From Archangium gephyra (GTDB lineage: Bacteria > Myxococcota > Myxococcia > Myxococcales > Myxococcaceae), in NCBI RefSeq assembly GCF_001027285.1, contig NZ_CP011509.1, forward strand, positions 3,728,501-3,792,500: a DNA stretch of 64,000 nt, in the 5' to 3' direction. Below the pieces are notes generated by a model, which was not told the origin of the DNA, ran no database searches, and saw only the letters and a program-made list of their open reading frames with translations. How positions within the stretch are numbered: the first letter of the stretch is position 1; the number at the start of each line of letters is the position of its first letter. Positions 1 through 64,000 of the stretch are shown here, piece by piece. A program made the translations under genes and the position numbers.

Positions 1-1
1 C

Positions 2-1363
2 GCTGGCGAGGTGTTCGCCTGGCATGCCCGCGAGGGAGCATTCCAGCGCCTGACGCCCCCCTGGGAGCCGGTCGAGGTGGTGGAGCGCCAGGGGGACGGC
101 ATCCGCGAGGGCACGCGGGTGGTGCTGCGCATGAAGACGGGGCCGGTGTCCCTGCGGTGGGTGGCGAGGCACACGCGCTACATCCCCGGCTCGCTCTTCC
201 AGGACGAGCAGGTGTCGGGGCCCTTCGCGAAGTGGGTGCACACCCACCGCATGTGGGACGAGCCCGCGGGCAGCGGCGTGCTGGAGGACGAGGTGGAGTA
301 CGCGCTGCCGGTGGGGGCGCTCGGGAGGCTGGTGGGCGGTGGCTACGCGCGAGGGCGGCTGGAGCGGATGTTCGCCTACCGTCACACGGTGACGCGGGAG
401 GACCTGCGGCGCCATGCGGCCTTCGCCGGACAGCCGCCGCTGACGGTGGCGGTGAGCGGCGCGTCGGGACTGGTGGGCAGCGCGCTGGGGCCCTTCCTCA
501 CGACGGGCGGCCACCGGGTACGGCGGCTGGTGCGGGGCCGGCCCGAGGCCGGGGACATCGCCTGGGCACCGGGCCAGGGCGAGATGGACATGGTGGCGCT
601 GGAGGGCGTGGACGCGGTGGTGCACCTGGCCGGCGCGCCCATCGCCGAGGGGCGCTGGACGGAGGAGCGCAAGGCCCTCATCCGCCGCAGCCGCGTGGAG
701 GGCACCCGGGTGCTGTGCGAGTCGCTCGCGCGGCTGGCGCGCCCGCCGAAGGTGCTGGTGTGCGCCTCGGCCATGGGCTTCTACGGCAGCCGGGGCGACG
801 AGGTGCTCACCGAGTCCAGCCCGCCCGGCGAGGGGTTCCTCGCGGACGTGACGCGCGAGTGGGAGGCGGCCAGCGCTCCGGCGGAACAGGCCGGCATCCG
901 CGTGGTGCACCTGCGCCTGGGCGTGGTGCTGAGCGCCCGTGGGGGCGCGCTGGCGAAGATGCTGCCCGCCTTTCAGGCCGGAGCCGGCGGCCGCATCGGT
1001 GATGGGCAACAGTGGATGAGCTGGGTGTCGCTGGAGGACCTGCTGGGCCTCATCCACTTCGCCCTGTTCACCCCCGGCCTGCGCGGGCCCGTCAACGCGG
1101 TGGCCCCCCAGGCCGTGCGCCAGGAGGCGTTCGCCCGGACACTCGGGCACGTGCTTTCCCGGCCGGCCGTGATGCCGCTGCCCGCCGCCGCGGTGCGGGC
1201 CGCTTTCGGCGAGATGGGCGAGGAGACGCTCCTGCTCAGCTCCCACGTCCGCCCGGAGGTGGCCGAGCGCCAGGGCTTCAGCTTCCTCCACCCCTCGCTG
1301 GAGCAGACCCTGCGCTTCACGCTCGGCAGGACGAGCGAGGGGCCGCGCTTCCGCCACGGCTGA
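2..1363 (+). CDS. TIGR01777-family NAD-dependent epimerase/cyclase fusion (5' partial)
   Basis: The reading frame is already open at the left edge (codons from base 2 read AGEVFAWH), so the true start lies upstream of the window. About the first 135 residues look like the SRPBCC/cyclase-type domain that often precedes this family. A Rossmann domain follows, with the dinucleotide motif SGASGLVGSALG, and the C-terminus is DUF1731-like (SSHVRPEVAERQGF). The family (YfcH/SDR39U1) consists of atypical short-chain reductases of unknown substrate. The gene ends 14 bases before the ABC transporter operon and could be cotranscribed with it. The family call is secure; the substrate is unknown. Confidence 0.85.
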   Translation, partial: AGEVFAWHAREGAFQRLTPPWEPVEVVERQGDGIREGTRVVLRMKTGPVSLRWVARHTRYIPGSLFQDEQVSGPFAKWVHTHRMWDEPAGSGVLEDEVEYALPVGALGRLVGGGYARGRLERMFAYRHTVTREDLRRHAAFAGQPPLTVAVSGASGLVGSALGPFLTTGGHRVRRLVRGRPEAGDIAWAPGQGEMDMVALEGVDAVVHLAGAPIAEGRWTEERKALIRRSRVEGTRVLCESLARLARPPKVLVCASAMGFYGSRGDEVLTESSPPGEGFLADVTREWEAASAPAEQAGIRVVHLRLGVVLSARGGALAKMLPAFQAGAGGRIGDGQQWMSWVSLEDLLGLIHFALFTPGLRGPVNAVAPQAVRQEAFARTLGHVLSRPAVMPLPAAAVRAAFGEMGEETLLLSSHVRPEVAERQGFSFLHPSLEQTLRFTLGRTSEGPRFRHG

Positions 1364-1377
1364 CGGAGAACGCCACG

Positions 1378-2312
1378 ATGATCCACGTCGAGGGGCTGAC
1401 CCGGTACTACGGCGGCCACGCGGCCATCCGCGGCCTCTCCTTCGACATCCAACGGGGCGAGGTCATCGGCTTCCTGGGACTCAATGGCGCGGGGAAGACG
1501 ACCACCTTGAAGATCCTCGGGTGCGTGTTGTTGCCCACCTCGGGGCGGGCCCTCGTCGACGGCCATGATGTGGTGGACCACCCTCACGAGGTGCGCCAGC
1601 GCATCGGCTTCCTTCCGGACACGCCTCCCCTCTACGACGAGATGGGGGTGGGCGAGTTCCTCGCCTTCGTGGCGAGGCTGCGCGGCGTGCCCTCGCGCGA
1701 GGTGTCCGCCCGCGTCACCGAGGCCGAGGAGAAGACGGGACTGCGCGACATGGACGACGCGCCCATCTCCTCGCTGAGCCATGGCTACCGGCAGCGCGTG
1801 GGGGTGGCACAGGCGCTCGTCCACCGGCCGGCGCTGCTGCTGCTCGACGAGCCGGGCAGTGGGCTGGATCCCCGGCAGATGGTGGAGATGCGCACGCTCA
1901 TCCAGGGACTGCGCGGAGCGGAGCACACGGTGCTCGTCTCCAGCCACCTGCTGCCGGAGATCAGCCAGACGTGTGATCGGCTCCTGGTCATCAAGGACGG
2001 AGAGCTCGTGGCCCAGGGCACCGAGGAGGAGCTGGGCCAGCGGCTGGGGGGTGGAGGCTTCATCGAGGTGGAGGTGCGGGGCGAGCGCGAGCGGGTGCTG
2101 GCGGCGCTCGCGGGCGTGGGGCCGGTGCGCGTGATGGGTGAGGCGGAGGGCGTGGTGACGCTCCGGGTGGAGGCCCCGGTGGACCTGCGGCCGGGCGTGG
2201 CACGGGCGGTGGTGGGCGCGGGCCTGGAGCTGCTCCGGCTGGACCGGGGGACGGAGAAGCTCGAGTCGCTCTTCCTGCGGCTCACCCGCGGGGGGACGAG
2301 GCCGCGCCATGA
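1378..2312 (+). CDS. ABC transporter ATP-binding protein, GldA-like (apparent 3' frameshift)
   Basis: This is the nucleotide-binding subunit of an ABC-2 exporter. Visible motifs are Walker A GLNGAGKTT, the signature-like SHGYRQRVGVAQAL, and Walker B LLLLDEPGSGLDP followed by the H-loop SSHLL. A C-terminal accessory region of about 80 residues follows, as in GldA-like ATPases. Oddity: the frame has no stop after LFLRLTRGG. It stays open through the whole overlapping permease gene and into the GldG-like gene. One extra G in the G6 tract at 2290-2295 would end the protein as GGDEAAP with a TGA at 2310-2312. That stop overlaps the permease ATG in the ATGA style used at the next two junctions. I annotate that end, assuming an indel or sequencing error. 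The ATPase domain is intact either way. Confidence 0.85.
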
Positions 2313-3034
2313 TGCGGACGCTGCTCATCGCGCGCCGGGAGCTCGCGGCCTACCTGCGCACCTTCCAGGGCTACCTCATCATCGCGATGGTGCTGGCGGT
2401 GGATGGCCTGCTCTTCAACGCCTTCGCGCTGGGCGGGGTGAGCAAGCGCTCCTCGGAGGTGCTCTCGCTCTTCTTCCTGTTCTCCAGCGGCACCACGATG
2501 GTGGCCTCGGTCTTCATCTCCATGCGGCTGCTGGCCGAGGAGCGGCAGGCGGGCACCCTGCTGTTGCTGTACTCCTCGCCGGTGAAGGACCACGAGATTG
2601 TATTGGGCAAGTTCCTCTCGGCCCTGGCCTTCCTGGCGCTGATGACGCTGGCCACGGTGTTCATGCCGCTGCTGGTGATGGTGCACGGCAAGCTGTCGCT
2701 GGGCCATATCGCCGCCGGGTATCTGGGCCTGCTGCTGCTGGGCAGTGCGTCCCTGGCCATCGGCACGTTCGGCTCGGCGCTGGCGCGCAACCAGGTGCTG
2801 GCCGCCGTGCTCTCCGGGTGCATGCTGGTGGCGCTGCTGACGTGCTGGCTGCTGGCGCGCATCACCGAGCAGCCGCTCTCGGACGTCTTCAGCGCGCTGG
2901 CGCTGTGGAACCAGCACTTCCAGCCCTTCCAGGCCGGCGTGGTGCACGTGCGCGACATCGTCTACTACCTGTCCGTCACCTACGTGGCCCTCTTCGCCGC
3001 CACGCGTGTCCTCGAGGCGCGGAGGTGGCGATGA
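2309..3034 (+). CDS. ABC-2 type permease, GldF-like
   Basis: This is the membrane subunit of the same exporter, 241 aa with six likely transmembrane helices. It opens with MMRTLLIARRELAAYLRT, typical of ABC-2 permeases: a short cytosolic helix, then a helix at about residues 24-44. The RLLAEERQAGTLLLLYSSPV segment matches the conserved E-x-G-T-x-E/L-x4-P coupling motif of the family. The start overlaps the presumed ATPase stop (ATGA), and its own stop overlaps the next start by 4 nt, so the subunits are translationally coupled. A second in-frame ATG at 2312 is an alternative start. The substrate is unknown. Confidence 0.88.
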   Translation: MMRTLLIARRELAAYLRTFQGYLIIAMVLAVDGLLFNAFALGGVSKRSSEVLSLFFLFSSGTTMVASVFISMRLLAEERQAGTLLLLYSSPVKDHEIVLGKFLSALAFLALMTLATVFMPLLVMVHGKLSLGHIAAGYLGLLLLGSASLAIGTFGSALARNQVLAAVLSGCMLVALLTCWLLARITEQPLSDVFSALALWNQHFQPFQAGVVHVRDIVYYLSVTYVALFAATRVLEARRWR

Positions 3035-4833
3035 CGCTCCGGTCCAACCCCTGGGTGTCCGTCCTGTACGCAGGGGGCCTGCTGGCCGTGTTCCTCGGCG
3101 AGCGCGTGGCGGTCGCGGGCACGGAGCGGCTCGTGCTGAGCGGGCTGGGACTCACGCTGGTGGGGCTCGCGGTGGCGTGGCGCGGGGGGAGGGTGGCGAG
3201 GGCCTCGGGCGACTGGCGGGTGCTGGAGCGCTGGCTGCTGGGCCTCTTCCTGGTGGGCGGGCTCGGCCTGGCGCTCTACTTCCTCCGGCCGGGCGGGAAG
3301 GGTTCCCTGGCGGGGGTGCTGGGGGCGCTCTTCCCCGCGCTGCTGGCCACCACGCTGCTGCCCCTGGTGCTGGTGGAACTGGCGGCGGCGGCCATGGCGC
3401 GAGCGCCGGTGCTGCAACTGGGGCGGGTGCGTGCCGCGCTCTACTCGGGGCTGGGGCTGGCCTTCGCGCTCGTCTTCGCCTTCTCGGCCACGTACGTGGC
3501 CACGCAAGCGGACGTCTCGTGGGACCTGGCGTACTTCCGCACCGCCCGGCCGGGTGCCGCCACGCGCCTGCTGACGCGCCGCCTCCCCGAGCCGGTGCGG
3601 GTGACGCTCTTCTTCCCACCGGCCAATGATGTGCGGCAGGCCCTGGAGCAGTACTTCCGGGAGCTGGCGCGCGAATCCGGGTACCTCGAGGTGGAGGTGC
3701 TGGACCAGGCGGTGGCGCGGGCCCGGGCGAAGGAGCTGGGCGTGGGGGAGAACGGCTCGGTGGTGTTCAGCCGGGGTGCTCGTCACGAGCGGCTGAAGGT
3801 GCCACTGGAGCTGGAGCGGGCCCGGACGCAGCTGCAGCGCCTGGACGAGGACGTGTACCGGCGGCTGCGCGTGGTGTCGCGCCCCCGGCGGGTGCTGTAC
3901 CTCACGGCGGGGCAGGGCGAGCGGGGCCTACAACCGCAGGCGGCCACGGCCCTGGAGAAGGCGCGGCCCGGCCTGTCGCAGCTCGAGGAGTGGCTGCGCG
4001 TGCTGAACGTGGAGGTGCGGACGCTGGGCATGGCCGAGGGGCTGGGGACGGAGGTGCCTCGCGACGCGGCGGTGGTGGCGGTGGTGGGGCCCGAGCGGGA
4101 CTTCTCCCCGGAGGCGTTCGCCGCGCTGCGCCGGTACGTGGAGCGCGGCGGCCGGTTGTGGCTCGCGCTGGAGCCGGACGGGCCCGGCCTCGAGCCATTG
4201 CTGGAGCCGCTGGGGTTGAAGCTGCTGCGCGTGCCGCTCGCCAACGAGCTGCGCCACCTGCGCATGAGCCACCAGCTCAGCGACCGGGGCAACCTGGTGA
4301 CGGCGAGCTTCTCCTCGCACGCCTCCGTCGGGACCCTGGCCTCGTTGGGCAGTGACGCGGCCATCGTCTTCGCGGGCGCGGCGGCGCTGGAGCCGGTGCC
4401 GCCCCTGCCCAAGGGGGTGACGCAGGATGTCTCGGTGCGAGCGCCCTCGGAGACGTTCCAGGACTCCCACCCCGACTTCACCCCGGACCCGGGAGAGCCA
4501 CGAGGCGCCTGGCCCCTGGTGGTGGCGGTGCAGAAGGCCGGCGTCTCGGGCGCCTCGCCCGCGCGCGTGGTGGTCATGGGGGACTCGGACGTGATGACCG
4601 ATACGGGCCCCCGCTCCTATGGCAACCCCTACCTGCTGATGGACACGGTGCTCTGGCTCCTCGGCGAGGAGGAGCTGGCGGGCGTGTTGTCCAACGAGGA
4701 GGACGTGCCCCTGCAGCACACGCGGCGGCAGGACGTCGTCTGGTTCTACTCCGCCGTCTTCCTGGCGCCCGCGCTGGTGCTGGGCGCGGGCTTCCTCGTG
4801 ACGCGGCGCCGGAGACGGTGGAGGGAGCGATGA
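3031..4833 (+). CDS. GldG-like ABC auxiliary protein
   Basis: A 600-aa protein with several N-terminal membrane segments (about residues 12-30, 36-55, 67-85, 95-125, 142-165), a large extracytoplasmic domain, and a last helix near the C-terminus (VVWFYSAVFLAPALVLGAGF) followed by an Arg-rich tail. The middle carries the ABC_transp_aux pattern: RLPEPVRVTLFFPP, then a segment around PRRVLYLTAGQGER, then AAVVAVVGPERDFSPEE-like text, and near the end VVVMGDSDVMTD. This is the GldG partner of GldA/GldF ATPase-permease pairs. GldG is linked to gliding in Bacteroidetes, but in myxobacteria its role is not established. ATG overlaps the permease stop (ATGA). Confidence 0.82.
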   Translation: MTLRSNPWVSVLYAGGLLAVFLGERVAVAGTERLVLSGLGLTLVGLAVAWRGGRVARASGDWRVLERWLLGLFLVGGLGLALYFLRPGGKGSLAGVLGALFPALLATTLLPLVLVELAAAAMARAPVLQLGRVRAALYSGLGLAFALVFAFSATYVATQADVSWDLAYFRTARPGAATRLLTRRLPEPVRVTLFFPPANDVRQALEQYFRELARESGYLEVEVLDQAVARARAKELGVGENGSVVFSRGARHERLKVPLELERARTQLQRLDEDVYRRLRVVSRPRRVLYLTAGQGERGLQPQAATALEKARPGLSQLEEWLRVLNVEVRTLGMAEGLGTEVPRDAAVVAVVGPERDFSPEAFAALRRYVERGGRLWLALEPDGPGLEPLLEPLGLKLLRVPLANELRHLRMSHQLSDRGNLVTASFSSHASVGTLASLGSDAAIVFAGAAALEPVPPLPKGVTQDVSVRAPSETFQDSHPDFTPDPGEPRGAWPLVVAVQKAGVSGASPARVVVMGDSDVMTDTGPRSYGNPYLLMDTVLWLLGEEELAGVLSNEEDVPLQHTRRQDVVWFYSAVFLAPALVLGAGFLVTRRRRRWRER

Positions 4834-5768
4834 AGGGGCGGGGCGTGGTGCTCCAGGGCGTGCTGGCGGCGGCGGGGCTGGCCGCGGCCTTCTTCGTCTG
4901 GCAGCGCGAGCCGGTGGGCGCTCCGGGTGAGGTGGTGGTGCTGGACGCGCCGAAGCGGGAGCTGGAGCGCGTGCGCTACGAGGACGCGTCCGTCCAGGTG
5001 GAGCTGTTCCGCGAGGGCCAGGAGGACGGCGCGCTGTGGCTGCGGCTGGGGACGAAGCGGGAGCTGCGCGCCAACGAGACGGCGGAGCAGCTCTTCGCCC
5101 GCTTCGCGCCGCTGCGGGCCACGCGGAGCCTGGGGGTGCTGGACGCGGAGAAGCTGGCCGAGGTGGGGTTGAAGGACAGCCCCCGGAAGCTGGCGGTGAA
5201 GCTGGCCACCGGGGAGCACGCCTTCACCCTGGCGGCCCCGTCGATTGGCTGGGGGAGCCCGTACCTGCGGCGCGAGACGGACGGGCACGTCTTCCTCCTC
5301 CCGCCCTCGGTGCTGCCCGACCTGGAGAACGCCGCCCACCGGCTGGTGGACCGGACGCTGCACACCTTCGGAGCCAGCGACTACGACACCCTCACCGTCA
5401 CCGCTGGGAGCACGTCGCGCACCTTCCTCGTCCGCGCGCGGGCTCAGCGTCCGGCCGAGCTGCTGCCCCGGGACGCTCCGGGCACACCGGACGAGCCGGC
5501 CCGCAAGTGGCACGAGCGCGTGTGGCTGCTCGCACCAGCGCAGGCGGACTTCCTCGGACGGGGAGAGGTGCCTCCCGGGGGCGAGCCTCGGGAGGCCTTC
5601 CGCGTGGAGTACCTGCGGGGAGAGCAGCGCATCGGCCAGCTCACCGTGGGACGCGGTGCGGGCGGCGAATTCTACGCTCGCACCGAGTACACCGCCGGCT
5701 GGGCGAAGCTGCCCCCGTGGGCGGACTCCATCGTCCTGGACGCCGAGAAGGTGGCCACGGGGCGCTGA
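4830..5768 (+). CDS. DUF4340 domain-containing membrane-anchored protein
   Basis: A 312-aa protein with one N-terminal helix (VVLQGVLAAAGLAAAFFVWQ) and a periplasmic remainder. The pattern of short strands and the LGVLDAEKLAEVGLKD segment is typical of DUF4340 proteins, which are encoded next to GldG-type ABC auxiliary genes. The ATG at 4830 overlaps the preceding TGA (ATGA); an in-frame GTG at 4818 is less likely. It probably works with the upstream transporter at the cell envelope. Function is unknown. It is the last gene of the operon; a convergent MerR gene ends on the next base. Confidence 0.75.
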   Translation: MKGRGVVLQGVLAAAGLAAAFFVWQREPVGAPGEVVVLDAPKRELERVRYEDASVQVELFREGQEDGALWLRLGTKRELRANETAEQLFARFAPLRATRSLGVLDAEKLAEVGLKDSPRKLAVKLATGEHAFTLAAPSIGWGSPYLRRETDGHVFLLPPSVLPDLENAAHRLVDRTLHTFGASDYDTLTVTAGSTSRTFLVRARAQRPAELLPRDAPGTPDEPARKWHERVWLLAPAQADFLGRGEVPPGGEPREAFRVEYLRGEQRIGQLTVGRGAGGEFYARTEYTAGWAKLPPWADSIVLDAEKVATGR

Positions 5769-6506
5769 CTACTCGGGCTTCTTCAGCGCGGCCATGGCGC
5801 GGCCCACGTACTCCATGAGCCGCGGGTCCATCCCGAACCGGGCGCCCGCGCCGGGCTCCTGCTGGTACATCGTGTTCAGCGACTTCTCGATGCCCGGGTT
5901 GCCTCCGGTGAAGGCCTGGATGAGCTCCTGCCAGCGCCGGGCGAGCTTCTGGACGGACTCGCTGGCCGGATCGGTGCCCTTCTCCAGCTCCGTTCGCACC
6001 TGGGCGATCAGCCGGGGCCACTCCTCCTGGACCTGGCGGATGGCGTCCTCGCCCAGGGCCTGGCGGCGCGCCTCGAGCTCCTTCAGCTGCTCCGGGGTGT
6101 AGTACTTCTCGAACATGGTCATCACCTCGATGGTTTGAACGAGTTGATCGACGGAGGGTGTCTCCGCCGAGCGGAGCTGCGTGGCGAGCGCCTCGAGGCG
6201 CCGGCACAGCTCCTGTTGGACGGCGAGCTGCTCGCGAGCCTTCGCGAGGTGCAGGTCGAGCACCCGGACGGGCGAGTAGTCGGGCTCGTCGATGCAGCGC
6301 TTGATCTCCTCCAGCGCGAAGCCGAGCTGGCGGAGGGACAGGATGCGCTGCAACCGGGCCACGTCCTCCGGGGTGTAGAGCCGGTAGCCGGACGCCGTGC
6401 GCAGCGACGGCGAGAGCAGGCCCAGCTCGTCGTAGTGGTGCAGGGTACGGATGGACAGCCCGGTCCGCCGGGCGAGCTCGCCTACCTTCAGGGGTTCGGG
6501 CTGCAT
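5769..6506 (-). CDS. MerR family regulator with TipAS-type ligand domain
   Basis: 245 aa. The N-terminal winged helix MerR domain (VGELARRTGLSIRTLHHYDE, then GYRLYTPEDVARLQRI) is followed by a coiled coil at about 75-115 and a C-terminal TipAS-like domain (MFEKYYTPEQLKELEARR and the GNPGIEKSLNTMYQQ segment). TipA-class proteins bind drugs, notably thiopeptides in Streptomyces, and activate their own promoter. The ATG at 6506 has an AAAGGAGC ribosome site just upstream; the longer frame to 6578 runs through the operator and was not used. The promoter upstream carries a TipA-like inverted repeat, so autoregulation is likely. The ligand here is unknown. Confidence 0.88.
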   Translation of the reverse strand: MQPEPLKVGELARRTGLSIRTLHHYDELGLLSPSLRTASGYRLYTPEDVARLQRILSLRQLGFALEEIKRCIDEPDYSPVRVLDLHLAKAREQLAVQQELCRRLEALATQLRSAETPSVDQLVQTIEVMTMFEKYYTPEQLKELEARRQALGEDAIRQVQEEWPRLIAQVRTELEKGTDPASESVQKLARRWQELIQAFTGGNPGIEKSLNTMYQQEPGAGARFGMDPRLMEYVGRAMAALKKPE

Positions 6507-6523
6507 GGCACGCTCCTTTCGAC

Positions 6524-6535
6524 CACACCGGTGTG
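6524..6535. promoter_or_regulatory. 12-bp perfect palindrome in the merR leader
   Basis: CACACCGGTGTG is a perfect palindrome starting 18 bases upstream of the MerR ATG, between the predicted transcription start and the ribosome site. It could be a second operator or a small RNA hairpin. The role is inferred from position only. Confidence 0.4.
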
Positions 6536-6547
6536 TGGCTGAGCGGA

Positions 6548-6578
6548 TGGGTACACCCTCACGTCGCGTGAGGCTCAA
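6548..6578 (-). promoter_or_regulatory. MerR-type promoter with TipA-like operator
   Basis: On the minus strand, TTGAGC (6578-6573) and TACCCA (6553-6548) are 19 bases apart, the long spacer characteristic of MerR-activated promoters. The spacer contains the perfect dyad CCTCACG-TCG-CGTGAGG (6557-6573 on the plus strand). From memory this is nearly the same as the dyad in the Streptomyces tipA promoter. It lies about 40 bases upstream of the MerR/TipA-like start, so this should be its own autoactivated promoter. Confidence 0.75.
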
Positions 6579-6641
6579 GGGGCAAGTCCGGAGCCTGTTC
6601 GCCCACCGGCCAGGCGGGCGCGCTCAGCGTAGACTGGTGGG

Positions 6642-7040
6642 ATGAGACACCACGCTGTTTGCCTGTTCCTGCTGGGCTTCATGGGCTGCGGCCTCCCCAA
6701 GACTCCCCGGGCCGAAGCCGAGGCCCTGCTTCACTTCCCGCTGCCCCTGAGCGCCTCGGACATCCAGGTGGAGGACGGGGCGACGGACATCCTGATGACG
6801 CACAAGCTCGTGAGCTTCACCTTCTCGGCTTCCGAGTTGGCGGCGGTGATGTCCCGGTTGCCGTGTGCACCCTCGGCCACGGGGTGGTTGGGACACCTCT
6901 CGACGCTGGACCCAGTGGGCCCGGGCGAGCAGGTGTGCCAGAGCGGCAAGTACAACGATTTCGAGGCGGTGAAGCTCTCTCCGCGCAATGGGGCGCGCGT
7001 CCAGGTCGTCTTCGAGAAGTTCGTGGACGTCGACTTCTGA
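6642..7040 (+). CDS. Small hypothetical lipoprotein
   Basis: 132 aa. The N-terminus (MRHHAVCLFLLGFMGCGLPK) is a signal peptide with a plausible lipobox FMGC, so the mature protein would be lipid-anchored at Cys16. The rest is a compact domain with two further cysteines (CAPSATG, VCQSGKYNDFE) that could form a disulfide. I recognise no family. It is transcribed divergently from the merR gene, sharing a 135-base upstream region that holds the MerR-type promoter, so it could be a TipA-like regulon member. It ends 10 bases before the convergent response regulator gene. Confidence 0.6.
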   Translation: MRHHAVCLFLLGFMGCGLPKTPRAEAEALLHFPLPLSASDIQVEDGATDILMTHKLVSFTFSASELAAVMSRLPCAPSATGWLGHLSTLDPVGPGEQVCQSGKYNDFEAVKLSPRNGARVQVVFEKFVDVDF

Positions 7041-7050
7041 GGGCGAGCGG

Positions 7051-7454
7051 CTACGCGGCGGGAGCCACGGTGGCCAGCACGCGCTGCACCTCACGCACCA
7101 GCGCGTCCGGCAGACACGGCTTGGTGACGTAGGCATCGCAGCCCGCGTCCTGGGCCTCGCGCGAGTGCCCATCCAGGGCATGGCCGGTGAGGGCCACCAC
7201 GGGAATGGCGCGCGTGCGGATGTCGGCCTTGAGGCGGCGCGTGGCCTCCCAGCCATCCATCACGGGCAGGGACAGGTCCATGAGGATGACGTCCGGGTGC
7301 ATCGCGAAGGCCTTCTCCACGGCCTCCAGCCCATTGCGTGCCTCGGCCACGCGGTAGCCGGAGTACTCGAGGTACTCCGCGTACATCTCGCGGGCATCCT
7401 GGTAGTCATCGACGATGAGGACGAGGGGCGCGGTGTCGTTGAGAGCAGGGCTGT

Positions 7455-7458
<4 letters not shown>
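7051..7458 (-). CDS. Single-domain response regulator (CheY-like)
   Basis: 135 aa, a lone receiver domain. Visible residues are the acidic pair D17/D18, phospho-acceptor D61 in ILMDLSLPVMDG, T91 in VALTGHAL, and K113 in VTKPC. There is no output domain, so it would act through protein contacts or as a phosphate relay. Its ATG overlaps the stop of the upstream sensor kinase gene by four bases (ATGA), so the two are translationally coupled and are very likely cognate partners. Confidence 0.92.
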
Positions 7459-8774
<1,316 letters not shown>

Positions 8775-8999
8775 GACGCGGCGCTCCGGTGTCCTCGGGA
8801 TACAGGTCGATGAAGTTACTAGCCAGTAGAGCAGAGGAACCCCACAGGCGTGAGTCCGCTGCCCCCAATGGCCAACATCATCAGGACCCGGGTGTTGGTT
8901 CTTGCACATCCCGAGGCTTCAGTGGAGGACAGGCAGGCAGGCGCAAGAGCCTGGCTGCTCGCCCTACCGGCCCCCGGGCTCATCCCTAGCCTTGTAGGC

Positions 9000-10508
9000 A
9001 TGGTGGAAGAGCGCACGCACAAGTCGTTGTGGACGGTGTCGGCGCCGGCGCGGCGCTACCCGTTCTTGCAGGGGGACCTCGAGGTGGACGTGGTGGTGAT
9101 TGGCGGAGGCATCGCCGGTCTCACCACGGCCTACCTGCTCAAGCAGGAGGGCAAGAAGGTGGCGGTGGTGGAGATGCACCGGCTGTTGACGGGGCAGACG
9201 GGGCAGACGACCGCCCACCTCACCGAGCTGCTGGACACGCCCTACGCCACCCTGGCCTCGGACTTCGGGGAGAAGGGCGCGCGCATGGCGGCCGCGTCCA
9301 CCCGGGCGGCCATCGAGCAGATCGCCGGGCTGGTGGATCGGCTGCGGATCTCCTGTGGCTTCCAGCGGCTGCCCGGCTACCGCTACGCGGAGACGGAGCG
9401 GGAGGCCCGCGAGCTGGAGCGCGAGGCCACCGCGGCGCGGCAGGCGGGGTTGATGTGCGCGCTGACGGAGGAGGCGCCGCTGCCGTATCCGGTGAAGCTG
9501 GCGCTGCGCGTGGAGGATCAGGCGCAGTTCCACCCGCGCGAGTACCTGCTGGCGCTCGCCGAGGGGATTCAGGGGGACGGCAGCTACGTCTTCGAGGAGA
9601 CGCAGGTGACGGAGCTGTACGAGGGCGTGCCGTGCCGGGTGCACACCCCGCGAGGCGTCCTCACCTGCCGGGACGTGGTGGAGGCGACGACGACGCCGCT
9701 CAACCGTGTCTTCCTGCACACGAAGCTGTACGCGTACCGGACGTACTCGGTGGCGGGACGGCTGGAGGGCCCGCTGGAGGCGGGGCTCTATTACGACAGC
9801 CAGGATCCGTACCACTACATCCGCACGCAGCGGGTGGAGGGCGTGGACTACCTCATCGTCGGGGGCGAGGACCACAAGGTGGGCTCGGAGGAGGACACGG
9901 ACCGCCACTACGAGGCGCTGGAGGAGTACACGCGGCGGCGCTTCCCGGTGACGCGCATCGAGTACCGCTGGTCGGGCCAGGTCATCGAGCCGGCGGACGG
10001 GCTGGCGTACATCGGGCGCAACAGCAACTCGCGGCACGTCTGGGTGGCCACGGGCTTCTCGGGCACGGGCATGACGTTCGGGACGCTGTCGGGGATGATT
10101 CTGACGGACCTGATCATGGGGAGGCAGAACCCGTACGCGGCGCTGTACGACGCGACGCGGGTGAAGCCGAAGGCGGGGGCGAAGGACTTCATCCAGGAGA
10201 ACGCGGAGGTGGCCTTCCGCTTCGTGGCGGACCGGCTGGCGAAGCCGGAAGCACACGACCTGTCCGAGGTGCCGCCTGGAGAGGGCCGCATCATGGAAGT
10301 GGATGGGAAGAAGGTGGCCGTGTTCCGCGAGGAGAGTGGAGCGGTGCACGCGGTGAGCCCGGTGTGCACGCACGTGGGGTGCTACGTGCATTGGAACAAG
10401 GGCGAGCGCTCGTGGGATTGCCCCTGCCATGGGTCCCGCTTCAGCCCGACGGGCGAGGTGCTCAACGGGCCGGCGGTGAAGCCGCTGCCGTCGAAGAAGA
10501 TCCGCTGA
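9000..10508 (+). CDS. FAD-dependent oxidoreductase with C-terminal Rieske domain
   Basis: 502 aa. The N-terminal DAO-type flavin domain has the dinucleotide motif VVVIGGGIAGLTTAYLL and ends with the conserved FSGTGMTFGTLSG region. The last 90 residues form a Rieske [2Fe-2S] domain with ligands CTH and CPCH (C-x-H-x16-C-x2-H). This FAD plus Rieske layout occurs in a family of cytosolic oxidoreductases of unknown substrate. The ATG at 9000 places the flavin motif about 33 residues in, which is normal; earlier in-frame starts at 8850 and 8868 are not needed. It is divergent from the sensor kinase gene across about 225 bases in which I see no gene. Confidence 0.88.
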   Translation: MVEERTHKSLWTVSAPARRYPFLQGDLEVDVVVIGGGIAGLTTAYLLKQEGKKVAVVEMHRLLTGQTGQTTAHLTELLDTPYATLASDFGEKGARMAAASTRAAIEQIAGLVDRLRISCGFQRLPGYRYAETEREARELEREATAARQAGLMCALTEEAPLPYPVKLALRVEDQAQFHPREYLLALAEGIQGDGSYVFEETQVTELYEGVPCRVHTPRGVLTCRDVVEATTTPLNRVFLHTKLYAYRTYSVAGRLEGPLEAGLYYDSQDPYHYIRTQRVEGVDYLIVGGEDHKVGSEEDTDRHYEALEEYTRRRFPVTRIEYRWSGQVIEPADGLAYIGRNSNSRHVWVATGFSGTGMTFGTLSGMILTDLIMGRQNPYAALYDATRVKPKAGAKDFIQENAEVAFRFVADRLAKPEAHDLSEVPPGEGRIMEVDGKKVAVFREESGAVHAVSPVCTHVGCYVHWNKGERSWDCPCHGSRFSPTGEVLNGPAVKPLPSKKIR

Positions 10509-10529
10509 GCCGGAGCCGCGGCCCGTAAC

Positions 10530-11255
10530 ATGGGCCGCATGAACTCCCTGGGTTTCAGGACGGGCCTCGCGCTTCTTGGGTTGCTGCTGAGTGCCTGTGT
10601 CAGCTCGGCGCCCGCCGTGCGCGAGGACGTCGAGGCGCCCGAGGTCGTCTCCTCGTCATGGGATGAGGCCCGCGCGGACCCGACGTGCGTGGTACCGCTG
10701 TGCGGTGAGGCGCGCTGTGCCATCTGGCGCTGCCAGGATGTGACGGAGGGGGAGGACCACTCCGTGCTCCTGGCACAGGTGGTGGTGCCGCGGACCGGGA
10801 CGGGGCTTCCCATGCCCCTGGGGCCGGGTCCCAGCGCGAGCCGCTGGTGGGGACACCCGCTGGCCGAGCCCCACTCCGCTGAGCCCGTCTTCGAAATCCC
10901 CTGGCACAACTGGAAGACCCGGGAGCTGAGCGCGCGCAGGCTCTACTTGAGCCAGTGCCTCATCGCGCGGGAGCCCTTCGAGAAGCACCACATCTTTCCT
11001 CAGCAGCCCATATTGGCCAGGTGGTTCAAGCGCCAGGGCATCAATATCCATGCCTTCACCATCCGCCTGCCCAAGAGCTTCCACCAATGGTTGCACAGTG
11101 GGGGGTCCGAAGGTGGGCAATGGAATGAAGCGTGGCGGCAGTTCATGAGTAAGAACCAGACTACCGCCAAGGCGCAGGACATGTGGCGGTTCGCGGGCGA
11201 GCTCATGGCTCGGTTTGGCGTGAACGGGCCCCTCGTGCCCTACTATTGCGATTGA
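10530..11255 (+). CDS. SitA-like polymorphic toxin lipoprotein (TIGR02269 type, HNH-like)
   Basis: 241 aa. The signal peptide ends in lipobox LLSAC (Cys23). After a variable, Cys-rich middle (about residues 50-70) comes a C-terminal domain with EKHHIFPQQP (H153/H154), then ARWFKRQGINIHAFTIRLPK and a downstream HQWLH. This resembles the HNH-like nuclease region of the myxobacterial TIGR02269 lipoproteins, now grouped with SitA kin-discrimination toxins that spread between cells by outer membrane exchange. The gene immediately downstream encodes the matching double-CXXCG partner. ATG at 10530; a second in-frame ATG at 10539 is possible. Base composition looks less GC-rich than the neighbours toward the 3' half, suggesting transfer. 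Nuclease activity is inferred. Confidence 0.75.
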   Translation: MGRMNSLGFRTGLALLGLLLSACVSSAPAVREDVEAPEVVSSSWDEARADPTCVVPLCGEARCAIWRCQDVTEGEDHSVLLAQVVVPRTGTGLPMPLGPGPSASRWWGHPLAEPHSAEPVFEIPWHNWKTRELSARRLYLSQCLIAREPFEKHHIFPQQPILARWFKRQGINIHAFTIRLPKSFHQWLHSGGSEGGQWNEAWRQFMSKNQTTAKAQDMWRFAGELMARFGVNGPLVPYYCD

Positions 11256-11259
11256 GCAT

Positions 11260-11985
11260 ATGGCGAATGCACGCAGGCAATATTTTGTCATGGAGGAAGA
11301 CAAGTCCGCGGGGTACACGGGCTTCGTTGAAGCCACGAACAAGTGGGGGCTCCCGGGCGTCCACTGCCCAGCCTGTGACGCCACCTGGGGGGGAGGGTTC
11401 TCGTATCCTTGCGTGGACCTGACTCCGGTGGCTGACCTGGCTGATTTCGAGGAACCTCGGCCCGAGCCCATTGAGGAGTATGAACGGCTGTGTGAGCTGA
11501 TACGTCCACTGCTGCCACCGGGGGCCATTTTACGACCCGGGTCGGATTTTGGCCCCTTGGTCGGCAAGGCGCAGGGTCGCTTCGGGCAGTTCGTCATGAA
11601 CTATTCGTGGATACTGATGGTGCAGCGCGAGGCCCTGGAGAAGCTCCATGCTGAAGGACTGCAAGGGCTCAAGGGTTGTCGTGCCGAGTTGCGCTTTCGT
11701 CAGCGCAACTCGCCCGAATTATTCGAGCTGCAAATCCTCCCCATGGGGCGTCTACACCGGGATTGCATGCCTCCCGATTTTCAACCGCCTTGCTCGCGCT
11801 GTGGCCGGAATTTCGTTCCACTGCCCGATGACCTCCTGTTGGACGCCACCTCCCTTCCAAAGGACCTGGATTTGTTCCGGCTGGAGGATTTCTCCCAGGT
11901 GATCGTCTGCACGAAGCGGTTCGTCGACGCTTGCAAGCGCCTGAGCTTGGACGGAGTGGTCTTCCAGCCCCTGCCAGTGAAGTAG
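11260..11985 (+). CDS. Double-CXXCG motif protein, SitI-like immunity candidate
   Basis: 241 aa, soluble. Two zinc-ribbon-like cysteine pairs are visible: CPACDATWG near residue 36 and CSRCG near residue 183. This matches the myxobacterial double-CXXCG family (TIGR02264) found directly after TIGR02269 lipoproteins. It starts four bases after the toxin stop, so the pair should be cotranscribed. Codon use is visibly more AT-rich than that of flanking housekeeping genes. The immunity role is inferred from family pairing and adjacency. Confidence 0.72.
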   Translation: MANARRQYFVMEEDKSAGYTGFVEATNKWGLPGVHCPACDATWGGGFSYPCVDLTPVADLADFEEPRPEPIEEYERLCELIRPLLPPGAILRPGSDFGPLVGKAQGRFGQFVMNYSWILMVQREALEKLHAEGLQGLKGCRAELRFRQRNSPELFELQILPMGRLHRDCMPPDFQPPCSRCGRNFVPLPDDLLLDATSLPKDLDLFRLEDFSQVIVCTKRFVDACKRLSLDGVVFQPLPVK

Positions 11986-12024
11986 ATGGTGCGGCAAGGC
12001 TCACGCCGATGGCACGATGGCTCC

Positions 12025-12741
<717 letters not shown>

Positions 12742-12767
12742 GGGTTCCAGGTCGAATCCGTGGAATG

Positions 12768-12811
12768 TCCCCTCGCCCTCCGGGAGAGGGCTAGGGTGAG
12801 GGTATCGGGTG
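12768..12811 (+). repeat. REP-like 44-bp palindromic repeat, copy A
   Basis: A GC-rich element with a CCCTC...GAGGG hairpin followed by a TAGGGTGAGGG tail and TATCGGGTG. It matches the reverse complement of copy C (19470-19513) at all but about three positions. It lies between two convergent genes, and the last codons and TAG stop of the phosphoribosyltransferase fall inside it. Similar CCCTCTCCC/GAGAGGG plus TGAGGG repeats are widespread in high-GC Gram-negatives. Confidence 0.8.
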
Positions 12812-13480
12812 TCCCGGGTTGTCCCCGTGGCCCCACGCCGGCGCCAACAACGCACGCACCTCCGCGTCCGTGACGTCGGGATGACTCGCGTACCCGCTCG
12901 ATACGGAGACGAAGGGTTCGGGCCTGTAGCAGCAGACGACCTCCTCGAACGCACCGTCCAGCAGGCGCAGCGCTTCTTCCGAGGCGACGGGGACGGCGGC
13001 CACCAGGGCGCGCGCACCGGCCCTGCGCAGGAGCCCCGCCGTGCGCCGGAGCGCCACGCCCGCGGCCGTGCCTTCATCCACGAGGACCACGGTCCTTCCC
13101 TCGAGCGATGGCGCGGGCGCACCCGGCCGCATGGCGCGCAGGCGCTGGCGCAGTTGCCGCCGGGCGCGGGAGATGGCCTGCCCCAGTTCCTCGTCGGACA
13201 GATTCAACGCGTTGATCGTGGCGTCATGGAGCCGCAGGGCCGCGGGGTACCCGAGCCACCCGAGCGTCACCTCGCGCCGGGCAGGCCCCATGGCGTGGAG
13301 CACGGGCTGGACGAGGGTCAGATCCAACGGCGCCTCCAGGACGCGGGCGACCTCGAAGGCCACGGGCACGCCCCCATGGGGCAGCGCGAGCACGGTGACG
13401 TCCTCGCGTCCGGCGAGGTGCAGGAGCAACCGGGCCAGTTTCTCCCCGGCCTCGGTCCGGTGGCGGAAGGGGGTATCCAT
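12791..13480 (-). CDS. Phosphoribosyltransferase family protein
   Basis: 229 aa. The PRPP-binding loop reads TVVLVDEGTAAGVALRRTAG, a variant of the usual VDDGxATG with Glu in the second acidic position. VTVLALPHGGVPVAFEVA near the N-terminus is the family's PRT core start. Many such proteins are stand-alone PRTases of unknown substrate. ATG at 13480 gives a normal N-terminus. The C-terminal residues (HPIPSP) and stop are encoded by a REP-like repeat, so the original tail may have been replaced by the repeat. The upstream region is shared with the divergent mrfA-like gene. Confidence 0.8.
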   Translation of the reverse strand: MDTPFRHRTEAGEKLARLLLHLAGREDVTVLALPHGGVPVAFEVARVLEAPLDLTLVQPVLHAMGPARREVTLGWLGYPAALRLHDATINALNLSDEELGQAISRARRQLRQRLRAMRPGAPAPSLEGRTVVLVDEGTAAGVALRRTAGLLRRAGARALVAAVPVASEEALRLLDGAFEEVVCCYRPEPFVSVSSGYASHPDVTDAEVRALLAPAWGHGDNPGHPIPSP

Positions 13481-13591
13481 CTGCGCACAACGTGCGGTGC
13501 GCTCCCAGGTGCCGCAACGCGGTGGAAACCTCCGCGAGTCCATGTCACGACGCTTGCCGGGACGCTCCCCAGGAAGGAATGCGCTCGCGCG

Positions 13592-13620
13592 TTGCCTCGC
13601 CGGGTGCACGTCTGTACAGT
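13592..13620 (+). promoter_or_regulatory. Predicted sigma-70-type promoter for the mrfA-like gene
   Basis: TTGCCT (13592-13597) and TACAGT (13615-13620) are separated by 17 bases. The -10 overlaps the 8-bp palindrome CTGTACAG (13612-13619). The expected transcript would start about four bases before the ATG at 13631, so the mRNA would be nearly leaderless. The prediction rests on motif spacing only. Confidence 0.45.
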
Positions 13621-13630
13621 GCCCGGCCCC

Positions 13631-16048
<2,418 letters not shown>

Positions 16049-16060
16049 GCGAGGTGCACC

Positions 16061-17467
16061 GTGGACTTGAAACGCAAGCTGGCCCGGCTTGGCGGTATCG
16101 GTCCCGGTGGGAAGCCGGGGGCGAAGCCGTCCGCCGAGCCGGAAGCTCCGGCGGCCGAGGCCTCCGCCACTCCCCCGGTGGAGGCGCCTCCCGCGCCCGT
16201 GGAGACGCCTGCCCTGGTGGAGTCCCCGAAGCAGCCGGACCCGCGGGTGGTGGCGCTCAAGCGGATGCTCGGCGACTGGTCCGAGCGTCAGGGCGTGGCG
16301 GTGGCTCGTCGAGGCCCCACGGCGGCACCGCGTCCGGGTCCTCTGCCCGCCGAGCCCCGGACGACTCCGCACGGCGTCATCCACGTCGCCGAGCGCCTGC
16401 TCCCACCGGACCACCACCACGGCAACGCCCCGCTCGCGCAGGCCCTGGACGTGGAGTCACCGCTGGTGGCGAGCCTCGCGCTGCAACCGGGGCTGGCGGG
16501 CGTGGACTTCCAGCGGATGCTCTTCCTGGACACGGAGACGACGGGGCTCGCGGGAGGAACGGGCACCGTGCCCTTCCTGGTGGGCCTGGCGTGGTTCGAG
16601 GGCCGCTCGCTCCGGGTGCACCAGCTCTTCCTCAAGCGGCTGGGCGAGGAGGCGCCGATGCTGCGGGCGCTGGCCGAGCGCATGGCCGAGTCCTCCTGCC
16701 TGGTGACGTTCAACGGCAAGAGCTTCGACTGGCCGCTGCTGCGCACGCGCTTCGTGCTCAACCGCGTGAAGCCACCCGCGGAACTGCCCCACCTGGACCT
16801 GCTGCACTGCGCGCGCCGCGTCTTCAAGTACCGCGGCTCCGGGACGCGGCTGGTGCACCTGGAGGAGCAGGTGCTCGACTACCACCGGGTGGGGGACGTG
16901 GACGGGGCGCTGATTCCGGACCTCTACTTCCGCTTCCTGCGAGGGGCGGACGGCTCGGCGCTGACGCCGGTGCTGGAGCACAACGCGAACGATCTGCTGC
17001 TGCTGGCGGCGCTGTTGGGCATGCTGGGGCGGCGCTTCCGGGCGAGCGGCGCCGAGGGCGAGGATCCGCGCGACCTCCTGGGCTTCGCGGGGGTGGCGCT
17101 CCGGGCGCGGGACTACGAGCGGGCCCACGCCTTCGCCCGGGCCGCCGCGGCGGGAGACACGGGGGCGGTGGGCGCCGAGGCGCTCGCGATGGCTTCCCGC
17201 CTGTCGCGCCGGGTGGGGGATGACCGGACGGCGGTGGCGAACCTGCAACGGGCGCTCGCGTCGGCGCGGGCGGACCAGGTGGCGCCGCTGCACCTCTCGC
17301 TGGCCAAGCTGTACGAGCATGGCCTCAAGGACCTTCCGCGCGCCCTGCACCATGCGCGGCTCGCCGCGCCCGCGGAGAGCTCCGACGCACTGCGCCGCCG
17401 TGTCGAGCGCCTGGAGCGCAAGCTCTCCCGCGTGGCGCGTAAGTACGCATTGGACTTCGGCAAGTGA
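16061..17467 (+). CDS. mrfB: RNase H-like exonuclease with TPR region, MrfB (YprB)-like
   Basis: 468 aa from a GTG start. After a low-complexity Pro/Ala-rich N-terminus (about 20-110) comes a DEDD-type exonuclease domain: D157-T-E159 in LFLDTETTGLAGGTG, then LVTFNGKSFDWPLLRTRF, HLDLLH, and EHNANDLLLLAAL. The last 130 residues form helical TPR-like repeats. MrfB in B. subtilis is the exonuclease partner of the MrfA helicase. The same gene order and 12-base gap here argue for a repair operon against interstrand crosslinks. The assignment is by motif and synteny; activity is inferred. Confidence 0.85.
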   Translation: MDLKRKLARLGGIGPGGKPGAKPSAEPEAPAAEASATPPVEAPPAPVETPALVESPKQPDPRVVALKRMLGDWSERQGVAVARRGPTAAPRPGPLPAEPRTTPHGVIHVAERLLPPDHHHGNAPLAQALDVESPLVASLALQPGLAGVDFQRMLFLDTETTGLAGGTGTVPFLVGLAWFEGRSLRVHQLFLKRLGEEAPMLRALAERMAESSCLVTFNGKSFDWPLLRTRFVLNRVKPPAELPHLDLLHCARRVFKYRGSGTRLVHLEEQVLDYHRVGDVDGALIPDLYFRFLRGADGSALTPVLEHNANDLLLLAALLGMLGRRFRASGAEGEDPRDLLGFAGVALRARDYERAHAFARAAAAGDTGAVGAEALAMASRLSRRVGDDRTAVANLQRALASARADQVAPLHLSLAKLYEHGLKDLPRALHHARLAAPAESSDALRRRVERLERKLSRVARKYALDFGK

Positions 17468-17543
17468 GTGGGATTGGACGGATCCGTCCTCCCCGTGGGC
17501 AATTGAACCGTAGCGCGATACTTCCAAAGTAGGGCCCGCCTGA

Positions 17544-17563
17544 AGTCTCTCCAAGGGGAGACT
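17544..17563 (+). other. Hairpin before the cytochrome gene
   Basis: AGTCTC (17544-17549) pairs with GAGACT (17558-17563), with further TCC/GGG pairing inside. The stem ends directly before the GGAGG ribosome site of the next gene (17565-17569). It may end mrfB transcripts or affect translation of the downstream gene; no T-tract follows. Confidence 0.4.
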
Positions 17564-17579
17564 CGGAGGGGGGTTGTGT

Positions 17580-19364
17580 ATGGACAGCAGGAACGCAGGA
17601 GGGGTGTTCGTCTGGCTGGTCCTCGTGGGGGTGCTGGGAGGTTGCGCATCGGCTCCGCGCACGTCCCCACCCCCTGTTTCCGATACGGGAGGCAGTGGCC
17701 CGCCGGCCGGGCTGTCCCAGCGGGAGCGCGAGGGTTTCTACCACCTGGCCCAGGGCAATGAGCACCTGTGGCTCGCCGTGCTCCGCGCGCTGCCGAGCCG
17801 GAGCACCCTGGAGGGGAAGGCGGCCGGCTTCCAGTCCTTCCTGGATGCGCCCGAGCGCTTCGGCTTCCTGGCGGACCCGGACAGCTCCGAGGGCTTGCCG
17901 GTGGGTGTGGCGCTCGTGCCCGCCACCGAGCGTCAGCCCGTGGCCCGCGTGGGCCTCAACTGCGCCGCCTGCCACGTGGGCGAGTTCCACTACCGCGGCG
18001 CCAGGGTGCGGGTGGATGGCGCGCCGAGCCTCCTCAACATGGACGACTTCAACCGCGAGGCGGTGGAGGTGCTGTCCAGGACGCTCCTGGACCGGACGCA
18101 ACTCCTGGCCTTCCTCCAGCGGCTCGCCGTGTCCCTGCCCGAGTCGGCGCGCGGGGGCAGGCCGCGGAGTCTGGAGCAGGTGGCCGATGAGCAACTCCAG
18201 AAGGCCTATCCCGATACGGATCTCACGCCCGATGGAAACTCGAGTGCGCGGGAGAAGCTCGTCGCCGAGGTGGAGTGGTACTGCGGCTCGCAGACGCCGA
18301 GCCCGTGCGCGCCGCCCCTGCTCAAGGCGGATCCGGTGGTCCTGCGGGAGTTCGATGAGCAGCTCAACCAATACTTCCATGAGCTGAGCCGCAAGCAGGT
18401 GCGCACCGTCCCCGATGCCATCCGGGTGCTGCGCGGACATCTGGTGTATTTCATGAGGCTCGGGACGCTGAGCTTCGCCGCCCAGGCGGGCCCGGGCCGG
18501 GTGGATGCCTTTGGCGTGGCGCGCGGCGTGTTGTTCGGTCCGCAGGTGGCGGGCGTGCTGGATGCGCCGGTGAGCTATCCCTGCCTCTGGGAGTTCCAGA
18601 CGAGCCCGTGGCTGCACTGGGACGGGAACACCAATTCCATCATGGAGCGCAACATCGGCCAGGCGCTCGGCATGGGGGCCGTCGTCGACCGGCGGACCTT
18701 CGAGTCCTCCGTGCTTCCACGCAACCTGGCGGAGATGGAGCGGCTCTCGCGCAAGCTCGTCTCACCCCGGTGGCCAGAGGAGGCCTTCGGAGCGCTGGAG
18801 GCCGCACGCATCGAACGCGGGAGTGGACTGTTCACCCAGAACTGCCAGGGCTGCCATGACAAGCCGGGAGTGATTCCCCTGGAGACGGTGGGCACGGATG
18901 CGAACCGGGCCCGGAGCTTCGCGTCGATGGTGGGAGACCTGGAGTTCCCGGCGGCGTTGCACGATCTGCTCTCGCGGGTGAAGCAGCGGGCCTATGCGCG
19001 CGAGGCGATGACCCAGGAGGAGCTCAGCCCCTTGGAGCCGGGCCTCGTCTACTGGCGCGCGCCGATGGGGTACGTGTCCCGGCCGTTGGCGGGCATCTGG
19101 GCGAGTCCACCCTATCTGCACAACGGCTCGGTGCCCACGCTGTGGGACCTGCTCCAGCCGGCGGCACGGCGTCCGGCGCGCTTCCCCATGGGCCAGCACG
19201 AGTACGACCCGGAGAAGGTCGGCTACGTCACCGAGGTCTCCGGCACGCCCCGCTTCACCTTCGACGTGTCGTTGCCCGGCAACGGCAATGGGGGGCACGA
19301 GTACGGGACCGGCCTGTCCGATGAGGAGAAGCGCGACCTCATCGAGTACCTGAAGTCGCTCTGA
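17580..19364 (+). CDS. Diheme c-type cytochrome lipoprotein (RoxA/MauG-related)
   Basis: 594 aa. The signal peptide has lipobox LGGC. Two heme c sites are visible: C128-AA-C131-H132 and C422-QG-C425-H426. After the second heme comes the conserved text RPLAGIWASPPYLHNGSVPT and RFPMGQHEYDPEKVGYV, which resembles the RoxA/RoxB rubber oxygenase and related diheme peroxidase superfamily. Spacing between the hemes (294 residues) is larger than I recall for RoxA, so a different substrate is quite possible. It would sit on the outside of a membrane. ATG at 17580 follows GGAGGGGGG. It ends convergent with a FUSC gene, with two repeats between them. Confidence 0.75.
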   Translation: MDSRNAGGVFVWLVLVGVLGGCASAPRTSPPPVSDTGGSGPPAGLSQREREGFYHLAQGNEHLWLAVLRALPSRSTLEGKAAGFQSFLDAPERFGFLADPDSSEGLPVGVALVPATERQPVARVGLNCAACHVGEFHYRGARVRVDGAPSLLNMDDFNREAVEVLSRTLLDRTQLLAFLQRLAVSLPESARGGRPRSLEQVADEQLQKAYPDTDLTPDGNSSAREKLVAEVEWYCGSQTPSPCAPPLLKADPVVLREFDEQLNQYFHELSRKQVRTVPDAIRVLRGHLVYFMRLGTLSFAAQAGPGRVDAFGVARGVLFGPQVAGVLDAPVSYPCLWEFQTSPWLHWDGNTNSIMERNIGQALGMGAVVDRRTFESSVLPRNLAEMERLSRKLVSPRWPEEAFGALEAARIERGSGLFTQNCQGCHDKPGVIPLETVGTDANRARSFASMVGDLEFPAALHDLLSRVKQRAYAREAMTQEELSPLEPGLVYWRAPMGYVSRPLAGIWASPPYLHNGSVPTLWDLLQPAARRPARFPMGQHEYDPEKVGYVTEVSGTPRFTFDVSLPGNGNGGHEYGTGLSDEEKRDLIEYLKSL

Positions 19365-19374
19365 GTCCACGATC

Positions 19375-19417
19375 TCCCCTCTCCCCTCGGGAGAGGGTCG
19401 GGGTGAGGGTGTCCGGG
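19375..19417 (+). repeat. REP-like repeat, copy B
   Basis: TCCCCTCTCCCCTCGGGAGAGGG followed by TCGGGGTGAGGGTGTCC. Same design as copies A and C but more diverged. It faces copy C head to head within 175 bases, between the convergent cytochrome and FUSC genes, so the pair could form a large cruciform or act as a bidirectional transcript end. Confidence 0.75.
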
Positions 19418-19469
19418 CCCGTTCTTCAACCCGTGGCCCGGAGTGTGGACAGAGGGTTCAACCCGAGTT

Positions 19470-19513
19470 CACCCGATACCCTCACCCCGTCCCTCTCCCG
19501 GAGGGCGAGGGGA
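19470..19513 (-). repeat. REP-like repeat, copy C
   Basis: The reverse complement reads TCCCCTCGCCCTCCGGGAGA followed by GGGACGGGGTGAGGGTATCGGGTG. That is copy A (12768-12811) except for a few bases in the CTAG/ACGG segment. Orientation is opposite to copy B. Confidence 0.8.
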
Positions 19514-19538
19514 TATGGGCGCGAGTTGTTGAAGGGGC

Positions 19539-21671
19539 TCAGGTCCGCTGTGGGAGAGGTCTCCCGCGGAACGTGCCCGCTGTCCTGGCGATCAGGTGGA
19601 GGGTGTCGTCCACGCGCGCGAGCCAGTGCAGCAGGATGGGGGGGCTCGCCGGACCTCGCCGGACGGTCTCTTCTCCGGCGAGTGATTTCCGGGCCTTCTC
19701 GAGCAGCGGGGACGCGGGCTCGAGGGTGGGTGCCTCCTTCTTCTCCAAGGCCCGCTCGAGCGCTCGCGCATTGCTCGCGAGTCTGGCCCCGGCCTCGCGG
19801 ATCAACTCGCGCGTCTCCCCGTTCACCTGCAGCACGCCCTTCCCCAGCGCGAGGTGCCGGACGAAGAGGACGAGCTCGGACACCGCGTGCACCGTGCGCG
19901 CCGTACGCGGAGCGAATCGCACGAGCCGTCCATTGAGGGGCCGCGCCGCCGTTCTCAGGTCGCGCAGGCGTGCATCCAGGGTGCGCGCCGTGTTGATCAG
20001 CCGATCCGGGTCCGAGTCCTTCGAGCGGTTCACCACCGCCTCCTCCAGGTAGTCGCACACCGCGGCCAGCACCTGCCGGGCAGTCGCGTGGATGTGCACC
20101 GTCGTCCCCTCTGGCAGGAGGATGATGGCGATGAGCACGCCGAGGCCGGCGCCGATCACTGTCTCCTCGATGCGCAGGTAGAGGAGCCCGGGCGAGAAGA
20201 GACCGAGCAGGCTGTAGAGGATGCAGATCAGCGTGGTGAACCAGAAGACCATCCACGCATACGAAATCTGTATCAGATAGAAGCCGAAGAAGACGCACAC
20301 GAAGACGCCCGCGAGCTCGAGGGTGCGGTGGCCGCTGACGAGTCCCGCGAGCAGCAGCCCGGCGACGACTCCCAGCACGGTACCGAGCACCCGGGCCCAG
20401 GCGCGTTGCAGCGTGTCGCCCAGGGTTCTCGTCCGCGTGAAGATGACGAACGTGGTGATGACGGCCCAGTACCAGCGATCGGCGGAGAGGGCATGGCCCA
20501 CCACCATCGCCAGCACGCTCGCCACGGTGACCTGGATGGCCTGGCGCGTCGCCGGATGAAGGCCGGTCTTCGCGGGCCTCTCCGGTGGACGCGCACCCGC
20601 GGGGGCAGCGGCCGCCTGCCCTGGGACGAGCCGGGGAACCTCGTGGGGCAGCTGGGCGGCGGCCTCCACCAGGTCCGAGATGGAGTTGCTCAGGCGCCGC
20701 GCGTCCGCACGGCCCGGCGCGTCTTCAGGCATGTCCGACACCGAGCTCCGCACGTGCTCGAGGTGCTCTTGCATCAGCCGCCGGGCGGCCGGGTCTCCAT
20801 TCCGGACGAAGGTGCGTGCGGCGGCCAGGGCCTGCCGGATCTCCCGGCGTGCCTCCGGCGCCAGCGCACCGGACTCCACCACCTGCTGGACGGCGCCAAT
20901 CACCCGGCTGACCGCGAGCTCCAGGTCGAAGATCCTCAGCCGCAGGGCCGGCTGGCACCGGGTGAGCAACTCCTCCACCGCGAGCGCGGAATCATTCAGG
21001 CGATCCTGCTCCCGGTGGAGGCGGCGCTGGAGGGAGCGGGTCATCCGCGGGCGCTCGGGGACGTCCCGGAGCTCCCACAACACGATGGCGACCGTCTTCC
21101 GGAAGGTGCGAAGGAAGCGGTGGAGCTCCCTGCTGGGGCGGTCGGGGATGAGCACGAAGCGCACCCCGTAGGCGATACCGAGCGCCAGGAGGGCCGCGCC
21201 AGCGAGGGCGGGCAGTTGCGCCACCTGCGCGTGGAAGAAGAGCGCGTTGAAGAAGGCGAAGAAGCCAATCATCCCGAGCGCGAGCCCTCGGGGTCCGAAC
21301 CGCCGCGCATAGGTGGCGAGGAAGATCGTCACCGCGAAGGCCGCCGCGCCGAGCAGGGGGATGCGCGAGGTGAGTGTCCCCAGCACGAGCGAGGCCGTGG
21401 CCGGTAGCGCCATGAGGAGGGTCGTGCGCCGCTGCGAACGGGGATCCGGCTCGGTCGCGAGCTGCGAGCCCATCATCCCCATCATGGTCCCCACCATGGT
21501 GACGGTGGGCGGCTCGCCCAGCCAGCGGGCGAGCTGGGAGATGATGAGGGCCGCGAGGCCAGCGCCCAGGACGGCGCGTGCCCCCTGCCGCAACCGCCCG
21601 AGCGCCGGGTCGGACGTCACGAAGAGGTCCCACAGGTGGGCGGGATGAAGAAGGCGCTTCAGATCTCGCAA
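19539..21671 (-). CDS. FUSC family membrane protein (YccS/aromatic acid exporter-like)
   Basis: 710 aa. There are two blocks of about five to six transmembrane helices (residues about 30-175 and 370-500), each followed by a cytosolic helical domain, the usual FUSC arrangement. The second block includes LSADRWYWAVITTFVIFTRT, matching the FUSC signature. Related proteins (AaeB, YccS) export aromatic acids or are of unknown role. The start is TTG at 21671 with GAGAGGA seven bases upstream; no ATG precedes the first membrane segment. The gene lies 92 bases downstream of hemA on the same strand. Confidence 0.82.
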   Translation of the reverse strand: MRDLKRLLHPAHLWDLFVTSDPALGRLRQGARAVLGAGLAALIISQLARWLGEPPTVTMVGTMMGMMGSQLATEPDPRSQRRTTLLMALPATASLVLGTLTSRIPLLGAAAFAVTIFLATYARRFGPRGLALGMIGFFAFFNALFFHAQVAQLPALAGAALLALGIAYGVRFVLIPDRPSRELHRFLRTFRKTVAIVLWELRDVPERPRMTRSLQRRLHREQDRLNDSALAVEELLTRCQPALRLRIFDLELAVSRVIGAVQQVVESGALAPEARREIRQALAAARTFVRNGDPAARRLMQEHLEHVRSSVSDMPEDAPGRADARRLSNSISDLVEAAAQLPHEVPRLVPGQAAAAPAGARPPERPAKTGLHPATRQAIQVTVASVLAMVVGHALSADRWYWAVITTFVIFTRTRTLGDTLQRAWARVLGTVLGVVAGLLLAGLVSGHRTLELAGVFVCVFFGFYLIQISYAWMVFWFTTLICILYSLLGLFSPGLLYLRIEETVIGAGLGVLIAIILLPEGTTVHIHATARQVLAAVCDYLEEAVVNRSKDSDPDRLINTARTLDARLRDLRTAARPLNGRLVRFAPRTARTVHAVSELVLFVRHLALGKGVLQVNGETRELIREAGARLASNARALERALEKKEAPTLEPASPLLEKARKSLAGEETVRRGPASPPILLHWLARVDDTLHLIARTAGTFRGRPLPQRT

Positions 21672-21763
21672 GCCAGTCCTCTCTTCTGGAAGAGCTTGCG
21701 GATGGCGGCGCGAACCTGCTTGCCCGGATTCCCGGACGGCTGGAGGGGGAACGGCCGGCGGCG

Positions 21764-23062
21764 TCAGCCGTGGAGGCCGAACAACTCCGCGGTGACATGG
21801 GCCAGCAGCACATCCTCCTGCTCGGTGCCCACCGCTCGCAGGCGCGCCGTGGGCTCGTGCAGCAGCTTGTTGATGATGGCGCGCGCCATGGCCTCCACGC
21901 TCTTGCGCTGCTTGTCGGAGAGCGAGTCGCCGAGCGAGGAGAGGGTGCGCTCCACCTCGGCGCGGGCGATGGTGTCGGCGTGCTGGCGCAGCTTCGAGAG
22001 GACGGGCACTCCGTCACGCACGGCCCGCTCGCGCATGAAGCGGGCCACTTCCTCGCCCACCAGCGCCTCCGCCTTCCGTGCCTCCTCGGCCCGGGCCGCC
22101 GCGTTCTCCAGGACGAAGCGCTGGATGTCGTCCACGTCCAGCACGCGCACCCGCTTCATCGAGCCCACCTCGGGCGCGATGTCGCGCGGCACGGCCAGGT
22201 CCACCATGACGAGGGGCCGCTGACGCGTCGCGAGCGCCGGCGCTACGTTCTCCCGGTTGAAGAGCGGCACCGGCGAGGACGTACCACTCACCACCACGTC
22301 CGCGGAGGCCAGCAGGGTGAACAGCTCCTCGAGGGGACGCGCGGTGCCGCCCACCTCGGCGGCCAGGGACTCGGCGCGCGCGAGCGTGCGGTTCACCACC
22401 ACCAGGCGCCCCACGCCCGCCCGCTTGAGGTGCCTCGCGGCCAGCGCCGACATCTCGCCCGCGCCCACCACCAGCACCGTCCGCTCCGCGAGCCCGTCCC
22501 AGGCCTTGCTGGCGAGCGCCACGGCCGCGCTGGCCATGGACGTGGCCGCCATGCCGATGGCCGTCTCCGTGCGCACCCGCTTGGCGCACCGGAAGGCCGC
22601 CGCGAACATGCGCGACAGCTCGCCGTGCACCGTGCCCGCCGCCTGGCTGTGCTCGAGCGCGTCCTTCACCTGGCCCAGCACCTGCGCCTCGCCCAGCACC
22701 ATGGAGTCCAGACTGGAGGCCACCCGGAAGAGGTGCGTGAGCGCGGCCTCCCCCTGGTGCTCGTAGAGATGATCGAGCACCTCCGGGCCTCCCAGCCGGC
22801 GCAGCTCCTCCCGGGCCTGCTGACGGGCGCGGGCCACGTCCGGCGAGGCCAGGTACAGCTCCACCCGGTTGCAGGTGGAGATGAGCAGGGCCTCGGCCGG
22901 GGCCTGCCCCAGCCGCCGCAGCAATTCCACCTGCTGCTCCCCGGGCAGTGCCAGCCGCTCGCGGACCGTCAGCGGCGCCGTCCGGTAGGACAGCCCGATG
23001 CACAGCAACTCCACCGTCTTCGACGTCCTCGACGAGGAATGGCCTGGTTCGCGTACGTTCAT
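21764..23062 (-). CDS. hemA: Glutamyl-tRNA reductase
   Basis: 432 aa. Reduces Glu-tRNA to glutamate-1-semialdehyde, the first step of C5 tetrapyrrole synthesis. The catalytic Cys is in LLISTCNRVELYL, and the VRERLALP, SSLDSMVLGEAQVLGQVKDA and AAAFRCAKRVRTET segments are diagnostic. The NADPH domain motif is VLVVGAGEMSALAARHL, and the C-terminal dimerisation helices are present. ATG at 23062 follows GGAG; the longer frame reads through the upstream terminator. A strong terminator lies 28 bases upstream, so hemA needs a promoter in the short remaining gap or depends on readthrough. The upstream neighbour is a heme peroxidase. Confidence 0.96.
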   Translation of the reverse strand: MNVREPGHSSSRTSKTVELLCIGLSYRTAPLTVRERLALPGEQQVELLRRLGQAPAEALLISTCNRVELYLASPDVARARQQAREELRRLGGPEVLDHLYEHQGEAALTHLFRVASSLDSMVLGEAQVLGQVKDALEHSQAAGTVHGELSRMFAAAFRCAKRVRTETAIGMAATSMASAAVALASKAWDGLAERTVLVVGAGEMSALAARHLKRAGVGRLVVVNRTLARAESLAAEVGGTARPLEELFTLLASADVVVSGTSSPVPLFNRENVAPALATRQRPLVMVDLAVPRDIAPEVGSMKRVRVLDVDDIQRFVLENAAARAEEARKAEALVGEEVARFMRERAVRDGVPVLSKLRQHADTIARAEVERTLSSLGDSLSDKQRKSVEAMARAIINKLLHEPTARLRAVGTEQEDVLLAHVTAELFGLHG

Positions 23063-23089
23063 GGTCCGTATTGCTCCGGGTGGATGCTG

Positions 23090-23128
23090 AAGAAAAAGAG
23101 GGGGCCCTCTTGGTGAATGAGGGCCCCC
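23090..23128 (-). terminator. Rho-independent terminator of the heme peroxidase gene
   Basis: Perfect 10-bp stem GGGGGCCCTC (23100-23109) / GAGGGCCCCC (23119-23128) with a nine-base loop. On the minus strand it is followed by TCTTTTTCT (23099-23091). It lies ten bases after the peroxidase stop and just before hemA. Confidence 0.9.
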
Positions 23129-23138
23129 GTTCACGGTG

Positions 23139-24629
23139 TTACGGCGTCGGCGCGGGTGCCGGCACGGGCGCCACCGGGAAGCCAGCGAACTTCAGCAGGT
23201 CGGCAATGAGGAACTTGCCCTCGGAGTTGGCCAGCTCCGGCTTCCAGTTCGGGTTGGCGTTGAGGAACGAGAACCGGTCGCCTCGGAGCACGCCGACGAA
23301 GACCTCGGCCACGATGCGCGCGCCCACCGCTCCGAGCCGCACGCCCTTGTTGCCCTCCTCCACCTCCGACTCCTTGAGGATGTAGTACCAGGGCGGAGTG
23401 GAGGTCTCGAACCCGACTCCGAGCTGCTTCAGCTCATCGAACCTCCGCGGCTTGATGCCCAGGCGCTTCGCCATGGCCTGGCCCGAGGGGAGCCGGAGGG
23501 CCAGGCTCCGCAGCAGGTTGCGCTGAGCGAGCGACTGGGGATTGGTGATGACCCCCACGTTGGCTCCACCCACCTGGCCAGGCGCCCCGGGGATCAGGTT
23601 GAAGAGCCGGGTGGACAGCCGGGAGTCGATGAGCTTGCTGATGTTGCGCCTGGCGGGGTCACCTCCGAGTCCCTCGAAGAATCGCGACCAGTCCACGAAC
23701 CGCCGGAGGGCACGCTTGCCCCCGCGCAGATCGTTCGGGTCCGCCGCGGTCGGGTCCAGGGTCGAGTCGAAGATGGGCGCGCCGAAGCCGTCGTTGAGCC
23801 CGTAGGCGGGACGCACCTGGCTGTGCCCGAAGCGGTAGGCGGCCACCGCGAACTCCACCGGGATGAAGGGCTCGTTCCTCCACCGGAAGATCCGCTCCCG
23901 CGGGCGGTCGTCCAGCACGTCATCCAACACCTGCTGCCCGACGATCTTCGGGAGGAAGTCATGGAGGATGATCCACTGGTAGTGCCAGCGCACCATCCGC
24001 TGGGCCTTCTCGAAGACCTGCGGGTCGTTGGGGCTCTTCTTGCGCAGGTGATCGACGACGGCGTTGTGGAACTTGAGGATGGCCACGTGGAACTGCGAGA
24101 CGATGGTGTTCTCGTCGTTGCGGGGATCCCCGATGAGCGCGGTGTTCTGGCTGTTGCGCGGCATGTCGTCGTTGGAGCCGGGACCGCCGAGCTTCTCGAT
24201 GAGGAACTTCGCCGGATCATTGACGTCATAGAGGTGGCGCGAGGCCCGGGGACCGGAGCCGTACACGTTGTCCAACTCGAACGCCGGCGTGCGGAAGTTC
24301 TCGATGGCCTCCGGGTCGTTCTGCCGCTCCAGGATGGAAGTCGGATCGAACGTCAGATCGTGGTCGACGAACTGCCCGAAGAACGTGAAACCCGCGACGA
24401 TGGCATCATTGTTGGGATTGCTGGCCAGGGGATCCGGCGGCTGGACCGCGGTGTCCCGGGCGTCCATCAATCCCCCGAGCTTGCCGAGCTCGAAGAGCGC
24501 CTCGCGGACCTTGGCATTGTCGTCGGCGAAGACCGGCAGGCCCGGAAAGAGCCGGCCGAAGCGGCCGCGGTCGTGAAACTGCGACTCGGGAGGGTTGTGG
24601 CCTCGAATTTGGGTTTCACCGTGCAACAT
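23139..24629 (-). CDS. Animal-type heme peroxidase
   Basis: 496 aa. FTFFGQFVDHDLTFD carries the distal-His motif of the peroxidase-cyclooxygenase superfamily. It is followed by RTPAFELDNVYGSGP (calcium-site-like region), FHVAILKFHNAVVDHLR and the RWHYQWIILHDFLPKIVG helix with the proximal His. No signal peptide is visible, so it is either cytosolic or exported by an unconventional route. Bacterial members are poorly characterised. It ends with a strong terminator and sits directly upstream of hemA. Substrate is unknown. Confidence 0.9.
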   Translation of the reverse strand: MLHGETQIRGHNPPESQFHDRGRFGRLFPGLPVFADDNAKVREALFELGKLGGLMDARDTAVQPPDPLASNPNNDAIVAGFTFFGQFVDHDLTFDPTSILERQNDPEAIENFRTPAFELDNVYGSGPRASRHLYDVNDPAKFLIEKLGGPGSNDDMPRNSQNTALIGDPRNDENTIVSQFHVAILKFHNAVVDHLRKKSPNDPQVFEKAQRMVRWHYQWIILHDFLPKIVGQQVLDDVLDDRPRERIFRWRNEPFIPVEFAVAAYRFGHSQVRPAYGLNDGFGAPIFDSTLDPTAADPNDLRGGKRALRRFVDWSRFFEGLGGDPARRNISKLIDSRLSTRLFNLIPGAPGQVGGANVGVITNPQSLAQRNLLRSLALRLPSGQAMAKRLGIKPRRFDELKQLGVGFETSTPPWYYILKESEVEEGNKGVRLGAVGARIVAEVFVGVLRGDRFSFLNANPNWKPELANSEGKFLIADLLKFAGFPVAPVPAPAPTP

Positions 24630-24799
24630 CGTGTCTGCTCCTGACGACGGGACGCCGGGTACTGTTCAGGAGGTCACGTGAGGGCGTTCCGGTCATTGAG
24701 GTTCCGCCTCCTGCCTCGGGATAGAGAAAAGGGGAACGTGATGTGACGGGCCGTGCGGGATGCCCCAAGGTCGGAGTCTTCTGGCGCCTGCCCGACTGC

Positions 24800-26341
24800 T
24801 CAGCGGGCGCTCCAGCAGCGGCCGTGGGACTCCAGGAGGTGGTTCGCGGCGGCCGGGCCCCACGAGCCCGCGGCATAGGGGGCGAGCGGCAGTTCGTCGT
24901 GTGCCGAACCCCAGGCCTCCAGCAGGGGCATGACGAGCTCCCAGCCGCGCTCGACCAGGTCGTTGCGCACGAAGTGGGTGGAGATACCCAGCATGCAGTC
25001 CAGCAGCAGCCGCTCGTAGGCCTCGGCCAGCCGGGTGCCGAAGGTGGCCCCGTAGCGGAAGTCCAGGGCCACGTCATGGTGGTGCACCGCGCGCCCCGGT
25101 GCCTTCGTGGCGAAGCGCAGGGCGATGCCCTCGTCTGGCTGGATGCGCAGGTGGAGCTGGTTGGGCGTGCCCCGCGCCAGCGGCCCGTCCTTGAACTGGA
25201 CCACCACCTCCGTCAGCCTCTTCTCCATCCGCTTGCCCGAGCGCACGTAGAAGGGCACGCCGGCCCAGCGTGGGTTGTCGAAGCGCATCGTCAGCATCGC
25301 GAAGGTCTCGGTGCGCGAGTGGGGCGAGACGCCGGGCTCCTGCCGGTAGCCGGGCACGGGCTGGCCCGAGATGAACCCCGGGCCATACTGCCCACGCACG
25401 CACTCGGTACGGATGCGCTCGGGCGTGAAGGCGCGCGCCGAGGCCATCACCTCCCGCTTCGCCTCGTGCACGGCCTCGGGGGACAGGCTCGACGGCGGCT
25501 CCATGGCCAGCAGCGAGAGCACCTGCAGCAGGTGGTTCTGCAGCATGTCGCGCACCACGCCCGCCTTCTCGTAGTACCCGCCGCGCCCCTCCACGCCCAC
25601 CGTCTCGGCGCTGGTGATCTGCACGTGGTCGATGTGCCCGCGGTCCCACAGCGGCTCGAAGATGCGGTTGGCGAAGCGCAGCACCAGCAGGTTCTGCACC
25701 ATCTCCTTCCCCAGGTAATGATCCATCCGGTAGACGTTCGACTCGTCGAGGTAGCGGTGGATGCCCTGGTTGAGGGAGCGCGCCGTCTCCAGGTCCGTTC
25801 CGAAGGGCTTCTCCACGACGAGCCGCACCCAGGACGGCGCGTGGGCGTGCGTGAGCCCCGTCTCGCCCAGGTGGTGCACGGCCTGGGCGTGGAGCGTGGG
25901 CGCGAGCGACAGATAGAAGATGCGGTTGCCGCGCGTGCCGTGGTGACGGTCCACCTGCTCGAGCACCTGGCCCAGGTGCCGGTAGTCCTCGGCGCTGGAG
26001 ATGTCCATGGGCACGTAGTGGAGCCGGCGGGAGAAGGCGCGCCAGGCGGTGTCGTCCACGTGGCCGGCCTCGGAGGAGTGCTCGAGGGCCTCGCGCATGC
26101 TGGCGCGGAACTGCTCGGTGCTCATGGGTTGGAGGGCCGCGCCGATGATGGTGGACTCCGGGGGCAGGTAGCCCTCCAGGGCCAGCCGGTAGAGCGCGGG
26201 CAGGAGCTTGCGCCGCGCCAGGTCTCCAGACGCGCCGAAGAGCACGAAGGCGCACGGCTCGGCCCGCATGGAGGTATCGAGTGAGGCATCGAGCGTGTGC
26301 AGGGGTTCTTCCAGCTGAATGGCCGCGGTCTGCATGGGCAT
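24800..26341 (-). CDS. zwf: Glucose-6-phosphate 1-dehydrogenase
   Basis: 513 aa. Oxidises glucose-6-phosphate to 6-phosphogluconolactone with reduction of NADP. LFGASGDLARRKLLPAL is the coenzyme site, RMDHYLGKEMVQNLL the active site with catalytic His, and VEKPFGTDLETA the conserved Lys motif. Length is normal. ATG at 26341 has TGGAGCC just upstream; a second ATG two codons later and a GTG at 26356 are alternatives. A 13-bp inverted repeat lies 77 bases upstream. There is no gnd or pgl gene beside it. Confidence 0.96.
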   Translation of the reverse strand: MPMQTAAIQLEEPLHTLDASLDTSMRAEPCAFVLFGASGDLARRKLLPALYRLALEGYLPPESTIIGAALQPMSTEQFRASMREALEHSSEAGHVDDTAWRAFSRRLHYVPMDISSAEDYRHLGQVLEQVDRHHGTRGNRIFYLSLAPTLHAQAVHHLGETGLTHAHAPSWVRLVVEKPFGTDLETARSLNQGIHRYLDESNVYRMDHYLGKEMVQNLLVLRFANRIFEPLWDRGHIDHVQITSAETVGVEGRGGYYEKAGVVRDMLQNHLLQVLSLLAMEPPSSLSPEAVHEAKREVMASARAFTPERIRTECVRGQYGPGFISGQPVPGYRQEPGVSPHSRTETFAMLTMRFDNPRWAGVPFYVRSGKRMEKRLTEVVVQFKDGPLARGTPNQLHLRIQPDEGIALRFATKAPGRAVHHHDVALDFRYGATFGTRLAEAYERLLLDCMLGISTHFVRNDLVERGWELVMPLLEAWGSAHDELPLAPYAAGSWGPAAANHLLESHGRCWSAR

Positions 26342-26417
26342 GGCTCCAGGACGCACCCCGGTGGGGGCGCTCGCGAGAAGAGGGGGTGGGGCGAGGGAGC
26401 CCGCCGGGGCCGCACGG

Positions 26418-26450
26418 GAGCAACTGGTCCAACAGTCGGACCAGTTGCTC
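26418..26450. other. Perfect 13-bp inverted repeat between zwf and the upstream gene
   Basis: GAGCAACTGGTCC (26418-26430) and GGACCAGTTGCTC (26438-26450) surround a seven-base loop. On the minus strand it follows the stop of the 26503 gene by about 52 bases and precedes the zwf ATG by 77. No T-tract follows, so it may be a rho-independent-like end or an operator for zwf. Confidence 0.6.
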
Positions 26451-26502
26451 GCGACCGCGCCCGGAGGACGCCTCGGGTCTTCAGGGGAGGGTGGGGTGCC
26501 GC

Positions 26503-28062
26503 TCAGACGGTGGCGGCTTGGGGCTGGGACTCGAGGCCCTGGAGGACCGAGTCCACCTGCTGGCGGGAGAGCGCCTCGTAGAGCTCCACGCGGAGCTCTT
26601 CCTGCCGGTCATCGAGGCGGCGCTGCGAGTGCAACCAGTCGAGCCGGGCGAGGAGGGCGGCGGCGCGTCCCAGGGGGCTGCGCGCGGCCTCGTCGCGGAT
26701 GGCGAGGATGCGCGAGATGTTCTCCGGCTGGAAGGGCCCGTGGAAGCCGGTCTGCGAGTCCATGTACCGGAGGATTTGCGCGCCGCCGATGCCCACGCCG
26801 TCCACGCCGGTGTAGACGGCCAGGGGGATGTGGGGGAAGCGGAAGCCGGCGGAGAAGTAGGTGCGCAGTCCGCGCTCGTGGGCGCGGTGGACGAGCTCGA
26901 GCGCCTCGGCGTGGGTGAGCTGCTCCATCATCGGGAGGCTGGGGTAGGTGTCCGCCGCGCCGTCCCAGGTGACCTTGTCGAAGCCGCCCGCCTTGACGAG
27001 CTCGATGCCCAGCAGGCCAATCTCCTTGCGGTCCACCACGATGCGCGAGCGGCCGTCGCGGTCATCCACCAGGGGCGTGTTGAGGTTGAAGGCGGCGGAC
27101 AGCAGTTGGGTGCGCGAGTCACGCAGGATGTTGCTGCGCAGGCAGCGCATGAACTCGATGATCTGCGAGGCCGTCATGCGATCCATGGCGACCTTGCACT
27201 CGGACACCCCCATCTGGAACATGGCGGTGCAGGTGCCGGACATGGTCTGCACGGTCTTCCATAGGTCCAGGTGGAACTTGCCGCTGTCGAACATGGGCCG
27301 GCCGATGAAGCTGGTCACCGGCGCGCGCCCGGACACGTGCAGCCGCACCTTGGCCACGTTGAGGATGCGGGGAATGCGATAGGACTCCACGGACTCGCGA
27401 TCCTGGTGTCCGCGCTCCAGGTGCTCCACGTGGACGAGCACACCGCGCAGCCAGTCCTCGCGGGTGGTGGTGCCGGCGAGGTGGCCCTCGCCCGGGTCGG
27501 TGACGGACATGTACGTCTGCGTGTCGCCGAAGCCGGGGATGGGCAGGGGCTTGTAGGGCAGCTGCAGGCGGGCGCCGTTGGCGAGTGCCTCGTGGGCCAT
27601 GTGGATGGCCAGCTTCTCGCGGCGGGTGGGCTTGCGGCGCTCGCGGCGCAGGTCGTCGATGAGGAGGGAGACCTCTTCCAGCTGGGTGGGGTGCTGCGCG
27701 TCGGTGCGCAGTCCATCCGCGTCCTCGACCGCCACGTCGCCCAGCCACTGCTCCGAGGCATCCATCACCGCGTCGTACATCTCCAGCAGGCTCGCGTCCG
27801 GCATGCGCCGCAGCAGGGTGCGCATGGACTCGGCGAAGTCACGCAGCTGGCCGTGCTCGGCGACGAGCTTCTCCAGCTCCCCTTCCACCTGGCCCATCAG
27901 CTCCTGGAGCGTCTGGGGCCGGAAGACGGAGATGGGCTCGCGCTTGCGGAACTTGCCCGTGCTGGAGCGGATGGCTTGCGTCCTCATTCCATCGATCAGC
28001 GACACCATCTGCCCGAGGATCAGTCGGCGAGCCTCATCCTCGTTCCACCTCATCACACTCAT
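26503..28062 (-). CDS. Conserved protein of unknown function with barrel-like C-terminal region
   Basis: 519 aa, no signal or membrane helix. I do not recognise a family. The N-terminal 150 residues are helical (RWNEDEARRLILGQMVSLID). The middle contains a Gly-rich segment around FGDTQTYMSVTDPGEGHLAG. The C-terminal part (about 330-470) alternates short strands and helices with VVDRKEIGLLGIELVKAGGF, GLRTYFSAGFRFPHIPLAVY and TGVDGVGIGGAQIL, which suggests a TIM-barrel-like phosphate-binding fold. The ATG at 28062 has GGAG eight bases upstream; another ATG three codons in is possible. It lies directly upstream of zwf on the same strand, so it may belong to central metabolism. Function is unknown. 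Confidence 0.7.
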   Translation of the reverse strand: MSVMRWNEDEARRLILGQMVSLIDGMRTQAIRSSTGKFRKREPISVFRPQTLQELMGQVEGELEKLVAEHGQLRDFAESMRTLLRRMPDASLLEMYDAVMDASEQWLGDVAVEDADGLRTDAQHPTQLEEVSLLIDDLRRERRKPTRREKLAIHMAHEALANGARLQLPYKPLPIPGFGDTQTYMSVTDPGEGHLAGTTTREDWLRGVLVHVEHLERGHQDRESVESYRIPRILNVAKVRLHVSGRAPVTSFIGRPMFDSGKFHLDLWKTVQTMSGTCTAMFQMGVSECKVAMDRMTASQIIEFMRCLRSNILRDSRTQLLSAAFNLNTPLVDDRDGRSRIVVDRKEIGLLGIELVKAGGFDKVTWDGAADTYPSLPMMEQLTHAEALELVHRAHERGLRTYFSAGFRFPHIPLAVYTGVDGVGIGGAQILRYMDSQTGFHGPFQPENISRILAIRDEAARSPLGRAAALLARLDWLHSQRRLDDRQEELRVELYEALSRQQVDSVLQGLESQPQAATV

Positions 28063-28259
28063 TCGGATGCTCCAGCTATGGGGGTTGATGGGGAGCCGGC
28101 GCACGGTGTGTGCACTTCAGGCCACCCGTTTCGTATGGAGTTTCCGTGGTGGGATTTGTGAGCGCGGCGACATAACGCGAAACCGTGTTTCAGGTATGGC
28201 GCCGCCGCAGCTCGATCCGGCACCAGCCGTGCGGCCGCGCCGGGAGGTGCTGGAAGGAA

Positions 28260-29525
28260 TCAACCGCTGGTGTGGCGGATCACCAGGGCCTCCAGGCGGG
28301 ACAGGGCCTTGTCCAGCACCTCCATGGAGGGGCCGAAGGACAGGCGCACGTAGCTGCGGAAGCGCGAGGGGCGGGCGCGCCGCTTGCCGGGGTTCACGTC
28401 GAAGAACTCGCCGGGCACGGTGATGATCTTCTCGGCCAACGCGGCGCGGAAGAAGCCCATGCCGTCATTGAGGGGCGCGGGCAGTCCGGCCACGTTGCCC
28501 CAGACATAGAAGGTGCCATCGGGTGGGCGGTCCGTGCGGATGCCCAGCCGCTCCAGACGCGAGTGGAAACGGTCGCGCTTCTCGCGGAAGTGCTGGTGGA
28601 TGGCGAGCGTCTCCTTCACCACCAGCTGCTCGTCCAGCAGGGGAATGGCGGCGCGCTGGAGGGGCCGGCTGCCACCCCCGTCGAGGAAGCTGCCCGCGCT
28701 GGACACCGCGTCGATGACCTGGCGCGGGCCCACCGTCCACGTCATGCGCCAGCCCGGGTAGCGCCAGTTCTTGGTGAAGCCGTCGAAGAGGACGACGGGG
28801 TCCTTGTTGACGTCCTCCACGTAGCGGGCGGCGCTCTCCAGGGGCAACTGCCCGGGGCGGCCCGTCCAGAGGTAGTGCGAGTAGAACTCGTCGATGAGCA
28901 GGGTGCACTCCAGCTCCCGGGCCACGCCCACCCAGCGCGCCAGCTCCTCGCCCTGCACCAGCTTGCCGGTGGGGTTGCAGGGGTTGGAGAACAGCAGGGC
29001 GGAGAGGCCGCGGCCCTGGATCTCCCGGCGCAGGTCCTCATGGGTGAAGGCGTAGCCGCGCTCGCCCTCGAGGAGGATGGGGATGGAGGTGAAGGCCTTG
29101 AAGACGTCCAGCAGCTCCTCGTAGGCGGTGTAGTCCGGGAGGAAGTGGCCGAGGTTGACGGTGCCGAGGCTCGCCGCCGCGCGGGTGAGGGCGGCCCGGC
29201 CACCGCCGGAGAGGGAGACGTTCTCGGCGGAATACTGGCTGGGGAGGCCGCGCCGGTAGAGCCGGTTGTAGAGGGAGGCAACGGCCTCTCGGACTTCCCA
29301 GAGGCCGGCCACGGGGGCGTACTCCAGGTCGTTCACGTCCACGGTGACGCTGCCGATGCGGGGCGGGGCACCGGGCAGCTCGCCCGTCTCGGGCTGGCCC
29401 TGGCCGAGGTTGCACCACTCGGCGTCTCCCGGGCGGTAGCCCCGGCGCGTGGCCTCGGCGGTGACGTAGATGACGCCCGTGCGCGGCACGGTGCGGAACG
29501 CTGGCAGGGAAATGTCGTCGCTCAC
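28260..29525 (-). CDS. PLP-dependent aminotransferase, class I/II fold
   Basis: About 421 aa. Fold type I signs: CNLGQGQPETGELP near the start, LSGGGRAALTRAAASL, the SNPCNPTGKL motif, LIDEFYSHYLW with the PLP-contacting Asp/Tyr, and the Schiff-base Lys in FDGFTKNWRYPGWRMTW. YVRLSFGPSMEVLDKAL at the end holds the substrate carboxylate-binding Arg. The substrate is not predictable. The start is uncertain: GTG 29525 or GTG 29561, the latter inside a hairpin loop; neither has a clear ribosome site. It lies downstream of the PHA synthase operon on the same strand. Confidence 0.88.
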   Translation of the reverse strand: MSDDISLPAFRTVPRTGVIYVTAEATRRGYRPGDAEWCNLGQGQPETGELPGAPPRIGSVTVDVNDLEYAPVAGLWEVREAVASLYNRLYRRGLPSQYSAENVSLSGGGRAALTRAAASLGTVNLGHFLPDYTAYEELLDVFKAFTSIPILLEGERGYAFTHEDLRREIQGRGLSALLFSNPCNPTGKLVQGEELARWVGVARELECTLLIDEFYSHYLWTGRPGQLPLESAARYVEDVNKDPVVLFDGFTKNWRYPGWRMTWTVGPRQVIDAVSSAGSFLDGGGSRPLQRAAIPLLDEQLVVKETLAIHQHFREKRDRFHSRLERLGIRTDRPPDGTFYVWGNVAGLPAPLNDGMGFFRAALAEKIITVPGEFFDVNPGKRRARPSRFRSYVRLSFGPSMEVLDKALSRLEALVIRHTSG

Positions 29526-29550
29526 GCCGGGGACGCTAGCGGAGAACGTG

Positions 29551-29580
29551 CCCCGGCTCACGGGAGAAGCGGAGCCGGGG
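29551..29580 (-). terminator. 9-bp hairpin after the PHA operon
   Basis: CCCCGGCTC (29551-29559) and GAGCCGGGG (29572-29580) form a perfect stem with a 12-base loop, 11 bases past the hydrolase stop. There is no T-tract, so it could be a partial terminator or a processing site between the hydrolase and the aminotransferase genes. Confidence 0.45.
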
Positions 29581-29591
29581 CCCCGCTCCCG

Positions 29592-30491
29592 TCAGGTCCT
29601 CACGAGCGTGGTGAGGATGTCCTTCCAGTTCGAGTAGAGGGAGAAGTGTCCCCCGCCCGGCAGGAAGTGGGGCACGGTGTTGGGGATGCGCGCGTGCAGG
29701 TAGCGCCCCATCTGCAGCGGGACGATGGAGTCTCCCTCCCAGTACCAGAGGTGCACCGGGATGCGGATGTCCTCTAGCGGGAAGCCCCACGGCGAGGTGA
29801 GCAGCCGCGCCTCTTGAATCATCCCCTGCACACCCTGGCGCGAGGCCTCGAAGCGGAAGCCCTTCACCTGCTGGGAGATGGCGGGGTCCGACAGCACGGC
29901 CCGGTCATCCGCCGAGCACTCCTTCATCAGCGCGACGAGGGCGGAGTCGGGCTTGCGGCGGACGCTCCGATCGTGCAGGCGCATCACCGGCTCCAGCAGC
30001 CAGCCGGGCCACATGGCCATGCTGTAGGCCGCGCGGTAGTCCCGGTTGACGCCCGCCATGGCGTCGGTGCGGTTGAAGGGCGCCGAGCCGGAGATGATGG
30101 CCGCGCCCGACAGCCGCTCGCCCAGGCGGTACGCGCAGGCCGCCACGTAGGGGCCTCCCGCGGACACGCCCATCACCGCGAAGCGGCCCAGCCCCAGCTC
30201 GTTGGCCAGCTGCTCGATGTCCGCCGGCATGTCCAACAGGGTGCGGCCCCGCTTGAAGTCGGACTGCCCGTAGCCCGGACGGTCCGGGGTGATGAGCCGC
30301 ACGCCCAGGCTCGCCGTGAGGCCATCATCCGGGTGCCTCATGTAGCGCGAGCCCGGGTTGCCGTGCATGAAGATGACCGGCATGCCCTCCAGGTTCCCGG
30401 ACTCGACGTAGGCCAGCTTGCGTCCGTCGCGCAGCCGTACCGCGCCCTCTCGCGACTGGACACGGATCTCCTGAACCGGCGCTCCGTTCAT
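29592..30491 (-). CDS. Alpha/beta hydrolase in the PHA operon
   Basis: 299 aa. The oxyanion motif HGNPGSR is followed by nucleophile motif GVSAGGP. The acid is probably Asp in WYWEGDSIVP and the His is in LPGGGHFSLYS. No signal peptide. Its ATG overlaps the phaC stop (ATGA), so it is coupled to PHA synthase. That context suggests a role with PHA or hydroxyacyl esters, for example as thioesterase or depolymerase-like enzyme, but that is inference; the family is broad. Confidence 0.85.
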   Translation of the reverse strand: MNGAPVQEIRVQSREGAVRLRDGRKLAYVESGNLEGMPVIFMHGNPGSRYMRHPDDGLTASLGVRLITPDRPGYGQSDFKRGRTLLDMPADIEQLANELGLGRFAVMGVSAGGPYVAACAYRLGERLSGAAIISGSAPFNRTDAMAGVNRDYRAAYSMAMWPGWLLEPVMRLHDRSVRRKPDSALVALMKECSADDRAVLSDPAISQQVKGFRFEASRQGVQGMIQEARLLTSPWGFPLEDIRIPVHLWYWEGDSIVPLQMGRYLHARIPNTVPHFLPGGGHFSLYSNWKDILTTLVRT

Positions 30492-31627
30492 TCCCCTCCC
30501 TCCATGGGCCGCGAACGCGGACCCATCCAGCCGTCGATTCGCGGCCATACCTTCACCGGCGACTTGCTGGAGGCCGACAGGCCGATGTGGCCCACCGGGA
30601 AGTGCATCGTCTGGCAATCCTTCGAGCCCACCAGCAGGCCCTGCAGCGGCTCGCTCATGGCCGGCGGGGCGATGTTGTCCTGCTCCGCGATGATGTTGAG
30701 CACGGGGCAGTTAATGCGGCCCAGGTCCACCCGCTCACCGCCCACCTCCATGCGGTTCTGGCAGAAGAGGTTCTGCTGGTAGCAGTCGCGCATGTACTGC
30801 CGGTACACCTCGCCCGGGAAGGGGACGGCATCGGCGCCCCAGCGCTCCAGCGCGAGGAAGGTGGTGACGAAGGCCGGGTCATCAATCTGCCGGCACAGGT
30901 CGAGCCACTTGGTGATGCGCTGGATGGGGCTGGCCATGAAGAAGCCGCTCTCCAGCACATACGTGGGCACGTTGCCATAGGCATCCACCAGCGAGTCCAC
31001 GTCGAAGTGCTGGGGCTGCGTCCACAGCGAGTAGATGCCGCCCTTGCTGAAGTCCACCGGGGTGGCCTGCACCACCAGGTTGCGCACGCCCTCGGGGTGG
31101 AGCGAGGTGTAGGCCAGCGCCATGGTGCCGCCCATGCAGTAGCCATAGAGCGTCACGTCGTCGCTGCCGCTCACCCGCTGCGTCCAGCGCACGGCGGTGC
31201 GGATGTGGCCACCGAGCAGCTCGCTCCAGGTGAGGTTCTGCTCCTCCTGGCCGGCGTAGCCCCAGTCGATGGCGTAGACGTCGTAGCCCTGGCGGGTGAG
31301 GTACTCGATGAGGCTGCGGCCGGGCAGGAAGTCGAGGATGTACCAGCGGTTGATGAGCGAGTAGACGAAGAGGATGGGCGTGCGGTAGCGGCGCCGGGGC
31401 GCGGCGTAGCGCAACAGGCGCATGCTGCCGCGCGTGTACACCACCGAGTGCGGGGTGGGGCTGATGGGCGGCTCGCGGACCCCGGCGGCCTTCTCGAAGA
31501 TGGGCTTGAGGTACGGGTACGGATTGATGGAGCGGTCCTGCAGCGCCTGCGCGAGCGAGCGCGAGACGTCCACCTGCGACGAGACGAACGAGCGGATCCG
31601 CTGGAAGGCTTGGGTGGGCCGATTCAC
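30488..31627 (-). CDS. phaC: Class III poly(R)-hydroxyalkanoate synthase subunit PhaC
   Basis: 379 aa, near the usual 355-aa class III size rather than the roughly 590 aa of class I. It polymerises hydroxyacyl-CoA into polyester granules. The lipase-like box is GYCMGG with the catalytic Cys. The Asp is in NIIAEQDNIAPP and the His in FPVGHIGLS. LFVYSLINRWYILDFLPGRS and IDWGYAGQEEQNLTW are typical PhaC segments. Class III enzymes need the PhaE subunit; a small PhaE-like gene lies 39 bases upstream. Confidence 0.92.
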   Translation of the reverse strand: MNRPTQAFQRIRSFVSSQVDVSRSLAQALQDRSINPYPYLKPIFEKAAGVREPPISPTPHSVVYTRGSMRLLRYAAPRRRYRTPILFVYSLINRWYILDFLPGRSLIEYLTRQGYDVYAIDWGYAGQEEQNLTWSELLGGHIRTAVRWTQRVSGSDDVTLYGYCMGGTMALAYTSLHPEGVRNLVVQATPVDFSKGGIYSLWTQPQHFDVDSLVDAYGNVPTYVLESGFFMASPIQRITKWLDLCRQIDDPAFVTTFLALERWGADAVPFPGEVYRQYMRDCYQQNLFCQNRMEVGGERVDLGRINCPVLNIIAEQDNIAPPAMSEPLQGLLVGSKDCQTMHFPVGHIGLSASSKSPVKVWPRIDGWMGPRSRPMEGGE

Positions 31628-31666
31628 GGGAGGGCTCCAGGGGAAAGGGCGATCATGACGGGTGTC

Positions 31667-32143
31667 CTACCGGGTCGAGCCGGACCGGCGGCGGCGGGGG
31701 GCGGGCACGGGCTCGGCAGGGGCCGGCACGGTGTGGGAGAGGGAGGGGGAGGCCTCACTGGCGGCCGGCGGCTGCTCCTGGCGCTCGAGCAGCTCGACGA
31801 CGTGCTCGAGCTGCGAGCCCAGGGCCTCGACCTGGTCCCCCATGCGGCGCAGCTGATCTCTCAGGGAGTCCACCTCGGAGGAGGTGGGCACACGCAGCGA
31901 GTGCAGCGTCTTCTCCATGAGTGAAGTGCGGCGGATCTGCAGGGTGAAGCCGCGGCGCATGAGGCCGCCGCTGACGCGCAGGAAGGTGGGGCTCTCGGCC
32001 AGGCGGGCCGCGACCTGGGTGAGACCCCGCTCGGCCTTGGTGAAGACCTTGCCCGAGCGGGTTTCCGGGCTGGTGAGCTCCCCGACCTTCTTGAGGGCGC
32101 GGGCGAGCAGGCCAGGGGCGGGGCGGGAATCGGGGGCGGTCAT
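31667..32143 (-). CDS. PhaE-like or phasin-like PHA synthase partner
   Basis: 158 aa. The first half is helical and basic. Then RVPTSSEVDSLRDQLRRMGD begins a coiled coil (about 90-122), followed by a Pro/Ser-rich tail ending in basic RRRRSGSTR. The PTSSEVD-plus-coil segment recalls the C-terminal end of PhaE subunits (PTRRELD type). Typical PhaE proteins are about 350 aa, so this would be a shortened form, or a phasin-like granule protein. Gene order (this gene, then phaC 39 bases on) supports a role in PHA synthesis. The family assignment is moderate. Confidence 0.6.
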   Translation of the reverse strand: MTAPDSRPAPGLLARALKKVGELTSPETRSGKVFTKAERGLTQVAARLAESPTFLRVSGGLMRRGFTLQIRRTSLMEKTLHSLRVPTSSEVDSLRDQLRRMGDQVEALGSQLEHVVELLERQEQPPAASEASPSLSHTVPAPAEPVPAPRRRRSGSTR

Positions 32144-32169
32144 GCCGCCCACTCTACCTCGGGCACGGC

Positions 32170-32976
32170 TCAGCGGACGATGGGGACCGTCACCGGGGCC
32201 TTGTCGTCGATCTCCACCTCCACCTTGCCTACCCGCCACAGCACCTCGCTGAAGTCCACCCGCACCCGGTGTCCCCTGGCCGTCTCGATGAGGGCCTGGC
32301 CCTTCTTGGGGAGGAACTCGCCCACCTCGTACTCCAGGCCGGTGAAGGTGACACGGTCCGTGCCCAGGGGCCCGGAGACCTGCCCCGGCCCGTCGAACAC
32401 GAGCGAGGTGCTCCCGAAGAGGGGGGCCCCATCGCGCAGGCCCACCCGCCCGTCCACGCGGTAGGTGTTGCCGGGCCGGCCCGGCAGGGCGCCCGCGGCC
32501 GCGGTCCAGAAGCGCTTCTCGTCGCCGCAGGTGCCGTAGCCCACCGTGGCCTGGAGCACCTTGCCATCCACCACCAGCCCGTTGAGGTCGGCGGAGAGGT
32601 CCATCCGGTCCTCGCCCCCGTTGTAGATGAAGTCGGTGTGTCCCGACACGGTGTGCCCGTTCACGGAGCACGGCGTCTCCGGGAAGGAGAAGACCACCGC
32701 GTCCGAGGACTCGTCCCGGACCACGGCGGTGGCGGTGACACAGGCCACCTTCACGCCGACACCCTCGGCGGCCCGGCCCACGAAGGTGCGCCGCGGCTCG
32801 TCGCAGGTGTAGACGGGGAGGATTCCGAGCAGCTCGAGCGCGATGCGGGCCTGATGGGCCGCGTGGATGGCGAGGTCCACCCGCGTCTTCGCGTCGTCGA
32901 TCTCCTCCTGGGTGGGCGGCTCCCGGCCGCAGGCGGTGGCGAGGAGGACAAGGGCGAGGCAGGCGCGGATTGTCAT
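32170..32976 (-). CDS. Hypothetical lipoprotein
   Basis: 268 aa. Signal peptide with lipobox LLATAC at Cys16. The first 40 mature residues form a helix (EEIDDAKTRVDLAIHAAHQA), and the rest appears beta-rich with three further cysteines (VYTCDEP, VACVTATA, TPCSVNG, GTCGDEK). I recognise no family. ATG 32976 follows AAGGAG. It lies upstream of the PhaE-like gene on the same strand (26-base gap) and divergent from the glutathione S-transferase gene. Confidence 0.6.
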   Translation of the reverse strand: MTIRACLALVLLATACGREPPTQEEIDDAKTRVDLAIHAAHQARIALELLGILPVYTCDEPRRTFVGRAAEGVGVKVACVTATAVVRDESSDAVVFSFPETPCSVNGHTVSGHTDFIYNGGEDRMDLSADLNGLVVDGKVLQATVGYGTCGDEKRFWTAAAGALPGRPGNTYRVDGRVGLRDGAPLFGSTSLVFDGPGQVSGPLGTDRVTFTGLEYEVGEFLPKKGQALIETARGHRVRVDFSEVLWRVGKVEVEIDDKAPVTVPIVR

Positions 32977-33058
32977 GGAGGCATTCTCCTTCGAGAAGGG
33001 CTCCGTCGCGCAAGCCCCGCTGTACCCGGAGGCCCGGGAGGCGGCATGCTGCCCGCCC

Positions 33059-33871
33059 ATGGCCCAACCCGAGCTCACGCTGTACCAGTTCCCCATCTCG
33101 CACTACTGCGAGAAGACCCGCTGGAACCTCGACGCCAAGGGGATTCCCTACGTCATCGAGAACCTGCTTCCCGGCCCGCACCGCTTCGTGACGAAGCGCC
33201 TGACGAAGGGGCGCCGGGGGACGGTCCCCGTGCTGGTGGACGGGGGAACGGTGGTCACGGACTCCACGGACATCGCCCTGCACCTGGAGCGGGCCCACGC
33301 GTCGGCTCCGGCGCTGATTCCGGCCGGGGGCCCCGAGCGCGAGCGGGTGCTGGAACTGGAGACCTACTTCGACGAGGCGGCCGGCAAGCACGTGCGCCGC
33401 TGGGTGTACGCGACGCTCTTCGCCAGTGGCGCGGACATCAAGCCGCTGATGTTCGGCGCGTTCCCGCTGCCGCTGCGTCTGGTGGGCATGGCGCTGTTGC
33501 CCGTCATCAAGACGGCCATCCGCCGCCAGTACACGCTGACGCCCGACAAGGTGGAGGAGTCGCGGGTGAAGATGCTGGAGGGGCTGGACAGGCTGGAGCG
33601 GGAGATTCAGGGAGACCCGTCGCGCTACCTGGTGGGCGAGTCCCTGTCGATCGCGGACATCGCCGCGGCGTCACTCTTCAGCCCGCTGGTGGCCGCCGAG
33701 GGCTCGCCGTACGCGGTGCGGCCCGGAGAGGTGGTGCCCAAGCCGATCGCCGAGATGCGTGCGTCGGTGCTGGCGCGCCCCGCGGGCCAGTGGCTGCTGC
33801 GGCGCTACCGGGAGGACAGGCGGCGCGTGGCACGCGGCTTCGGCGCGAGCGCCGCGGTGGCGAACGGCTGA
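33059..33871 (+). CDS. Glutathione S-transferase family protein
   Basis: 270 aa. The N-terminal thioredoxin-like domain starts LTLYQFPISHYCEKTRWNLD, with the likely active-site Ser/Cys, followed by GTVPVLVDGGTVVTDSTDIA (cis-Pro and glutathione-binding Asp-Ser). The C-terminal helical domain contains GESLSIADIAAASLF, the conserved N-capping motif of GSTs. Longer than the usual 200-220 aa because of an insert at about 115-165. Divergent from a lipoprotein gene across 82 bases. Substrate unknown. Confidence 0.85.
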   Translation: MAQPELTLYQFPISHYCEKTRWNLDAKGIPYVIENLLPGPHRFVTKRLTKGRRGTVPVLVDGGTVVTDSTDIALHLERAHASAPALIPAGGPERERVLELETYFDEAAGKHVRRWVYATLFASGADIKPLMFGAFPLPLRLVGMALLPVIKTAIRRQYTLTPDKVEESRVKMLEGLDRLEREIQGDPSRYLVGESLSIADIAAASLFSPLVAAEGSPYAVRPGEVVPKPIAEMRASVLARPAGQWLLRRYREDRRRVARGFGASAAVANG

Positions 33872-34041
33872 GTCCGTCCGGCCGCTGAGGACGCCGCGGA
33901 TGACCTGAGACGTCTGGAGACGCCGGAAGGGCAGGGGCAGGGAGGCTCAGGGAGCGGAAGTCCCCTTGGCCGGAGGCGCTCGCTGCTCCGGCTGGATGAA
34001 GTGCCGGAAGTATGGGGTTGGGCGTTTGACGAGACCCGCAC

Positions 34042-34710
34042 ATGCACCTTCGCGCCGCGATTTTCGACCTGGATGGGACCCTGCTGGACTCGCTGCATGA
34101 CATTGGCGCGGCGATGAACCATGCGCTGGCCACCCAGGGCCTGCCGGTCCACCCGCTGGCCAGCTACCGGCACTTCGTGGGCAACGGCATCCAGATGACG
34201 GTGGCCCGCTCCCTGCCCTCGGGCCGGGAGGAGCTGCACCCGGCGGTGCTGAGTACCTTCCGCGCCTTCTACGCCGAGCACATGCTCGACCACACCCGGC
34301 CCTTTCCCGGCGTGCCCGAGGTGCTCGCCCGGCTTAGGGACCAGGGCGTGAAGCTGGCGGTGTTGAGCAACAAGGCGGACGCGACCACCCGTCAACTGGT
34401 CGCGGACCTGCTGCCGGACGTGCGCTTCGACGCCGTCTATGGCGAGCGCGATGGGGTGCCGCGCAAGCCGGATCCCACGGCGGCGCTCGGTATCGCGGCG
34501 GAGCTGGGTGTGAAGCCCGGACACTGCGCGTTCATCGGTGACACGGCGGTGGACATGGAGACCGCCTGCGCCGCCGGCATGTACGGCGTGGGCGTCACCT
34601 GGGGCTTCCGCGACGAAGCGGAGCTCCAGTCACATGGAGCCCGGGTCCTCGCCCGGACGTCGGACGAACTGCTTCAAATCCTCTCGGGCGCGCCCCGCGT
34701 CGCACCCTGA
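34042..34710 (+). CDS. gph: HAD-family phosphatase, phosphoglycolate phosphatase-like
   Basis: 222 aa. Motif I is IFDLDGTLLDS (nucleophile Asp and acid Asp), motif II is AVLSNKAD, motif III is the Lys in PRKPDP, and motif IV is FIGDTAVDMETA. The cap region and length fit Gph, which removes phosphoglycolate formed during DNA repair or oxygenase side reactions. Other small phosphates are possible. It is preceded by 170 bases in which I see no gene. Confidence 0.85.
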   Translation: MHLRAAIFDLDGTLLDSLHDIGAAMNHALATQGLPVHPLASYRHFVGNGIQMTVARSLPSGREELHPAVLSTFRAFYAEHMLDHTRPFPGVPEVLARLRDQGVKLAVLSNKADATTRQLVADLLPDVRFDAVYGERDGVPRKPDPTAALGIAAELGVKPGHCAFIGDTAVDMETACAAGMYGVGVTWGFRDEAELQSHGARVLARTSDELLQILSGAPRVAP

Positions 34711-34800
34711 CCCCGAGCGGGTCCAGCGGTGCGGGGTGTGATGCACTTCAACCCTGGCATGTGAGGGCTGTCACAGCGACGAAGCGGAGCAGGGTGGCAA

Positions 34801-34840
34801 TGTGTCTGTCATCTGGACGCGACCTCGTCGTTCAGACACA
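34801..34840. promoter_or_regulatory. Inverted repeat upstream of the isonitrile-synthase-like gene
   Basis: TGTGTCTG (34801-34808) and CAGACACA (34833-34840) are perfect 8-base arms 24 bases apart, ending 18 bases before the ATG. They could be a regulator's operator or a leader hairpin controlling the small biosynthetic operon. Role is inferred. Confidence 0.45.
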
Positions 34841-34858
34841 CAGCCAAGGAGCAGCAAC

Positions 34859-36031
34859 ATGATCAACACCCAGGAAGCCCGGCCCGACAGTGTCAGCGAG
34901 GCCCTCAGCGAGAGTGCGCTCATCGGTCGTTTTCAGTGGCCACTCGATGACCCGAGGCTCCGTACACAGTCCCGCCGTCTGACCTGCGCGAGCGACGATG
35001 CGCGGCTGGCCAGGGCGGCAACGCCTGACTTCGATCTGGAAGGCTTCCTGAAGAAGACCCAGGGGCTCTCCAGCGAGATGCGGATCATCGAGCTGCTCAA
35101 CGAGACCTGCCAGTTCAACTCGCGCTCGCGGTTCCGGGACGGCGAGGATGTGCGGGAGCGCATCCGCCGCATGCAGGCGGTCGGCCGGCCAATCGAGATC
35201 GTCTTGCCCGCGTTCGCGCCCGTCCTGAACACGGTGAAGCGCTTCGAGTCGGTGGCGCTCTCGGGCGCCGAAGACGTGAGTCTGCTCTACCTCTCCTGGG
35301 TCGCGGAGCTCATCGCGCGCGTGTATGAGCCCGGCGCGATCATCCACGTCGTGAGCGATGGCGTCTTCTACTCGAGCGCGCTGGGCATCACGTGGGTCGA
35401 GGCCCACACGTACGAGCAACGGCTGAAGGCGCGTGTCCGCGAGCTCGGCCTCCACAACGTCGTCGTCCACAGCATGTCGGACTTCCTGCTGCCCTGCCAT
35501 GACGAGTTCTTGCGGAACTTCGATCGGCACTACCACGAGATCTGGAAGGGCCACTCCAATGATGGGATTACCGCCAAGGATGTGGGCCGGCTGTCCGGCA
35601 GCCTGCTCGCGGGCATCAACACGCGCAAATACGGCTTCACGTACGAGGAGATGAGGAACCTGTTCTCCGCGGATGTTCCTCCCGAGCAGCGCTATGCGGA
35701 GTGGGTGACGGTCTTCGCCTCCCTGCGGGACTCGGTGACGCACTACCGTGCGCTTCGCGCGGCACTCGCGGAGCTGCGTTGGGAAGAGAAGCAGTTTCCG
35801 GGAGCCCTGCGGGCGACGATCCACCTGAAGAAGAAGTCCATCCTGGGGATGCGGCTGTATCCCGAGTACAGGCGCCGCTCGATGCTGCTGCCGTACCATG
35901 GCATCGGGGTGCTGTCGCACGACGGTTGCCTGACGGTGGAGCCGGAGATGTTCGTCTGTGGCCGTCCGGAGTACACCCGGGTGGTCAACGCCGATGGGAC
36001 GACGCGTTTCTACGAGCAGATCGTCAGCTGA
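34859..36031 (+). CDS. DIT1/PvcA-family isonitrile synthase-like enzyme
   Basis: 390 aa. The family (PvcA, IsnA, yeast Dit1) makes isonitriles from aromatic amino acids and ribulose-5-phosphate. Recognisable blocks are EIVLPAFAPVLNTVKRFE, then YEPGAIIHVVSDGVFYSSAL (the pGA...SDGvvf block), VVVHSMSDF, and near the end RATIHLKKKSILGMRLYP followed by LLPYHGIGV. It is longer than PvcA (about 330 aa) at the N-terminus. ATG 34859 follows AAGGAGC. Downstream is an MFS exporter gene. No PvcB-type oxygenase or P450 is adjacent. The family call is by motif pattern; catalysis is inferred. Confidence 0.75.
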   Translation: MINTQEARPDSVSEALSESALIGRFQWPLDDPRLRTQSRRLTCASDDARLARAATPDFDLEGFLKKTQGLSSEMRIIELLNETCQFNSRSRFRDGEDVRERIRRMQAVGRPIEIVLPAFAPVLNTVKRFESVALSGAEDVSLLYLSWVAELIARVYEPGAIIHVVSDGVFYSSALGITWVEAHTYEQRLKARVRELGLHNVVVHSMSDFLLPCHDEFLRNFDRHYHEIWKGHSNDGITAKDVGRLSGSLLAGINTRKYGFTYEEMRNLFSADVPPEQRYAEWVTVFASLRDSVTHYRALRAALAELRWEEKQFPGALRATIHLKKKSILGMRLYPEYRRRSMLLPYHGIGVLSHDGCLTVEPEMFVCGRPEYTRVVNADGTTRFYEQIVS

Positions 36032-36060
36032 GCGGTGTCGAGGGGTTGAAGGAGGTCTCG

Positions 36061-37230
36061 ATGAGAGCGATGAATCCGCCGCTGCTGTTGCTCACCCTCT
36101 GTCAGGGCCTCTACCTGACGAACAACGTCACGTTCGTCGCGATCAACGGCATGGTCGGGTTGGCGCTCGCACCGACACCGTGGCTGGCGACGTCGCCGGT
36201 GATGGCCTATGTCGCTGGCAGTGCGCTGAGCGCCCCGTTGGTGGCGCGGCACCAGCGGCGCTTCGGCCGCCGCCGCACCTTTCAGCTCGGCCTGGCGGTG
36301 GCGATGGTCACCGCCGCGCTGTGCGCGCTGGCGGTGCTGACGCGCCAGTTCTGGTTGCTGATCGCCTCGACGCTCGCCGCCGGCTACTACAATGCGAATG
36401 GCTCGCTGTACCGCTTCGCGGCGGTGGAACTGGTGCCTCCGTCCGCCAAGGAGCGTGCCATCTCCTGGGTGCTGGCTGGCGGCATCCTGGGGGCGGTGAC
36501 CGGGCCGCAGCTCGCTCTGCTCACGCGTGATGCGCTGCCTCAGCCGTTCGCCGGAGCGTATGTCGCATTGATCGCCGTGGCACTGTTGTCACTGTTGTTG
36601 ATCTCGTTCATCCGGTTCCCCGCGCTCCCTGTGAGCGACTCAGGGAAGGCGGAGGGGCGTCCCCTGTCCGTCCTGGCCCGCCAGCAGGTGTTCGTCGTGG
36701 CGGTCGCGGTGAGCGCACTCGGCTATGGCGTGATGAACCTGCTGATGGCCGCGACGCCGATCGCGATGGCCCAACACGCCCATCCGTTCGGCCACGCCGC
36801 GCTGGTGCTCGAATGGCACGTGTTGGGCATGTATGTGCCCAGCTTCTTCACCGGCTGGCTCATCAAGCGGTTCGGTGCTCTGCGGGTGATGAGCATCGGG
36901 CTGTTGCTGAACTTCGCCTGCACCGCCGTGGCGCTTTCAGGCGTGGACCTGATGCACTTCCTCGTGTCGCTGCTGGTGCTCGGGATCGGATGGAATTTCC
37001 TCTTCATCGGCGGAACCGCGCTGTTCACCGAGGCCTATCAGCCGGAGGAGAGGACCCGCGCGCAGGCCGCCATGGACACCACCATCTACGCGACCATGAC
37101 GATCAGTTCGTTCGGCTCCGGGGCGCTGGTGACCACCGGCGGATGGACCTGGATGAACTTCGCCATGTTGCTGCCACTCGTACTGGTGGCAGCGGCGCTC
37201 GGTTGGTTGGCGCTGGAACGGCGGCGGTGA
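36061..37230 (+). CDS. MFS transporter paired with the isonitrile-synthase-like gene
   Basis: 389 aa with about twelve transmembrane helices. RHQRRFGRRRTFQLG fits the conserved loop 2-3 motif of the major facilitator superfamily, and a related GWLIKRFGALRVM loop starts the second half. AAG GAGG lies 6 bases before the ATG, a near-perfect ribosome site, and the gene starts 29 bases after the DIT1-like stop, so they are cotranscribed. By analogy with yeast Dit1 and the transporter Dtr1, it probably exports the product. Confidence 0.85.
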   Translation: MRAMNPPLLLLTLCQGLYLTNNVTFVAINGMVGLALAPTPWLATSPVMAYVAGSALSAPLVARHQRRFGRRRTFQLGLAVAMVTAALCALAVLTRQFWLLIASTLAAGYYNANGSLYRFAAVELVPPSAKERAISWVLAGGILGAVTGPQLALLTRDALPQPFAGAYVALIAVALLSLLLISFIRFPALPVSDSGKAEGRPLSVLARQQVFVVAVAVSALGYGVMNLLMAATPIAMAQHAHPFGHAALVLEWHVLGMYVPSFFTGWLIKRFGALRVMSIGLLLNFACTAVALSGVDLMHFLVSLLVLGIGWNFLFIGGTALFTEAYQPEERTRAQAAMDTTIYATMTISSFGSGALVTTGGWTWMNFAMLLPLVLVAAALGWLALERRR

Positions 37231-37270
37231 GCCGAGCCCTTCTGGATAACGGGCGGCGGGGCCGGTGGGC

Positions 37271-38161
37271 TCAGGCGGCGGGAGCGCTCGAGACCGGAGC
37301 GGCTTCCGGCTGGGGCTGGATGAAGCGCTCGAGGTACTGGGTGCTGAGCTTCTGGGTGAGGACGGCGTTCTCGAGCAGCGCCACCTTGTTCTCCTCCGTC
37401 TTGCCGTCCTTGATCACGGTGTGGATCTCGTTGACGGTGAGGAAGGCCGTGTTCGCGCACTGGGGGCAGTACTGCCGCAGGAGCTGGATGCGGTAGGCGG
37501 AGTCGGTGTCCGGATGGTCGGCCAGGGTGAGCAGGCTGGCGAGGTCGCCGCGGTCCAGCACGGGCTGGACGTCCTGGCGGGTGAGACCCTTGAGGCTGTT
37601 GCCCTGGCTCTTGGTCCACGCCTGGCAGGGCTCGCAGTAGGGCTCGGCCGCCGCGTTCATCGCGAGGAGGAGGGGAGCACCGAGAACGATGACGGCCTCG
37701 ATGAACCAGATGACCATGACGCCGATGCCGGTGATCTCCATGCTGCGGACCGTCCAGCCTCCCTGCAGGCGTGCGTCGATCCATCTCCCGATGGGGATCT
37801 CCTGGGCGAGCTGCAGCACGGTGACGTCCGGATCAGTGGAGGCCGCCTCACGGAGCGCGAGCACGAAGCCCCAGCCATAGGAGGCGGCGAGACCCGTCGC
37901 ACCCACCAGCAGGCCCAGCCCGAGCGCGAGCGCGCGGTTGCGGCAGTGGCCGGCCGTGATGCTCATGGAGCACAGCATCGCGAGCCCGAAGCCGAAGCCG
38001 GCGGTGAGCAGGAAGCTCACGTAGATGAAGGGAATGAGGTCGAGCAGCAGCATGTACAGGCCCGCGAGCAGGCTCGCCGCGAGCAGAGAACCGAGCGCGT
38101 ACACGAGCGTGAGCGGACCGAACGCGCCGGACGGCGCGTAGCGTTGAATGGTGGAGTGCAT
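37271..38161 (-). CDS. Membrane protein with two CxxC pairs, unknown
   Basis: 296 aa. Four to five likely helices (about 18-40, 45-70, 78-102, 145-168). A cytosolic or periplasmic domain follows, with YCEPCQAW near residue 175 and YCPQCANTAFL near residue 232. The paired CxxC could bind zinc or iron or form redox disulfides. No family recognised. It follows the methyltransferase gene by 65 bases on the same strand, so they may be cotranscribed. It is convergent with the MFS gene. Confidence 0.65.
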   Translation of the reverse strand: MHSTIQRYAPSGAFGPLTLVYALGSLLAASLLAGLYMLLLDLIPFIYVSFLLTAGFGFGLAMLCSMSITAGHCRNRALALGLGLLVGATGLAASYGWGFVLALREAASTDPDVTVLQLAQEIPIGRWIDARLQGGWTVRSMEITGIGVMVIWFIEAVIVLGAPLLLAMNAAAEPYCEPCQAWTKSQGNSLKGLTRQDVQPVLDRGDLASLLTLADHPDTDSAYRIQLLRQYCPQCANTAFLTVNEIHTVIKDGKTEENKVALLENAVLTQKLSTQYLERFIQPQPEAAPVSSAPAA

Positions 38162-38226
38162 GGATGTGAGTCCCCCTCTGGCGGCAGGAGGCCTTCGTGG
38201 CTCCCGCCGTTGTTCCGGGAGGTATA

Positions 38227-39051
38227 CTAGAATTCGTAGCGCAGGTGCCGGACCAGGTTTCGATAGAACGGCATCCGGCCCAGGGCCCCGGCCATCGCCT
38301 TGGAGAACCAGTTCCTGGACAGCCGGCTGACCAGCTCGGGCAGGGTCAGGAACTCCACGCTCTCGGCGAGGTGAAGCCTGGGGACCTGCTTCTCGAGCTG
38401 GTGCGGATCATCGACTCCCCAGACGAGCTCGACCTTCGCGCCACGCACCGTCGCGAGACGGGAGACCAGGCGCACCATCGCCCCGCTGTAGCCGTCGAAC
38501 GCGATCTGCCCGCTCGGGAACTGCTCGGTGATGCGCCGGAACAACGCCGTCCCGTCCTGCTCGTGCAGGTACATCACCAGACCCTCGGCGATGACGAGCA
38601 CCGGCGTGTCTCCTGGGATGGCGTCGAGCCAGGAGAGGTCGGTCACCGAAGAGCCAATCCGGCGATAACCTTCGCGCTCCGGGTAGAGCTGCTCGCGCAG
38701 GGCGATGACGTCGGGAAAGTCGATGTCGAACCAGCGGACCTTCGGTCCCGGGTCGATTCGATACACGCGGGTGTCGAGGCCGCAGCCCAGGTGGAGGACG
38801 GTCGACTCGGGGTTTGCGGCGAGGAACGCTCGCGTCCACTGGTCGAAGTGCCGGGCCCGCATCGGCAGGGAGATCTCGCCCCCGCTCGGCAGCTTCAACG
38901 CCTTGAAGTCGTAGTCGATGCGTGCGACGGCCTCCGCGGCGAAGCGGTCACCCAAAATGGGATTCTCGACCGCTGCGTCCAGCGCCTTGCCATACAGCGT
39001 GGCGAGGTACGTCTCCTTCTCCTTGGTCAGACGAATCTTGTTCGCTTCCAT
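38227..39051 (-). CDS. SAM-dependent methyltransferase, PPM1/TcmP-like
   Basis: 274 aa. The SAM site is VLHLGCGLDTRVYRID, followed by WFDIDFPDVIALREQLYP and VIAEGLVMYL, a pattern of the leucine carboxyl methyltransferase/TcmP family. These enzymes methylate small-molecule carboxyls or hydroxyls in secondary metabolism, so a link with the nearby isonitrile locus is possible, although this gene is on the other strand. ATG at 39051; the longer frame to 39282 has no support. Confidence 0.85.
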   Translation of the reverse strand: MEANKIRLTKEKETYLATLYGKALDAAVENPILGDRFAAEAVARIDYDFKALKLPSGGEISLPMRARHFDQWTRAFLAANPESTVLHLGCGLDTRVYRIDPGPKVRWFDIDFPDVIALREQLYPEREGYRRIGSSVTDLSWLDAIPGDTPVLVIAEGLVMYLHEQDGTALFRRITEQFPSGQIAFDGYSGAMVRLVSRLATVRGAKVELVWGVDDPHQLEKQVPRLHLAESVEFLTLPELVSRLSRNWFSKAMAGALGRMPFYRNLVRHLRYEF

Positions 39052-39217
39052 TCTCGCCTCGAGCCGCGGTGGCGCCGGTCGCGGTCCGGGGAGTGAATCA
39101 ATCCCGCTCTCTCCGGTCAACCAACCCGGCCGTGGGGCCTTGCCTGGCCTTGATTCAGCGGTCCCTTGCACCCACCTTGTTTCAAACACTGAGGGCCGGG
39201 ATGAATTCAGGACGCCT

Positions 39218-40027
39218 TTAATGCATCCCCAGCTTGTCGTCCCAGTCGAACAACAGCGCGAGCAGCTCCGCCGTACACGCACCAGACACCCGCTCGAAAG
39301 AGGGTGGGTCGAGTGTCGCCAGGCGCTCTCGCTGAAAGATGGGGTCAGCCAACACTTGCCGGTGTTTCAGATCTGGCTCGGAGGAAAGTGCTCGGGGCAG
39401 CTGTCTGAGGATGGCCGCGATGCTGTCCTCCCGGGTCGCTCGCGCCATGCGCTCCGTGGCCTTCTCCAAACGCACGTGCACTGACGCTTCTTTCTCGGGG
39501 CACCACGCGTCCAGGGCCCAGCCGCAGGCTGCCACCATGAGCTCTTCCAGGGTATACGCCTCCCCCAGTCTCTTGTAGAGGTAGCACGCGCACTGGAGCG
39601 GCTCCCAGAAGCGCAGCACCGCCTGGAGACGCTGCGCCATACGCTCCGCGCTCATGGGGTGCAGGTATGTCGTCGCGAAGAACAGCGCGCCCCACGCCGT
39701 TTCGCGGAAGAGCGTCTCGTAAGCACTCCTCATGGGAAAGGGATTCTGCCCTTCACCAGAGGGGGTGTTGGACAAGTGGCCCATGAGATTCGAGACCATG
39801 TACAGCCGCCAGGCTGGACGCTCGCGCTGGAAGTCCACCACCTCTTGCGCCAGCACCACCTCACCCGGGGGCACCTCCAACAGTTGTTGGGGCGCGGGGA
39901 AGGTGCCGTCCTTGTGGTACTGCTCGCCGCACCGCAGCCCTTCTCTTCTTGCCTTCTGCTGGACCGAGCGGAAGGTGCCATGGAGGAAGGATGGCAGTCG
40001 CAGTGAAGACGTCTGACCGGGCATCAT
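39218..40027 (-). CDS. Unknown protein downstream of nuclease-like lipoprotein (immunity candidate)
   Basis: 269 aa, soluble, rich in Trp and Cys (WGALFFATTYLHP, CACYLYKRLGEAYT, ACGWALDAWCP). I recognise no domain. It starts 26 bases after the stop of a PD-(D/E)XK-like lipoprotein, in the position that immunity genes hold in SitA/SitI pairs. Codon use is more AT-rich than that of flanking genes. Two adjacent ATGs (40027, 40024) are possible starts. The immunity role is an inference from position. Confidence 0.6.
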   Translation of the reverse strand: MMPGQTSSLRLPSFLHGTFRSVQQKARREGLRCGEQYHKDGTFPAPQQLLEVPPGEVVLAQEVVDFQRERPAWRLYMVSNLMGHLSNTPSGEGQNPFPMRSAYETLFRETAWGALFFATTYLHPMSAERMAQRLQAVLRFWEPLQCACYLYKRLGEAYTLEELMVAACGWALDAWCPEKEASVHVRLEKATERMARATREDSIAAILRQLPRALSSEPDLKHRQVLADPIFQRERLATLDPPSFERVSGACTAELLALLFDWDDKLGMH

Positions 40028-40053
40028 GACGTGCGTCCTAGCAAATCAGGTTC

Positions 40054-41079
40054 TCAGCGAGGAAGGGGCATGCTCGCGGCGGCGGGAACCTGGGACGGGG
40101 GCGCCGTGGGTGGGGGGCGCGCGGGGAAGGGGATGACCTGTCCACCGCCCTGCGCGGGGGGCTGCTGGGCTCCCGTCCCTGAATTCATCTGGCCCAGGAG
40201 TGCACCCCACAAGACTACTCTCGCGGCGTTGCCAACGAGGTCGATGACGAGGCCCATGGCTCCAGCGAAGGTGGCGAGTTTCTCGCGCCGGCTGACCATG
40301 TCTTCCACGGCCTTTTCCACCCACCCGCCGTACTGCCGCAACTCCTCCGCTTCGAGTTCCTCCCACTGACCTGCCTCGTACGCCGCCCTCTCGGACTCGA
40401 AGCGCTGCTGGCTGCGGGTCCACCGGTACTGGAGCACTCCGGGTTCTTGGGTCCGCCACTCCAGCCGCCAGATGTATTGTCCCCGTGCGAAGCGAATCAG
40501 GACTTCGCCATGGAAATCCGTACCACCCGTGAAGCGTTTGCCTGCCAGGATGGTTCGATTCAAAGCGTTCAGATAGGTCCGCGCCTTCTCTCGTCCTTCC
40601 TGGAGACCTTTCTCGTGCCAGGGTTTGATCTCGAAGAGCACACGACGGGTGATATCAGTGATGTCGGGGCACATCGTATGCTCGCCTGGGAGCAGACGGG
40701 ACACATCCCCGAGCCCCGTTTCCTCGATGATGATCTTGATGTGCCTGTTGTTGTAATAGACTTGGCGATCCGGGTGCCTCACGCCGTACATATAGGCAAT
40801 CAGTCGATGTGAGGCGCTGCCGAGGAAGAGTTCCCAGGGCATCCGCGAGTCCGGATTCCGGCCGGGGACGTTGTAGCCCTTGAGCGGCGGCCCAGTGGGC
40901 TCTCCCAATCCACCTGGGCTGTCGCTCATGGCCGCGAGGGTTCGCGGCCCTCCCGAACTCCAGAGGCGGGGCTGTGTGCCGGGCGCTGTGGCGCAACCGG
41001 CGAGCACAGATACAAACAACAGAGCCACCCCATACCGCGCGCTCCGGGACACGGACGGACACCTGACAGAGACATCCAT
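40054..41079 (-). CDS. Lipoprotein with PD-(D/E)XK nuclease-like domain, SitA-like toxin candidate
   Basis: 341 aa. The signal peptide ends with lipobox LAGC at Cys29. The central domain has WELFLGSASHRLIAYMYG, then P138-D139 in CPDITDITRR and E150-I-K152 in VLFEIKPWHEKG, the spacing of a PD-(D/E)XK nuclease core. GREKARTYLNAL follows. The C-terminal 40 residues are Pro/Gln/Ala-rich. The layout (lipid anchor, nuclease, adjacent unknown gene) is that of myxobacterial SitA-type toxins. ATG 41079 has GGAGG just upstream. The segment is visibly less GC-rich than its neighbours, which suggests recent transfer. Confidence 0.68.
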   Translation of the reverse strand: MDVSVRCPSVSRSARYGVALLFVSVLAGCATAPGTQPRLWSSGGPRTLAAMSDSPGGLGEPTGPPLKGYNVPGRNPDSRMPWELFLGSASHRLIAYMYGVRHPDRQVYYNNRHIKIIIEETGLGDVSRLLPGEHTMCPDITDITRRVLFEIKPWHEKGLQEGREKARTYLNALNRTILAGKRFTGGTDFHGEVLIRFARGQYIWRLEWRTQEPGVLQYRWTRSQQRFESERAAYEAGQWEELEAEELRQYGGWVEKAVEDMVSRREKLATFAGAMGLVIDLVGNAARVVLWGALLGQMNSGTGAQQPPAQGGGQVIPFPARPPPTAPPSQVPAAASMPLPR

Positions 41080-41134
41080 GGGTACCTCCACTCCGATGGG
41101 CTTGCCTCTTCGGCACCCGGCTTCGCCTCCTCTT

Positions 41135-42283
41135 TCAGCCCACCAGCAGCCCCACCAGCGCGCCCCCCAGCACGAGCCACGCGGAGTTGACGCGGTAACG
41201 AATCAGCAGCACGGCGCTGAGGAGTGCGAGGCCCACCGTCCACACGTCCACGAGGGCCGCGCGCCCGAGCTGCCAGGTGACGGTGGCCATCAGCGCCAGC
41301 GAGGCCACGTTGACGCCATCGAGGAAGGCACCCGCGACCCATGAGCGGCGCATTCGGGGCACCAGCGGTCCGCTCACCGCGACGAAGAAGAACGCGGGCA
41401 GGAAGATGCCCACCGTGGCCACCACCGCTCCCGGGGCCCCGCCCAGCACGTAGCCGATGAAGGTGGCCGTGGTGAAGACGGGCCCGGGCGTCACCTGTCC
41501 CACCGCCACCGCGTCCAGCAGTTGCGCCTCGGTGAGCCATCCCCAGCGCTCCACCAGGTCCGCGCGCAGGAAGGCCAGCAGCACGTAGCCACTGCCGTAG
41601 AGGATGGAGCCCACCTTCAGAAAGAAGAGGAAGAGGCCGCCGAGGCTGAAGCCCGGAGCCGCCGCTGCCGCCACCAGTCCACCCAGCGGCAGGCCCGGGA
41701 GGAGCGCTTTCACCGCCGGTGGCGCCGTGCCTCCACCCTCGCGCCTTCGGGCCACCAGCCTCCACAGCGTCACGAAGCCACCCGCCAGAACCAGGAGGAG
41801 CAGCTCGTTCACACCCAGGAAGCCCAGCGCCACGCAGGCCACACCCACCGCCGCCAGCAGTTTCGTCTTCGCCGCCCCGCGCGTCAGTCCCCAGATGGCC
41901 TGCAGCACCACGGAGATGATGACGGGCTTCACGCCATACAGCACATGCCCCACCCGTGGGAGCTGCCCGAAGCGCGTGTACACCCAGCCAATCACCGACA
42001 CGATGAGGAACGCCGGGAGGATGAAGCACGCGCCCGCCACCACCAACCCGCTCCAGCCCGCCCGCCGGTGCCCGATGTGGATGGCCAGCTCGGTCGAGTT
42101 CGGTCCGGGGATGAGATTGGCGGCTCCGAGCAGATCCAGGAACTCCTCGCGCGTGAGCCACTTCCGGCGCCGGACGACCTCGTCCTCCATCATCGCGATG
42201 TGCGCCGCCGGTCCGCCAAAGGCCGTCGTCCCCAGCCGCAGGAAGAGCAGCGCCAGCTCCCGCAGCGCTCCCGCCTGGCTCAC
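41135..42283 (-). CDS. chrA: Chromate efflux transporter ChrA
   Basis: 382 aa with two CHR domains. The first has FGGPAAHIAMMEDEVV and LLGAANLIPGPNSTELA; the second has GSILYGSGYVLLAFLRADLV and VAVGQVTPGPVFTTATFIG. It exports chromate from the cytoplasm. The start is GTG 42283, overlapping the upstream doxX stop (GTGA); the farther GTG at 42328 is less likely. ChrA paired with DoxX suggests a metal or redox stress operon. Confidence 0.92.
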   Translation of the reverse strand: MSQAGALRELALLFLRLGTTAFGGPAAHIAMMEDEVVRRRKWLTREEFLDLLGAANLIPGPNSTELAIHIGHRRAGWSGLVVAGACFILPAFLIVSVIGWVYTRFGQLPRVGHVLYGVKPVIISVVLQAIWGLTRGAAKTKLLAAVGVACVALGFLGVNELLLLVLAGGFVTLWRLVARRREGGGTAPPAVKALLPGLPLGGLVAAAAAPGFSLGGLFLFFLKVGSILYGSGYVLLAFLRADLVERWGWLTEAQLLDAVAVGQVTPGPVFTTATFIGYVLGGAPGAVVATVGIFLPAFFFVAVSGPLVPRMRRSWVAGAFLDGVNVASLALMATVTWQLGRAALVDVWTVGLALLSAVLLIRYRVNSAWLVLGGALVGLLVG

Positions 42284-42723
42284 TTCCGCCGCTCCGCTCC
42301 GGCCGACAGCCTCGCGTCCACGGACCACGGCCCCGCCCCGACGAGCAGCAGGAAGAGGGCGCCGAGCAGCATGGAGAAGTCCGTCCGGGACTCGTGCGCC
42401 ATGCTCCAGAAGCCACGACTCAGCAGGATGGGCACCTTCGTGCTGGCGATGGCCACCAGCATGTCGATGATCAGCGGCACCGCCGCCAGCCGCGTCAGCA
42501 GGCCGAGCAGCAGCAGCGTGCCTCCGACGAGCTCCACCACCCCGACGAAGGGCGCCAGCACCTCGGGCGCGGGCAGGCCGATCTTCGTGAAGCGGCCCAC
42601 TCCCAGCTCCCCCGGGTAGAGGAACTTCTGGATGCCCTCGGACAGGAAGACCGCACCCACCATCACCCGGATGAGCAGTGTCGCGGGCGGAGCCTCGCTG
42701 GACAGCAGTCGCTCGAAGCGCAT
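42280..42723 (-). CDS. DoxX family membrane protein
   Basis: 147 aa, four helices. LLIRVMVGAVFLSEGIQKFL and GVVELVGGTLLLLGLLTRLA are the DoxX signatures. Family members act in redox or thiol stress in several bacteria, with no fixed substrate. It is first in a two-gene operon with chrA (four-base overlap) and divergent from the M13 peptidase gene across a 238-base region that holds no gene I can see. Confidence 0.88.
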   Translation of the reverse strand: MRFERLLSSEAPPATLLIRVMVGAVFLSEGIQKFLYPGELGVGRFTKIGLPAPEVLAPFVGVVELVGGTLLLLGLLTRLAAVPLIIDMLVAIASTKVPILLSRGFWSMAHESRTDFSMLLGALFLLLVGAGPWSVDARLSAGAERRK

Positions 42724-42961
42724 TGCGTCAAACCCTCCCTTCCGGCCGCTCTTCGCACGGATTGCACGCCCTGTCGCGGCTCAATCCCGTCACGACGCTC
42801 CGTGTCGAAGGAGTTGCACCGGGGGCGGGTGGACGCCTCGCGAGCGGCTCGGGCAGCATGCGCGCCACCCGAAGGGGGGGCCTCCAGGCGGTCATGGGAA
42901 TTCCCCGCCGCTCCCAGGGTTACCTGCCTTCGTCTCACCCGATACAGCACAGCGAGAACGC

Positions 42962-45037
42962 ATGAACAGCAAGAAGCCCCTCCGCATGTCCTGGGCTCCC
43001 ACGCTCGGGGCCTGCCTCCTCCTGGGATGCACGGCCACCTCGCGCACCACCCAGCCGGAAACGGCCGTCCAGGCCTCCAAGCCCCGGGCCCTCGGCGTCG
43101 ACACCAAGAACTTCGATCCCAGTGTGCGCCCGCAGGATGACTTCTTCCGCTACGTCAATGGCTCGTGGCTGAAGACGGCGGAGATCCCCGCCGACAAGGC
43201 CCGCTACGGCTCCTTCATCGAGCTGCGCGACAAGAGCGAGGCCGCCCTGCGCGTCATCATCGAGGAGGCCGCCGCCACCCAGGGCAAGAAGCCCGGGACG
43301 GATCCCCAGAAGGTCGGCGACCTGTACCAGAGCTTCATGGACACCGAGCGCATCGAGTCGCTCGGCCTCCAGCCGCTGCGCGCGGACCTCGAGCGCATCG
43401 CCGCGCTCCAGGACAAGCAGGGGCTGCCCGAGCTGTTCGCCGCGTTCGCGCGCATGGGCGTGCAGGCGCCGCTCGCCGTGTACGTGAGCCAGGACCCGAA
43501 GCAGGCCACCCGCTACATCGTCCAGGCCAACCAGAGCGGGCTGGGCCTGCCGGATCGCGACTACTACTTCAAGCAGGAGCCGCGCTTCGCCGAGACGCGC
43601 GCCGCGTACCTCACGTACATCGAGACGCTGCTGGGTCTGGCGGGGGAGAAGGACCCGGCCGGTGCGGCCAAGGCCATCCTGGCGCTCGAGACGTCGCTCG
43701 CGGAGAAGCACTGGGACCGCGTGCGCAACCGTGATCGCGAGGCCACCTACAACTTCAAGAGCACGGCCGAGCTGGACCAGTTCACCCCAGGCTTCTCCTG
43801 GTCTCGCTACCTCAAGGCCATGGGCGCGGAGAAGACGCCGGGCGTCATCGTCCGCCAGCCGGACTACTTCCAGGCCCTGGACGCGGTGCTCGCCAAGACG
43901 CCGCTGCCCACGCTCAAGCAGTACCTCACCTTCAAGCTGCTCGACGACCTGGCGCCCCTGCTCAGCGCGCCCTTCGAGCAGGCCGAGTTCGTCTTCCGCG
44001 GCAAGACGCTCCAGGGACTCCAGGAGAACCGCCCCCGCTGGAAGCGCGGCGTGGAGGTCGTGGACGGCGCGCTGGGCGAGGTGCTCGGCAAGCTCTACGT
44101 GGAGCGCCACTTCAGCCCCCAGAGCAAGGCCCGCATGCAGGAGCTGGTGAAGAACCTGCGCGTCGCCTTCGACCAGGGCATCGACCAGCTCGAGTGGATG
44201 AGCCCGGACACCAAGACCCAGGCCAAGGCGAAGCTGGCGAAGTTCAACGTGAAGATCGGCTACCCGGAGAAGTGGCGGGACTACTCCGCGCTCACCGTCA
44301 GCAAGGACGACCTGGTGGGCAACGTGAAGCGCGCCACCGAGTTCGAGGTCCGCCGCAACATGGACAAGCTGGGCAAGCCCATCGACCGGCTCGAGTGGAT
44401 CATGACGCCGCAGACGGTGAATGCCTACTACAGCTCGACGATGAACGAGATCGTCTTCCCGGCCGCCATCCTCCAGCCTCCCTTCTTCAATCCCGAGGCG
44501 GATGATGCCGTCAACTACGGCGGCATCGGCGGCGTCATCGGCCATGAGATCAGCCACGGCTTCGATGACCAGGGCAGCCGCTCCGACGGGGAGGGCAACC
44601 TGCGCGACTGGTGGACCGCGCAGGACAAGTCCGCCTTCCAGCAGCGCACCGGCATGCTGGCGGACCAGTACTCCGCCTTCACCCCGCTGCAGGGGATGAA
44701 CCTCAACGGCAAGCTGACGCTGGGCGAGAACATCGGCGATCTGAGCGGCCTGACCGTGGCTTTCAAGGCCTACAAGCTGTCGCTGGGGGGCCAGGAGGCT
44801 CCGGCCATCGAGGGCTTCACCGGTGACCAGCGCTTCTTCCTCGGCTGGGCCCAGGTGTGGCGCACGCTGCACCGCGACGATGCCCTGCGGCAGCTGATGC
44901 TCACGGACACGCACTCGCCCGGCGAGTACCGGGTGAACGGCGTGGTGCGCAACATGCCCGAGTTCTACTCCGCCTTCGGCGTGAAGGAGGGCGACGGCGC
45001 GTACCTGCCTCCCGAGAAGCGCGTGAAGGTCTGGTAG
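42962..45037 (+). CDS. M13 family zinc metallopeptidase lipoprotein (PepO/neprilysin-like)
   Basis: 691 aa. Lipobox LLLGC in the signal peptide puts it on the membrane surface. Peptidase_M13 N-domain text VRPQDDFFRYVNGSWLKTAE is followed by MNEIVFPAAILQPPFF and the zinc motif H528-E-I-S-H532. The third ligand is E589 in GENIGDLSG, and the C-terminus is Trp as in the family (KVW). It hydrolyses oligopeptides outside the cytoplasm. An S9 peptidase lipoprotein gene follows, giving a peptide-utilisation pair fitting a predatory or proteolytic lifestyle. Confidence 0.93.
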   Translation: MNSKKPLRMSWAPTLGACLLLGCTATSRTTQPETAVQASKPRALGVDTKNFDPSVRPQDDFFRYVNGSWLKTAEIPADKARYGSFIELRDKSEAALRVIIEEAAATQGKKPGTDPQKVGDLYQSFMDTERIESLGLQPLRADLERIAALQDKQGLPELFAAFARMGVQAPLAVYVSQDPKQATRYIVQANQSGLGLPDRDYYFKQEPRFAETRAAYLTYIETLLGLAGEKDPAGAAKAILALETSLAEKHWDRVRNRDREATYNFKSTAELDQFTPGFSWSRYLKAMGAEKTPGVIVRQPDYFQALDAVLAKTPLPTLKQYLTFKLLDDLAPLLSAPFEQAEFVFRGKTLQGLQENRPRWKRGVEVVDGALGEVLGKLYVERHFSPQSKARMQELVKNLRVAFDQGIDQLEWMSPDTKTQAKAKLAKFNVKIGYPEKWRDYSALTVSKDDLVGNVKRATEFEVRRNMDKLGKPIDRLEWIMTPQTVNAYYSSTMNEIVFPAAILQPPFFNPEADDAVNYGGIGGVIGHEISHGFDDQGSRSDGEGNLRDWWTAQDKSAFQQRTGMLADQYSAFTPLQGMNLNGKLTLGENIGDLSGLTVAFKAYKLSLGGQEAPAIEGFTGDQRFFLGWAQVWRTLHRDDALRQLMLTDTHSPGEYRVNGVVRNMPEFYSAFGVKEGDGAYLPPEKRVKVW

Positions 45038-45144
45038 TTTTTCAGTGACGGCGTGCCCCCGGGGGCGCGTCCGACGCGGCGAGTCATGTGACTCGGGCTC
45101 CGTTTCGGAAATACGCCCCCGGGCTGATAGGTTCGCGCGCCACC

Positions 45145-47385
45145 ATGAAACTCCGCGCTTTCTCCGCCGCCGCGTGCGCCCTCTGGCTCACGCACTGCAG
45201 CCATGCTCCGACGCAGCTGGAGGCCCAGGCCCCCAGCGCGTCCCAGCCGTCCACCGCACCCGCCGCTTCCAGCACGGCGAGCGCTCCCTCCCAGGCCTCC
45301 TCGCGCCCGAGCTATCCCGCCGCGCGCAAGGACAACGTGGTCGACGACTACCACGGCACCCAGGTGGCCGATCCGTACCGCTGGCTGGAGAATCCCGACT
45401 CGCCCGAGTCCCGCCAGTGGATCGAGGCCCAGAATCAGCTCGCCTTTGGTTATCTGGAGAAGATCCCCCTCCGCGCGCAGATCAAGCAGCGGATGACCGA
45501 GCTGTGGGACTACGAGAAGTACGGCGTGCCCTGGCGTGAGGGCAATCGCTACTTCTTCCACCGCAACAACGGCCTGCAGGCCCAGTCCGTGCTCTTCACG
45601 GCCGACTCGCTCGAGGCCGAGCCCCGCGTCCTGATCGATCCGAACACGCTGTCCGCCGATGGCACGGTGGCCTTGTCGGGCCTCGACATCACCGACGATG
45701 GCAACCTGATGGCGTACGGCGTGGCCTCCGCCGGCAGCGACTGGAAGGAGCTGCGCGTGCGTGACGTGCGCACGGGCAAGGATCTGCCGGACATCATCAA
45801 GTGGGTGAAGTTCTCCGGCGCCTCCTGGACGAAGGACGGCAAGGGCTTCTTCTACAGCCGCTATGACGAGCCCAAGGCCGCCGAGGCCATGAGCGGCGCC
45901 AACTACTACCAGAAGCTCTATTTCCACAAGCTGGGCACGCCGCAGGCCGAGGACGTCCTCGTCTACGAGCGCAAGGACAAGAAGGAGTGGGGCTTCGGCG
46001 GCTTCGTCTCCGACGACGGGCGCTACCTGCTCATCAACGTCTGGCTCGGCACCGAGCCGAAGAACCTCATCTTCTACAAGGACCTGAAGGATCCCAAGGC
46101 CCCGGTCGTCGAGCTGCTCAAGGACTGGGAGGCGGAGTACGACTACGTCGGCAACGACGGCACGCTCTTCTGGTTCAAGACGGACCTGGAGGCGCCGCGT
46201 GGCCGTGTCGTCGCCATCGATCTGCGCAAGCCGGAGCGCAAGAACTGGAAGGAGATCATCCCCCAGGGCGAGGAGACGCTGTCGCACGTCAACCTCGTCA
46301 ACAACCAGTTCATCGCCAACGTGATGAAGGACGCGCACTCGCAGGTGCGGCTGTACTCGCTCGAGGGCAAGGCCAAGGGCGAGCTGGCGCTGCCCGGCCT
46401 GGGCACCACCTTCGGTTTCGGCGGCAAGCGCCAGGACACGGAGACCTTCTACGCCTACTCCAGCTACACCACGCCGACCACCATCTACCGCTATGACCTG
46501 AAGGCCGGACAGAGCCAGGTGTTCAAGGCGCCGAAGGTGAAGTTCGACCCGTCGCAGTACGAGACGACGCAGATCTTCTACACGAGCAAGGATGGCACCC
46601 GCGTCCCCATGTTCCTCAGCCACAAGAAGGGGCTGAAGCTGGATGGGACGAACCCCACGATGCTGTACGGCTATGGTGGCTTCAACGCCGCGATGACGCC
46701 GGGCTTCAGCGTGGCCAACCTGGTGTGGATGGAGCAGGGCGGTGTCTATGCCGTGGCCAACCTGCGCGGCGGTGGCGAGTACGGCCGGGAGTGGCACCTG
46801 GCCGGCACGAAGCTGAAGAAGCAGAACGTCTTCGACGACTTCATCGCCGCGGCCGAGTGGCTCATCGCCAACAAGTACACCTCGACCCAGCGCCTGGCCA
46901 TCTCCGGCCGCTCCAACGGTGGCCTGCTGGTGGGCGCGGCGGTGACGCAGCGTCCGGACCTGTTCGGCGTGGCCCTGCCGGGCGTGGGCGTGATGGACAT
47001 GCTGCGCTTCCACAAGTTCACCATCGGCTGGGGCTGGACGAGCGACTACGGCTCCTCGGAGAACCCGGAGGAGTTCAAGGCCATCTACGCGTACTCGCCG
47101 CTGCACAACCTGAAGCCGGGCACGCGCTACCCCGCCATGCTCGTCCACACCGCGGACCACGATGACCGCGTGGTGCCGGGCCACAGCTTCAAGTTCACCG
47201 CGGCCGCCCAGGCGGCGCAGGCCGGTGAGGCCCCGGTGCTCATCCGCATCGAGACCAAGGCCGGTCACGGCGCGGGCAAGCCCACCGGGAAGATCATCGA
47301 GGAGTACACGGACCTGTGGGCCTTCTCGCTGCAGCAGATGGGGCTGGGCGGCGGTCAGGCCGTTGCCGCCGAGCAGGTGCGCTGA
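45145..47385 (+). CDS. Prolyl oligopeptidase family serine peptidase, S9 lipoprotein
   Basis: 746 aa. Signal peptide with a possible lipobox LTHC, then a Ser/Ala/Pro linker. The beta-propeller begins [18 protein letters not shown], and the catalytic domain holds Ser590 in [11 protein letters not shown], Asp in [11 protein letters not shown] and His in KAGHGAGK. It cleaves short proline-containing peptides. ATG at 45145; the earlier in-frame ATG at 45088 precedes the signal peptide and was rejected. It lies 107 bases after the M13 peptidase gene. Confidence 0.93.
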
Positions 47386-47387
47386 AG

Positions 47388-48041
47388 TCAGGCGGGCTTG
47401 CGGAGCTCCTCCACGGCCGCGGCGAGCACGGGCGTGTAGTCGGTGAAGCCCTCGGGGGTCTTTCCCCCGGGGCGCAGCACCGCGCCCTTGCCGCCCACCG
47501 CACCCAGGCGCACGCCGGGCATCTCGAAGTAGCCGCCATGGAAGGCGTCCTGGATGAGCTGGGCCTGCTGCTCGGGGTTCATCTTCGTCCAGGGCTTCCC
47601 CGCGCGCAGCGCCTTCACGTAGTCGTAGCCCTCGCCGAAGCTCTGCGCCCACAGCGCCTCGGCCACGTAGCCGATGCCGCGGTGCTGGTACTGCCAGACG
47701 TGGATGCACTCGTGGACGAGCAGCCACGCCTTCTCCCCGCGCCGCAGGGCGTCGTAGTCCGCGGAGGGGACGTTGAGGGTGTTGCCCAGCACGAAGGCCC
47801 GGCTGCCGTTGATACCCGCGATGAAGGGCGCCATCCGCACCAGCCGCACGGGCCGGTAGTCGAGGCCTTCGCCCAGCACCCCCCGCAGCAGCCGCACCTC
47901 CGCGTCACTCAGCGAGCGCTTGTCACCGCCCGGAGCGGCCGCGTTGGCGTCCGCCGCTCCCACCGCGCGGAGGCCTGGCGCCTCCTGCTCCCGTCCCTCG
48001 GGGGGTACTGCCTGGGGACGGGGTGAATCCCGGCCTGACAT
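47388..48041 (-). CDS. DUF4157-like protein with HECIH motif
   Basis: 217 aa. The core WLLVHECIHVWQYQHRG contains an H-E-x-x-H zinc-site pattern followed by a Gln-rich stretch, as in the DUF4157 family that accompanies Vgr/eCIS and toxin proteins. The N-terminal 40 residues are Pro/Glu/Ala-rich and probably disordered; no signal peptide. Zinc peptidase activity is inferred. It converges on the S9 peptidase gene with a two-base gap. I see no secretion system genes next to it. Confidence 0.65.
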   Translation of the reverse strand: MSGRDSPRPQAVPPEGREQEAPGLRAVGAADANAAAPGGDKRSLSDAEVRLLRGVLGEGLDYRPVRLVRMAPFIAGINGSRAFVLGNTLNVPSADYDALRRGEKAWLLVHECIHVWQYQHRGIGYVAEALWAQSFGEGYDYVKALRAGKPWTKMNPEQQAQLIQDAFHGGYFEMPGVRLGAVGGKGAVLRPGGKTPEGFTDYTPVLAAAVEELRKPA

Positions 48042-48105
48042 GTCGAGGCTCCTCGCGTTGACCGCGGCGCGAAGGTTAGCCCGGCACGGCCAGGCCGGTC
48101 ACCTC

Positions 48106-48582
48106 TCAGCCCTCCAGCGAGGCGCGCAGGAACCAGGCGTGCTTCTCGAACTCGGTGATGATGCCGGTGAGCAGGTCCACCGTGTCCGTGTCCTGGTGCT
48201 GCTCGGCCACCTTGCGGCTGTCGCGCACGCCCGTCAGGTAGGACTCGATGCGGTCGGCCAGCAGCCGCACGTGCTCCAGGTCCTTCGACGTGTCCTGCGG
48301 GTAGTCCGGCAGGCGGCTCGTCTTCGCCACGTGCCGGCTGGTGCCGTACGCCCTGCCGCCCAGCGTCACGGCGCGCTCGGCCACCGAGTCGTTGTGGGCC
48401 GCCAGGCTCACCGCGAACGTCTCGAAGAGGGGGTGGAGCGCCGCGAACTGCGGGCCCTTGATGTTCCAGTGGGCGACCTTGATTTGACTGTGGAGATCCA
48501 GACCATCGGCCAACCGCTCGTTGAGCGTGGCGGAGACGGCGGAGCGGGTCTGCTCGGAGAGGGGACTCGGGCTGCGATACAT
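48106..48582 (-). CDS. dps: Dps family DNA-binding ferritin-like protein
   Basis: 158 aa. The ferroxidase site is shared between subunits: KVAHWNIKGPQFAALHPLFE supplies the conserved His and downstream Asp/Glu (AAHNDSVAERA). Dps stores iron and shields DNA, removing peroxide in the process. ATG 48582 has AAAGGA nine bases upstream. It lies downstream of ahpC-ahpD, after a terminator-like hairpin, so it probably has its own promoter but joins the same stress block. Confidence 0.93.
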   Translation of the reverse strand: MYRSPSPLSEQTRSAVSATLNERLADGLDLHSQIKVAHWNIKGPQFAALHPLFETFAVSLAAHNDSVAERAVTLGGRAYGTSRHVAKTSRLPDYPQDTSKDLEHVRLLADRIESYLTGVRDSRKVAEQHQDTDTVDLLTGIITEFEKHAWFLRASLEG

Positions 48583-48639
48583 GCGTTCGTTCCTTTCGTG
48601 TGTGTTTGGAGATGGGATGCGTGAGCCCGCAAAGTGACG

Positions 48640-48667
48640 CGCCCCCCGGTGTTGGCACCGGAGGGCG
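48640..48667 (-). terminator. Terminator-like hairpin after ahpD
   Basis: Stem of 11 pairs with one mismatch, CGCCCCCCGGTG (48640-48651) against CACCGGAGGGCG (48656-48667), loop TTGG. It lies 29 bases past the ahpD stop. The T-tract on the minus strand is weak (CACTTTGCG). Confidence 0.6.
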
Positions 48668-48695
48668 TGTCTGATGTCAGCGTGAAGCGGAATGT

Positions 48696-49223
48696 CTACG
48701 ACTCGAGGCCCACCGCCGCCGCGTGGACGACCGAGGCGATGCGGACCGCGTCGTGCACCTGGTCCTCGGAGAGGCCGCCCTCGATGACGACCTTCTCGTG
48801 GGCCTGGACGCACGTCTCGCAGCCGTTGATGGCGCTCACCGCCAGGCAGACGAGCTCGAAGTCCACCTTGTTGGTGAGCACCTGCACCAGCCGGTTCATC
48901 CGCAGGCCGGCCCGCTTGGTGGAGTAGGACTCCTTCCCCACCATGTGACGGAACCGGTAGTAGACGTTGTTCATCCCCATCAGCGAGGCCGCGGCGCGCG
49001 CGTCCTCGATGACGGGATCGGCCTTCTCGCCCAGCGCCTGACGGGCCTCGTGCAGCATGGCCTTCTTGATGAGCTCGTTACGAGCCGCGAAGGCACTGCC
49101 CACCGCCACCCCCCAGCGCTGCTCGGGGGTGAGGCTGTTGTTCTCCAGCACGGACTGGAGGTTCAGCCGGGTGTCCCGGTGGGCATCCGTCAGCTCACCA
49201 CGAACGACTTCGAGCGACGCCAT
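48696..49223 (-). CDS. ahpD: Alkyl hydroperoxide reductase AhpD
   Basis: 175 aa. C135-ET-C138 and H142 in NGCETCVQAHEKV, with E123 twelve residues upstream, give the proton-relay layout known from the mycobacterial AhpD. AhpD reduces AhpC. The start is six bases after the ahpC stop, so they form an operon. Expected to work in the cytosol in peroxide removal. Confidence 0.95.
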   Translation of the reverse strand: MASLEVVRGELTDAHRDTRLNLQSVLENNSLTPEQRWGVAVGSAFAARNELIKKAMLHEARQALGEKADPVIEDARAAASLMGMNNVYYRFRHMVGKESYSTKRAGLRMNRLVQVLTNKVDFELVCLAVSAINGCETCVQAHEKVVIEGGLSEDQVHDAVRIASVVHAAAVGLES

Positions 49224-49229
49224 GACGCC

Positions 49230-49784
49230 TTACCCCGCCTTCGCCAGCTTCTTGGTGAGCGTCTCCTCGCCCTTCTGCCAGTTGCAGGGGCACAGCTCGT
49301 CCGTCTGGAACGCGTCCAGCGTGCGCAGCGTCTCGCTCACGTTGCGGCCCACCGACAGATCATTCACCGACACGTGCCGGATGATGCCCTGGGGGTCCAC
49401 GATGAAGGTCGCGCGCAGCGCCACGCCCGCGTCCTTGTGCAGGATGCCCAGGCCCGCGCTCAGCTCGCGCTTGATGTCCGCCAGCATCGGGAAGGGCAGA
49501 CCCTTGAGGTCCGGGTGGTGCGTGCGCCACGCGTGGTGCACGTACTCGCTGTCGGTGCTCAGGCCCAGCACCTGCGCGTTGCGGTCCTGGAAGTCCTTGT
49601 CCCGCTTGCCGAACTCGGCGATCTCGGTGGGGCAGATGAAGGTGAAGTCCTTGGGCCAGGAGAAGAGCACCAGCCACTTGCCCTTGTAGCTGTCCTGGTT
49701 GATGTCCTTGAACTCCTTGCCCTTCTCCAGGCTCACGACGGCCGTGAGGTTGAACGCGGGGATCTTGTCGCCAACGGTCAGCAT
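49230..49784 (-). CDS. ahpC: Peroxiredoxin AhpC
   Basis: 184 aa. Peroxidatic Cys in WPKDFTFICPTE; C-terminal cysteines in DELCPCNWQKG, the arrangement of AhpD-dependent AhpC rather than AhpF-dependent types. It reduces peroxides and is regenerated by AhpD. ATG at 49784 has AAGGAG ten bases upstream. The upstream region has a sigma-54 promoter and half-sites shared with a divergent sigma-54 activator gene. Confidence 0.95.
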   Translation of the reverse strand: MLTVGDKIPAFNLTAVVSLEKGKEFKDINQDSYKGKWLVLFSWPKDFTFICPTEIAEFGKRDKDFQDRNAQVLGLSTDSEYVHHAWRTHHPDLKGLPFPMLADIKRELSAGLGILHKDAGVALRATFIVDPQGIIRHVSVNDLSVGRNVSETLRTLDAFQTDELCPCNWQKGEETLTKKLAKAG

Positions 49785-49855
49785 GTGATTCGACTCCTTG
49801 GGGGTTGAGGCCTGCCTGGTGGCAGACCGGACAGGGTTTCGTCGCGTACTACTGG

Positions 49856-49872
49856 GAGCAGCGTTCGTGCCA
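49856..49872 (-). promoter_or_regulatory. Sigma-54 (-24/-12) promoter for ahpC-ahpD
   Basis: On the minus strand, TGGCACG (49872-49866), four bases, then CTGCT (49861-49857). The consensus is TGGCACG-N4-TTGCW, so only one base differs. The -12 element is about 75 bases upstream of the ahpC ATG, predicting a leader of about 60 bases. Confidence 0.75.
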
Positions 49873-49945
49873 GGGAAACTCCACCTGTGATTCCAAAGGG
49901 TTGACTCCTCCCCAGTTCCCAGACGACGCCGCCGGACCGGTGCAT

Positions 49946-49989
49946 ACCGAAATATCGGTACCCGGCGCCACTGACATTTCGGTGGCGCC
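49946..49989. promoter_or_regulatory. Candidate enhancer cluster for the sigma-54 activator
   Basis: Three related half-sites occur within 38 bases: ACCGAAAT (49946-49953, reverse of ATTTCGGT), ATATCGGT (49952-49959) and ATTTCGGT (49976-49983). The first and third are perfect inverted copies. GGCGCCAC (49964-49971) and GTGGCGCC (49982-49989) add an overlapping 8-bp dyad. Position is about 75-125 bases upstream of the ahpC sigma-54 promoter and next to the activator's own start, as expected for an enhancer. Confidence 0.6.
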
Positions 49990-50009
49990 CCGGTTATCTA
50001 CAAGGACGC

Positions 50010-51608
50010 ATGGCGGATGACATCGTTTCTGTGACGCGAAATGGATTGCGGCAGGAAGCCCGGGACCTCGTCGAGCTGGCGGCCTCGGAGGAGGCGGTGG
50101 CGGAGCTGCTGCGCCGGGGCCTGGACTGGCTCACCCGGGTGGTGCGCTTCGACCTGGCCACGCTCTTCTTGCTGCGAGAAGGAAAGCTGGTGGCGGTGGC
50201 GGCGCGGGGGCCCCTGGCCTCGGACAAGGTGCGGCGCCACGAGCTGAAGCTGACGGACTTCCCCACGCTGCGCCAGGCGCTGGAGACGCGCCGGGCCCGC
50301 GCCTTCACCCAGGAGGACCACTCGCACGGGGACGGAGATCCGTTCGACGGGGTGTTGGACCTGCCGCCGGGGCACTCGTGCATGGTGGTGCCGCTGTGCG
50401 CGGGGGAGAGCTGCTACGGCCTGCTGACGTTGGACCGGACGGAGTGCGAGACGTACCCGCGGGAGCTGGTGGAGCTGGTGGAGGTGTACGGGCAGATGCT
50501 GGCCACCACGCTCCAGGAGACGCAGCAGAAGAGCACCCTGGAGCGGCTGCACCGGCGGGAGCACGAGCACGCGCGGCTGCTGGAGGCGCAGCTGGGCGGG
50601 GACGAGGTGGGGGTGCTGGAGACGTCGCGGAGCGCGGCGGTGCGCGAGCTGGCGCGGCGGGCGCGGCAGGTGGCGGAGACGGAGACGCCGGTGCTGCTGC
50701 TGGGCGAGACGGGCACGGGCAAGGAGCGGCTGGCGCGGGCGGTGCACCGCTGGAGCCCCCGGGCCGAGGCGCCCTTCGTGACGCTCAACTGCGCGGCCAT
50801 CCCCGCGGGGCTGCTGGAGAGCGAGCTGTTCGGCCACGTGAAGGGGGCCTTCACCGGCGCCACGCGGGACCGGGCCGGGCGCTTCCAGATGGCGCATGGG
50901 GGCACGCTCTTCCTGGACGAGGTGGGCGAGCTGCCCGTGGAGCTTCAGGCCAAGCTGCTGCGCGCCCTGCAGGAGAAGACCTTCGAGCCGGTGGGCAGTG
51001 ACCGGACGGTGCGCGCGGACGTGCGCATCCTCGCGGCCACGCACGTGGACCTGCAGCAGGCCATTGCCCAGCGGCGCTTCCGGGAGGACCTCTTCTACCG
51101 GTTGAGCGTCTTCCCGCTGCGGCTGCCTCCCCTGCGCGAGCGGCTGGAGGATCTGCCCCAGCTGTGCGTCGCCCTCCTGGAGGAGCAGGCGCGGCGCACC
51201 GGACGGCGCGGGGTGAAGGTGACGGCGGAGGGGATTGTCCGCCTGGCGGCGTACGACTGGCCGGGCAACATCCGCGAGCTGGCCAACGCGCTGGAGCGGG
51301 CCACCATCCTGTCGCGCAAGCCGGAGCTGGGGGCCGAGTCCTTTGATCTGCCCCTGCGTGCACCGGGGGCGAAGGCCGCCGCGGAGGCTCCGCCGCTGGT
51401 GGAGGGCGCGGTGCCCACGCTGGAGGAGGTGCAGCGCCAGCACATCCTGCGCGTGCTGACGCTGACGCAGGGCCGCATCTACGGCCCGGGTGGCGCGGCG
51501 GCGTTGTTGGGTCTCAAACCCTCCACCCTGCAGAGCCGGATGAAGAAGCTGGGCATCACCCGGCTGGAGCAGTACGTCGCGGTGACACCCAACCTGGAGG
51601 AGTCATGA
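50010..51608 (+). CDS. Sigma-54-dependent activator, GAF-AAA-HTH (NorR-like)
   Basis: 532 aa. N-terminal GAF domain (about 25-165) for sensing, then the AAA domain with Walker A GETGTGKE, the sigma-54-contact motif GAFTGA at 279-284, Walker B GGTLFLDEVGELP, and RFREDLFYRLSVFPLRLPPLRE-like switch text. The C-terminal helix-turn-helix is GGAAALLGLKPSTLQSRMKK. It opens sigma-54 promoter complexes in an ATP-dependent way. AAGGA precedes the ATG. It is divergent from ahpC, whose upstream region carries a sigma-54 promoter, so ahpCD is its likely target. The domain order equals NorR, but the GAF ligand is unknown. Confidence 0.93.
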   Translation: MADDIVSVTRNGLRQEARDLVELAASEEAVAELLRRGLDWLTRVVRFDLATLFLLREGKLVAVAARGPLASDKVRRHELKLTDFPTLRQALETRRARAFTQEDHSHGDGDPFDGVLDLPPGHSCMVVPLCAGESCYGLLTLDRTECETYPRELVELVEVYGQMLATTLQETQQKSTLERLHRREHEHARLLEAQLGGDEVGVLETSRSAAVRELARRARQVAETETPVLLLGETGTGKERLARAVHRWSPRAEAPFVTLNCAAIPAGLLESELFGHVKGAFTGATRDRAGRFQMAHGGTLFLDEVGELPVELQAKLLRALQEKTFEPVGSDRTVRADVRILAATHVDLQQAIAQRRFREDLFYRLSVFPLRLPPLRERLEDLPQLCVALLEEQARRTGRRGVKVTAEGIVRLAAYDWPGNIRELANALERATILSRKPELGAESFDLPLRAPGAKAAAEAPPLVEGAVPTLEEVQRQHILRVLTLTQGRIYGPGGAAALLGLKPSTLQSRMKKLGITRLEQYVAVTPNLEES

Positions 51609-52444
51609 GCGATCCGCAGCAGCCCCAGGGGACACCCACTGGCGCACCGGCGCCCGGTCCCTCGCGCAAGCCCATCGTGTTGGCCATGGCCGCCCTCGCC
51701 GTGGTGGGCGCGGGCCTCCTCTGGTTCGCCCTGCGCGGCAAGCCGGAGGTTCCGGAGCCCGCCGCCCCGTCGTCTCCACCCGTGGCCGCGGCCCCCACGC
51801 CCGACGCGCAGCAGGCGGCTCCCACCACGCCCACGGTGCCGCTGCCTCCGCTGGGCCAGAGCGATGCCCGCGTGCGCGAGCTCGTGGGACCGCTGTCTCC
51901 CATCCCCGAGCTGGCGAAGTGGCTCGCCTCCACCGAGGACCTCGTCCGGCGCTTCACCACGGCCGCCGGCAACATCGCCGAGGGCGAGAGCCCCCGTGCC
52001 GCGCTCTCCTTCATGGCGCCCGTCGGGACCTTCCAGGTCGTCGAGCGCGAGGGCCACACCTTCATCGCCCCCGAGAGCTACGCCCGCTATGACGTGGTGT
52101 CGCGCGTCTTCTCCTCGCTGGACACGCAGGCCAGTGTGCGGACGTACCAGACGCTCAAGCCGCTCATCGACGGGGCCTACAAGGAGATCAGCCGTCCCGG
52201 CCAGCGCTTCGAGCAGACGCTCTCCAACGCCATCCAGCGGCTGCTCGACACGCCGGTGCCCGAGGGCGAGCTGGAGGTGGTGGACACGCCGGGGGTGAAC
52301 TACGCCTACGCGGCCCCGGAGTTGGAGCAGCTCAGCGCCGCGCAGAAGCACCTGCTGCGCATGGGGCCGGCCAACGCCCGCGCCATCCAGACGAAGCTGC
52401 GTGAATTGCAGGGCGCGCTCGCGCTGCCCCGCGCCAGCCGCTGA
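51605..52444 (+). CDS. DUF3014 domain-containing membrane-anchored protein
   Basis: 279 aa. An N-terminal cytosolic tail and one helix (IVLAMAALAVVGAGLLWFAL) are followed by a Pro/Ala-rich periplasmic linker and a domain with LPPLGQSDARVRELVGPLS and FMAPVGTFQVVERE, which looks like DUF3014. Function unknown. Its ATG overlaps the stop of the sigma-54 activator gene (ATGA), an unexpected coupling of an envelope protein to a transcription regulator. Confidence 0.78.
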   Translation: MSDPQQPQGTPTGAPAPGPSRKPIVLAMAALAVVGAGLLWFALRGKPEVPEPAAPSSPPVAAAPTPDAQQAAPTTPTVPLPPLGQSDARVRELVGPLSPIPELAKWLASTEDLVRRFTTAAGNIAEGESPRAALSFMAPVGTFQVVEREGHTFIAPESYARYDVVSRVFSSLDTQASVRTYQTLKPLIDGAYKEISRPGQRFEQTLSNAIQRLLDTPVPEGELEVVDTPGVNYAYAAPELEQLSAAQKHLLRMGPANARAIQTKLRELQGALALPRASR

Positions 52445-52453
52445 AACTCCGGC

Positions 52454-53260
52454 TCACCGGTCCCGCGCGGGCTCCGCCATGTAGAAGTGGAAGCGCGTCA
52501 CGGGCCGGTAGCCCAGGCGGAGGTACACGGGCAGGCCCGCCGGAGTGGCGTGCAGCACCGTGCGTTGAATCCCCCACGCGCGCTCCGCCTCGGTGAGCGC
52601 GTGGCGCATGATGGCCTCGGCACAGCCGAGCTGACGGTGCGAGGGCAGGGTGGCCACCATCGAGATGTAGGCCACGCCGTCCACCCGGATGACGGCCGCG
52701 CTGGTGGCGGCCTCTCCGTGGCGGTAGCCGACGAAGCCCTTGCCGTCCCCCTGGAAGAGGCCCGGTACGTCGAAGGCCTCGCGCCCCGTGGGAATCGGCA
52801 CGTCGTAGCAGCGTGAGTTGACGTCGGCGAGGTCGCACCGCCCCCGGGAGTCCCTGGCCTGGCGAAGCTCCATCACCGGCTGTGGCCGCAGGCTGGGCGT
52901 GAGGCGCTCGGCCACCATGCCGGTGGCCACCATGGACAGCTTCAACCCGTGGGGGGCGAACAGCTCCCCGGCCCGTCCGCGCAGCCGGGGAGGCACCTGG
53001 TCCTCACAGAGGGCGAGCATCCATCCCCGTCCCTTGGGGGCCAGGTGCCGGGCGGCGGTGGTGGCCGCCCGTTCCAGGGCCTCCTCCGTCTCCACCGGAG
53101 CCGGGAGGAAGGCCGCGTTCATCATCGACCAGGAGACGTTGCTCGACGCGATGCTCACCTCGGGCAGGTCGAGCACTTCTCCGGCGACGCTGTTCCTGGC
53201 GAAGAAGCGCCAGGAACCGTACAGCTGGGCGTTGGACTCGTGGATCTCTTCGTGGGACAT
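52454..53260 (-). CDS. GNAT family N-acetyltransferase
   Basis: 268 aa. The acetyl-CoA-binding motif is VATLPSHRQLGCAEAIMRHA (variant of the Q/RxxGxG/A signature), followed by LHATPAGLPVYLRLGYRPV with the conserved Tyr. The N-terminal 130 residues are a second, diverged GNAT-like half. Start ATG 53260 avoids overlap with the transglycosylase stop (53268); ATG 53284 is the alternative. Substrate unknown. Confidence 0.82.
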   Translation of the reverse strand: MSHEEIHESNAQLYGSWRFFARNSVAGEVLDLPEVSIASSNVSWSMMNAAFLPAPVETEEALERAATTAARHLAPKGRGWMLALCEDQVPPRLRGRAGELFAPHGLKLSMVATGMVAERLTPSLRPQPVMELRQARDSRGRCDLADVNSRCYDVPIPTGREAFDVPGLFQGDGKGFVGYRHGEAATSAAVIRVDGVAYISMVATLPSHRQLGCAEAIMRHALTEAERAWGIQRTVLHATPAGLPVYLRLGYRPVTRFHFYMAEPARDR

Positions 53261-53267
53261 GCCGGGC

Positions 53268-55721
53268 TCAGCGAGAGCCCGCATTATTGGAGCCGCGCTC
53301 CCCGAAGGCCAGCGTGGTCATCTTGTCCGACGCGTAGAGCAGCTGGTAGGCGGAGGCGCTGCCCAGCACGCGCTTGACGTAGTGGCGCGTCTCCTCCACG
53401 GGAATCTGCTCCACCCACTCGTCCAGCTCGGCGCCGGGGAAGCGCGACAGCCAGCGGTCCACCGCGCCCGGGCCGGCGTTGTAGCTGGCCACCGCGTAGG
53501 CCGGGTTGCCCGCGAAGCGCCGCTGCAGGCTGCCCAGGTACGCCGAGCCCAGGCGGATGTTCTCCCGGGGCTCGAGCAGCGCGGCGGGCGTGGCCAGCGG
53601 CACGTTGAGCTGGCGCGCCACCGCGAAGGCCGTGGCCGGCATCAGCTGGGCCAGGCCCAGCGCGCCCGTGGGCGAGCGCGCGTTGGGGTTGAAGGCGCTC
53701 TCCTCGCGGATGAGGGCCTGCATCAGGTCCGGGTTCACCTTCGCCGCCCGGCTGTGCTGCACCACCAGGTTGCGGAAGGCGTGCGGATAGGCCGCCGCGT
53801 AGATGAGGCGCGTCTCGGCCTCGGTGGGCGCGGCCAGCCCCTCCCGGCGCAGGGCCCAGGCGATGGAGCGCGCATAGCGCTCGTAGCCGGAGGAGTGGAG
53901 GACGTGGAAGAGCAGCCGGATGGACTCCTCGCTGCGGCCCTTGCGGTCCACCGCCAGCAGCTCCGAGGCCGCCTCGCGGTGCTCCAGCTTCAGCAGCTCG
54001 ATGCCGGTGACGAAGTGCGGATCCTCCGCGATGTTGCCCGCGTCCAGGGGCCAGACGGCCATGGCGCTGGCGGGGCTGCGCAGCCGCTCACTGACGGCGC
54101 GGGCCCGCTCCGGAGCCTCCACCGCCAGGCGCGAGCGCGCCATCAGCCCGTACCACGTGGCCGCCCCCTCGGCCGCCACACGCTCCATCAGCGCGTTCGC
54201 CTCCTCGGCGCGGCCCAGCGTCAGCAGCGTGCGCGAGCGCCAGTAGCGGGCCCGCTGCACCGACTCGTGCGTGGAGCCCTTGCCCTTGAGCTCCTCAATC
54301 CGGGAGAGGGCCTCGAGCGCCTCGTTCTGCTGGCCCTCGGCGCGGTACACCCAGAAGCGCTGGAAGAGGGCCTCGGCCGCGAAGTTGCCGTCCGCGTGGT
54401 GCGAGATGAGCTGGTCCAGCGCGGCCATGGCCGCCGCCTTGTTGCCCCGGTCCAGCGCCTTGTGCGCCGCGTAGAAGAGCGCGTCATCCGCGTACGGGTG
54501 CTTGGGGTAGTCCTGCGCGAGCTTCAGGTAGGTGGGGATGGAGCTGTCCGGCTCCACCACCGACTCCGAGTAGCCCAGCACGTAGAGGGCGCGCGGGCGC
54601 AGCGCCTCGTCCTGGCACTGCTCGACGACGGGCCGCAGCGCGCGGATGGCCAGCGAGTGCTTGCGCTCCTTGCGCATGGCCGTGCCGTAGGCGAAGTGCG
54701 CGCGGCAGGCGAGCGGATCCGGCAGCTCCATCTTCGGGAGCATCTTCTCCAGCATGTCCAGCGCTTCACGGTTGTGGTGCAGGGAGAGCAGCGTCTCCGC
54801 GCGCGCCACCTTCCACTTGGGCACGTAGGGCAGATCGCGCAGGCCCTTGATGGCCGCGGGCACCTGCTTGGAGAAGGGGTGGAGCGCCCAGACGGCCAGG
54901 TGCGCCCGGTGCTCGCCGTTGTAGTCGGCCTGGTAGCGCGCCAGCCGGGCGATGGTCAGCCACGCCTCGGCCTGCCGGGGATTGTTCGGCTTGGGCGAGT
55001 CCGTCTGGACGATGGGCGTGAGCGCCGCCACGGCCCCGGCGTAGTCCTGCTTCTTCTTCTCGAGGAGGGTGGCCATGCCGAAGCGCGCATCCTCGTAGCG
55101 CCGAGCGCCGGGAGACACGGCCCCATAGTGGGTGATGGCCTCCGTCCACTTGCGCATCCGCTCATAGGCCTTGGCGGCCTCGAAGTGACAGTAGTCGCGC
55201 AGGGGCGGGTGGATCTCCGCGAGGGCCACGAGCTCCTCGGCCCCCGTGGCCCACTGGCCCATGCGCAGCGCGCTCATCGCCCGGAGGTAGCGCACCGGCG
55301 GCGTGGCCGCCTCCGTCTCCAGCAACTGGCGCGCGGTGCGGTAGCGGCCCCCGTCATACGCGTCCTTCGCCTTCGCCAGCACGCCCTCGGCGAAGTAGGA
55401 CTTGAGGTCCGCCAGCTCGAACTTGCGCACCCAGCGGCGCTCTCCGGGCGCCACGGGCTCGGTGGGCCCGATGGTGAACTCGGGCTCCGCCTCCTCGTTC
55501 TCACTGTCCATCGAGGAGGGAAGTTGATGCTTGGAGGAAGCGCTCTCGGCGAGATTGGAGATGTCTCCCGCCGGAGGCTGTTGCTGCTGTTGTGTCTGCT
55601 GCTGGGCCTCGGCCCGGGCGGCGGGCGCCACCCAGAGAGCCGCCACGAGCGGCCAGCTCAGCAGCCGGTTCGTGTACCGCAGGAGGCCTCGGAGCGTCGC
55701 GTGTTCCAGTCCCACACCCAT
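53268..55721 (-). CDS. Soluble lytic transglycosylase with TPR region (Slt70-like)
   Basis: 817 aa. Signal peptide VAALWVAPAARAEAQ, a Gln-rich stretch (QQQTQQQQQ), then long TPR-like helical repeats (about 90-620). The C-terminal SLT domain has catalytic Glu in ALIREESAFNPNARS, followed by GALGLAQLMPATA and AVASYNAGPGAVDRWL. It cleaves peptidoglycan glycan strands in the periplasm. Length exceeds the E. coli Slt70 (about 640 aa) by the extra repeats. ATG 55721 with AAGGGGA upstream. Confidence 0.92.
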   Translation of the reverse strand: MGVGLEHATLRGLLRYTNRLLSWPLVAALWVAPAARAEAQQQTQQQQQPPAGDISNLAESASSKHQLPSSMDSENEEAEPEFTIGPTEPVAPGERRWVRKFELADLKSYFAEGVLAKAKDAYDGGRYRTARQLLETEAATPPVRYLRAMSALRMGQWATGAEELVALAEIHPPLRDYCHFEAAKAYERMRKWTEAITHYGAVSPGARRYEDARFGMATLLEKKKQDYAGAVAALTPIVQTDSPKPNNPRQAEAWLTIARLARYQADYNGEHRAHLAVWALHPFSKQVPAAIKGLRDLPYVPKWKVARAETLLSLHHNREALDMLEKMLPKMELPDPLACRAHFAYGTAMRKERKHSLAIRALRPVVEQCQDEALRPRALYVLGYSESVVEPDSSIPTYLKLAQDYPKHPYADDALFYAAHKALDRGNKAAAMAALDQLISHHADGNFAAEALFQRFWVYRAEGQQNEALEALSRIEELKGKGSTHESVQRARYWRSRTLLTLGRAEEANALMERVAAEGAATWYGLMARSRLAVEAPERARAVSERLRSPASAMAVWPLDAGNIAEDPHFVTGIELLKLEHREAASELLAVDRKGRSEESIRLLFHVLHSSGYERYARSIAWALRREGLAAPTEAETRLIYAAAYPHAFRNLVVQHSRAAKVNPDLMQALIREESAFNPNARSPTGALGLAQLMPATAFAVARQLNVPLATPAALLEPRENIRLGSAYLGSLQRRFAGNPAYAVASYNAGPGAVDRWLSRFPGAELDEWVEQIPVEETRHYVKRVLGSASAYQLLYASDKMTTLAFGERGSNNAGSR

Positions 55722-55941
55722 TCCCCTTGTTCGAGGCACGCACCGCGCGTGAGGACCAGGAAATAGGAATGGTGCAATGGGACCGGGAGTGTGGGAGCAC
55801 GGCGCCTTGCTCGCCTGCGTTGTCTCCTGCACGGCACACATGCACGCCAGGGAGCAGGCGGGCGAGCTACGCGACACCGCGTGCGCGTGACTCGCCCGCT
55901 CTCAAAACCTGGGAGCGGTGCTTCTTACGCCGCGTGAGTGT

Positions 55942-56604
55942 TCACGGCCGGCGCAGTGTCACCTCGGAGGCGTTGGTGCTCTCGGGCCAGCGGGAGAGCC
56001 GCGGCGTGCGCCCCGGCGCGTCGCAGAGCTCCAGCCGGCGGCCTCCCGGGTGGAGGAAGTAGAGCGAGCGCGGCGCGCGGAAGGACTCGGGCATGGCCGG
56101 GTCCTCTCCGGGCTTCAGCAGGCGGCCCACGCGCCACGTGCGCACGACGGGCTTCTCGCGCAAGTGGTGGTGCACGGACACCACCACCTGCTCCACCCCC
56201 TCCATCGTCCACTCCAGCGCGAGCTGCGTCCCCGCGAGCCGCTTCTCGTCGAGCAGCGGGAAGGAGCGGCCCCCCGCGTACGCCACGGCGTCCACCTTCG
56301 CGCCGCGCAGGTCCCCGAGGAAGCCGAGCTCCAGCCGGCGTCCATCGCGAGGCACCCGGAAGGCGTAGGCCATGCGGCCCGGGCGCTCCGAGTCCGCGCC
56401 GGTGTACGCGGTGGCGTCCTGCTCGAAGAGGAGCGCGGGCTCGCCGGAGCGGAACCAGTCCACGTCCGCCGGGGCGGCGAGCGCCGGGGCCTCCTCGGGC
56501 AGCACCACGCGCTTCCACCCCGCCGTCTGGTCCGAGGGGACGAAGCAGCGGCCCCCGGGCGTGCCCGCGGCGAGCATCATCACGAGTGCGGCGAGGGGGT
56601 GCAT
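55942..56604 (-). CDS. Secreted hypothetical protein
   Basis: 220 aa. Signal peptide (MHPLAALVMMLAAGTPGG) with two cysteines in the mature part (GGRCFVPS and LELCDAPG). The rest is probably beta-rich. I do not recognise a family; a distant DUF3999 resemblance is possible because such proteins sit next to DUF2339-type membrane genes. It starts two bases after the stop of the upstream membrane protein gene, so the two are cotranscribed. The 220 bases after its stop hold only a GC-rich hairpin (GGGCGAG ... CTCGCCC, 55858-55896 approximately). Confidence 0.55.
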   Translation of the reverse strand: MHPLAALVMMLAAGTPGGRCFVPSDQTAGWKRVVLPEEAPALAAPADVDWFRSGEPALLFEQDATAYTGADSERPGRMAYAFRVPRDGRRLELGFLGDLRGAKVDAVAYAGGRSFPLLDEKRLAGTQLALEWTMEGVEQVVVSVHHHLREKPVVRTWRVGRLLKPGEDPAMPESFRAPRSLYFLHPGGRRLELCDAPGRTPRLSRWPESTNASEVTLRRP

Positions 56605-56606
56605 GG

Positions 56607-57308
56607 TCACGCGCTCCGGGCCGTGCGGGGGGTGGACAGCCACGCGCCGCCGAGCATGAGTGCACCCGCGCCGGCGAAGCAGGCGACACGCAGCGTGCCG
56701 CTCAGGTGCGTGGTGTCGTAGGCGAGCGCCTTGCCGAGGGCCACGGCGATGAAGGCGAAGCCCGCGTCGCGGATGACGCTCTCGCCGCGCAGGCGGCCGT
56801 ACACCACGAGGCCCACGCCCGCGGCGAGCCAGCCCAGGGTGAGCACCAGCCGGCGGCCGAGGTCATCGGCGGCGAAGCCCAGGGTGAAGAAGTGGAAGTA
56901 GAAGGCCCAGGAGGAGGCGAGCACCGCGGCCGCCAGTCCGTACCAGAGGAGGCAGGCCTGCACCTTGTCCTCGCGCGTCCCGGTGTGACGCCAGGTGCGC
57001 GCCACGGTGACGGCCGAGGCGAGGACGGTGAGGCCCAGGCCGGTGAGCAGCAGGCCGGACTTCGTTGCCGCGTACCAGAGGCCGCCCGAGAGGCCGGTGA
57101 GGAGCAGGGCGATGGGGCCGACGAGCGGGCGATGGCGGGGCACCTCGGCGAGGGCCAGCGCGGAGGCGAGCACCGCGGCCACCGCGAGCAGCAGCTCGTG
57201 CGGCACCTGCAGGTCGCGCCAGAGGAACACGCCCGCGAGCCCCATCATCCCCGCGCCCGCCGCGGCCAGCACCCGCACATCCCACTTCGTCGACATCGTT
57301 GCGTTCAT
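56607..57308 (-). CDS. Multi-helix membrane protein, DUF2339-like fragment
   Basis: 233 aa with about seven helices and almost no loops. GFAADDLGRRLVLTLGWLAA and LRGESVIRDAGFAFIAVALGKALAYD resemble the C-terminal part of DUF2339 membrane proteins, which are normally much longer, so this is a short version. An alternative start is the ATG at 57296. The Shine-Dalgarno sequence lies inside a hairpin. Function unknown; its operon partner is the 55942 gene. Confidence 0.6.
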   Translation of the reverse strand: MNATMSTKWDVRVLAAAGAGMMGLAGVFLWRDLQVPHELLLAVAAVLASALALAEVPRHRPLVGPIALLLTGLSGGLWYAATKSGLLLTGLGLTVLASAVTVARTWRHTGTREDKVQACLLWYGLAAAVLASSWAFYFHFFTLGFAADDLGRRLVLTLGWLAAGVGLVVYGRLRGESVIRDAGFAFIAVALGKALAYDTTHLSGTLRVACFAGAGALMLGGAWLSTPRTARSA

Positions 57309-57314
57309 GTGTTC

Positions 57315-57336
57315 GGACCCTCCGGGGTGAGGGTCC
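57315..57336 (-). promoter_or_regulatory. Hairpin sequestering the ribosome site of the 57308 gene
   Basis: On the minus strand, GGACCCTC and GAGGGTCC pair perfectly across a six-base loop. The GGAGGG Shine-Dalgarno sequence lies in the loop-stem edge and 3' arm, six bases before the ATG at 57308. Opening of the stem would be needed for translation. Inferred from sequence only. Confidence 0.5.
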
Positions 57337-57408
57337 TTTGCACCGCGTGCGCCAACTGTGGCGCCGTGCGTCATGCAGAGGGAAGGGCAGGGCGCGGTGT
57401 GTAACGGC

Positions 57409-57424
57409 TGTGCAACGGTGCACA
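57409..57424. promoter_or_regulatory. TGTGCA-ACGG-TGCACA dyad
   Basis: Perfect 6-base arms around a four-base centre, about 100 bases upstream of the 57308 gene and 32 bases past the DUF3396 gene stop. Candidate operator for the membrane-protein operon. Confidence 0.35.
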
Positions 57425-57455
57425 CACGCCGGGGGCGACAGTGTGCAGTACGCTG

Positions 57456-58346
57456 TCAGTCGAGGAAGCGGCGCTGCCAGCGGAGCATGTCCTCCTCGCT
57501 AAAGCCGTCCAGGATGCAGCGGTTCATGTACATCCACGGCTCCAGGACGCGCGCGAGCTCACGGTAGGCGGGCAGTGGATGGCCCTGCTCCATGTCGCCC
57601 GCTTCTGGCTGCTTCCCCAGGGTCACCACCACGCGCTCTCCGTCGAGTTCCTGCACGGTGGTGCCGGGCGAGCTCAGACGCGCGCGCAGGCCCGCGGCGC
57701 CTCCCAGTTCCCTCAACACGGGTGGGCCCAGGAAGTTCAGCCAGTGCACCCCGTCCACCCGCGTACCGATGGCACTGGCGGAGGAGCTCGCTCCTGGAAT
57801 GTCCATGCCGGGGTAGCGGAAGGCCAGGTCATGGATGGGGCGGGTGATGCCCATGAGGGTCTCCGGGAAGTGGAAGCAGAGCCCCGCGTGACCGGAGTTG
57901 ACGGGCAGCACTGCCGCCAGTTCCAGGGCCAGTTCCCGCACGCGCCCGGGTCCGTGCTCCTCCAGGTATTCCGTGGGGAGGTAGAAGGACACCTGACTCG
58001 CGGGATCCCCTTCGTAGATCTCGAGCAGAAGCCCGTCGTAAAGGAACGCGTACTCCAGGGTTTCACTGCACAGCCATGGAGAGACGGCGGGCTCCTCGAG
58101 CATGTGTTGCCGGATATAGGCCCAGCCCTCGTCATCGAGTTCATACCAGGTCTCGTTGTAGGGATGGGGGTAACTGGTGAGCGCCTGGGGGCCCACTGCA
58201 CGCCGGTACACGTCCAGGGCGTTCAGTACCTGGTGCACCACCTCCTGGTGGGAGCGTTTCATGTAGAAGGTGATGCTCACGCTCTCGCGGATCCTCAGCA
58301 CACCTTTTTGGCTGTTGATTCGTATGCGCGGGTAGTGCTCGCTCAT
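57456..58346 (-). CDS. DUF3396 (type VI immunity family) protein
   Basis: 296 aa, soluble. Family blocks are DLAFRYPGMDIP, GVHWLNFLGPPVLRELGG and the ending DMLRWQRRFLD. DUF3396 proteins are immunity proteins of contact-dependent toxins. The ATG overlaps the upstream toxin-candidate stop by one base (TGATG), so the pair is translationally coupled. Specific protection of the neighbour is inferred. Confidence 0.82.
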   Translation of the reverse strand: MSEHYPRIRINSQKGVLRIRESVSITFYMKRSHQEVVHQVLNALDVYRRAVGPQALTSYPHPYNETWYELDDEGWAYIRQHMLEEPAVSPWLCSETLEYAFLYDGLLLEIYEGDPASQVSFYLPTEYLEEHGPGRVRELALELAAVLPVNSGHAGLCFHFPETLMGITRPIHDLAFRYPGMDIPGASSSASAIGTRVDGVHWLNFLGPPVLRELGGAAGLRARLSSPGTTVQELDGERVVVTLGKQPEAGDMEQGHPLPAYRELARVLEPWMYMNRCILDGFSEEDMLRWQRRFLD

Positions 58347-59170
58347 CAGTTGATTCCATCGATTGTGACAGCGCCAGGCTCGCGCTTACCTGCGAGGAGT
58401 GCGTCTTTGTACATCTGTTTCTGGCCCTTCAAATGGTGGGGATGCCCCTTGGGATAACTCCCCCAGGAAGGACCCTTGTCGGACGGGCAGGGGAACTTGA
58501 AGTCGTAGATGCGCTGGACCTGATTCGGATTGCGCGGGGCGTGAAGAACGAGGTCGGGCACCAGCGAGCCCCAGAGTTGGCTCTTCAGTCCGAGTTGGAG
58601 CCACTCCGCCACCTGGGCGGGGTCGATCCATCGCCATGACCCCGTGGAGGGGTCCTTCTGATAGGTGGGCTCCACGCTGACGTTCTCCGCGAAGCGCTCG
58701 GCGAATGCGGTTCGTGCACACTCGAGCGCCAGCTTGTGCTTCCGGGCCCCGAGCTCCATGGCTCGTGTCACCTCCGTGTTGCCCTCCCGGCGGACCACTT
58801 TCCGGCACTGCTCAGCCGTGGGCTCCCTTCCTTGTAGCTCCTCGTCCTCCTTGTTGACCTGCTCATTCGCCTCCTGGGCGCACTGGACCAGGGTCCGCTC
58901 GACGAACTGGATGTCCGCCTCTTGCAGCACCATCTCCATGGTGGTGGCGGTCCGGGCGGCGTCCACGGTACGAGACACCCAGGGGATGATGGCCTCCTCG
59001 CCCGGCCTCGTGATGTAGCAGGCGGGGTTGCGCAGACAGCCGTTCGTCGCTGAATCCACGGTCTGCGCGTAGGCACCGGGCGCATGAAGGCTCACTCCGG
59101 CGCATCCCGAGAGCAGCACGAGCACGACTGGAAATCCAAAGAGGGGCGGAGCAGTGAAACGGGTGGACAC
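58346..59170 (-). CDS. Lipoprotein with PD-(D/E)XK nuclease-like C-terminus, SitA-like toxin candidate
   Basis: 274 aa from GTG 59170 (AGGAG nine bases upstream). Lipobox LSGC at Cys23. After a helical, Cys-containing middle (Cys45, 51, 97, 122, 151) comes P205-D206 in SLVPDLVLHAP and D223-F-K225 in IYDFKFPCP, followed by GQKQMYKDAL (Q250, Y254), which fits a PD-(D/E)XK nuclease with the trailing Gln motif of toxin REases. It is coupled to a DUF3396 immunity gene. The longer frame to 60223 is antisense to the AAA ATPase gene and was rejected. Delivery and activity are inferred from family logic. Confidence 0.72.
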   Translation of the reverse strand: MSTRFTAPPLFGFPVVLVLLSGCAGVSLHAPGAYAQTVDSATNGCLRNPACYITRPGEEAIIPWVSRTVDAARTATTMEMVLQEADIQFVERTLVQCAQEANEQVNKEDEELQGREPTAEQCRKVVRREGNTEVTRAMELGARKHKLALECARTAFAERFAENVSVEPTYQKDPSTGSWRWIDPAQVAEWLQLGLKSQLWGSLVPDLVLHAPRNPNQVQRIYDFKFPCPSDKGPSWGSYPKGHPHHLKGQKQMYKDALLAGKREPGAVTIDGIN

Positions 59171-59224
59171 GTCGCGGTCTCCTGGGTTGACGACGGTGAA
59201 GTCCCCATGAGAGCAGAGTCCACC

Positions 59225-60334
59225 ATGCCCATCACCCAGCTCGAGGTCTCCGGGTACCGCTCGGTGCGCCAGCTCGTGCTGCCCGTGGGGCCGCTCACCG
59301 TCATCGTGGGGCCCAACGGCAGCGGGAAGACCAACCTCTACCGCTCGCTCTACCTGTTGTCCGCCTCCGCCGATGGACGGCTCGCCCAGGCGCTCGCGGA
59401 GGAGGGTGGTGTGCCCAGCGTGCTGTGGGCCGGCTCGCGCGACAAGAAGCCCGTGCGCATGACCGTGGGCGTCACCCTGGATGACCTCGCCTACGAGCTC
59501 AGCCTCGGCCCGGTGCCGCCCGCCGCGGGCAAGGACCGCGAGTCCCCCAGCCTCTTCAACCTGGACCCCGAGGTGAAGGAGGAGTACCTGTGGACCGTGG
59601 AGTCCAAACGCCGCGCCGTGCTGATGGAGCGCAAGGACCGCACCGCCTTCCTGCGCGACTCGGAGGGCAACCGCACCACCTTCCCCATGCAGCTGTGGGC
59701 CGGCGAGTCGGTGATGGCGCAGCTCTCCGAGCCACACCGCTTCCCGCGCCTCGCCGAGCTGCAGCGCGCGTTGCGCATGTGGCGTTTCTACCACCACTTC
59801 CGCACCGACCCCGAGGCGCCCCAGCGCTCGCCCCAGGTGGGCGTGCGTACGCCCGTGTTGGCGCATGACGGCAGGGACCTCGCCGCCGCGCTGCAGACCA
59901 TCATCGAGATTGGTGACGCCGAGGGCCTGGAGCGCGCCCTCGAGGATGCCTTCCCGGGCTCGCGGGTGGAGATCCAGGCGCCGCAGGGCCGCTTCAGCCT
60001 CTTCCTCCACCAGCCGGGGCTGCTGCGCCCGCTGGCGGCTCGCGAGCTGTCCGACGGCACGCTGCGCTACCTGTGCCTGCTGGCCGCGCTGCTGAGCCCG
60101 AGGCCGCCCGCCTTCCTCGCGCTCAACGAGCCGGAGACGAGCCTGCACCCGGACCTGCTCGAGCCCCTGGGTCGGCTCATCGTGGACGCCTCCATGCACA
60201 GCCAGGTCTGGGTCACGACGCACGCGGAGCCCCTGGCCCAGGCCATCGCGAAGCGCTCGCGCGCGGAGCCGGTGCGGTTGACGAAGGAGCTCGGCGCCAC
60301 GGTGGTGACGGGCCGCGACGTGCCGGAGGAGTAG
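59225..60334 (+). CDS. AAA family ATPase (SMC-like, OLD/RecF type)
   Basis: 369 aa. ITQLEVSGYRSVRQLVLPVG precedes Walker A VIVGPNGSGKTNLYR. The signature is RELSDGTLRYLCLLAALLSP, and Walker B/D-loop is FLALNEPETSLHPDLLEPL, followed by VWVTTHAEPLAQAI (His switch). This is the single-protein ABC-type ATPase layout of the OLD/RecF/DUF2813 group without a TOPRIM domain. The biological role is unknown; related ATPases serve in DNA repair or phage defence. ATG 59225 or 59207 (six codons longer). Divergent from the toxin gene. Confidence 0.85.
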   Translation: MPITQLEVSGYRSVRQLVLPVGPLTVIVGPNGSGKTNLYRSLYLLSASADGRLAQALAEEGGVPSVLWAGSRDKKPVRMTVGVTLDDLAYELSLGPVPPAAGKDRESPSLFNLDPEVKEEYLWTVESKRRAVLMERKDRTAFLRDSEGNRTTFPMQLWAGESVMAQLSEPHRFPRLAELQRALRMWRFYHHFRTDPEAPQRSPQVGVRTPVLAHDGRDLAAALQTIIEIGDAEGLERALEDAFPGSRVEIQAPQGRFSLFLHQPGLLRPLAARELSDGTLRYLCLLAALLSPRPPAFLALNEPETSLHPDLLEPLGRLIVDASMHSQVWVTTHAEPLAQAIAKRSRAEPVRLTKELGATVVTGRDVPEE

Positions 60335-60364
60335 GCGCCAGGTGGGGGCATGCCCGGCGCGCCT

Positions 60365-62830
60365 TCAGTGCATGGCCTTGCCCGGCTCCGAGTCCTCGTT
60401 GCCACCCTTGCTCCGCGGTCGCTCCGTCCTCGGCAGCGTGAAGTAGAAGGCGGCGCCCTCGCCTGGAATGCTCTCCGCCCAGATGCGCCCGCCATGCGCC
60501 TCGACGATGCCCTTGGCGATCGCCAGCCCCAGTCCCGCTCCCGCGCTCCGCGTGTGCTCGGCCTGCCAGTACGCGTCGAAGATGTGCGGGAGATCCGCCT
60601 CCTTCACCCCTGGCCCGGTGTCCTTCACGCAGAAGCGGGCCTCCTCGTCGCACCCCTCGACGAAGACGGTCACCTGGCCCCCGGCGGGGGTGAACTTGAG
60701 CGCGTTGCCCACCAGGTTGGAGAACACCTGGAAGATGCGCCCCCGGTCCACGAACAACCGGCAGTCGCGCGGCTTCCGGTCCACCACCAGCCGGATGGAG
60801 CGCTCGTGCGCGATGGGCTCGAACGCATCGGTGACCTCCTCCATCAGGACGTCCAGGGGGGTCTCCTCGGGGGCGATGGCCAGCCCCTCGGCCTCGATCC
60901 GGGCGGCGTCCAGCAGGTCGGAGATCAGCCGGCTCATGCGCTCCACCGAGCGTCCGATGAGGTCCGCGTTGCGGTGGACGACCGCGGCCTTCTCCCCGAG
61001 CTCCTGGGTCCGCTTCAGCAGCGCGGCGGCGCCGCCGATCGCCGTGAGCGGGTTGCGCAGGTCGTGGGACACCACCGCGACGATGTGGTCCCTCAGCCTC
61101 ACCGCGCGCTCGGTCTCCCGGTACAGCCGGGCATTGTCGATGGACATGGCCACCCGGCGGCCCACGTCCTCGGCGAAGGCGACGAAGTCCGCGTCGTACT
61201 GGCGCGGCCCGCCGGAGGAGACGAGCGTCAGGGCTCCCACCATGTGTCCGCGTGCCACGAGGGGGATGGACACGTACTTCTCGAAGCCGAGCTCCCGGAG
61301 CCGCTCCATGTGCCGTTCATCCCGGGCGAACGCCGCCATCATCGACGTGTCCACCTGGCTCACGAGGACCGACTGGCCGGTGCGCATGACCTTGCGCGGG
61401 CCTCCGGCCAGCTCCAGGAAATCGGGCTGCAGGCGCTCGAGCTCCTCGAGCAGCCGCTGCTTCTCCGGGGACTCGTGGTGCATCAGGCAGATCCGCCCGC
61501 TCCGCCCCGGCTCCACGGTGTGGATGACGCACCAGGAGGCGAACAACGGCACGATGAGGTGGGCGAGCTTGCGCAGATTGTCGTCGGAGTCCAATGACGC
61601 TGAGAGCACCGCTCCCAGGTTGGCGAGGAAGTTCTGCTGCTCCTCGATGCGCTTACGCTCGGTGAGGTCCTGGAGGATCTTCGCGTAGCCCTGGAGCTTC
61701 CCCTCCTCGTCGTACATGGCGGTGATGGTGAGGGAGGCCCAGAAGGGCGAGCCGTTCTTCCTGCAACGCCACCACTCGTCCGTGGCGAAGCCGCACAGCC
61801 GCGCCCGCTGCAGGTTGCGCTCGGGGCGTCCCGCCTTCGCGTCCTCCGGCATGTAGAGCCGCCGGAAGTGCTGGCCGATGATCTCCTCGGCCTTGTAGCC
61901 CTTGATGCGCTCGGCGCCCTCGTTCCAGGTCGAGACCTTCCCCTCCGCGTCGAGCATGAAGATGGCGTGGTCCTTCACGCTGTTGACCATCATCCGGAAG
62001 CTGGTCTGGCTCGCGTCGAGCGCCTCCTGGGCCGTCCGGGTGGCGGTGACGTCCCGGAACAGCGTGACGAAGCCCTCGGGGCTGGGCGTGATGGTCACCC
62101 GCAGCCACTGGCCGAGCGAGGGGAGGTGCTCCTCGAACTCCACGGCCTGGTGCCGCTCCATCGCGTCGATCTGCCCCTTGAACAGCCGGGAGTCTCCGAG
62201 CGTGGGGGGATCCTCCCAGAGCGAATGGCCCTGGAGCATCCGGGGAACCCGCTCGGAGTCACCGTAGAGGACGCGCAGCGCCGGGACGTTCACGTAGGTG
62301 ATCCGCCACTGCCGGTCCACGATGAGGATTCCATCCGGCAATCCATCCACCACCGCGCGCAGGTCAGTGCCCACCGGGGGCAGCTCGGCCTGAAACCGGG
62401 CGTGCTCGAGGCGGACGAACTCGACGCTCGAGGTGGCCGTGCTCTCGTCGAGCGCGGCCAGGAGCCGCCGCAGCTCCGGGGCCGCCAGGGGCTCCTCGCG
62501 TTGGAGGACCCCGAGCATCACCTCGCGGAGCAGGCTGTACTCGAGGAGGATCTGATCGAGGGAGAACCCGCCGAGCTTCGAGCGCTGCTCTCCATGCTCC
62601 TTGCCCAGCTCCCGGAGCTTCTGCTGCGCGGAGGACTCTCCGGCCATCCACGCGGCGTAGTGGAGGATGCACTCGGGCAGGGAGTCGATGATGAGGCTGG
62701 CGGGCTTGTCCTTCGCCGCGGGGACACGGGCCCGGACAGCGGCCAGCCAGTCCTGGCAGATGCTGTCGCGCGAGCGTCTGATTCGTGCCGAGGTGGCCTG
62801 GGCGGGGCCGGGGGCGCGAATGTCGTCCAT
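60365..62830 (-). CDS. Sensor histidine kinase: RsbRD-type N-terminus, two PAS, GAF, HisKA, HATPase
   Basis: 821 aa, no membrane helix. N-terminal helical domain with LQQ-like LRELGKEHGEQRSKLGG and LEYSLLREVMLGVLQ (RsbRD-type, about 20-150). First PAS at about 165-275 (DGILIVDRQWRITYVN), second at about 290-400 with SFRMMVNSVKDHAIFMLD and KIQD-like ending, then a GAF domain (415-580). HisKA has VSHDLRNPLTAIGGAAALL; HATPase has NLVGNALKFTPAGG, DTGPGV and GAGLGLAIAKGI. The receiver partner is not adjacent. ATG at 62830; the longer frame to 62938 has no support. Confidence 0.92.
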   Translation of the reverse strand: MDDIRAPGPAQATSARIRRSRDSICQDWLAAVRARVPAAKDKPASLIIDSLPECILHYAAWMAGESSAQQKLRELGKEHGEQRSKLGGFSLDQILLEYSLLREVMLGVLQREEPLAAPELRRLLAALDESTATSSVEFVRLEHARFQAELPPVGTDLRAVVDGLPDGILIVDRQWRITYVNVPALRVLYGDSERVPRMLQGHSLWEDPPTLGDSRLFKGQIDAMERHQAVEFEEHLPSLGQWLRVTITPSPEGFVTLFRDVTATRTAQEALDASQTSFRMMVNSVKDHAIFMLDAEGKVSTWNEGAERIKGYKAEEIIGQHFRRLYMPEDAKAGRPERNLQRARLCGFATDEWWRCRKNGSPFWASLTITAMYDEEGKLQGYAKILQDLTERKRIEEQQNFLANLGAVLSASLDSDDNLRKLAHLIVPLFASWCVIHTVEPGRSGRICLMHHESPEKQRLLEELERLQPDFLELAGGPRKVMRTGQSVLVSQVDTSMMAAFARDERHMERLRELGFEKYVSIPLVARGHMVGALTLVSSGGPRQYDADFVAFAEDVGRRVAMSIDNARLYRETERAVRLRDHIVAVVSHDLRNPLTAIGGAAALLKRTQELGEKAAVVHRNADLIGRSVERMSRLISDLLDAARIEAEGLAIAPEETPLDVLMEEVTDAFEPIAHERSIRLVVDRKPRDCRLFVDRGRIFQVFSNLVGNALKFTPAGGQVTVFVEGCDEEARFCVKDTGPGVKEADLPHIFDAYWQAEHTRSAGAGLGLAIAKGIVEAHGGRIWAESIPGEGAAFYFTLPRTERPRSKGGNEDSEPGKAMH

Positions 62831-62945
62831 GGTCACAAGCTGGGCGGGGTGGGGTGGCGGCGGAAGGGAGGGCTGTCCGCCGGGCGAGCCCCCGCCCTTC
62901 CGGAGGACGGGAGCCGCGAGGTCCGTGGGCCCACCCACGACTCGC

Positions 62946-63425
62946 TCACGTGCCCTGGATGTCCGGGGTGCTCGGCGTGTCCGTCATCCGAGCCTCGGAG
63001 GTCTCCACGCCCGTGTCCTCTCCGGTGTGCTCCATCTCCATGCGCAGGCCGTTCAGGAAGTTCTCCCGATCCCTCGCGTCCATCGCGCCGAGCACCCGGG
63101 AGGCGATCATCCGCATCACACTGAGCTGTGCATGGAAGGGCAGTTCGAAGACCTGATCGATGAGCTTCGTCACCGACTCGCCAGCGCTCCGCTGGGGCGT
63201 GTCCAGGGTCATGCCCATGCCCGCGCCCGTGTCCATGCCGGTATGGCGCTTCACCGTCTCCGTCCCGTTGCCGAAACCGTGAACCGGGACGCCCCGGATG
63301 CCGGTCTCCATGTGATGCTGGGGCATCTCCATCGCGGCGGCTTCGCGGATGGTCATCTGGCCCTTGCGCTTGTCGGGGTGGTTCTCGGTCGTGGGGGTGA
63401 TGATGTCCTTGTCGTCCTGGGTCAT
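62946..63425 (-). CDS. Met/His-rich hypothetical protein
   Basis: 159 aa. The segment from about 24 to 85 is unusually rich in Met, His and Gly (MEMPQHHMETGIRGVP, MDTGAGMGMTLDTP), followed by a helix (SVTKLIDQVFELPFHAQLSV) and an acidic tail. GAGGAG lies eight bases before ATG 63425. No family recognised. It lies upstream of the sensor kinase gene on the same strand, with a 115-base gap. The Met/His content could mean metal binding, but this is speculative. Confidence 0.55.
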   Translation of the reverse strand: MTQDDKDIITPTTENHPDKRKGQMTIREAAAMEMPQHHMETGIRGVPVHGFGNGTETVKRHTGMDTGAGMGMTLDTPQRSAGESVTKLIDQVFELPFHAQLSVMRMIASRVLGAMDARDRENFLNGLRMEMEHTGEDTGVETSEARMTDTPSTPDIQGT

Positions 63426-63630
63426 GGGGTCGCTCCTCGGGGGGTAGGGGCTGGGGGCCCGTGGCCTCCAGTCATGCCCCTTGTCCTGAGCTATGCAGGC
63501 CCCGGGTTCGCACCCAGTCACGAGAGAGCGGCGATGCCCTTGAATGCCCGCTAGCATCGGGTGCTCCGCTGCCCCCCGGCCGCCAGACCACGTGCAACCC
63601 GACTCGGAAGGATTCACCTTTAGACACGTT

Positions 63631-64000
63631 ATGACCTCACGCGACGCCATTGCCGTTCCTGATGACGACTTCCAGCTCCTCATGAGCGTGCTGCCCGCGG
63701 CGCTGAAGGCCGCGGTCCGGGATCTGCCGCCCGGGGAGGTGCTCGAGGTGGTGATGGACCTTGGCCGCCCGCCCGAGGCCCGGCTCACCAGCCGGGTGGT
63801 GCGCCTGTCCGAGACCCCCATTACCCGCGAGGATCTGGCCCATGTGCTCGCGCAGGTGGGCACGGTGAGCGAGGACAACCGCGCCGGCATCGAGCGCACC
63901 CTCCACCGCGTCTCCGCCATCCGCAACCGGCAGGGCAAGGTGGTGGGCCTCACGCTGCGCGTGGGCCGCGCCATCTACGGCACCATCGACATGCTCAAGG
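63631..64000 (+). CDS. R3H/AAA nucleic-acid-binding protein, Ycf45-like (3' partial)
   Basis: Starts at ATG 63631 and is open at the right edge, so only 123 residues are visible. The text DFQLLMSVLPAALKAAVRDL, then MDLGRPPEARLTSRVV and EDNRAGIERTLHRVSAIRNR leading to GLTLRVGRAIYGTIDML, matches the N-terminal part of the Ycf45/R3H-domain ATPases (SpoIIIAA-like). The Walker A that would confirm it should follow just beyond the window. Function in this family is poorly known. Confidence 0.75.
   Translation, partial: MTSRDAIAVPDDDFQLLMSVLPAALKAAVRDLPPGEVLEVVMDLGRPPEARLTSRVVRLSETPITREDLAHVLAQVGTVSEDNRAGIERTLHRVSAIRNRQGKVVGLTLRVGRAIYGTIDMLK

Follow-up and report, generated by a model that had tools for sequence, protein, structure and literature searches.

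A divergent DIT1_PvcA-superfamily enzyme with HAD phosphatase and MFS exporter genes at a variable chromosomal site of Archangium gephyra

Isonitriles are reactive, metal-binding small molecules. PvcA and IsnA, according to PMC7949033, join the amino nitrogen of tyrosine or tryptophan to a carbon of ribulose-5-phosphate, in a chemistry described there as requiring just the amino acid and ribulose-5-phosphate. The same Pfam family (PF05141) contains the yeast protein Dit1, which is reportedly not an isocyanide synthase and most likely makes formyl tyrosine (PMC7345447); PMC10153163 treats its status as an open question. Yeast also offers an analogy in gene content, since Dit1 and the MFS transporter Dtr1 act within one pathway, but that pathway has a P450 partner, Dit2, and a role in the spore wall. 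Among the literature matches listed, with subscription journals mostly outside the search, only PMC5890197 bears on a HAD partner for isonitrile synthases. That paper places the DIT1_PvcA genes of Pseudomonas corrugata next to a phosphoglycolate-phosphatase-type gene: DIT1_1, gph_2 and DIT1_2 are adjacent, and pcoR mutants and rfiA mutants express all three less than the wild type does. By the locus tags given in that text, gph lies between both DIT1 genes in one strain and at one side in the other.

The locus described here belongs to a window of 64,000 nucleotides of the Archangium gephyra chromosome, the whole stretch of DNA that was analysed. Like P. corrugata, it combines a DIT1_PvcA gene with a phosphatase gene of this type; P. 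corrugata differs, in a comparison made by its published description, in that DIT1 is present twice, once with a CAS-like domain, and in a DIT1_2 reported as 40% like PvcA (PMC5890197). The features are collected in Table 1.

Table 1. Features of the locus (window coordinates)
Feature	Position	Strand	Evidence or setting
Variable site in the genus	33877..41143	.	blastn against five congeners; the cassette is its first part
HAD phosphatase, phosphoglycolate phosphatase type	34042..34710	+	HAD_2 E 1.2e-34; TIGR01449 144.2 bits
Inverted repeat TGTGTCTG / CAGACACA	34801..34840 (arms at 34801 and 34833)	.	gap before enzyme gene
Divergent DIT1_PvcA-superfamily enzyme P0002, 390 aa	34859..36031	+	PF05141 profile, alignment A4
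MFS exporter P0001	36061..37230	+	PF07690 E 2.1e-27
Protein P0004, no family assigned	37271..38161	-	no Pfam or NCBIfam match

Identity and conserved residues of the enzyme

The initial annotation placed the start of an isonitrile-synthase-like gene near 34801. The start codon is most likely ATG 34859, because AGGAG lies upstream of it and the N-termini of alphaproteobacterial relatives align there. The profile search that had been proposed places P0002 in the DIT1_PvcA superfamily, with 61.3 bits against PF05141 over residues 103-356 (gathering cut-off 26.4, E 1.4e-16). The solved PvcA structure (PDB 3e59) was also retrieved, at E 4.1e-11 with P0002 and at E 9e-13 with the profile of its clade. 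The two sequence blocks first read as DIT1/PvcA hallmarks fared differently: YEPGAIIHVVSDG does belong to the PvcA blocks; LLPYHGIGV occupies the place of LTPWHG in PvcA and PIsnA. P0002 has LLPYHGIGV in common with a non-canonical set of Rhizobiales homologues, here called A3. In alignment A4, P0002 carries the clade signature IHxK...LG-R-YPEY...LLPYHG and VEPEMF-CG.

The NCBIfam model for L-tyrosine isonitrile synthase (NF045653, PvcA/IsnA) gave P0002 43.1 bits, below its equivalog cut-off of 600. That cut-off is strict, since the canonical PvcA homologue of the same genome, at 277.7 bits, misses it too. Identity between P0002 and this canonical copy (L001) is 21.4% over 290 columns, and identity to the A3 member L031 is 19.2%.

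The conservation of canonical enzymes was defined from 10 homologues of the phylum set, which share 68 invariant columns, the initiator Met included. Of these 68, 20 are retained throughout the eight clade rows and 26 in the window protein by itself, or two more if the local N-P-x-K gap is placed as in hhalign; A3 likewise keeps 20. The clade has largely different residues where the solved PvcA and PIsnA carry the K-SPN, HPQP and TPWHG blocks: the Lys of the first is lost, the second has lost PQP but kept its His, and the third has lost T and W but likewise kept its His. Residues common to the clade and canonical enzymes include, in L001 numbering, P55, F63, E82, D111, Y129, H247, P270 and H272; the kept residues in window numbering are E138, D167, Y185, H322, P345 and H347.

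P0002 resembles PvcA (3e59) and PIsnA (9dh4, 9dhm, 9dhn) in its PF05141 domain and in the core E82, D111, Y129, H247 and H272, but differs in the replaced blocks, in its length, with about 100 residues ahead of the domain, and in its gene neighbours, where HAD and MFS genes are found and neither PvcB nor a P450 was seen. A likeness in fold is suggested by a low-confidence structure model, built from 7 rows (mean pLDDT 54.8) and used for the PvcA match only. In the structural list of this weak model, PvcA comes first (Z 8.7, 146 aligned residues, 3.9 A), followed by PIsnA (Z 8.6 and 7.4), with tyrosyl-tRNA synthetases next at Z 5.7 and below. Mapping of an active site onto the model was dropped, the model being too weak.

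Profile comparison with hhalign gave the clade E 1.7e-13 against canonical rows (alignment A2, from which L072, L077 and L078 were left out) and E 9.9e-20, with a higher score, against A3. This preference for A3 is not seen in plain identity or in the unrooted tree. A3 proteins share with P0002 a similar length and the LPYHG block, but have SPKP or SPRP instead of the IHxK block, keep FPxK, and have neighbours of catabolic type.

Judged by these blocks, P0002 falls outside the canonical isonitrile synthases. With K-SPN, HPQP and TPWHG largely lost, the clade may no longer carry out isonitrile chemistry. The label "isonitrile synthase" is reasonable but unproven for P0002, which lacks many residues that the known enzymes have in common. 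Of the original identification, the superfamily assignment stands; the narrower reading as an isonitrile synthase loses ground through the NCBIfam score and the few invariants kept.

A rare clade and its relatives

The P0002 clade comprises 8 full-length rows with support of 100/100. Its stem is long (2.8 changes per column) and drew long-branch warnings in an unrooted tree computed without L077 and L078. At 641 and 514 aa, these two are long and divergent members of PF05141, found in two further phylum-set genomes. A scan of genome contigs found full-length relatives at 37-40% identity in six loci, namely three of Jiella, one each of BW5 and Roseibium, and a Labrenzia; a seventh alphaproteobacterial member occurs in genome G774. 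The plasmid search returned 4 records, including an Agrobacterium plasmid with an A3 member and the Moraxella osloensis plasmid pNP7-7, in which a clade member is in two pieces, split by an IS5 transposase gene and followed by an MFS gene and a short EamA gene. The Moraxella pieces were left out of the alignments.

Among the sequences searched, the clade occurs outside the window genome only in these few alphaproteobacteria and on the Moraxella plasmid. It is present in 1 of 195 phylum-set genomes, where six other matches are partial and weak, and the idea that it is common in relatives was rejected on this count. Canonical PvcA-type genes occur in 10 of the same 195 genomes and divergent PF05141 matches in 2 more. 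In the groups to which its members belong the clade was likewise rare, with 4/397 genomes of one sampled order and 3/87 genomes of one family, all of them query seeds. Viral contigs yielded 33 pattern stretches, with no relative among them. The P0002 clade is a real, rare and new form within the DIT1_PvcA superfamily.

The canonical PvcA homologue of the window genome (G000:C1:6758834-6759580; L001, L091) scores 254.5 bits and lies 3 Mb off, with a P450 gene directly beside it (PF00067 E 1.2e-29). A similar P450 was found beside 4 of 9 other canonical loci (L070-L073) within the roughly 1.5 kb examined on each side. In the loci L075 and L076, a canonical PvcA-type domain follows a domain that looks, by eye, of TetR type, in single frames of 536 and 524 aa; these are either fusions or artefacts of an upstream start site.

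The A3 set consists of members from G299, G477, G642 (twice), G744 and the Agrobacterium plasmid. Its neighbours, some of them named by eye, are ROK kinases, an isomerase like NagB, and ABC or TRAP transporters for amino acids. The Rhizobiales homologues L031, L032, L034, L079, L080, L084, L087, L088 and L090 lie in catabolic-type operons with genes of these same kinds and with regulators that look GntR-like by eye, and in L087 one ROK kinase stands between two DIT1_PvcA homologues. The ROK-linked homologues of Rhizobiales are probably not isonitrile synthases.

The HAD-enzyme-MFS cassette and its setting

The MFS gene reported behind the enzyme gene was confirmed: it starts 29 bp past the enzyme stop with AGGAGGT just upstream, and its product matches PF07690 at 96.4 bits (gathering cut-off 33.4). 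From this spacing, it is likely co-transcribed with the enzyme gene. The earlier inventory of enzyme and MFS genes thus holds but overlooked a HAD gene upstream on the same strand. The motifs FDLDGT, SNK and GDT are readable in its product, which falls below the TIGR01449 cut-off of 180 bits, as do the HAD proteins of the clade loci L013 and L017 (161.1 and 161.5). The gap from HAD to enzyme gene is 148 bp, and the HAD gene may be a separate unit.

Neighbours were compared in nine clade loci (the window, L012-L017, L089 and L033). A HAD gene adjoins the enzyme gene in the window, L013 and L017, in the latter two downstream of it; L017 also has an EamA gene after the HAD gene. An N-terminal HAD stump follows the enzyme gene in L016. 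There (L016:9073-9519, Roseibium aggregatum), the HAD start VVFDLDGTLVDS runs into unrelated sequence, a stump of rearrangement. By tblastn and ORF lists, HAD was not found in the other 5 of the 9 loci, which are four of Jiella type and Moraxella, and the four Jiella-type loci also yielded neither MFS nor EamA. An MFS gene stands beside the enzyme gene in two of the nine, the window and Moraxella, so that the pairing recurs on the Moraxella plasmid; the two MFS proteins are distant, with 24% identity across 262 aa and E 1.7e-12 from a search of a small database. The chance of a HAD gene on either side of a given gene was reckoned post hoc at <1%, from 8 HAD matches and an estimated ~10,000 genes.

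Close copies of the window HAD are found once in each of the five congeners and twice in the window genome, where the core orthologue lies at G000:C1:11903104 and the second copy at the cassette. For the cassette copy no counterpart was found in the five congeners. Compared with the six core copies of the genus, whose mutual identities are 79.0-93.8%, the window HAD shows 76.6-81.5% identity; with the HADs of the alphaproteobacterial clade loci it shows 31-32%. Because it is so much nearer the core copies, the pairing of HAD and enzyme probably arose more than once, separately.

Homology to the five congeners breaks at 33841-33890 (blastn), behind a GST gene that all six genomes of the genus carry. 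It resumes at 41135-41144 in G043, G045 and G046 and at 42786-42792 in G044 and G047. The length of the site varies among the five congeners, and in G046 only about 25 bp lie between its edges; the GST gene flanks it on one side and a chromate transporter or M13 peptidase gene on the other. The HAD-enzyme-MFS stretch is unmatched in all five (blastn, E 1e-20, 200 bases). This distribution marks the set as an acquired cassette, accessory in the genus. P0004 is present in 1 of the 6 genus genomes, its own.

A TcmP-like methyltransferase had been noted nearby, and its presence is borne out by a match to LCM (59.4 bits, above cut-off; TIGR00027 54.5, below cut-off). Its tie to the cassette did not hold. 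G045 alone also matches 38228-39051 (the methyltransferase) and 39221-40026 (the ORF at 39218), in swapped order, and has both genes here without HAD, enzyme or MFS, so the methyltransferase was rejected as a pathway member. The inverted repeat noted before the enzyme gene exists, but when the 148-bp gap was shuffled 5000 times with dinucleotides preserved, 12.9% of the shuffles held at least one similar repeat, and its reading as an operator was rejected as within chance. Between 28.3 and 45.0 kb of the window, the scanned neighbours that match a Pfam family include no oxygenase. For these neighbours the reported lack of an oxygenase partner stands; a partner of an unfamiliar kind may lie elsewhere in the stretch, for instance among four ORFs without a Pfam family (P0004, 37271-38161; 39218-40027; 40054-41037; 32170-33096).

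Candidate functions and their meaning

With a probability of about one half, the horizontally acquired cassette of HAD, PvcA-superfamily enzyme and MFS produces a small molecule for secretion, of N-C1 type or a related one derived from a sugar phosphate. The core residues are kept and other conserved blocks are changed, and from this a related condensation with other substrates is inferred. The enzyme would join an amino nitrogen, from an amino acid or another amine, to a sugar-phosphate carbon, using a substrate pair other than Tyr or Trp and ribulose-5-phosphate. It would most likely release an N-C1 product, either an isonitrile or an N-formyl compound as proposed for yeast Dit1. The HAD protein would strip a phosphate that stays on substrate, product or by-product, and export of the unoxidised product would fall to the MFS protein. 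Superfamily, clade, gene order and accessory status in the genus are the observed basis from which we infer substrate, product, phosphatase role and export. The profile homology to PvcA and PIsnA, the structural list of the weak model, the shared core residues, the MFS, EamA and HAD neighbours and the adjacent DIT1 and gph genes of P. corrugata argue for this reading; the lost blocks, the higher hhalign score to A3, the five of nine loci in which no HAD was seen, four of them also showing no transporter of these kinds, the distant MFS pair and the 148-bp HAD gap argue against it.

It is rather unlikely that only the imine step between sugar phosphate and amine is kept and no isonitrile arises, with an amino-sugar-type adduct being formed or cleaved, dephosphorylated by HAD and moved by MFS. 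The largely lost canonical blocks, the HAD pairing and the higher hhalign score to A3, with its ROK, NagB-like and ABC/TRAP contexts (partly assigned by eye), are consistent with such a function. But identity is lower to A3 L031 than to canonical L001, the clade does not group with A3 in the unrooted tree, no ROK or NagB neighbours appear in the clade-locus ORF lists as read by eye, and an exporter-type MFS suits a secreted product.

The initial annotation read the gene as a plain isonitrile synthase acting on Tyr or Trp and ribulose-5-phosphate, with export of the unoxidised product. The PF05141 match and the position of PvcA and PIsnA as best solved relatives agree with this, but it is improbable in view of the 21.4% identity to the canonical copy, the 43.1 bits against the 600 of NCBIfam and the absence of 48 of the 68 canonical invariant residues from one or more of the eight clade rows; moreover, the genome already has a separate canonical copy with a P450. 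Very improbable is a function like that of Dit1, in which an N-formyl amino acid is made and the MFS protein exports it, much as yeast has Dit1 and, for its spore wall, the MFS Dtr1. This would fit the report that Dit1 is no isocyanide synthase and the listing of Dtr1 among the references of PMC7345447, but it is tied to the locus by analogy, PMC10153163 leaves the status of Dit1 open, and no P450 such as Dit2 was seen beside the window gene.

Returning to the reading of a small secreted N-C1 or sugar-phosphate-derived molecule, it can be proposed, tentatively and at less than even odds, that the clade represents an undescribed PvcA-superfamily enzyme with its own sugar-phosphate and amine substrates, a dedicated HAD partner and a class of secreted product unlike isocyano-Tyr or isocyano-Trp derivatives. 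Members of the superfamily, such as the Agrobacterium plasmid gene, are recorded as "L-tyrosine/L-tryptophan isonitrile synthase family protein"; yet three sequence clades with differing conserved blocks and neighbours can be told apart here. A phosphatase partner is unexpected if the chemistry requires just an amino acid and ribulose-5-phosphate, as PMC7949033 describes, and it makes the role of these homologues directly testable with two small enzymes.
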